Of a stretch of 28,195 nt of DNA, positions 1-28,195 are shown in pieces; position 1 is the first letter of the stretch, and each line of letters opens with the position of its first letter. The translations under genes were made by a program, and so were the position numbers. The DNA comes from a virus. The stretch is taken from positions 1 to 28,195 of IMG/VR virus record IMGVR_UViG_3300025168_000484. One strand, given 5' to 3'. Under the pieces are notes generated by a model. The model searched no databases. It was given only the letters and a program-made list of their open reading frames with translations, and was not told where the DNA came from.

Positions 1-10
1 TGTTTGCCAT
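1..10 (-). CDS. Start of next late-operon gene (truncated by window edge)
   Basis: On the minus strand an ATG at 10-8 follows a good Shine-Dalgarno sequence (AAGGAA at 20-15), directly after the stop of the 65-aa ORF. Only Met-Ala-Asn can be read before the window ends. The spacing and strand fit the same late operon. Nothing can be said about function. Confidence 0.45.
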
Positions 11-22
11 GTTGTTCCTTGA

Positions 23-220
23 TTATCCTAAAGCAATTGCAAAAGGTATTGCAGAAGCAGATGCATTGTTAGCAGTATTGCTTATTTCTATACTAAGATT
101 TGCAAAATTATTATCTACTTGTTGATTTGTTAAAGCTGCATTTTTTACAATAACGCCATTTGTAACAGCGTCTGGTAATAATGTTCCAGTCGTTCTTAAA
201 GTAATATTTGCATATGTCAT
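23..220 (-). CDS. Small virion/tail-fibre-associated protein, 65 aa
   Basis: A 65-residue ORF at the distal end of the baseplate operon. It carries the segment TNQQVDNNFANLSIEI, which resembles the 'N.QVD.NF.NLN' segment I associate with tail-fibre and neck proteins of marine T4-like phages. There is no signal peptide or membrane segment. Its ATG shares one base with the stop codon of the preceding 67-aa gene, so it is probably translated by coupling. A minor structural or fibre-attachment role is inferred from position and that short motif only; the exact function is unknown. Confidence 0.6.
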   Translation of the reverse strand: MTYANITLRTTGTLLPDAVTNGVIVKNAALTNQQVDNNFANLSIEISNTANNASASAIPFAIALG

Positions 221-423
221 TATTTTTCTGCCATCTTTATTAATAATTGTTTTATATCATTTACTGATTCTTTTATATTATTTATTTCATTATCCATGCG
301 TGATATGTTTTGTTTAACTAAATTTTTTTGTAAATGCTCTTTATAAGCTGATGAATTTATATTTACAATTGCTTTAGATTTTGGATCTCTAACTAAATTA
401 GGATAATTTTTTACTTTTATCAT
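220..423 (-). CDS. Small coiled-coil protein of the baseplate operon, 67 aa
   Basis: A 67-residue protein with two parts. The basic N-terminus contains the segment NYPNLVRDPKSKAIVNI. The C-terminal half is predicted coiled coil by eye, with heptad-like spacing of Ile/Leu/Val in ISRMDNEINNIKESVNDIKQ. N-termini of the form 'YP.L.RD..SKAIVN.D' occur in small proteins beside the structural genes of other marine T4-like phages; this is from memory. It overlaps the upstream 643-aa gene by 4 bases (ATGA-type junction). The function is unknown; a structural accessory or oligomerising role is inferred from context. Confidence 0.6.
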   Translation of the reverse strand: MIKVKNYPNLVRDPKSKAIVNINSSAYKEHLQKNLVKQNISRMDNEINNIKESVNDIKQLLIKMAEK

Positions 424-2351
424 CCTGTTGCTATCGCTCTTAAATTTTTAATTTTAGGAATTTTATTATTATCTGATGAATTTAAAACTATTTTAAATAC
501 TAGAGAGTTAAAATCACTTATGTTAGTAACTTCTTTTTCAAATTGTACAAATTCACCTCCTAATGAATTAGTAATTGTTACATCTGAAACTTTTTGATAT
601 TCTATACTATTCATGTTTGTGCTATCACCAGCTAGCTTGGTTTTAAAGTATATTTCAATTGTTGATTCAGCTGGTTTAGATACATCAAAGAAAAATTTAA
701 TTCCAGTAGATGGATTAAAAAAATCTACTTGCCTTGAAATATATTTGGAAAATGCTGATCCACCAACTGGAGCTTCTTCAGTAACAAAATCATTAGTACT
801 TACTATATGATAAACATTATTATTAGCTACATCTGTATCTATACTACCGACTATTTTAGCTACTTTTATTGTAGTATTATCAGATGTTCCTGTTGTTATA
901 TCAAGTACTCTATACAAACCTGTATTATTAGCACCAGCTCCAGAAGTAACATTTGTATTAGCATTAACATTTAAAATAGTTCCAATAAGCACTGCATTTG
1001 CATTGTCTTGGTCAGTTGCGTTTGATAAAGTTATAGTACCTATATTGTTAGATAATTGTGTTATATTTGATTTATGACCAACACCTAAATTACCATCTCC
1101 AATGTTTGATAAAACATCTAATTCGTGATTTTTAACTGAAGCATAAGAAGGATTATTAACTAAATTACGCTTAAAATTTATGCCTAATTGCTCTAAATCA
1201 ATAACAGGAGATACTCTATCATTATTTGAATTCATATCAATTCTATATTGAAATGTATTTGTATTTGCTGCTTTGTGCGATCTATTTAATCTACTAGCCA
1301 CTACTCTTTCTGATTCAAATTCATTTACTACTCCGTTTTGTATATCTTCAAATGTTGATCCAATAGTATAAGAACTACCAAGACTTGTTGTCAAGACTTT
1401 ACTTGAAACATTCGTATTAGCTGGATTAAAAATTGAATTTTGTGGTGTTAATGAAGAAAAAGCTGTATTTTCTTCTACTCTAACATAATCACCACCAAAT
1501 CTTTTTCTTGAAGTAATATCCGGAATACCATTACCACCATTATTTACATTTAAGACATACGAAGAAGAAAGATCAATAGTATATGAATCTAATGTAACAT
1601 TTGATATTAAAAAATCTATATCTTGAATAACATTTCCTGGCAATCCAATTACATTACCGACTACAAATGTACTAATTCCTGTTTGAACATTAGCATTTGC
1701 CACATTTCTAAGATTAACATAAGAACTTTCAGCAAAACCATGATTAAAATGATAAACTTTTAGTGTAGATGTTAATGGGTAGGCTTCTAATGGATCAGTA
1801 TCAAGGGCTTCAGCAATTGAAGACCCCAAACCTCCTCCTCCTACCAATGATAAGTTTACAGTTGACGTGACATTTGTATAAAATTTTGCTCTATAAATGG
1901 TAACTTTTAAATCTTCAAATAAATCTGGTTGAAATAATTTTAAATTTTCAGATAAAAATAAAGAACCTACTAATGGTTGTTCTGATATTCTTCTTCCTGA
2001 TTTAGTATCTTTACCATTTAATTCGGAAACATACGCATTGTAAGATTTAGAATCTGAACCTATAGTTAATGCATATTCACCAGTATCAACAAAAACTGGT
2101 GAATCAAAAAACACAGTATGAGCAGTATCTGCATCAGCTGATGTATTAGCTGTTATATCTGCGGCAGGTATAACTTTAGAACTAAAAGGTAATACTTCTT
2201 GACTTGGTGAATTATCATCTAGTTTTCTTATTTGTAAAAAAACAGGAATATCTGCATCACTTGAAGAAAAAAACAAATCAACTTTTGTAATGTATGCAGG
2301 CTCCTCAACTACAAATGATTGAGCTACTGGTTCTATTCTATTTAATATCAT
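420..2351 (-). CDS. Virion structural protein, 643 aa (baseplate/fibre region)
   Basis: A large beta-rich, Asn/Ser/Thr-rich protein. The N-terminal 150 residues resemble a jelly-roll-like module of T4-like cyanophage virion proteins: 'AQSF.V', then ITKVDLFFSSSDADIPVFLQIR at about residues 22-43, then a 'PS..VLPFS' segment. In relatives I recall, this module can be joined to the DUF4815 protein; here the two are separate genes 8 bases apart (2351/2360), so fission or fusion is possible. The C-terminus (about 510-643) holds a second beta domain with IEIYFKTKLAGDS. It lies downstream of the DUF4815 gene in the late operon and overlaps the next small gene by 4 bases. It is probably part of the outer baseplate or a fibre. 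The exact role is not recognised. Confidence 0.75.
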   Translation of the reverse strand: MILNRIEPVAQSFVVEEPAYITKVDLFFSSSDADIPVFLQIRKLDDNSPSQEVLPFSSKVIPAADITANTSADADTAHTVFFDSPVFVDTGEYALTIGSDSKSYNAYVSELNGKDTKSGRRISEQPLVGSLFLSENLKLFQPDLFEDLKVTIYRAKFYTNVTSTVNLSLVGGGGLGSSIAEALDTDPLEAYPLTSTLKVYHFNHGFAESSYVNLRNVANANVQTGISTFVVGNVIGLPGNVIQDIDFLISNVTLDSYTIDLSSSYVLNVNNGGNGIPDITSRKRFGGDYVRVEENTAFSSLTPQNSIFNPANTNVSSKVLTTSLGSSYTIGSTFEDIQNGVVNEFESERVVASRLNRSHKAANTNTFQYRIDMNSNNDRVSPVIDLEQLGINFKRNLVNNPSYASVKNHELDVLSNIGDGNLGVGHKSNITQLSNNIGTITLSNATDQDNANAVLIGTILNVNANTNVTSGAGANNTGLYRVLDITTGTSDNTTIKVAKIVGSIDTDVANNNVYHIVSTNDFVTEEAPVGGSAFSKYISRQVDFFNPSTGIKFFFDVSKPAESTIEIYFKTKLAGDSTNMNSIEYQKVSDVTITNSLGGEFVQFEKEVTNISDFNSLVFKIVLNSSDNNKIPKIKNLRAIATG

Positions 2352-2359
2352 TTATATTC

Positions 2360-5300
2360 CTACAAATATTTGTTGTGAAAATCATCTGCTAATTCGACTT
2401 CTGCTTCTTTTTGATCATAATGGCCATTTCTGATAGATTCGCCAGCTTGATCAGCTACTCCATCTTTGGTTTCTCTATCTTGTTCACCATGAGTAGTAGC
2501 CCCTTGAGCAAAACTTTGAAAAAACCCCCCTATGTTAGCAACAGTTGATGCATCAGTTGCAGAACTAATTCCAGGAAAATGTTCTTCCCAATAATCAACT
2601 TCAAATTTTCTTGGGAAATGTCCATTGCCTCTTATATCACTATAAACTCTTTCTAAAATAGTTGTTCCAGTACTACTATCATCTATTTGTATTTCTTCAA
2701 CAGATATCTGACTTGAACTGACAGGTTCCGGCTGAACTGGTCTTAATACTTCTTTTGATATTTCTCTTATGACTCCATCACTCACAAACATTTGTTCTCC
2801 AAATGTAACTTCAGTTTCTATATTATTTTTACTTGAGCTTGAAAGTCTAAGCAATTTTTTACCTGTATCTAAGTTCATAGTTTCTGATGTATATTGAAAA
2901 TTTACTTCAATAGAACCAGTATTATCAGTAGATAATACCTGAGACACATTAGACATTGCATTTGCAAGATCTCTTCTATCTTTTCTTATAAACGCTTTAC
3001 CCACTTTAGCTGCTATGTTAGAAGATAAATTAGTCTGTAGTGTTTTAATTTCTGCAGTTATAGGACTTAAAAATGGAGATATGGATTGATTGTCAAAAAA
3101 ACCATAAACCCTAGTATTAGGTCTCATACCATCTACTTGTATGTTAATAAATGCATCTCTCATTTTTGGTACTACAACAATATTTTTTACAATTTCATTT
3201 CCTTGCAATTGTAAAGATGAGGTTGCAGGTGAAACTGAACCTAACAAGTCAGATAAACCTTTCAAATTTTCTGGTAATTCATCTGTATTTTGAGGTATAC
3301 CATTTCTTAGTTGTTCTATATCATTTAATGAACCAAATACATTTCTTCCATCTCTTTTCATTAAAGACTGTGTAGTTAAAGAATCAAATGTGCCCGTTCT
3401 ATCTACTTGCACATCTGGTACTCTTTTATCATCAAACCATAAATCTCCTGGGGGAGAAAGTTTCATAACTCCTTGAAATACACCTATGTTAAATGGATTT
3501 AAATTTTGAGTTTTACTAGAAAATGGATTTTGTACTAATACTTCGTGAGTGTATGGTAAAGAAGCCACACTTCCAGTAATTACATAGTTGTTTGAAGCTC
3601 TTTGCGCAAGAGTACTTGAAGTCTCTTTCATATTAATAAATTCACTCTTAATAAGAGGACTGGCTTCTTTTTTAGTAAAGTTTACTGATACAGCATAATC
3701 AGGATTATCTTTTGAGTCTCCTACTCCATGACCAGTAAATGAATCAACTACAAATCCATTTTTAAATCTTTCAAAACCTAAATCATCTTGAATTTGAGTT
3801 TGTTGAGCATCCCTTTCAAGTAAATTCAATGTCGTATAAAATTCTAATGTTTTTACACGATTTTCAATTTTACCTATGTCCTTCATAGTAAATCTTTTAT
3901 TTTCAACTTTTTTAACTTCTATATCATTATTTAAATTAAATACATAAGGTTTTTGTTGTAAAACAAACAATTTAATAAGATCAGCTGGAAAGCTAGGTTC
4001 CCTTGGATTTAATTCACTTTTACCATCAACTAAAAAGTAATTACCTAATTCATTAATACCTATAGAACTTATTTTTGGTAAAAAATATTCATAATCAGTT
4101 GTAAAATTAATTTCTGGATCAAAAAATTCAGTTGTAGAAGCACCAGTGCCAGAAAATCCAGTACCATCATCATTTATTCTTGGCCTAAAATCTAAACAAT
4201 TTCTTAAATTAAATTGTTTTCCAGCAAACTCCACTGTTGGTATATTTTCATAATCTGGATAAGATCCTACAGAAAAGAAATCACCAGTCCCATGAGAGAA
4301 AAAGTCAAATGTTATTTTTATAGGATGTTCAGGTTTAGCCGCACCAGGTTTCAATTCAATTTTTGATAAATCATAAAATGTGGATTTTTGATTTGTATCT
4401 AAAGTATATCTGTCTGTAATATGCATAGCTCCATCATCATCATATGATGTACCGAACGCTACATTCGACATTTTGATATTAGCTAATCTAACAACATCTG
4501 CTTTTCCAAGTGATATAATTGCCTCTTGTGCTTCTTTTTTGGCATTTATAGTAATTGTTTGATTTTGAGTTAATGTTTTTGTTTTTCTAAGTGCTGCTGA
4601 TGTTTTTTTATTGACAGTTAAAATAAATTCAATAGCTTCTGATGTTAATGATTCATCACCAGAAAAATCAAATGTTACTTCTGTAAATCCACCATTGAAA
4701 GAAACAGTTCCAGACTGAATTTCAATATATTCACCTTTTCTTACGCCAGATACAATTACAGCTAAGTAATTATCGGATGAAAAAGGAGAAAAAGTTTCAT
4801 TTGTACCAGCAGTTATAGTAACAGCACCACTAGTTAAAGATCTTGTTTCTTGTCTCTTTACTGTATAAGTTGTATCATCATTGTCAGGGTCGACTGCTTT
4901 TATTACATCAAATGGAAATTGAGAAATTAATACATCTTTATCAGAATCGCCAATATTGGCTGTGTTAAGTTGAGGTGTAACATAAGTTACTTCAACCGCT
5001 TCTTGTAAATTAATTGTAGCTGCTGAAGAGACTGTTAATGTAACATCATCAGTAATTGAATTTACAACTAACTTATTAGTAGTTTGTGTATTAGATACAC
5101 TAAATGTGTCGCCTACTTTTAATTCGATTGTAAATCTTGTTCCACTTCCTCTTATAGTTGTAGATGCATCATTAAAAGTAACTGCGCCTGATAAATTAGT
5201 AAGAGTAGGTACTATATTAGAAGCAAATTCAAAATCTTCTGCTTCAATTTGTTTTACATTTCTATCAAATGTTTTTCCATCATTCATAATTACATCAAAT

Positions 5301-6664
5301 AAATGTAATTTAAATTCAGCAGTTCTATGAGGACCTGCACCTTTCTTGTGTGCTACATTGCCAGATTTATAAACTAAACCTCTTGCTTTTGCTGTTCCAA
5401 CAATTGTTCCATTCTGGCCAGCATTACTATTCATGTACGAATCTCTTAAATTAATTGTCTCAACAACCGCTAAATCAGGTAATGCATTAACACTATCAAT
5501 TGTTACAAAACTTGATAAATGACTAGCAACTACACCATTAGTAACATTAGCAAAATTTCTTGCTTTATCAATTGTCACAAACCTAGAATTTACATCTTCA
5601 ACTCTATAACCTTTTACAAAAGCCTTACCAGGTGTTACTACTGAAACAAATTTGGTGTTATCTCCACCATTAGCTTTAGGAAATACACCGGTGTTAACTG
5701 TAGCAGTAATATTAGCAGAAGTGTTAGATCCTATTGGTACTTGTCTTAAATGTTCTCTTAATTCTAATATAAATGGTTCTACTTCATAATTACCAGATTC
5801 TTCAAATGTTCTTTTTGCTAATGCGTCTCCTAATACGCTAAATTTAGGATCAACTTCTTTTTTTATTACCTCACCATTTTCTACTCTCACAACTTCAATA
5901 AAATTAGTATCAGATGTATCTGTAAAATTTAAAGCTCTACTTGTTAGTGTTAGATTAGCTTTATATCTATCTGCACCTGGAGCAAAAAAGTTAAATGTTC
6001 CACTCGCTGGATCAAGTAATGATGTATCATCATCTGAATCAACAACTGATTCTGTAACTGAAAATCCAATAAGTTTATTTGTTACGGTTGAATATTTTTC
6101 AACTACGTGTGTTTGCTCTGGAACAAACAAAAAATTTCCTCTAGCAAAAATAGTACATTGTCCAACTGAAAAGGCAGTACCATTTCCAACTGAAGATGAT
6201 GATAAAGCAGTTAAGGTCGTTGAGCCAGATGTTAAAGTATCTCCATCACTAAATGTTAACGATTTATTTGTTCCACCATCTTTATATTTTACGAATAATG
6301 TTGGAGGATCACCCGCTGTTGTTGAAACAGCATGATTTATAATTAATGCTTTCACACCATCTGAATTAATAATGTCAGTACCAACTAGACCTGATATAAC
6401 ATCATCAGAATTAGTTGCACCTGTAGATTCTGTTAATTTTACAAAAGAAAAAGTATTATCATATGTTGTTTTAGGTGGTGATACAAAAGATCCATCCTTG
6501 TACACTCCTTTACCAAATCTTTCAATTTGCGCTTGTATTATTGTCTGTAATTGTGTTAATTCTCTAGCTTGAACTGCACGACCTGGTCTAAACAAAACTC
6601 TTACGAATTGCTTAGTTTCATCATAATCGTCAAAATGAGGTGAAGTACTAAATGTCGTTGGCAT
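2360..6664 (-). CDS. Giant DUF4815-type virion structural protein, 1434 aa
   Basis: The N-terminus reads 'PTTFSTSPHFDDYDE' followed by VRVLFRPGRAVQARELTQLQ at about residues 22-41. This is the hallmark of the DUF4815 family of baseplate-associated giants in T4-like marine phages. The rest is beta-rich Ser/Thr/Asn sequence. A segment near residue 820-900 (SKIELKPGAAKPEHPIKITF, then FNLRNCLDFRPRIND) is also family-like. The C-terminal 70 residues are acidic and contain FPRKFEVDYWEEHFPG. The family is found in virions, but its position in the baseplate is not established to my knowledge; a role comparable to the peripheral wedge proteins gp9-gp11 is a guess. The gene starts 3 bases after gp8 ends, in a tightly packed operon. 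Confidence 0.85.
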   Translation of the reverse strand: MPTTFSTSPHFDDYDETKQFVRVLFRPGRAVQARELTQLQTIIQAQIERFGKGVYKDGSFVSPPKTTYDNTFSFVKLTESTGATNSDDVISGLVGTDIINSDGVKALIINHAVSTTAGDPPTLFVKYKDGGTNKSLTFSDGDTLTSGSTTLTALSSSSVGNGTAFSVGQCTIFARGNFLFVPEQTHVVEKYSTVTNKLIGFSVTESVVDSDDDTSLLDPASGTFNFFAPGADRYKANLTLTSRALNFTDTSDTNFIEVVRVENGEVIKKEVDPKFSVLGDALAKRTFEESGNYEVEPFILELREHLRQVPIGSNTSANITATVNTGVFPKANGGDNTKFVSVVTPGKAFVKGYRVEDVNSRFVTIDKARNFANVTNGVVASHLSSFVTIDSVNALPDLAVVETINLRDSYMNSNAGQNGTIVGTAKARGLVYKSGNVAHKKGAGPHRTAEFKLHLFDVIMNDGKTFDRNVKQIEAEDFEFASNIVPTLTNLSGAVTFNDASTTIRGSGTRFTIELKVGDTFSVSNTQTTNKLVVNSITDDVTLTVSSAATINLQEAVEVTYVTPQLNTANIGDSDKDVLISQFPFDVIKAVDPDNDDTTYTVKRQETRSLTSGAVTITAGTNETFSPFSSDNYLAVIVSGVRKGEYIEIQSGTVSFNGGFTEVTFDFSGDESLTSEAIEFILTVNKKTSAALRKTKTLTQNQTITINAKKEAQEAIISLGKADVVRLANIKMSNVAFGTSYDDDGAMHITDRYTLDTNQKSTFYDLSKIELKPGAAKPEHPIKITFDFFSHGTGDFFSVGSYPDYENIPTVEFAGKQFNLRNCLDFRPRINDDGTGFSGTGASTTEFFDPEINFTTDYEYFLPKISSIGINELGNYFLVDGKSELNPREPSFPADLIKLFVLQQKPYVFNLNNDIEVKKVENKRFTMKDIGKIENRVKTLEFYTTLNLLERDAQQTQIQDDLGFERFKNGFVVDSFTGHGVGDSKDNPDYAVSVNFTKKEASPLIKSEFINMKETSSTLAQRASNNYVITGSVASLPYTHEVLVQNPFSSKTQNLNPFNIGVFQGVMKLSPPGDLWFDDKRVPDVQVDRTGTFDSLTTQSLMKRDGRNVFGSLNDIEQLRNGIPQNTDELPENLKGLSDLLGSVSPATSSLQLQGNEIVKNIVVVPKMRDAFINIQVDGMRPNTRVYGFFDNQSISPFLSPITAEIKTLQTNLSSNIAAKVGKAFIRKDRRDLANAMSNVSQVLSTDNTGSIEVNFQYTSETMNLDTGKKLLRLSSSSKNNIETEVTFGEQMFVSDGVIREISKEVLRPVQPEPVSSSQISVEEIQIDDSSTGTTILERVYSDIRGNGHFPRKFEVDYWEEHFPGISSATDASTVANIGGFFQSFAQGATTHGEQDRETKDGVADQAGESIRNGHYDQKEAEVELADDFHNKYL

Positions 6665-6667
6665 ATT

Positions 6668-8653
6668 TTACAATCTTAATATAGTTCTAAAAGTTATTAG
6701 TTGTTCATCTGAAAATGTTACAGCTGTTCTATTATCTATAAATAACATTTCACCGCTAAATTTATTTATGTTTGGTGATAAATTAATTGAACTAACAGTA
6801 AATTCATTTCCAGTTGGGCTTACTAAAATATCTGATATAGCTAAAGTATGATTATTTAGGCTTGTCAATAACATTTGCGTAGTAGAATTTTTGGTTTCAA
6901 TTACAACAAATTTTCTTGTATTATCACTCTTTAGTTCTAAAACAACATCATTGGAAATAGGATTAGTTCCTCCAGCTGTAGGAGAACTATCATTTATATT
7001 ATCAAATGTAGCTAAAAATGTTGGTGTTCCAGTCCCTTCACCAAATAATCTTTTACTGCCATTTTGTTCTATATCTTTTATAATTCCAAATTGTCTGAAG
7101 TCATTATTAATTGGAATGTTGTGTATTTTTTCATCACTTAATGTTGAAAAAAACATTAGCGAATCAGCAAATAATTCTGTTGGAGCATCAAAACCATGAC
7201 CATTAGGAGGTGAAAATATAGGTTGTATATTAGCATTTGCTCCTGGACTTCCTGCTGCAGCTGTTACTACAACATTTGCAAAAGTATAACCAGATCCAGC
7301 ATTAGTTACAGTTATACCTGTAATAGCATTAGCAGATCCAGCAGCTCCAAAATCACCTGTAGCAGTAGCAGTAGCACCAGTTCCATCACCAGTAATAGAT
7401 ATAGTTGGAGTAACATTAAATTGAGTACCACCACTTACTATTGTGTAGTTATGAATAGCTCCATCAATTGCCGAAAGTTCTACTTTGCCTTGTGATGTGC
7501 TAAGATCTCCTGTAGAAAATGAAACAGATAAACTAGCACCAGTTCCTGAACCTATAACATTTAAAACAGCATTTGTATATCCTTGTCCTTTTTCAGATAT
7601 AATTGCATTTTCAAGTTCACCTGCATCATTAACAAATGGTGTAATAATAGCACCAGTTCCATCACCAGAAACAGTAATAGTAGTATTTCCATTGCTTGTA
7701 TAATTTTTACCAGGGTCTAAAATAAGCACATCTTTAAACTCATCGCCTGATATAACTGGAATAAAATTAGCAGTATCACTTATTAATGTTTGACTTACAG
7801 CTGCATTAGATCCTAATGAAAATGTCACATTAGGAAATAAATTACTTCCTGTTAAATCACTATCATTTATAAAAATATTACCTCCTGCCACATTTGAACC
7901 AGCAAATGTTATTATAACATCCTCTATAGCACCTGTTGTTTCATTTATTACAGGTTTAAGATTTGGTGTGTTAGATCCAGGTGTTCCTGCAGTTCCATCA
8001 TTTGCAGTAGTAAAATGTACATTAGCAACTAAATTAACTACTGGTTCAGTAGTATATCCTGAACCTTTTGAATCAACTGTAACTAAATTAATTTGTCCAT
8101 CACTATAAAAGGATTCTAATACAGATTTTGTTACTGGCATAAAATCATCAGTTAAAAATCTTGATCTTAATGATACAGGAATAGTATACATAAACTTCCA
8201 CTGATAACCATCTGATGTTGTGAAAACATCTAAAAGGTTACCAGAAGGTTCATCAGTTGAAGCTTCACCACCATTGTTATTAATACATTTGTATACTTGA
8301 AAAGAAGATGATATGACATAAAAGTCTGAAGTTTTTAGACTTGTAGCTCCCGTTGAAGATGGATTAGTAGTACTATAATTTAAATTAAATTGATCATATA
8401 CTCTTCCACTTGACCAATTTTTTCTAGGGATAACTAATGATACATCTCCAGTGGTAATTTTTTTTAAATTAATTATTCTATTTCTTGTATCTTGTTCAAC
8501 AATCCTTGTTTCATCAGGTGTAGGAACGGTACCTCCAGTATACGGTACTACCTTACCAATGAAGTAATAATAATTAGATCTACCTGAAAATAAATCATTA
8601 AAAACTGAATCAGATAATGATTTATGTAATATATCTTTAAGTTTAAAAGTCAT
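6668..8653 (-). CDS. gp8: Baseplate wedge protein gp8, with large beta-repeat insertion
   Basis: The ends match T4 gp8. The N-terminal domain has the 'VIPRKNW' signature (residues 74-80) and then 'YKCINNNGG...DGYQWKFMYTIP' (about 121-159). The C-terminal domain has FRQFGIIKDIEQ (519-530) and SGEMLFIDNRTAVTFSDEQ, matching the T4 'FRQ.II' and 'SGEMIYMENR' segments. T4 gp8 has 334 residues; this protein has 661, and the extra length lies mainly in a run of GSGYT-type beta repeats at about 190-480. In T4, gp8 is a wedge subunit that joins gp7 and gp10 in the inner baseplate. The gene follows a small virion-protein gene by 4 bases and precedes the DUF4815 gene. Identification is by motif and order; the role of the insertion is unknown. 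Confidence 0.88.
   Translation of the reverse strand: MTFKLKDILHKSLSDSVFNDLFSGRSNYYYFIGKVVPYTGGTVPTPDETRIVEQDTRNRIINLKKITTGDVSLVIPRKNWSSGRVYDQFNLNYSTTNPSSTGATSLKTSDFYVISSSFQVYKCINNNGGEASTDEPSGNLLDVFTTSDGYQWKFMYTIPVSLRSRFLTDDFMPVTKSVLESFYSDGQINLVTVDSKGSGYTTEPVVNLVANVHFTTANDGTAGTPGSNTPNLKPVINETTGAIEDVIITFAGSNVAGGNIFINDSDLTGSNLFPNVTFSLGSNAAVSQTLISDTANFIPVISGDEFKDVLILDPGKNYTSNGNTTITVSGDGTGAIITPFVNDAGELENAIISEKGQGYTNAVLNVIGSGTGASLSVSFSTGDLSTSQGKVELSAIDGAIHNYTIVSGGTQFNVTPTISITGDGTGATATATGDFGAAGSANAITGITVTNAGSGYTFANVVVTAAAGSPGANANIQPIFSPPNGHGFDAPTELFADSLMFFSTLSDEKIHNIPINNDFRQFGIIKDIEQNGSKRLFGEGTGTPTFLATFDNINDSSPTAGGTNPISNDVVLELKSDNTRKFVVIETKNSTTQMLLTSLNNHTLAISDILVSPTGNEFTVSSINLSPNINKFSGEMLFIDNRTAVTFSDEQLITFRTILRL
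7214..8086 (-). repeat. Degenerate GSGYT-type beta repeats inside gp8
   Basis: Protein-level repeats at about residues 190-480 of gp8. Cores are GSGY (197-200), GKNY (315-318), GQGY (356-359), GTQF (409-412) and GSGY (453-456). Each is followed by a 'P.V...G.GTGA' strand-turn pattern such as GDGTGA. Neighbouring repeats in the second half are about 40-50 residues apart. The pattern suggests a beta-solenoid or stacked beta-sheet domain. The DNA copies are diverged, so this is an old expansion. Confidence 0.7.
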
Positions 8654-8657
8654 AATA

Positions 8658-9107
8658 TTATGCTATTGTAATATTCCATGTAACTGTAATTGAATCTGAT
8701 GCGCCTTTTGTAATAGCAGAGAATACAGTTCTACATAACATTGTACCACCCGCATTTGGATTATTAAATATTCCAGCTTCTGTGCAAGATCCTGTAGCTA
8801 CTCCTCCTCCAAAAACTCCACTAAAAGTAATTGTATTCGAAGATATAACATTGGAAAAATTGGCATCTTTAACTCTACCTAATTCTGCCAATAGAGTTGT
8901 ATGAGTTGGTATTGGTGTAGTTGCATTACTGCCTAATGCCATTGAATTAGGAACATTTGCAGTAGGATTACTAACTAATCTAGAAGCAACATATGCTTTA
9001 CCAGCATTAACTACTAAATTAGGAATAGTTCTCGTTTCAACTATTTTATTATCTTTATCTCTTTTTTCTATTTTTAAATTACCAATAATTTTTAATGAAT
9101 CATTCAT
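8658..9107 (-). CDS. Small virion protein, 149 aa, tail-fibre-like beta domain
   Basis: The protein has a basic N-terminal strand (LKIIGNLKIEKRDKDNKIVE), then NLVVNAGKAYVASRL (about 30-44) and a MALGSNATTP segment. The C-terminus is FSAITKGASDSITVTWNITIA. The order 'N.V.N.G...IA.RL...MA.G....' is common in small phage structural proteins near tail fibres and receptor-binding modules. There is no signal peptide or transmembrane helix. It lies between the gp7-position gene and gp8, 9 and 4 bases from them, so it is co-expressed with the wedge. A decoration or fibre-attachment role is an inference; no named T4 gene is assigned. Confidence 0.7.
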   Translation of the reverse strand: MNDSLKIIGNLKIEKRDKDNKIVETRTIPNLVVNAGKAYVASRLVSNPTANVPNSMALGSNATTPIPTHTTLLAELGRVKDANFSNVISSNTITFSGVFGGGVATGSCTEAGIFNNPNAGGTMLCRTVFSAITKGASDSITVTWNITIA

Positions 9108-9116
9108 TTATGTTCC

Positions 9117-10640
9117 TTAAAAGAATTCTGTTGTTCCTGTTATATAACTATCTGCACTATCTGGATCTTGATTTACACAATATGTTTCTCCAAAGTATGT
9201 CTGTACATTACTCTTAGCTACACCATTATCTGCCAATGGTCCTATACTGTCAACTAGACCAATACCTTGCTCTGTTGATACATTCGAATCATCAATTGCA
9301 AATTGATCAAATAATGTTAAAGTTAATATATCTGATGAAGTAGTAGACACACTACTTCTTACATCAAGAGTATCAGATAATTCTCTATTATTAAATAATC
9401 TTTGCCCTGCTGGATGTATTGTATCTAAAACTATATCTTTGAAGTTATTTATATCTAAACCAGTAACTAATTCATAAGCAAATGGCTGATAAAGCAAATC
9501 ATTTTGTAATCTTATATCAGGCTCTGATAAAAACCCCTTATTAGTAGTAAATTCCCCAGGGAAGATAGCTAAAGCACCTAATGTAAAATTTAATATAGCT
9601 TTTGTATTATCTGATAAAGTAGATGTGCCAGATGAACTAACTGAAGTATTTGATCCAAAGTTTGATAAAATTTGACCATTTGCAGTATGTCTAACATTAC
9701 CATGGCTTAAAAAACCATTAGTATTATCATTAATAATTCTACCTACTAATGATGAATCTGGAACATTTTTATCATTAGATATTTGAACATTAAAATCATT
9801 ATCATAACTATGACCAAAATTTACAAAACTTACTTCATTTATACCACCAACTGATGTAACATTATTAACTAATATTTGAGTACCTAAACCACCATCTGCT
9901 GTTATATTATAAATTTGACCCTTTTTAAATCCCAATCCTGTTTCAGATATTGTTACTGTAACAGTTGTAGGTTCAATATTACCTGTGAATAGTACATTAC
10001 CTCCACTTTCAGTAGCATCTGTGACATTAACAACATCATTCACATCATATGATGTAGCTAAAAAATTAACATCTAAAAATATTTCAGATAATGTACTACT
10101 AATTGTTCTCACGTCTATTATAGGTGTTCTAAATTCTTGATTGTTTTTGGTAACTCTTAAAAATCTATTTGTCAAATCACTAACAGAATCCAGAGTAGTA
10201 GAACCAGTTGATACCCTTAACGATCTTCTTTGTAAAAAATTACCACCTGAAGGTATTAAAACATTTTCATATGGAAAGTTTACTCTAATTTCCTGATTAA
10301 AAACTATTCTAAAAAATAATTGAAATGATAATGGCGATCCTTTTGATTCATAAATGTCTTTGATTCTTTTTATTGCTAATTTTTTATTAGCAATTATATT
10401 TTCAGGCAATATGCTTGCATAATTACTTAAAAAATATTTTATAAAATCTTCTGTTGTAGAATCAATATCATTATATAATAATAAATTTTGAATTATTTCT
10501 TGTGAATTTTTATCTTGTTCTACAAACTTATAATAGGCTTCAATGAACGAAACAAATATTGGATTTTCATTTCTTACAAATTCAGGTAATTGACTACTAA
10601 CTATAGCAGATATTTTATTTTTTATTCTTGAAGTAGTCAT
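9117..10640 (-). CDS. Baseplate wedge-type structural protein at the gene 7 position, 507 aa
   Basis: The N-terminal domain (about 1-120) is helical, with 'SSQLPEFVRNENPIFVSFIEAYYKFVEQ' (seen here at 16-43) and 'RIKDIYESKGSPLSFQLFFR'. I know this pattern from virion proteins encoded beside gp6 in T4-like marine phages. The middle is beta-rich with GSGY-like repeats (ETGLGFKKGQIYNI, FGHSYDNDFNVQIS). Near the C-terminus is 'PFAYELVTGLDINNFKDIVLDTIHPAGQ', where HPAG is typical of the same group. The gene lies exactly where T4 has gene 7 (order 25-6-7-8), but T4 gp7 has 1032 residues and I see no direct sequence match. I therefore call it a positional equivalent only. Its start shares one base with the gp6 stop. 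Confidence 0.72.
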   Translation of the reverse strand: MTTSRIKNKISAIVSSQLPEFVRNENPIFVSFIEAYYKFVEQDKNSQEIIQNLLLYNDIDSTTEDFIKYFLSNYASILPENIIANKKLAIKRIKDIYESKGSPLSFQLFFRIVFNQEIRVNFPYENVLIPSGGNFLQRRSLRVSTGSTTLDSVSDLTNRFLRVTKNNQEFRTPIIDVRTISSTLSEIFLDVNFLATSYDVNDVVNVTDATESGGNVLFTGNIEPTTVTVTISETGLGFKKGQIYNITADGGLGTQILVNNVTSVGGINEVSFVNFGHSYDNDFNVQISNDKNVPDSSLVGRIINDNTNGFLSHGNVRHTANGQILSNFGSNTSVSSSGTSTLSDNTKAILNFTLGALAIFPGEFTTNKGFLSEPDIRLQNDLLYQPFAYELVTGLDINNFKDIVLDTIHPAGQRLFNNRELSDTLDVRSSVSTTSSDILTLTLFDQFAIDDSNVSTEQGIGLVDSIGPLADNGVAKSNVQTYFGETYCVNQDPDSADSYITGTTEFF

Positions 10641-12499
10641 TATAGTTCTATTGCTGTTACATTAACAGTTAACCCCGTATCCACACCAGCAGCTGCATTT
10701 AACGCACTTTTATCTCTTATAAGTATGTTATTTCTATTTGCTACAATATTCTGACTGGACTCTTGTATAGCTGATGTAATGTTAAAGTCTGTTAAATTAT
10801 TAGGCAATGCTGTTGGTGTAAATTCATTTAAAATTACTTCACCTGTTAAATAATCCACCGAACCTGCACTACTATTAACAATTGCATCATTCGATATATT
10901 TTTTATTACTATAGATCCCGATCCATTTAAATCAGCTGGAGAACTATTTGGCACATCAGTCATGTTAACTAATGTTGTTGTATTATCAACTAGCTGAAAA
11001 AATCTACTTGTTTTTACAGTACCAGGCTGTAAACTGTTGTTAAAAGTAATTGAATCATCACCATTAAATGTATTAATAGAGCCTAAGTTTAAAGATTTTC
11101 TTTTTTGTAAATTTACTAAAATTATAACTGAAATAATTGAAGTATCAGCAGATAAAATGTTACTAATTAATTTTGATTTTATAAAATTTTTATCAAATTT
11201 TTGAAGATCATTCGAAAAATAATTATCAATTGTGTTAGTAACTAAAGTTTTTATTTCTTCAGAACTCAATGTTGAAGATAATGAATTAAAACTAACATTA
11301 ACAACTAAATTTATAAAATTAAATTCAGGATCTATAAATTCGGGTTGTACTGACATAACTTTTTTAGTATTTAAAACTGAACTTGCAATAGAATCTTTAG
11401 TTGATTGTGATATATTAAATCCGTCAAATGGTTTTAATGAAATAATTACTTTACCAAACTTTGGAGGTACATTATCTTCTCCACCATAAACAATAATTGA
11501 TTCTGCCTCTGTGAAATTAGATTCAATAAGTGATTTATAATCAGAAGCTGTTACGGCTCTGTTCCTAGCAGCATTGGCTCTTGGTGCTTTAAATTTAATA
11601 CTCGTTAATGAATCTTCGCTAGCCCCTGAATTTGGATTATCCTGAGTTATTATTGGATTAACATTACTTGAACCTCCTATAGTCGTAGTAGTAAATTTAA
11701 TGTCTGCTTTATCTGAACTATTAGATAAACTACCACTAGATTTAAGATATTCAATGTTTACTAAATTTCCACTAATTAATTTATGACCTAATAAACCATC
11801 ACCAAAAAATATTTCATATTTTTCTTCTGGAGTCATTTCAAGAAAAAACACCCTTGAGATTGATGTTACATTAGTAGTATCAGTTGTTAAATTATACGAA
11901 TCAGATGATGTATTAGAAGTAGATCCTTGTACAGTTACCTTCAGTGTTGATGTGTCAATATCTAAATCTGGTATTATATATTTTTCATCTGGACCTGGAT
12001 TAGCCACCACGAAGCTCAAATTTCTCAATGTTCCTTCTACAACCTCAAGGCCTGTTAATGTAAATTCACCAGCTGTTGATTTTATTGTTGAGGACTCTAA
12101 ATTAAAAAACGTAAATGCATTACCACCAATTGATGTCGAAAAAGGAGTTTTAGCATCTAATGTAATAGAGGTAGTTCCAGCAGCTATTTCATTTACGGTT
12201 AAATTTAAATTAGCTCTAGCACTTCTTATAGAAGCCGGTGTAAACCCTAATTGTTTTGCAATTGATACAGCAGAAGATCTTTTTACGGCAGAATCTAAAA
12301 ACATTTCATTAGCAAACATATTTCCTATATAAGCATTATAATGTGTATTATAAGCTAGTACATCTAATAGCAATGATAGACCTGACCCTTCAAAATCATA
12401 ATCTGCAAAGGTAGTTTGATCACTTAAAAACTGTTTTAAATTATTTTTAATTTGATCAAAATCTAATTGAGATAATTCATTAGATTTAATTTGTGTCAT
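10640..12499 (-). CDS. gp6: Baseplate wedge protein gp6 (J-like)
   Basis: 619 residues, close to T4 gp6 (660). The N-terminus is characteristic: LDFDQIKNNLKQFLSDQTTF, then DYDFEGSGLSLLLDVLAYNTHYNAYIGNMF (about 34-63) and the FLDSAVKRSSAVSIAKQLGF stretch. The central part carries baseplate J-like features (EKYEIFFGDGLLGHKL; 'RNRAVTASDYKSLIE' at about 313-327). gp6 forms the dimeric ring that holds the wedges together and joins them to the hub through gp25 and gp53. The gene shares single bases with gp25 upstream and the gp7-position gene downstream, which is the T4 order with gp25 added. Confidence 0.94.
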   Translation of the reverse strand: MTQIKSNELSQLDFDQIKNNLKQFLSDQTTFADYDFEGSGLSLLLDVLAYNTHYNAYIGNMFANEMFLDSAVKRSSAVSIAKQLGFTPASIRSARANLNLTVNEIAAGTTSITLDAKTPFSTSIGGNAFTFFNLESSTIKSTAGEFTLTGLEVVEGTLRNLSFVVANPGPDEKYIIPDLDIDTSTLKVTVQGSTSNTSSDSYNLTTDTTNVTSISRVFFLEMTPEEKYEIFFGDGLLGHKLISGNLVNIEYLKSSGSLSNSSDKADIKFTTTTIGGSSNVNPIITQDNPNSGASEDSLTSIKFKAPRANAARNRAVTASDYKSLIESNFTEAESIIVYGGEDNVPPKFGKVIISLKPFDGFNISQSTKDSIASSVLNTKKVMSVQPEFIDPEFNFINLVVNVSFNSLSSTLSSEEIKTLVTNTIDNYFSNDLQKFDKNFIKSKLISNILSADTSIISVIILVNLQKRKSLNLGSINTFNGDDSITFNNSLQPGTVKTSRFFQLVDNTTTLVNMTDVPNSSPADLNGSGSIVIKNISNDAIVNSSAGSVDYLTGEVILNEFTPTALPNNLTDFNITSAIQESSQNIVANRNNILIRDKSALNAAAGVDTGLTVNVTAIEL

Positions 12500-12900
12500 T
12501 ATCTTGCTCTCTCTATTGTTGTAATTACAGTAACTGGATTGACAGAATTTTTAGGTATAAATTCTACAGTAACATCTATAGTATTTGAATCTATAGCTTC
12601 ATTTATAATAACATTAATTATCTGTGCTCTAGGTTCTAAATTATCAATAACAGTTCTCACACTTTGTTCCATAATTGAAATTGTTGTTGGGTCAATATTT
12701 TCAAATAATAAAGATGATATCTGACATCCATTTTCAGGATGAAATAATCTTTCATAATTTTTAGTTAAAATTAAATTTTTTATAGATTGTTTTATAGCAT
12801 TTTCATTTAATTTTTTATTTACGTCATTAGTAACACTATCGAATCCAAAAAGTAAATCAATATCTGAAAATTCTCTAATTTTTCTATTTACAGTAGCCAT
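12499..12900 (-). CDS. gp25: Baseplate wedge protein gp25
   Basis: 133 residues, matching T4 gp25 (132). The family features are visible. The N-terminus is followed by 'FSDIDLLFGFDSVTNDVNKKLNENAIKQSIKNLILT'. Then come 'NYERLFHPENGC' (about 49-60) and the conserved EPR motif in IDNLEPRAQIINVI (about 87-100). gp25 sits at the sheath-wedge junction and helps start sheath polymerisation; relatives include TssE of type VI secretion. It follows the PAAR gene by 7 bases and shares one base with gp6. Confidence 0.95.
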   Translation of the reverse strand: MATVNRKIREFSDIDLLFGFDSVTNDVNKKLNENAIKQSIKNLILTKNYERLFHPENGCQISSLLFENIDPTTISIMEQSVRTVIDNLEPRAQIINVIINEAIDSNTIDVTVEFIPKNSVNPVTVITTIERAR

Positions 12901-12907
12901 GCTTTAT

Positions 12908-13171
12908 TTATCCTGAAAATGTATCTGTAGATCCAGTTGCTGTATGACCACATGAAGCTGAATCTCCTTGTCTTACAACACCTTTACCTTCAGCAGTAAC
13001 TGAATTTGAACTTTCAACCATAGTTGCATTATTATGTGGAGAATCTCCATGAGGTGCTACTGAATCTCCTAATAATGATACTTTACTTCCATTTACAAAT
13101 ACAGTTGAAGCGCCCGGACCAGTTATTGTTCCTCCTGCTGTATCTACATTTACTCTTGATATACCTGGCAT
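12908..13171 (-). CDS. PAAR-type spike tip protein (gp5.4-like)
   Basis: 87 residues with the PAAR layout. The N-terminus is 'MPGISRVNVDTAGG', then VFVNGSKVSLLGDSVAPHGD (about 24-43), with HGDSPHNNATM supplying His residues and VRQGDSASCGHTATGS at the C-terminus supplying Cys/His for the metal site. PAAR proteins cap the tip of the gp5/VgrG spike; T4 gp5.4 is an example. Its ATG shares one base with the stop of the spike-peptidase gene, consistent with stoichiometric production of tip and spike. Confidence 0.9.
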   Translation of the reverse strand: MPGISRVNVDTAGGTITGPGASTVFVNGSKVSLLGDSVAPHGDSPHNNATMVESSNSVTAEGKGVVRQGDSASCGHTATGSTDTFSG

Positions 13172-15348
13172 TACGCTAATCTCACTAATCCAGATGACAC
13201 TTTTTTATGGTTATTGTATGTTAAAATAATCTTTCTTGGATTGTCAATTTTAAATGAAACATGTATCCATGGAAGTTTTGTTCCAGTGTCTTTGTATTCT
13301 AACAACAACTTATCATAATTTAAATTTTGAGCAAGTTTTTTTGCTATACTATAATAATCTTTTTTATTAATATTTCTAAACTGCATATCAACAGCTTGAC
13401 CACGCAAATGATCTGAAGTATTTCTAAGACCTACAACGGGTCTAAAACCAGATGTAACCATCATGTTTGGAAACAAAGCCAACACAGGTTCACAAACATT
13501 AAGTGCCATAGCTTGTAAGTTAAATACTATTTGACCATAAGACAATCCAACTTGTGGTCTAACTACTTTTTTAGTGACAACAGCTCGTGATGATAAATCG
13601 CCTAAAGTAAAATGCTTTGATAATTGAAAATTAGAAGGTATAAATTTTTTGTCAAGTAAAAATGTAGAAGGTTGAACTATTGTTGATGAACTTGATGTAA
13701 CAGTCTCAGAATCTAAAAAAGATGGAGATATAATTTCAGACCCATCAGAAAGGCCAGCTATTTTTTGTTGATTTAAAAATAAAGCCGATTCATCATTAAA
13801 ATCAGTATCTTCAGATTCATAGCCAAAATTATCTAAGTAATTGTTGTAAGCTGGATCATCTATTGTTTGTATAAAAATACTTTTTCTTTCACCTATAACA
13901 CCAACATTAGCACTGTTTGAATATGTGGCTGTTTTTGATAATCCTTCGTTTAAATGTATTTGTGAACCATCTGCATTAATTTTATTAGTCGATTTTAAAT
14001 TTAATTCATCTAAAGTTTGAAAAAACATTGAACTGTTAGATTTATTGTGAGTACTGCCAGTTGAAGATATAAATGTATCACCATCAGTTTTTAAATTAGT
14101 AACTGAAGAAGATTCAATATTAATATTATTACTTTTTAAATTTATTTCTTCTGTTGCTGATAGATTTAATTTACCTGCGGCATCTAAATTTATATCATTA
14201 AAACATTTTAAGTTTGTATCACCTTCTACTTCAATATGTGCATTGCCAGAAACAAACACCTTCATTGATCCACCTACAGATATTCTACCTTCACCTAGTA
14301 TAGATAAGTGATCATTTTTATCAACAAATTCATATGAACTTCCTTTAGTCTTTTTTACAATAGACCCAGTTTGATCAATTTCAATAAATGATCCAGATTT
14401 ATGATATACGTTTATTCTTTCAGATCCAGGTGTATCGTCTAATTCTATAATATGTCCTGATTCACTCTGGATTACCTTATTAAAAGGGTATTCAGAATTA
14501 TAAGGATTTTCAGGTTGATCAAATGTTTCATTGTCTGGCAAGCTCACACCCAATATTCTATCATTAGTTTTTTCTTGCACAATAGTTCCTAAAATATCAC
14601 CAGTTGCTAACTTGTTACATTCTGTTCTACCTGCATATTCATTTTCAGGAAAAGTTGATGATGTGTCTATAAACCCAGCACTTAAAGAATTAAGTTTTGT
14701 CTGATTATCATTATTGTTAGTATCAAACGATTTAGATTCATTTAACGAATCATTTGTCAATGAAAAATCAAAATCTTTGTTTATTGCTTCTTGACCTTTA
14801 TCACTGCCTAGTCTATCAAACAAATCACTCACATTGGGCACAAATGAAGGAGTTTTAATGTCACCTGTAAGTAGATTAGTAGAAAAATTTTGTATGTTGT
14901 TATCTACTGAATCATTAATACCTAATGTCGAACCCTCATCAATACTATTTTTAATACTTGTTAAATCAATTGATGATTTTAAAATGGGTGCAGTTTCAGC
15001 GGTAAATTTTTGAAATATCTGATCAGAAAGTTTTAGACTCAAAGTTGTAGAAAGGTCATTATCTAAATTATTATTAATATTAGTTTTTAGCGTAGAAGTG
15101 TCTAAATTACCATTTACAAGATCAACTGGATTGTTTGGTCCTATTAAATTAGTAGGAATTTTATTCAAACTTTTATTGGCTGATAAATCAATTGAATTAG
15201 AAATTAAACTAGATTGATCATTTACAACAGATTGAATTACTCTATTTAAAATACCTCTTATTGGTGGAGGCAAAGATTGAATAGGTGGCCTACTTTGTAT
15301 TTTAGCAACTATAATTTGTATTATTTTTGATGTTTGTGTAGAAGACAT
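13171..15348 (-). CDS. Central spike (gp5 C-part) with C-terminal M15 peptidase
   Basis: 725 residues. Residues 1-240 are an Asn/Ser/Asp-rich helical and linker region. About 280-470 is the gp5/VgrG spike: ESGHIIELDDTPGSERINVY, HKSGSFIEIDQTGSIVKK, then repeating short strands such as GNAHIEVEGDTNLKCFNDIN and LNLSATEEINLKSNNINIES, typical of the triple-stranded beta-helix. Residues 631-725 are a peptidase M15-type domain: SGFRPV, the zinc motif SDHLRGQAVD (645-654, H647 and D654) and WIHVSF (H696). T4 gp5 carries a lysozyme instead. The enzyme would open peptidoglycan cross-links under the spike during DNA entry. The OB-fold part of gp5 is encoded by the preceding separate gene (one-base overlap). 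Confidence 0.88.
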   Translation of the reverse strand: MSSTQTSKIIQIIVAKIQSRPPIQSLPPPIRGILNRVIQSVVNDQSSLISNSIDLSANKSLNKIPTNLIGPNNPVDLVNGNLDTSTLKTNINNNLDNDLSTTLSLKLSDQIFQKFTAETAPILKSSIDLTSIKNSIDEGSTLGINDSVDNNIQNFSTNLLTGDIKTPSFVPNVSDLFDRLGSDKGQEAINKDFDFSLTNDSLNESKSFDTNNNDNQTKLNSLSAGFIDTSSTFPENEYAGRTECNKLATGDILGTIVQEKTNDRILGVSLPDNETFDQPENPYNSEYPFNKVIQSESGHIIELDDTPGSERINVYHKSGSFIEIDQTGSIVKKTKGSSYEFVDKNDHLSILGEGRISVGGSMKVFVSGNAHIEVEGDTNLKCFNDINLDAAGKLNLSATEEINLKSNNINIESSSVTNLKTDGDTFISSTGSTHNKSNSSMFFQTLDELNLKSTNKINADGSQIHLNEGLSKTATYSNSANVGVIGERKSIFIQTIDDPAYNNYLDNFGYESEDTDFNDESALFLNQQKIAGLSDGSEIISPSFLDSETVTSSSSTIVQPSTFLLDKKFIPSNFQLSKHFTLGDLSSRAVVTKKVVRPQVGLSYGQIVFNLQAMALNVCEPVLALFPNMMVTSGFRPVVGLRNTSDHLRGQAVDMQFRNINKKDYYSIAKKLAQNLNYDKLLLEYKDTGTKLPWIHVSFKIDNPRKIILTYNNHKKVSSGLVRLA

Positions 15349-16460
15349 TAGAAATCTGGTAGTAAATTGTTAAGTGAATTTTTTTGATTTAATAAATCAT
15401 TATTTAAATTTTTTAAATCTTCAGAATTTAAGTTGGAAAATATTTGACTAGCATTGTTTATTTTATATTCATTTACATTTGATACAATATCGCTATCTGT
15501 TAATTTAGATTTACCTTCTAAGGATTTAAAAAATATAGAAGCACCACCAACAGGTCCAGATTGTAATGATGTTGTATATGCTAAGGATTGGACAGATGGA
15601 CCAAACTTAGTAAGATCAATACCTCTTCTTTTTAAATTAGATACCATTGAATCATAATAATTTCTTTTAATAAAATCATCTTGATCTTTTTCAAAAGAAT
15701 CTTCATTGTTAGATGAAATTTCAGACCATTTACTATCGAAAGAATCGGTACCAGGCACTAAACCTTCAAACTGAACATTAAATTTGCTTTTAGATAAAAA
15801 TGAGTTTAATGGTGATCCTTTTGATGTTGGTCTCGATACTCCTAATGGTGTTTTTGCTGGTAAAAAAGAAGATAATTCGTATTTACCATATCTTGCACCA
15901 TTTTTATCTTCAGTTGTTTGATATTCATTCACATAACTAACAATTTTACTTCCAGTGCCCAAACCAAATTGCGTTGATACAGTTGATGTAGATGATACAT
16001 TTTTTATATCAAAATTTTGAATAAATTTATTTCCAGTTTTTAAATTAAATCCATTTGCGTCAGTTATATCAAAGCCATTTTGATCTTTTAAATTACCATC
16101 ATTTCTGTTATTTAATGGTTGTTTACTGTCTTTCCTTTTGTATGATATAGGAGCAGATTTTGTACCTATAGTGCCAAAAAATGCTGGTTGTTGCATATCA
16201 GAACCATCTAAGAAAAATCCAACTACCCATGTTCCAGGCAAAGGTCCAATAGGAGTAATACCTATACCAGAAATAGATGCTGATGTAATAGGACTTATTG
16301 GTATGGCCCAAGGCAAATCTTCTGTAGGCAAATCGACCTTTATTTCAGAATGATACCCATAAACTCGAACCTTACATCTGCCAAGTTTTTCAGGATCATC
16401 TCTGTTTTCAACTACACCTACAAACCATATAAATCCATCTGAATTAAAAATCTTGTTCAT
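15348..16460 (-). CDS. gp5: gp5 N-part: OB-fold hub adaptor with putative cell-wall hydrolase domain
   Basis: 370 residues. Residues 10-98 are the gp5/VgrG OB-fold: FVGVVENRDDPEKLGRCKVR, then DLPWAIPISPITSASISGIG and WVVGFFLDGSDMQQPAFFGTI. Residues about 180-335 resemble a lytic domain found in some phage and VgrG-like proteins, in order: ARYGKYELSSF, SFDSKWSEIS, FEKDQDDFIKRNYYD, and 'SVQSLAYTTSLQSGP', which parallels the 'lQ...wStavQhGp' pattern. That second assignment is from memory of the motif order and is tentative. The C-terminal 35 residues are helical. The protein would connect the gp27-type hub to the spike. The gene overlaps the hub gene by 17 bases. Confidence 0.85.
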   Translation of the reverse strand: MNKIFNSDGFIWFVGVVENRDDPEKLGRCKVRVYGYHSEIKVDLPTEDLPWAIPISPITSASISGIGITPIGPLPGTWVVGFFLDGSDMQQPAFFGTIGTKSAPISYKRKDSKQPLNNRNDGNLKDQNGFDITDANGFNLKTGNKFIQNFDIKNVSSTSTVSTQFGLGTGSKIVSYVNEYQTTEDKNGARYGKYELSSFLPAKTPLGVSRPTSKGSPLNSFLSKSKFNVQFEGLVPGTDSFDSKWSEISSNNEDSFEKDQDDFIKRNYYDSMVSNLKRRGIDLTKFGPSVQSLAYTTSLQSGPVGGASIFFKSLEGKSKLTDSDIVSNVNEYKINNASQIFSNLNSEDLKNLNNDLLNQKNSLNNLLPDF

Positions 16461-17802
16461 TTTTTCTCTTTAAACTGTCCTTAACTATTTCCATTGTCAT
16501 ATTATATGATAATAAATTTATTTTATGTCTAATTGCTGTAACTAAGTAATTGCCAGAATAATATATATCATCATTTGTTTTGCTTGAATCTGTTTCATCT
16601 CTTGGTGATATATCAGGGTATACAAAATCTAACATACAACCAACTTCTGCATCTGATCTTCCAGGCACATCTATTATTAATTTAAAATTTGAAAGTTCTA
16701 GTAAATTTGATAGTCTATTGCCATATATTTCAGGCATAACCTCACTTATATTGTTCTCAACAGATGTATGTAAACCAGGTTGTTGTGGATAAAATTTAAT
16801 TTTAGATAGTGGTGTTCTTACTGTATCACTACTAAAAAGCGGTATTGCATTTTCTCCTTCTGAGTGAGCATATGTATTAAATTTTTTAACAATATCATAA
16901 TCATGTGCTTTATATTCTTTATTAATAAAGTCTAAAGTTATTAATCTATTAGCCAAATATCCACTATCATAGTTAACTAAATGATCTACAGTCTTCTTCA
17001 CTCTAAAGCTAGATATTTGAAATAATTTACTAATAGCACTACTTTTTTGTTCGACATCTGTAACTTTGTAAAAATATTTACCTAAATTCAATGGTGAATT
17101 TGTAGATGTGTTGTTAGAATTAAAAATACCTTCAATATTAGTAAAATAAAAATTTTTACTCGATTCAAAAAATAAATAATTACATGCTTTTCCTTCTGAT
17201 GGAATTGATTTAGAAGCACAAAAATTAATATTTTTAAATGGTGTCCAACCAGGACTTACATATTTTATTTTATTTTTAGGTGAATTTAAAATAAATAATT
17301 GAGTTAGATTTTCAAAAAAATTAATTTTATTATTTTTAATGTCAACAGTTCTATTTGATTGAAAATATGTAGTCCATATATCACCTACTATTTGATCTAT
17401 ATTGCCTTCAAAACTTCTGTATAATGGTTTTACAGTATCTATTATTGACTCTTTAGATATAAAATGTAAAAGATAAGTTTGTGTGTTAAGATCATTAGCA
17501 ATACTTCTATCAGTAACTGAATAAATTCTAAATGTTTTACTAATTGAAGCATTTATTGTAGGTGTTTTAAATTTTACAACTATATACTCATCACCCGTAA
17601 TAGGTAGCTCTTTTATTAAATTTCTACTATCTTGAACTAACATATTACCGTATAAACTGGGAGAAAATATATCCTCAAAAATATTTAATTCAGACAAATA
17701 ATCCTTTACATCTAAAAATTTACCTTGTGCAGATATTATTGTTAATTCCTGTATATCAACATCACCTGCTCTATCAAGTTGCTTAGTAGCATATTCACTC
17801 AT
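16444..17802 (-). CDS. gp27: Baseplate hub protein, gp27-like
   Basis: 452 residues (T4 gp27 has 391). The N-terminal beta domain contains DVKDYLSELNIFEDIFSPSL, then GNMLVQDSRNLIKELPITGDEYI (about 57-79). This is the pattern of hub proteins of the gp27/VgrG N-terminal family, which form the trimeric hub between tail tube and spike. It is followed by an OB-like barrel (KTFRIYSVTDRSIA...TYLLHFISKESI). The C-terminal segment 'GCMLDFVYPDISP...YSGNYLVTAIRHKINLLSYNMTMEIVKD' (about 392-441) is typical of hub proteins. The gene lies between gp53 (4-base overlap) and the gp5 OB gene, which fits a hub-spike cassette. Confidence 0.85.
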   Translation of the reverse strand: MSEYATKQLDRAGDVDIQELTIISAQGKFLDVKDYLSELNIFEDIFSPSLYGNMLVQDSRNLIKELPITGDEYIVVKFKTPTINASISKTFRIYSVTDRSIANDLNTQTYLLHFISKESIIDTVKPLYRSFEGNIDQIVGDIWTTYFQSNRTVDIKNNKINFFENLTQLFILNSPKNKIKYVSPGWTPFKNINFCASKSIPSEGKACNYLFFESSKNFYFTNIEGIFNSNNTSTNSPLNLGKYFYKVTDVEQKSSAISKLFQISSFRVKKTVDHLVNYDSGYLANRLITLDFINKEYKAHDYDIVKKFNTYAHSEGENAIPLFSSDTVRTPLSKIKFYPQQPGLHTSVENNISEVMPEIYGNRLSNLLELSNFKLIIDVPGRSDAEVGCMLDFVYPDISPRDETDSSKTNDDIYYSGNYLVTAIRHKINLLSYNMTMEIVKDSLKRKNEQDF

Positions 17803-18518
17803 TGTTTAATTATTTTTTCAAATTGATCAACTATTTCCCCTACAACAGAAGGTTTGAGTAATTTTATTAATCTTCTATTTTCATTATCTCTATCTTCTTT
17901 TGTTAAATTAGTAATAGAAGTACCAGATGTTATATCTACAGATGTTAAAGTAACACCAGGATGTGTAGTGTTAGCTAAAGATCTAACATTGTCTCCAGAA
18001 ATAAAACCACCATTACCAGGATTAGTTACAACTGTTACAGATTCATTATTTTGTTTACTTGTTATGACACCAATTCCAACATTAGTGTTATTAATTAATA
18101 CAGAATTATTTGATATTCCCAAAAAACTATTGGCATCTGTGCCTGTAGTAGTTAGCACAATAGTTGCGCTTACAACATTTCCACCGCTATCCTCATAGTG
18201 ATGCGGTGCATTAATATTAGTGTATTTGCCTTCGGTATATTTTTTCAATAAAAACGTATCAAACGTCATATCAAATCTTGGATCTAAAATTTCATTAGTA
18301 TGTAAAACTATCCAATGTAAAGTAGGATCACCATAATTTAAATCAGCTGTTATTTCAGCAGTTTCTCCATCAATTAAAGAATATTTGTCAAAAAATGAAT
18401 TTTGTGTTACTAATTCATTTACTAATTTAGCTCTTCTTAATAAATTAGGTAATACTTGCCCACTGGCATAATTATCTAAAGTAAAAACTGATAATGGAAA
18501 TTTTTCGAAATAAGACAT
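17799..18518 (-). CDS. gp53: Baseplate wedge protein gp53
   Basis: 239 residues (T4 gp53 has 196). The N-terminus FEKFPLSVFTLDNYASGQVL precedes the conserved 'ETAEITADLNYGDPTLHWIVLHTNEILDP' segment (about 53-81), equivalent to T4 'YGNPQLYWVLLMCNDNYDP'. The middle (about 120-200) is a beta-rich insertion with GISNNSVLINNTNVGIGVI, and the C-terminus is a helix, ENRRLIKLLKPSVVGEIVDQ. gp53 clamps neighbouring wedges around the hub. The gene shares one base with gp48 and overlaps the hub gene by 4 bases. Confidence 0.9.
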   Translation of the reverse strand: MSYFEKFPLSVFTLDNYASGQVLPNLLRRAKLVNELVTQNSFFDKYSLIDGETAEITADLNYGDPTLHWIVLHTNEILDPRFDMTFDTFLLKKYTEGKYTNINAPHHYEDSGGNVVSATIVLTTTGTDANSFLGISNNSVLINNTNVGIGVITSKQNNESVTVVTNPGNGGFISGDNVRSLANTTHPGVTLTSVDITSGTSITNLTKEDRDNENRRLIKLLKPSVVGEIVDQFEKIIKQ

Positions 18519-19678
18519 TAAAATCCTTCTGCGATTCTTTTTTTAGTAAGTACTTCAAGTTCTCTAAATTCAAGTGTCATATTTACTTCAACTGGACGAC
18601 CATCACTAAATGTTGAAAAAATATCACCACCATATTCTATGTTCATATTAGTTAACACACAACTTGTTATTCTATCAAATGCTTTATTTTCTTTATCTTT
18701 AAAATAATATTTTATATCAAATTCAGATGGATATATAAAACTTAACCCAGAACCAGTTAATTCTGGATGCATATGAAATTTAAATAACCTTATTATATGT
18801 CTTATATTTTTGGATTCTTCTTGACTTTTAGCCATAAAATTATATCTAAAACTATGTGTTCTAAAATCAACACTTTTAAAAAATTGTTCTCTAAATGGAT
18901 TAGTTATTTGTTTAGTACCTAATTCTAAAAGATCACCGCCACGACTACCTAATATGCCTGGTGCAGCACCAATTATTCCCCTAGTTACTGCTTGTCGCAC
19001 ATCATCATTAAAAGCAGCATTTTCCATACCATCTGTGGCAGATAATCCCCCTCCTAAAATTCCTCCTAATGCACCAATTTGAGTTTCTTCATAATTAACA
19101 TTGTGACGAGTAACAGGTCTATCTTGAATGTGTAAAACTATTGCATCAGATATCCTTTGTATTTTATCTGCTTCAAAAAACGTAGATGGATCTTTTTCAG
19201 TTCCTTCTCCTAAAGTGTAATTACCTGCAACGGCTACTGTTCCTGCAATAGTTGCGCCCTTAACCAAACCACCAAATACACTCTCACCAGAAGCAATATC
19301 AGATACAGCTGATGCTAACCCAGCACCAGAAGCTCCGCCTAATATTAAGCCTTGCTTACCCGCTTTAGCAGTTAATTTAGGGTCAATTCTATTTGAATTT
19401 GGAGAGATCTTAACATCCTTTAGTATACTAGTTTTTGTATTAAGTATTGGATTAAAATTTGAAAATTTAGATTTTTTTCTTTGATTAATATAAAACACTA
19501 TGTAATGCTGTTTATCAGGATCAACACCTAGACCTTCAGGATACGTAGTTTGTGATATGTTATATTTGTCTCTATTTTTAGAAGTTTGTCCACCATTTTT
19601 AGTTTCTACACCAGCTTGCACTGAGTAACCTAATTTTTCATCTGGAAAGTCTAATTTATTGAGTTTGATTGTTGGCAT
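18518..19678 (-). CDS. gp48: Baseplate-tail tube cap protein gp48
   Basis: 386 residues (T4 gp48 has 364). The N-terminus has 'TYPEGLGVDPDKQHYIVFYINQ' (seen at about 46-67), the tube-cap signature. A Gly/Ala-rich middle (about 107-155, 'GLILGGASGAGLASAVSDIA') follows. The C-terminal tube-like domain has FRTHSFRYNFMAKSQEESKN, 'IIRLFKFHMHPELTGSGLSFIYPSEFDI' and NMNIEYGGDIFSTFSDGRPV. gp48 sits on the hub and, with gp54, seeds tail tube growth. It is the first gene of the minus-strand late operon, 35 bases from the divergent gp4 gene. Confidence 0.88.
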   Translation of the reverse strand: MPTIKLNKLDFPDEKLGYSVQAGVETKNGGQTSKNRDKYNISQTTYPEGLGVDPDKQHYIVFYINQRKKSKFSNFNPILNTKTSILKDVKISPNSNRIDPKLTAKAGKQGLILGGASGAGLASAVSDIASGESVFGGLVKGATIAGTVAVAGNYTLGEGTEKDPSTFFEADKIQRISDAIVLHIQDRPVTRHNVNYEETQIGALGGILGGGLSATDGMENAAFNDDVRQAVTRGIIGAAPGILGSRGGDLLELGTKQITNPFREQFFKSVDFRTHSFRYNFMAKSQEESKNIRHIIRLFKFHMHPELTGSGLSFIYPSEFDIKYYFKDKENKAFDRITSCVLTNMNIEYGGDIFSTFSDGRPVEVNMTLEFRELEVLTKKRIAEGF

Positions 19679-19716
19679 GTTAATAAATAGTTATTTAAAT
19701 TTTATTATTATTTATG
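19679..19716. promoter_or_regulatory. Divergent late promoter region between gp48 and gp4
   Basis: Only 35 bases separate two divergent structural genes. T4-type late promoters have TATAAATA at -10. On the plus strand, AATAAATA (19682-19689) is one mismatch away and lies 24 bases before the gp4 ATG. On the minus strand, CATAAATA (19716-19709) is one mismatch away, lies 30 bases before the gp48 ATG and overlaps the gp4 start codon. A gp33 homologue elsewhere in the window supports use of T4-like late transcription. The DNA is so AT-rich that chance matches are likely, so the exact sites are tentative. Confidence 0.5.
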
Positions 19717-20172
19717 GTGTATAAAGAAACTTACAAAGGTAGATATCAAGTATCTAACGTAAAAAAGTATAAAGGCGACTTTAAAGAAGTAATCTATAGA
19801 TCCTCTTGGGAACTGAAATTTATGAGATGGTGCGATCATAATAAGAATGTACTTGAGTGGGGATCTGAAACTACCATCATACCTTACAGGTCACCCGTCG
19901 ATAACAAAATACATAGGTATTTTGTTGATTTTTATATAAAGGTCAGAAATAAAAAAGGTAATGTAAGTAAATATTTAGTCGAAATTAAACCGGAAAAATT
20001 TACTAAACCACCTACTATACCTAAAAAAAAGACTAAAAGGTTTATTCAAGAAATATTTAATTATGGCACTAATCAAGCTAAATGGAAACAAGCAAATGAG
20101 TATTGTCTTGATAGAGGTTGGGAATTTTTAGTTCTTACAGAAAAGGATTTAGGCATAGAACAATATGGATAA
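19714..20172 (+). CDS. gp4: Head completion protein gp4, endonuclease-fold
   Basis: 152 residues, matching T4 gp4 (150). The family pattern is clear: 'YRSSWELKFMRWCDHNKNVLEWGSE', then RYFVDFYIKV, YLVEIKPEKFTKPP, and a C-terminal KWKQANEYCLDRGWEFLVLT. A PD-(D/E)XK-like set of acidic residues can be read as E33, D72 and E90-x-K92, related to TnsA-type endonuclease folds. In T4, gp4 acts late in head completion, before tail joining. It is the first plus-strand gene after the divergent promoter; the next gene overlaps by 8 bases. Confidence 0.92.
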   Translation: MVYKETYKGRYQVSNVKKYKGDFKEVIYRSSWELKFMRWCDHNKNVLEWGSETTIIPYRSPVDNKIHRYFVDFYIKVRNKKGNVSKYLVEIKPEKFTKPPTIPKKKTKRFIQEIFNYGTNQAKWKQANEYCLDRGWEFLVLTEKDLGIEQYG

Positions 20173-20752
20173 TATTTTTGAAACTATTGATAAAATAGGA
20201 CAGGCTACAAAAAGTGAAATCAAACCTGCTGCTTGGTACAAGGATCAAATAAGACAACTTGGATTAGGAACTGTTAATACACAAAAATTATTAAACCAAG
20301 GAAAATTAACAACTAAAGTATTTCCTGGTTCTATGTATCTATTCAAATATGATCCTATTGATAAAAATATTCCATACTATGATATGTTTCCATTAGTTAT
20401 ACCTTTTAATAGAACTAATGAAGGGTTTGTTGGTATAAATTTTCACTATTTACCTTACCCAATTAGATTAAATATATTAAGCGAATTTAATAAGTATGCT
20501 ACTAACAAAAAAATACCCGAACAAACAAGAATTAGAATGAATTATAGACTAATAGAATCGAGTAGAGTTTTTAGATTTGTTAATCCAGCTATAAGAAGAT
20601 ACAAAAACCAACAATTGAGAACAAGACTTTTGACTATACCATTTCAGGATTGGAAAGTTGCTTCACAGCTTCCTGTACAACAATTTAGAAAAGCTACAAT
20701 GGAAACAGCAATTAAAGAATCAATAAAAAAATTCTCTAGGAAAAGAAAATGA
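20165..20752 (+). CDS. Conserved T4-like phage protein, 195 aa, function not assigned
   Basis: A basic protein. Its core is 'FPGSMYLFKYDPIDKNIPYYDMFPLVIPFNRTNEGFVGINFHYL' (about 53-96), where the 'YPG.m..F.YDP......PYyD.FPLv.p......GF.G.N.HYLP' pattern recurs next to structural genes in many T4-like phages of marine bacteria. The C-terminus is rich in Arg/Lys (RKATMETAIKESIKKFSRKRK). In T4 gene 2, encoding a DNA end protector, lies next to gene 4, and similar proteins may carry that label, but I cannot confirm the match and leave it unnamed. The gene overlaps gp4 by 8 bases and gp54 by 4 bases. Confidence 0.72.
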   Translation: MDNIFETIDKIGQATKSEIKPAAWYKDQIRQLGLGTVNTQKLLNQGKLTTKVFPGSMYLFKYDPIDKNIPYYDMFPLVIPFNRTNEGFVGINFHYLPYPIRLNILSEFNKYATNKKIPEQTRIRMNYRLIESSRVFRFVNPAIRRYKNQQLRTRLLTIPFQDWKVASQLPVQQFRKATMETAIKESIKKFSRKRK

Positions 20753-21453
20753 GTGTAGGAGCACAATCAACATTTAATTTACAAGAATTTCAATCTGAAG
20801 TTTTTGGTAAAGGACTCTCACGAGTTAATAGATTTGAAGTAATAATACCATCTCCGAGTGTATTGACTTCTGGTGGTTTTGGAATAGATCAAACTGGATC
20901 ATCAGATTTATTAGAAAAAAGTATTAGCGATAACATGAAAAATATATTAGGAGATCAAGTTGCTAGAAAAGTATCTTTGATGTGTGAGTCAGCTGCGTTT
21001 CCAACAGTTAATTTACAAACTAAACCTTATAGAATTTATGGTGTGCCATATCAAAGACCAGTTTCATCAGAATATGGTGGTGATGGTGTTGCTTTAACTT
21101 TTCATGTAGATCAAAAAATGGCTGTGAAGAATTTTTTTGATGCTTGGATACAATCCATAGTGCAAAAAGAAACCTACTTGGTGAGTTATCAAAAACATTA
21201 TGTTGTGGATATTGAAATAAATCAACTGGATGAACAAAATAAAGTTAGTTACAAAAATATTTTAATCGAAGCCTTTCCACGTAGTACTAATTTAATGGAA
21301 GTAAATAATGCCACACAAAATCAAACACATAGATTAATTGTTTTGTTTGCGTTTAGAAAATGGAAAAATCCTGTATTGCCACCATACAGTCAATTGGAAT
21401 TAAAAGGACCAATTGGACCAGATGGAACAGTTTTAAATTTAACAGGGATCTAA
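20749..21453 (+). CDS. gp54: Baseplate tail tube initiator gp54
   Basis: 234 residues, shorter than T4 gp54 (320). The layout is that of the tube-initiator and tube fold. It begins SRVNRFEVIIPSPSV. After an insertion come 'ARKVSLMCESAAFPTVNLQTKPYRIYGVPYQRPVSSEY' (about 76-113) and LTFHVDQKMAVKNFFDAWIQ (about 121-140). The end, 'YKNILIEAFPRSTNLMEVNNATQNQTHRLIVLFAFRKWK', corresponds to 'FTGCIPISVSSPELSYD...FDVTFAYR' of T4 gp54. The protein caps the hub under the first ring of the tail tube. A tail tube paralogue (gp19 type) is the main alternative, but position beside gp4 and gp26 favours gp54. Its stop codon lies in a hairpin. Confidence 0.8.
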   Translation: MSVGAQSTFNLQEFQSEVFGKGLSRVNRFEVIIPSPSVLTSGGFGIDQTGSSDLLEKSISDNMKNILGDQVARKVSLMCESAAFPTVNLQTKPYRIYGVPYQRPVSSEYGGDGVALTFHVDQKMAVKNFFDAWIQSIVQKETYLVSYQKHYVVDIEINQLDEQNKVSYKNILIEAFPRSTNLMEVNNATQNQTHRLIVLFAFRKWKNPVLPPYSQLELKGPIGPDGTVLNLTGI

Positions 21454-21462
21454 ATTCCCTGT
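21442..21462 (+). terminator. Hairpin across the gp54 stop codon
   Basis: A perfect 7-bp stem, ACAGGGA (21442-21448) with TCCCTGT (21456-21462) and a 7-base loop, sits on the TAA of gp54. There is no following T-run, so it is not a classical intrinsic terminator. It may act as an mRNA end-stabilising or processing hairpin in the 55-base gap before gp26. Confidence 0.4.
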
Positions 21463-21508
21463 CTCTAACAACAATTGAACTCAATTAAATAATGATAAGG
21501 AGTTAATA

Positions 21509-22195
21509 ATGGCTTTACCCGTACTTGAGACACCAACATATGAAATAAATTTGCCTTCAACTAATCAAAAAGTTTCATATAGGCCTTTTCTAGTTAAAGA
21601 ACATAAGGTTTTAATGACACTCAGTAAATCTAGTAATAATGAAATATATAGAACTGTAAATGATTTGATTGATTCGTGCACATTTGGAAAAATTGATAAA
21701 GAAAAATTAACTAGTTTTGATACTGAATATGTTTTTTTAAATATTAGATCAAAATCTATAGGTGAAAAAATAAAACTAAAGTTAATCTGTAATAATTGTA
21801 AAGATGAATTACCAACAGAAATAGATCTTAGTAAGATAGAAATTGAAAAAGAAGAAATTTCACACGATATAAAATTAAGAAATAATACTACAATGAAATT
21901 GAGATTTCCTAAATTTTATGAAAAGATGAATATAGTTGAAGGATCAGAAGATGATATTATTGATAGAGTTGCTGATTGCATAGTTAATGTTAAAACTGAT
22001 GATAATTTTTATGATGATTTTACAACAGAAGATGCAAACAATTTTTTATTACAATTAACTACAGATGAATTCCAACAAATTGAAGAATTTTTTGGAAAGA
22101 TGCCTAAAGTTATATTAAATACTCAAGCAGAATGCAAAAAATGTAATATTACTAGTAAAACTAAATTACAAGGACTACATGATTTTTTTCTATAA
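21509..22195 (+). CDS. gp26: Baseplate hub assembly protein gp26 (short form, 228 aa)
   Basis: 228 residues (T4 gp26 has 208) of the T4 baseplate gp26 family. The N-terminus is LPVLETPTYEINLPSTNQKV, followed by 'YRPFLVKEHKVLMTLSKS' (about 25-42). Next come the 'TFGKIDKEKLTSFDTEYVFLNIRSKSIGEKI' stretch (about 58-88) and Cys pairs in CNNC (about 93-96) and CKKC (about 213-216) that could form a zinc site. A strong SD (AAGGAG, 21497-21502) precedes the ATG. gp26 is needed for hub assembly in T4 and is not a major virion component. The last codons are GAT TTT TTT CTA TAA and carry a slippery heptamer. A second product made by -1 frameshifting is likely, with this ORF as the major chaperone form. 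Confidence 0.9.
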   Translation: MALPVLETPTYEINLPSTNQKVSYRPFLVKEHKVLMTLSKSSNNEIYRTVNDLIDSCTFGKIDKEKLTSFDTEYVFLNIRSKSIGEKIKLKLICNNCKDELPTEIDLSKIEIEKEEISHDIKLRNNTTMKLRFPKFYEKMNIVEGSEDDIIDRVADCIVNVKTDDNFYDDFTTEDANNFLLQLTTDEFQQIEEFFGKMPKVILNTQAECKKCNITSKTKLQGLHDFFL

Positions 22196-22257
22196 CTCTT
22201 TCTCATGATGATTTAATTAATTACTATCAGACTAATTTTTCATTAATGAATCATCAT
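22170..22257 (+). promoter_or_regulatory. Putative programmed -1 ribosomal frameshift signal
   Basis: Three elements line up. An SD-like AAGGA (22170-22174) lies 8 bases before a T TTT TTT heptamer (22183-22189) that is in the correct X XXY YYZ register with the gp26 frame. The gp26 stop TAA follows at 22193-22195. Downstream is a stem of ATGATGATT (22205-22213) with AATCATCAT (22249-22257), extendable inward by a G:U pair and an A:U pair, and ATTAAT/ATTAAT can pair within the loop. The heptamer-to-stem distance of 15 bases is longer than usual. A -1 slip gives a 294-residue gp26 fusion. Confidence 0.72.
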
Positions 22258-22392
22258 AAGTATTCATTAGCAGAATTAGAAAATATGATACCATGGGAAA
22301 GAGAGATTTACGTAACTATGTTAGTTAACTATATAAAAGAAGAGAATCAGAGAATAAAAATGCAACAACAGAATAAAAAACATGCTACCTAA
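22189..22392 (+). CDS. -1 frame extension of gp26 (GT-like chaperone domain, gene 51 position)
   Basis: The -1 frame is open from 22183 to the TAA at 22390-22392. It encodes, after the shift, a segment beginning SITLSHDDLINYYQTNFSLM and continuing with HHKYSLAELENMIPWEREIY and a charged helix ending KMQQQNKKHAT. It looks like a real conserved protein (helical, 'YSL.ELE.M.PWER.IY'), yet the first in-frame ATG (22246) lies inside that block and no ATG exists upstream. Entry by frameshift from gp26 (227 + 67 residues) explains this best; an ATA (22192) or ATT start is the alternative. Position between gp26 and the tape-measure gene equals T4 gene 51 (order 26-51) and matches the T domain of lambda GT. 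T4 gp51 is longer (249 aa), and homology is not shown. Confidence 0.75.
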   Translation, partial: SITLSHDDLINYYQTNFSLMNHHKYSLAELENMIPWEREIYVTMLVNYIKEENQRIKMQQQNKKHAT

Positions 22393-24631
22393 TTTACCAT
22401 CTTACGCACAACCTACGGCTGTGCAACCCATGAATCCATCAATATCAGCTCAAAACATAGCTTCATCTATGGGAAGAAGACAACTTGTGGCTTCTAAGTC
22501 ACAACCTTTTGACCAAAAGTCACAACCTTTTGGCCAAGAAATGAAAAAAACTACAGTTTTATCACAGAAATCAGTTGATTTAAGTAAAACTGGTGTCAAC
22601 TTACAAAAGCAAATGTTGAATGAATTAAAGGAATTAAAGTCTTTAAATAAAAAAATGATGATGAGTGCAGCTAAATCAGCTACACAATTCAATAATCAAA
22701 AAGGTAGATCATTATTTGATAAAGCTCAAACATTTGCTAAAACAAGAAAAGAAGAATCCAAACAAGGTGGTGCTAGCTTAAAAGAAAAATTAGGAGGTTT
22801 TGCTCGTAAAAAAGGTCGCCAGTTATTTGAAAAAGGTAAAGAGGGTGCTAAAGAGCTTGGAGCTTCTTTAGGTAAAGCAGGTTTAGGCATTGCTGGCGGT
22901 TTAGGAGCTGTTGCAGGAGCTCCTTCTTTATTAAGAGGCATGGTTGATGATGAATTTTTTGGTAAGGATCCAAATGCTGAAGCTAAAGCTGCTGCTATAT
23001 CTCAAGGTAAAACTACTTCATTTGTTGAAGATCAAGGTTCACCACAAGGTTCACAACAATCAGGTATTTTTCAAACTTTAAAAAATATTGATAAAAATTT
23101 AAAGCAAAATTTTTTATTACAGAATCCATTTGAAAAATTACGAACCATTTTAATGACAGGCACTAACGTCGTTGAAGAAGGATTTAATAAACTCGAAGAA
23201 GGCTATGATTCAGTAAAAGATAAGATAAAAGAAGTTGGTGCTCCTATTGCTAAAAATCTTAAAGATCAGGTTTTATCTGGTGCAGAAAGCGCTGGTAATT
23301 TAATTGATACTGCTAAACAAAAAGGTGGAGAACTTTTCAGATCATTAAAAGAACAAGTTGCTGGCAGTTTACTAACACCTGGGGGAAGACAAAAAGCAAT
23401 GTCTCAAGATAAAACTGAAGGTAGAGATATAAGACAAAAATCTCAAAATGGTGCTATATCGGGAGCACCTAGAGCTACTCGTGTTTTAAATCCAGAAGAA
23501 AGAGACACAATGCTCCAAAAAGAAATAGATGCTTCTAGATCAGATGAAATGCTTTATGGGGGACTAGCTGAACGTCATGCAGATGGAAGAAAACGTGAAG
23601 ATATACCCGAAGGCGAAAGAGATCAATATGATGATGCAGTTAGAGCACAAGAAAATGCTAAAAAACGTATGTCACAATATCAAAAATTACAAACTGCAGT
23701 AAAAGATAAAGGACCTATGCCAGAATTTAGAGAAGGTGGGTTTAAGTATAAATTAGAAGATAAATTTGGATTTGATGATGGTAAAGGTTTCAGTTTGAAA
23801 CAGAACAAAGGCATTTTGTTTGAAGATGGAATTCCGGGCATAACTGAAGCAGGAATGAAAGAAGATAAATCTATGATAAAAACAACATTTGGCGATGGCA
23901 CGTCAGATGAAGGAGGTAAAGTTAAATCGGGTTATCGTATACCAGAAATGGATCTACAAACTGGTCTTCAACCAGAGTTTCAACGCAAGGGTGGTAGAAA
24001 AGCAGAAGAAACTACTGGAGAAAAATTTAAAAATTTTGTATCTAATTTATTTGGTTCTAGTGAGTCAAAAAAAGTATCTGACACATCTCCAGGAAGTAGT
24101 AGAAGAGAAATTATAAGTGAAAGAAAAAAAGAGTTCCGGAAAAAATATGGAAATCTTCCTGATGGAAAACACACTTTTAAAGAAGGTAAACTCGTTTCAA
24201 GTGACAGTAGTAAAGGAAATATATTTAGAGACGGTATTAAATCAATGTTAGAAAAACCTGATGTAGCCACATCTGATACAGAATACAGAAAAAATGAATT
24301 AGACGAATCTCCAGGAAGTAGTAGAAGAGAAATTATAAGTGAAAGAAAAAAAGAGTTCCGGAAAAAATATGGAAATCTTCCTGATGGAAAACACACTTTT
24401 AAAGAAGGTAAACTCGTACGTCAACAAGAAAAACGTAATAGTTTGCTTTCAGATACTGTAGAAAATGAAATATTAAAAGAAAATAAACAACAAGGGCAAA
24501 GTGCCCCCGTTGTTGTAAATAATGTAAGTAAATCAGAAAAAACTACATTTACTCCTTTGGCTACAGATCCAAGACCTAGAAATAATTCTTTCGAAAGAAA
24601 AATTGATTCTGTTTTTTCTTCAGATTTTTAG
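22382..24631 (+). CDS. Probable tape-measure / tail length protein, 749 aa
   Basis: A long, charged, mostly helical protein rich in Lys, Glu, Gln and Ser. A heptad-like helix covers about 60-100 (LQKQMLNELKELKSLNKKMM). A Gly/Ala-rich hydrophobic patch follows (about 159-183, LGASLGKAGLGIAGGLGAVA). A Lys/Glu helical stretch covers about 245-330. From about 555 there is a low-complexity part with an exact 37-residue duplication. Directly after a gp26/-1-frame chaperone pair is where tape-measure genes lie in lambda-like phages; T4 gp29 (590 aa) follows nearby. At roughly 1.5 angstrom per residue, 749 residues would give a tail near 110 nm. The ATG overlaps the frameshift ORF by 11 bases without a clear SD, so translation is probably coupled. 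No sequence match to gp29 is claimed. Confidence 0.65.
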   Translation: MLPNLPSYAQPTAVQPMNPSISAQNIASSMGRRQLVASKSQPFDQKSQPFGQEMKKTTVLSQKSVDLSKTGVNLQKQMLNELKELKSLNKKMMMSAAKSATQFNNQKGRSLFDKAQTFAKTRKEESKQGGASLKEKLGGFARKKGRQLFEKGKEGAKELGASLGKAGLGIAGGLGAVAGAPSLLRGMVDDEFFGKDPNAEAKAAAISQGKTTSFVEDQGSPQGSQQSGIFQTLKNIDKNLKQNFLLQNPFEKLRTILMTGTNVVEEGFNKLEEGYDSVKDKIKEVGAPIAKNLKDQVLSGAESAGNLIDTAKQKGGELFRSLKEQVAGSLLTPGGRQKAMSQDKTEGRDIRQKSQNGAISGAPRATRVLNPEERDTMLQKEIDASRSDEMLYGGLAERHADGRKREDIPEGERDQYDDAVRAQENAKKRMSQYQKLQTAVKDKGPMPEFREGGFKYKLEDKFGFDDGKGFSLKQNKGILFEDGIPGITEAGMKEDKSMIKTTFGDGTSDEGGKVKSGYRIPEMDLQTGLQPEFQRKGGRKAEETTGEKFKNFVSNLFGSSESKKVSDTSPGSSRREIISERKKEFRKKYGNLPDGKHTFKEGKLVSSDSSKGNIFRDGIKSMLEKPDVATSDTEYRKNELDESPGSSRREIISERKKEFRKKYGNLPDGKHTFKEGKLVRQQEKRNSLLSDTVENEILKENKQQGQSAPVVVNNVSKSEKTTFTPLATDPRPRNNSFERKIDSVFSSDF
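22496..22537 (+). repeat. 21-base tandem repeat in the tape-measure-like gene
   Basis: Two adjacent 21-base units (22496-22516 and 22517-22537) differ at one base and encode KSQPFDQ then KSQPFGQ. They are in frame, so unit gain or loss changes length by 7 residues only. Confidence 0.85.
24085..24195 (+). repeat. 111-base perfect direct repeat, copy 1
   Basis: Identical to 24307-24417 over all 111 bases (37 codons). The copies start 222 bases apart (74 codons), so the duplication keeps the reading frame. It encodes a peptide that starts SPGSSRREIISERKKEFRKK and ends KHTFKEGKLV. Identity at silent positions means the duplication is recent or kept identical by recombination. Confidence 0.95.
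24307..24417 (+). repeat. 111-base perfect direct repeat, copy 2
   Basis: Second exact copy of the 24085-24195 unit, in the same frame of the tape-measure-like gene. The 111 bases between the copies are equal in length to the repeat but not similar to it in sequence. Together with copy 1 and this spacer it forms a 333-base block. Confidence 0.95.
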
Positions 24632-25521
24632 TCTTCGTTAGCTAACTTAGCAAAATAACTTAATGAATCATCTTGATCTTCTTCAACCTTTGGTGTAGGT
24701 TTAGAAACAGGTACTGCAGCAGGCTTAGGTCGATCTAAGTCAACATCTTCAGCCTTTCTTAAACTAGCACTAGAGGCAGTCAGAACCATCTCTAACTTCT
24801 TTTTAAGATCATCATAACTTTTAAAGTTCTTGGGATCAGTAAACTCAACTAACGAGTGTTGGTTATTCCAAGCAGTTTCTAACTCCTCATCATCTTCCAT
24901 TAACTTACTAATAGAATCAAACTCAGACTTATCGTAGTTGCGATAACCTTCAACATTCCGAATCTTTAGTTTAAAGTTAGCACCCTTCCAAAAGTCAAAT
25001 GGGTTTACTGGATCTTCATCTTCAAACTGAGGTTGCATAACGTCTTTAATCTTATCAAAGATTTTTTTACCATACTTGTAAAGAAATGGTTTACCTTCAT
25101 TCTGTGGATTAGAAGGATCCTTGACAACCACAATATTAGAAATGTATGTAAGTTTACGTTTCTGTCTACGAGCTGTCTCTTTATCTTTCTCTTCGCCAGT
25201 ATGCCATAGTTCTGTGTTTAACTCAGAAACAGGATCTGGTTTATTAAGTGTAGTTAAAGAATTTTCTATATACCACTTACCTGTTGAAGGACTTTGAAAA
25301 GCATGATGCCATACACGTGCCCATGGTAGCTCTTCACCTTTTGAAGGTGGTAGAAATCTAATAACAGCATAGCCGTTGCCAGACTTATCTACTTCAGGTT
25401 GCCAGAAGCGCTCATCTTTTTGTCTGCCTTCTGTAGAGGGTGTGTTAATCTTTTCAACTTCTTGCATTAAGTCATCAAAATTACCACGATTCTTTTTTAA
25501 AGCACTAAAATCTAAAGCCAT
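24628..25521 (-). CDS. gp32: Single-stranded DNA-binding protein gp32
   Basis: 297 residues (T4 gp32 has 301). The basic N-terminal segment, 'ALDFSALKKNRGNFDDLMQEV', is the cooperativity domain. The core holds 'FWQPEVDKSGNGYAVIRFLPP' (about 39-59), WARVWHHAFQSPSTGKWYIE, 'LTYISNIVVVKDPSNPQNEGKPFLYKYGKKIFDKI' (about 123-157) and PFDFWKGANFKLKIRNVEGY. The C-terminus is acidic (KVEEDQDDSLSYFAKLANED), the site of contact with other replication proteins. The protein has no Cys, so the T4 His-Cys3 zinc site is absent, as I recall for cyanophage gp32. The SD is CGGAG (25532-25528). Its stop overlaps the convergent tape-measure stop by 3 bases. It is encoded downstream of gp59, its partner in helicase loading. 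Confidence 0.96.
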   Translation of the reverse strand: MALDFSALKKNRGNFDDLMQEVEKINTPSTEGRQKDERFWQPEVDKSGNGYAVIRFLPPSKGEELPWARVWHHAFQSPSTGKWYIENSLTTLNKPDPVSELNTELWHTGEEKDKETARRQKRKLTYISNIVVVKDPSNPQNEGKPFLYKYGKKIFDKIKDVMQPQFEDEDPVNPFDFWKGANFKLKIRNVEGYRNYDKSEFDSISKLMEDDEELETAWNNQHSLVEFTDPKNFKSYDDLKKKLEMVLTASSASLRKAEDVDLDRPKPAAVPVSKPTPKVEEDQDDSLSYFAKLANED

Positions 25522-25599
25522 ATGTATCTCCGTATAAATTGTATATTATTGTATTGTTTAATTGTATAATAATATTATTAAAACTTCAAGTGTTACTCA
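25522..25599 (-). promoter_or_regulatory. AT-rich leader of gp32
   Basis: This 78-base gap is almost only A/T and contains a perfect 12-base palindrome, AATAATATTATT (25568-25579). An AATAAATA box one mismatch from a T4 late promoter lies at 25608-25601 on the minus strand. T4 gp32 represses its own translation by binding an unstructured AU-rich leader; this leader has that composition. The assignment rests on composition and position only. Confidence 0.35.
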
Positions 25600-25812
25600 T
25601 TATTTATTGGAATCAACAGCAACAAACGGCCATTGAACCATCCTACGAGACATTTCATTTTGTATGTGTGCCATTTTTGTTAACACACGCTGAGTGTCTT
25701 TTATTTGGCTATTTAACAAGTATAAATTTTCTTGTGCAATTTCCAAATTCTTTTCTAACTGTTTCATCTTTAGGTTAGTTTGATCTAAGTCTTTCTCTGA
25801 GGATTCTGACAT
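25600..25812 (-). CDS. Small coiled-coil protein between gp59 and gp32, 70 aa
   Basis: A 70-residue protein, largely one long helix. Heptad spacing is visible in LKMKQLEKNLEIAQENLYLL and continues through NSQIKDTQRVLTKMAHIQNE. The C-terminal tail is MVQWPFVAVDSNK. The listed start overlaps gp59 by 38 bases; Met16 (25767) would instead start 8 bases after the gp59 stop, but neither has a strong SD. It lies between the helicase loader and the ssDNA-binding protein, so a replication-linked or oligomerising role is possible. It is not recognised as a T4 protein. Confidence 0.6.
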   Translation of the reverse strand: MSESSEKDLDQTNLKMKQLEKNLEIAQENLYLLNSQIKDTQRVLTKMAHIQNEMSRRMVQWPFVAVDSNK

Positions 25813-26383
25813 ACTTTTCTTTTTCTATTTTTAAAAATGGTTGATACTTCTTAATTATTCTTGAAACATCAGGCCATACTAAATCAGTTTTTAATTTTTC
25901 ATCTAATCTATCAGTATAGTTATTTATGTTATTTAAAATAACTAGGGTTTCTATTGATATATGTTTACCTAGATACATACGTAATATTATAGGATGGTTT
26001 GTGTCAGAATAAAACACATTATCAAATTTAAAATTATTTTTTTCACAGTTAAATATTATCTTATCTATGTCATTCTTAAATGTATATGACATAGCTTCCA
26101 TTCTTCTTTTCCAGTCAAAATAGTTATGTTTTGCTTCTGTATCAAACACACCACCCCATCTATCTCCAGAAACAAAATTAGCTACTAAAAAATCTATAAC
26201 TTCTTTTTCATTGTACTTATCAGCTATTTTTCTTATGTTTAGTAAATCATTTCTTTTAAAGAATGATTGTTTTGTTGCTCTCACTCTACCTCTTTGTTTT
26301 ATAGCATCATACTTATCTGTCGTGAAATGTAATTTCAGTGCTAAGTAAGATCTATAAACGTCAAATGCTTCCATACATATCAT
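25775..26383 (-). CDS. gp59: DNA helicase loader gp59
   Basis: 202 residues (T4 gp59 has 217). The N-terminus matches the family: 'AFDVYRSYLALKLHFTTDKYDAIKQRGRVRATKQSFFKRND' (about 6-46). It is followed by 'FLVANFVSGDRWGGVFDTEAKHNYFDWKRRMEAMSYTFKND', parallel to T4 'FISNLVANQDAWIGDISDADALVFYREYIGRLKQIKFKFEED'. The all-helical, basic character fits. gp59 loads the gp41 helicase onto gp32-covered forks. The gene overlaps gp33 by 4 bases (ATGA), reproducing the T4 order 33-59-32. Confidence 0.9.
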   Translation of the reverse strand: MICMEAFDVYRSYLALKLHFTTDKYDAIKQRGRVRATKQSFFKRNDLLNIRKIADKYNEKEVIDFLVANFVSGDRWGGVFDTEAKHNYFDWKRRMEAMSYTFKNDIDKIIFNCEKNNFKFDNVFYSDTNHPIILRMYLGKHISIETLVILNNINNYTDRLDEKLKTDLVWPDVSRIIKKYQPFLKIEKEKYVRILRERLRSN

Positions 26384-26631
26384 ACCGGTAATTTTCCTTT
26401 GGGTCTCATCATGTTTGATTCTTCTGCTTCAAGTTGTATTTTCTCTTTTAATGAAGGAGTAACTAAGTTTCCTATATTTTCAATATCAACACTATTATGA
26501 TAACAATAATCTATAATAGCATCCATGTAACCAAGTCTTTCCTTAGAAACTCTTTCTTCAATGTAAAGTGAAAATTCTGTAGGCGACCTAAATCTTTTTG
26601 TTATCAATATACTATCATTAAATTCAGTCAT
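26380..26631 (-). CDS. gp33: Late-transcription coactivator gp33
   Basis: 83 residues (T4 gp33 has 112). The second half aligns with T4: 'YMDAIIDYCYHNSVDIENIGNLVTPSLKEKIQLEAEESNMMRP' (about 35-77) parallels T4 'YLEATTAFLEENSIPETQFAKFIPSGIIEKIQSEAIDENLLRP'. The T4 hydrophobic C-terminal clamp-binding tail (LDFLL) is not evident; the protein ends KGKLPV. gp33 links RNA polymerase with the gp55 sigma factor to the sliding clamp for late transcription. Its ATG directly follows the stop of the upstream 32-aa ORF (TAAATG). The order 33-59-32 supports the call. Confidence 0.85.
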   Translation of the reverse strand: MTEFNDSILITKRFRSPTEFSLYIEERVSKERLGYMDAIIDYCYHNSVDIENIGNLVTPSLKEKIQLEAEESNMMRPKGKLPV

Positions 26632-26730
26632 TTAAATGATACCATATGTTCGTAGCATAATTAAGGAAGTATTGATGGCCACACAAGTAACTGAAAAAGC
26701 ACTAATTGTCAAACAAACTTTCTGATACAT
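26632..26730 (-). CDS. 32-aa hydrophobic micro-ORF, copy B
   Basis: Begins MYQKVCLTISAFSVTCVAIN and ends SLIMLRTYGII. An SD, AGGA (26741-26738), lies 7 bases before the ATG. The stop TAA is immediately followed by the gp33 ATG. The middle is hydrophobic enough for one short membrane helix (about residues 6-26). It shares LIMLRTYGII, the C-terminal ten residues, and its exact length with the neighbouring ORF, showing a tandem duplication that has since diverged. The function is unknown; a small inner-membrane protein is inferred. Confidence 0.7.
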   Translation of the reverse strand: MYQKVCLTISAFSVTCVAINTSLIMLRTYGII

Positions 26731-26758
26731 AATTATATCCTAATTTTAAATTATAATT

Positions 26759-26857
26759 TTAAATTATTCCATATGTGCGCAACATAATTAAAGTTGTGCT
26801 AGTTGCTATTGTACTTATTGCCATTGTATGAATAATCTGACAAATTTTATCTCGCAT
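26759..26857 (-). CDS. 32-aa hydrophobic micro-ORF, copy A
   Basis: Begins MRDKICQIIHTMAISTIATS and ends TLIMLRTYGII. A strong SD, AGGAG (26866-26862), lies just beyond the 3' end of the tmRNA coding piece. There is one hydrophobic stretch (about 8-26) with a charged N-terminus. It shares the C-terminal LIMLRTYGII with copy B, 28 bases downstream, while the first 22 residues differ. Preservation of the C-terminus against a changed N-terminus suggests that the tail is the functional part. The function is unknown. Confidence 0.7.
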   Translation of the reverse strand: MRDKICQIIHTMAISTIATSTTLIMLRTYGII

Positions 26858-26873
26858 ATCTCTCCTTAATTAA

Positions 26874-27039
26874 TCCAGGTCTTTGGGTAATAAGGAAAAC
26901 CTGGAAACCCCACCTAGCTTTAAGCCGCTAGGGCAAAGACATCGTCGTTTGCGTTTACTTCGGTTGCTCGATTTACGGTCGTCGCCTACCGGATCGTCCA
27001 TCTTTCTATTCATTGCCCCGTCGAAACCAGGACACCCCC
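26874..27039 (-). ncRNA. ssrA: tmRNA coding piece (permuted two-piece ssrA)
   Basis: On the minus strand the RNA starts GGGGGTGTCCTGGTTTCGAC and continues GGGG, the near-universal tmRNA 5' end: acceptor strand plus degenerate D-arm with 'CUGGUUUCGACGGGG'. A resume codon GCA (26952-26950) opens a tag ORF. The stop codon lies in the loop of a hairpin (CCTAGC 26932-26927 with GCTAGG 26918-26913), as in tmRNA helix 5. Downstream, GTCTTTG (26940-26934) can pair with CAAAGAC (26885-26879), and TCCAGGT (26905-26899) with ACCTGGA (26880-26874), in pseudoknot order. No tRNA-like 3' half follows; it lies upstream at 27495-27565. Thus the gene is circularly permuted. The 3' end is approximate. It is clearly more GC-rich than its surroundings. 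Confidence 0.92.
26920..26952 (-). other. tmRNA proteolysis-tag reading frame
   Basis: Ten codons from GCA encode ANDDVFALAA, then TAA. With the tRNA-borne alanine the tag is AANDDVFALAA. The 'AND' start and 'ALAA' end match proteobacterial tags recognised by ClpXP/SspB-type machinery. The bases before GCA (GTAAAC) keep an A at -4, as in E. coli. Confidence 0.9.
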
Positions 27040-27041
27040 AT

Positions 27042-27482
27042 TTATCTTATATAATTAGGATTTAATACATCTTCGAGTATAACTACATGTTCTCTATTCT
27101 TCAAATGTTGTTCTTTTATATCGTCTTTAGATTGACCGTGATAATCTACCGCATGATGATTCTTTATCATCATTTCATCAAGCCTTTGATTATCATAATC
27201 GGGCAATACAAATACACCTAAGATTCTACCGTATTTTCCAACACCATCTTTCATGGTTCTAAGTGTTTGAGTAGAATCCAAAGGCATAGTATCTTTCACA
27301 AACTTTTTCGAAGCAAGACCATATTTTTTTTCTTCTTTATCACTTGTTCTGGATTCAGGAGCATCTATACCATAAAGACGCACTCTTTCATTTCTCATCC
27401 ATACTCCAAAACCAAGGTCAATATCAACATCAACTGTATCACCATCAACTACTTTTACTATTTTACAATTATACTCGTACAT
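27042..27482 (-). CDS. Thermonuclease (SNase family), encoded inside the tmRNA intervening segment
   Basis: 146 residues of a compact SNase domain with no signal peptide, so cytoplasmic. Motifs are KIVKVVDGDTVDVDIDLGFG (7-26), RVRLYGIDAPE (33-43) and VGKYGRILG (81-89). R35, D40, E43 and R86 correspond to the catalytic Arg, Asp, Glu and Arg of staphylococcal nuclease. Similar small nucleases occur in T4-like marine phages, probably for host DNA breakdown. The SD AGGAAAG (27491-27485) lies directly after the CCA of the tmRNA acceptor piece, and the start codon is 12 bases from that CCA. The TAA ends 2 bases before G1 of the tmRNA coding piece. It should therefore be co-transcribed with and released by tmRNA processing. 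Confidence 0.93.
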   Translation of the reverse strand: MYEYNCKIVKVVDGDTVDVDIDLGFGVWMRNERVRLYGIDAPESRTSDKEEKKYGLASKKFVKDTMPLDSTQTLRTMKDGVGKYGRILGVFVLPDYDNQRLDEMMIKNHHAVDYHGQSKDDIKEQHLKNREHVVILEDVLNPNYIR

Positions 27483-27494
27483 AACTTTCCTAAT

Positions 27495-27565
27495 TGGTGG
27501 AGGTGAGGGGAATCGAACCCCTGTCCGAAACAGCTTTCAATCGACTTCATACGATCATATTTTAT
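27495..27565 (-). ncRNA. ssrA: tmRNA acceptor piece (permuted two-piece ssrA)
   Basis: On the minus strand, TTTCGGACAGGGGTTCGATT CCCCT is followed by CACCTCC, A and encoded CCA (27497-27495). The T-arm is AGGGG-TTCGATT-CCCCT (27522-27506). The 3' acceptor strand CACCTCC pairs over all 7 bp with GGGGGTG of the coding piece (27039-27033), including a G3:U70 wobble, the alanine identity signal. Upstream, GATCGT (27556-27551) can pair with ACGATC (26997-26992) and ATTG with CAAT of the coding piece, as expected for helix 2. No D- or anticodon arm precedes it, so it is not a normal tRNA. The 5' end is approximate. Confidence 0.92.
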
Positions 27566-27587
27566 ATTATCTCATATTTAAAAATAA

Positions 27588-28195
27588 TTAACAACCGTGA
27601 CTTTCTCGATATTGTTCACGTAAATCTATAAATTCATCAATATAATGATCACGTTTTTCTTCAAATATTACACAACCTTCGTGAGCTACAGCCATAATTA
27701 TTAAAAGATTAGACACTGGAACTTTTGTTCTTTCTTCAAATGCAACAGCATAAGCAGCAGTTTGCATAAAGTAATTTTTTATTTGATTTTTTGTTTTTAG
27801 TTTAGATGAAGTTTTAAAATCAATAATACATAATTTACCTTTATACTCACCCACACAATCGACTGTTCCAGCAACTTCTAAATGGTCAGAATATAGCTTA
27901 CTTTCTAAACCATGTATATTATCTATGCAATCCAACTCTGGCTTGATTGAATGCCACATTTCAAGGTCAAAGTCTTTCTTACGGAATTCTTTGTTCGATA
28001 AGTAGTCTTCACATAAGTGATGCACTCTTGTTCCTTGCTTTGAGGCTTTAGCTGTGATTGCAGCTGCCTTTTCTTTACCAATCCTTTCTCGCCATGCTTG
28101 TATTGCTTTTTTGGCAAGTTGACCGGTAATCGAAGTGACGGATGGATAGGCTTTACCTGACGGAGTCCTGTATAACCTTGCACCATTATCGTTAA
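27588..28195 (-). CDS. PD-(D/E)XK exonuclease, RecB/Cas4-like (5' end beyond window)
   Basis: The frame is open to the right edge of the window (201 residues visible), so the start lies outside. A GTG at 28025 is only an internal Val in the conserved KQGTRVHHLCEDYL segment. Visible order: YPSVTSITGQLAKKAIQAWR; GTRVHHLCEDYL (RecB-like motif with His); LEVAGTVDCVGEYKGKLCII (metal-binding Asp) running into IDFKTS (D-x-K); and QTAAYAVAFEE, the Q-x3-Y motif of RecB/Cas4-type nucleases. It ends REQYRESHGC. Such nucleases in T4-like phages are thought to act in recombination or host DNA degradation. It leads the tmRNA-SNase-33-59-32 cluster, ending about 20 bases before the acceptor piece. Confidence 0.88.
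   Translation of the reverse strand, partial: NDNGARLYRTPSGKAYPSVTSITGQLAKKAIQAWRERIGKEKAAAITAKASKQGTRVHHLCEDYLSNKEFRKKDFDLEMWHSIKPELDCIDNIHGLESKLYSDHLEVAGTVDCVGEYKGKLCIIDFKTSSKLKTKNQIKNYFMQTAAYAVAFEERTKVPVSNLLIIMAVAHEGCVIFEEKRDHYIDEFIDLREQYRESHGC

Follow-up and report, generated by a model that had tools for sequence, protein, structure and literature searches.

tmRNA is the RNA that rescues stuck ribosomes. In characterised permuted tmRNAs, the intervening segment (IVS) is short and non-coding, which is usual but not defining, and it is treated as a spacer. Can this segment instead be a protein gene? The question is raised by the minus strand of the window (the whole stretch of viral DNA analysed, 28,195 nucleotides), where an earlier note had placed, in this order, a tmRNA 3' end, a complete 146-codon SNase (staphylococcal nuclease homologue) ORF, and a tmRNA 5' end with its tag. 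Every element is found at its place (Table 1), and the analysis supports reading the locus as a phage-borne permuted two-piece tmRNA whose IVS is a complete SNase gene.

Identity and pairing of the two tmRNA pieces

Positions 27556-26920 of the minus strand form a full-length match to the permuted tmRNA model of Rfam (tmRNA_permuted, RF04321; cmscan, model positions 1-213), with 113.2 bits against a cut-off of 47 and an E-value of 1.2e-21. The best of the older clade-specific models, RF01850 (beta_tmRNA), matches over the 5' piece plus some of the IVS, reaching 62.8 bits against a cut-off of 84. The 3' piece precedes the 5' piece, and the 7-bp acceptor stem with its G3:U70 pair and the CCA are present, as defines a permuted tmRNA. 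Both the perfect acceptor stem and the GATCGT/ACGATC helix-2 pairing claimed by the earlier note are found. The T-loop is intact, and no intron family matches at the window tmRNA. The earlier note had also warned that tmRNA finders built for a short IVS could miss such a locus; ARAGORN reports no tmRNA in the window, and calls one (tmRNA*, tag ANDDVFALAA) once the IVS is cut to 20-225 nt. The length of the IVS alone therefore hides the locus from this program.

Table 1. Features of the permuted tmRNA locus and of its neighbours, in window coordinates.
Feature	Position	Strand	Basis or remark
PD-(D/E)XK exonuclease gene, upstream neighbour, 5' end beyond the window	27588..28195	-	PF12705 1.5e-8, phrog_298 3.8e-68
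Putative sigma70-type promoter TTGTTA-17-GATAAT, just 5' of the 3' piece	27566..27594	-	9/12 consensus matches
tmRNA 3' (acceptor) piece: helix-2 strands, T-arm, CACCTCC, A, CCA	27495..27556	-	RF04321, covariation
Helix-2 strand GATCGT	27556-27551	-	pairs with 26997-26992
T-arm	27522-27506	-	
CACCTCC, acceptor-stem 3' strand	27505-27499	-	
Discriminator A	27498	-	
CCA	27497-27495	-	
IVS, 455 nt, predicted absent from the mature tmRNA	27040..27494	-	RF04321 match
Shine-Dalgarno AGGA of the SNase gene, beginning 3 nt past CCA	27488..27491	-	
SNase gene, 146 codons	27042..27482	-	PF00565 2e-12, phrog_452 3.2e-35, PDB alignment
tmRNA 5' (coding) piece, from G1 to the last covarying hairpin (3' limit approximate)	26874..27039	-	RF04321, alignment, compensatory hairpin
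Acceptor-stem 5' strand GGGGGTG	27033..27039	-	pairs with 27505-27499, G3:U70
Helix-2 strand ACGATC, partner GATCGT	26992..26997	-	ACGATT/AATCGT in L218
Tag reading frame ANDDVFALAA-stop	26920..26952	-	
3'-terminal hairpin TCCAGGTTTT/AAGACCTGGA	26874..26905	-	TGACGATTGA/TCAATCGTCA in L218, same loop conserved
gp33 late-transcription coactivator gene, downstream	26380..26631	-	PF16805 5e-21, phrog_254; also neighbours the Melnitz tmRNA

The whole layout recurs in six other IMG/VR contigs (L178, L179, L180, L181, L188, and L218) from five source metagenomes: 3300001589 (two contigs), 3300025120, 3300025137, 3300030108, and 3300029448. Full-length RF04321 matches score 113 bits in the window, 114 in L180, 95 in L188, and 72 in L218. 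Evidence for the pairing of the two pieces rests on covariation, since cofolding of single piece pairs gives real pieces no advantage over shuffled ones. The covariation predicted for relatives is borne out for helix 2, which shows compensatory changes. Helix 2a, joining the two pieces, is 7/7 paired in the window and in L218 despite C-G/A-U type exchanges (the outer pair GATCGT/ACGATC becomes AATCGT/ACGATT), and its covariation extends over 45 distinct viral permuted tmRNAs. The acceptor stem is nearly invariant among copies, hence does not itself covary, and is uninformative. The terminal hairpin is swapped in L218 with its pairing kept. Tags among the copies read ANDDVFALAA, ANDEVFALAA, ANDDYFALAA, and ANDEEYLLAA, retaining the pattern ANDxxxxLAA and a degron-like (L)AA end. 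As a matter of sequence, the observation of a permuted tmRNA with a protein-coding IVS is confirmed as real.

The SNase gene, its surroundings and its alleles

Coding sequence takes up 441 of the 455 nt of the IVS, the SNase start lying 12 nt past the CCA and its stop 2 nt short of the tmRNA 5' end. The catalytic residues D15, R35, D40, E43, and R86 are kept, aligning with D21, R35, D40, E43, and R87 in the PDB alignment. Between L178, identical to the window, and L188, a dN of 0.088 and a dS of 1.0 (dN/dS 0.09) indicate that the gene is under purifying selection. Relative to the window, the SNase is 87% identical in L188 and 59%, the lowest value, in L218; nucleotide identity is 82-100% in the close clade, and one divergent copy lies on a 144-kb contig. 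The Shine-Dalgarno sequence and the 12-nt spacing are identical in all complete copies. In the window, the end of the ORF holds TCCTAATT (27060-27053), a complement to AATTAGGA (27495-27488), which overlaps the CCA and the Shine-Dalgarno. This pairing would extend the acceptor stem and may hide the Shine-Dalgarno in the precursor. It is present in the window clade, but not retained in L218; TCCTAATT is missing from alleles that lack the 5' piece, and AATTAGGA from alleles that lack the 3' piece.

The window belongs to a T4-like phage, with gp33, gp59, and gp32 homologues downstream of the locus and the PD-(D/E)XK exonuclease gene upstream. Promoter-like matches number 11 against 7.4 expected and are weak when taken alone, the putative promoter being backed by its position and its conservation: TTGACG...TATAAT stands at the same place in L218, and the tmRNA-less alleles have none. 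Between the tmRNA and gp33 lies a tandem pair of hydrophobic 32-aa paralogues, MRDKICQIIHTMAISTIATSTTLIMLRTYGII and MYQKVCLTISAFSVTCVAINTSLIMLRTYGII (26857-26759 and 26730-26632, minus strand). Elsewhere in the window, a 749-aa protein (22382-24631, plus strand) carries a near-exact direct repeat, SPGSSRREIISERKKEFRKKYGNLPDGKHTFKEGKLV. An INPHARED nucleotide search with the window 5' piece returns no relative.

In six further contigs (L182, L183, L199, L184, L185, and L187), an SNase with 86-91% nucleotide identity to that of the window is found with neither tmRNA piece, and the order exonuclease - SNase - small ORF is kept. The SNase occupies this slot with or without the tmRNA, which is thus dispensable, as close relatives devoid of both pieces retain the nuclease. 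Two contigs from metagenome 3300030103 carry a single piece beside the SNase, the 5' piece in L186 (3443) and the 3' piece in L189 (20-58). The similarity of their SNase and flanks switches between tmRNA-plus and tmRNA-minus alleles, and they are recombinants or, alternatively, reciprocal chimeras of the assembly. The L189 SNase has an in-frame 57-nt gap.

The L218 SNase is itself a mosaic. Its first 60 nt are ~90% similar to the window clade and are joined to the 3' piece by the same 12-nt leader, and the remainder is up to 97% similar to the SNase genes of L318/L320, which sit elsewhere, without tmRNA. Its frame enters the 5' piece and stops 27 nt inside. Independent capture of the SNase in L218 and in the window clade was considered, as the SNase tree separates them; it was rejected because the first 60 nt of L218 and its Shine-Dalgarno/CCA junction match the window clade and the rest of the gene matches L318/L320. 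Within-gene recombination appears the better reading. Given this mosaic and the switching in the half alleles, the SNase appears to serve as a surface for recombination.

Open frames in other intervening segments

Other IVS were searched for a Shine-Dalgarno and ATG directly after the CCA, and then for a stop immediately preceding G1. There are 82 clusters of viral IVS with a length of 50 nt or more, 12 of them at least 120 nt long. Nine of these 12 distinct IVS hold a frame with a Shine-Dalgarno and a start 10-13 nt after the CCA, ending at -1 or -2 of G1 or within the 5' piece. Shuffled controls (interior only, 300 shuffles) give a mean of 0.22 coding IVS and a maximum of 2. The nine comprise three SNase clusters, L461 (64 aa), L488 (54 aa), L421 (52 aa), L382 and L111 (41 aa, membrane-like), and the read-in frame of L435. 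The non-SNase proteins (41-64 aa) are mutually unrelated, and their stop usually lies exactly 1 nt upstream of the tmRNA 5' end. Selection of the L407-L501 loci for T[AG]AT ahead of G1 biases how often a stop falls at -1, but leaves the open in-phase frame that follows a Shine-Dalgarno unaffected. Ten coding-IVS loci that were checked are Rfam permuted tmRNAs with 120-150 bits, and the other viral coding-IVS tmRNAs exceed the RF01850 cut-off with 94-162 bits. The 41-aa pair (L382, L111) displays a dN of 0.33 and a dS of 2.1 in the coding frame, a signal absent from the two remaining frames. L444/L039 (22 aa; dN 0.38, dS 1.6), L103/L114/L089 (26-27 aa), and L414 (23 aa) are smaller candidates; for the 80-119-nt IVS as a class, and the 50-119-nt IVS as a group, coding is not above chance. 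The L461 and L382 proteins have no significant relative in Pfam, PHROG or INPHARED, nor does the L488 5' piece in an INPHARED nucleotide search.

The SNase of the window is the largest member of this wider viral set with protein-coding IVS, which probably forms a class rather than a single oddity. With related layouts holding other small proteins across environmental viruses, the discarded tmRNA segment seems to serve as coding space.

Small ORFs filling the IVS, with a start just after the CCA and a stop 1 nt before the 5' end, are observed in L461, L488, L421, L382/L387, L111/L036/L046/L389, L414/L438, L444/L448/L039, L103/L114, and L089. Most are hydrophobic, and the Shine-Dalgarno is weak in L103/L114/L089. 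In L019 and L104/L054 (IVS of 140 and 170 nt), homologous frames (..VHG..DK.P..YYT.NEWSR....P.ERN..) continue in phase into both tmRNA pieces, with no obvious Shine-Dalgarno start. Several candidates of other kinds were discarded: L364 and L366, from a gap-pattern scan, are GC-rich chance matches with no T-arm, and L020 and L163, with an apparent IVS of 1.1-1.2 kb, are standard tmRNAs.

Among the bacterial samples examined, none has a protein-coding IVS. The permuted gene is above cut-off in 105 of 115 alphaproteobacterial genomes, and the longest RF04321 matches span 419 and 332 nt. Neither of these two has a frame with a Shine-Dalgarno start filling the IVS, and the longer one has repeated IVS sequence. 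A scan of 84,980 genomes for this acceptor with an IVS of 430-460 nt yields 12 matches, all standard tmRNAs or chance; among 399 genomes of one betaproteobacterial order, the CCA-SD-ATG pattern yields four matches, none with a T-arm and none a tmRNA. The bacterial permuted tmRNA L393 (alphaproteobacterial genome G084) has a long IVS with a repeated block, GTACTTTTATGTACGTGAGTATT...ACCGGACCGACCGTACAGATGAGC.

The earlier note knew of no protein gene between the two pieces of a permuted tmRNA, and no literature report of one was found. In the main text describing a 2025 tmRNA database with 11,946 permuted sequences (PMC11915505), a tRNA gene and a repeat are named as IVS contents and no protein gene is, which, for the main text of one paper, is not proof of absence. 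A phage-encoded two-piece permuted tmRNA, however, has already been reported in Melnitz (PMC9004378), so the novelty is limited to the protein gene in the IVS.

Proposed expression of the locus and comparison with known systems

The identity of the tmRNA, the pairing of its pieces, the tag, the selection on the SNase and the recurrence of the layout together make a working phage permuted two-piece tmRNA gene, its IVS filled by a nested, independently selected SNase gene, the best explanation of the sequence, and one considered quite probable. The syntenic slot shared with the Melnitz tmRNA and the presence of unrelated proteins at the same IVS position also count for it. The putative promoter would start a single precursor near the first base of the acceptor piece, from which ribosomes would translate the SNase via the Shine-Dalgarno following the CCA. 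RNase P would cleave at G1, 2 nt beyond the SNase stop, and 3' trimming would halt at the CCA, removing the SNase message. Held together by the acceptor stem and helix 2, the two tmRNA pieces would perform trans-translation with the host SmpB. One precursor would thereby supply an early protein and then, after processing, a ribosome-rescue RNA. The promoter, the order of processing, the expression of both products and their coupling to RNA processing are what we infer from this layout. Whether phage permuted tmRNA genes are a general coding pocket for unrelated proteins, with a precursor acting first as mRNA and then as rescue RNA, and processing (or trans-translation for read-in frames) setting the protein amount, is a tentative extension, on the doubtful side. 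It is conceivable that the two products are functionally linked, the nuclease making broken mRNAs and the tmRNA rescuing the ribosomes stalled there.

Phage genes are tightly packed, and genome compaction has roughly an even chance of accounting for the arrangement: the IVS would be a permissive slot into which a harmless gene moved, SNase and tmRNA expression being uncoupled. The SNase is indeed also found between gp16 and gp17 in P-SSM4, next to baseplate genes in Melnitz, and by itself in the slot seen here, and the IVS proteins are unrelated to one another. The recurrence of a strict layout with such unrelated proteins (Shine-Dalgarno just after the CCA, stop 1-2 nt before G1) argues against this, although compaction could also yield it. 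tmRNA maturation might, alternatively, act as a processing switch that limits the SNase by destroying the nested message. In L218, whose ORF continues into the 5' piece, RNase P cleavage would yield an SNase message that has lost its stop codon and would be tagged by the tmRNA, producing a feedback; similar read-in frames occur in L079, L435, and the isolate Melnitz. The complementarity of the Shine-Dalgarno and the ORF end in the window clade, both sequences being absent from tmRNA-less alleles, also favours a switch. This complementarity is lost in L218, however, and a recombination junction at G1 explains its read-in frame; a switch is judged unlikely.

The absence of one or both pieces in close relatives would suit a decayed tmRNA, whose pieces are remnants beside an SNase that alone is functional. 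This is very improbable, as the tag frame, helix 2, the T-arm and the terminal hairpin are kept through compensatory or synonymous changes out to L218. An assembly artefact fusing a tmRNA contig with an SNase contig is hardly credible: L186 and L189, from one metagenome, do resemble reciprocal chimeras, but the full layout stands in six more contigs from five metagenomes, including the divergent copy on the 144-kb contig.

If the nested-gene explanation holds and both products are made, the locus would be a compact natural case of an mRNA and a stable RNA from one precursor, with mutually exclusive fates, and the role of the phage tmRNA would become testable together with the carried proteins (the nuclease and the small membrane-like peptides). 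A segment taken for a spacer is here a conserved gene, and most long viral IVS examined hold open frames arranged in this way. The largest case escapes a tmRNA finder restricted to short IVS, and such genes are therefore probably under-annotated.

The window shares with the permuted tmRNAs of RF04321/RF01850 the order 3' piece - IVS - 5' piece, the G3:U70 acceptor, the T-arm, helix 2, and the tag frame. Its IVS, in contrast, is a 455-nt protein gene, against 2-237 nt in other viral copies and a whole RF04321 match of at most 419 nt in the 105 alphaproteobacterial genomes. The OM43 phage Melnitz is likewise a T4-like marine phage with a permuted tmRNA between a PD-(D/E)XK gene and gp33, but this tmRNA is, unlike that of the window, of the alpha type (RF01849), with a 142-nt IVS and a glutamine riboswitch, and its SNase lies elsewhere, near baseplate genes. 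The Melnitz IVS (MZ577096.1 46096-46218, within the annotated SsrA; L258) also has, in a similar layout, a 54-codon frame that is not annotated; it has a Shine-Dalgarno-like sequence, starts 19 nt after the CCA and continues for 42 nt within the 5' piece, with only four near-identical isolates for comparison.

Extra cargo in the IVS is likewise mentioned in the main text of PMC11915505, as permuted tmRNAs with a tRNA-Ala gene or a repeat. That cargo is an RNA gene or a repeat in cellular genome assemblies, whereas the window has a protein gene in a phage. The same text counts a homing endonuclease gene in 36 of 883 tmRNA group I introns, where, as in the window, a protein gene is nested inside a tmRNA gene. 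There, the carrier is a self-splicing intron in the T-loop and the protein a LAGLIDADG protein; in the window there is no intron, and the carrier is the IVS of the permutation.
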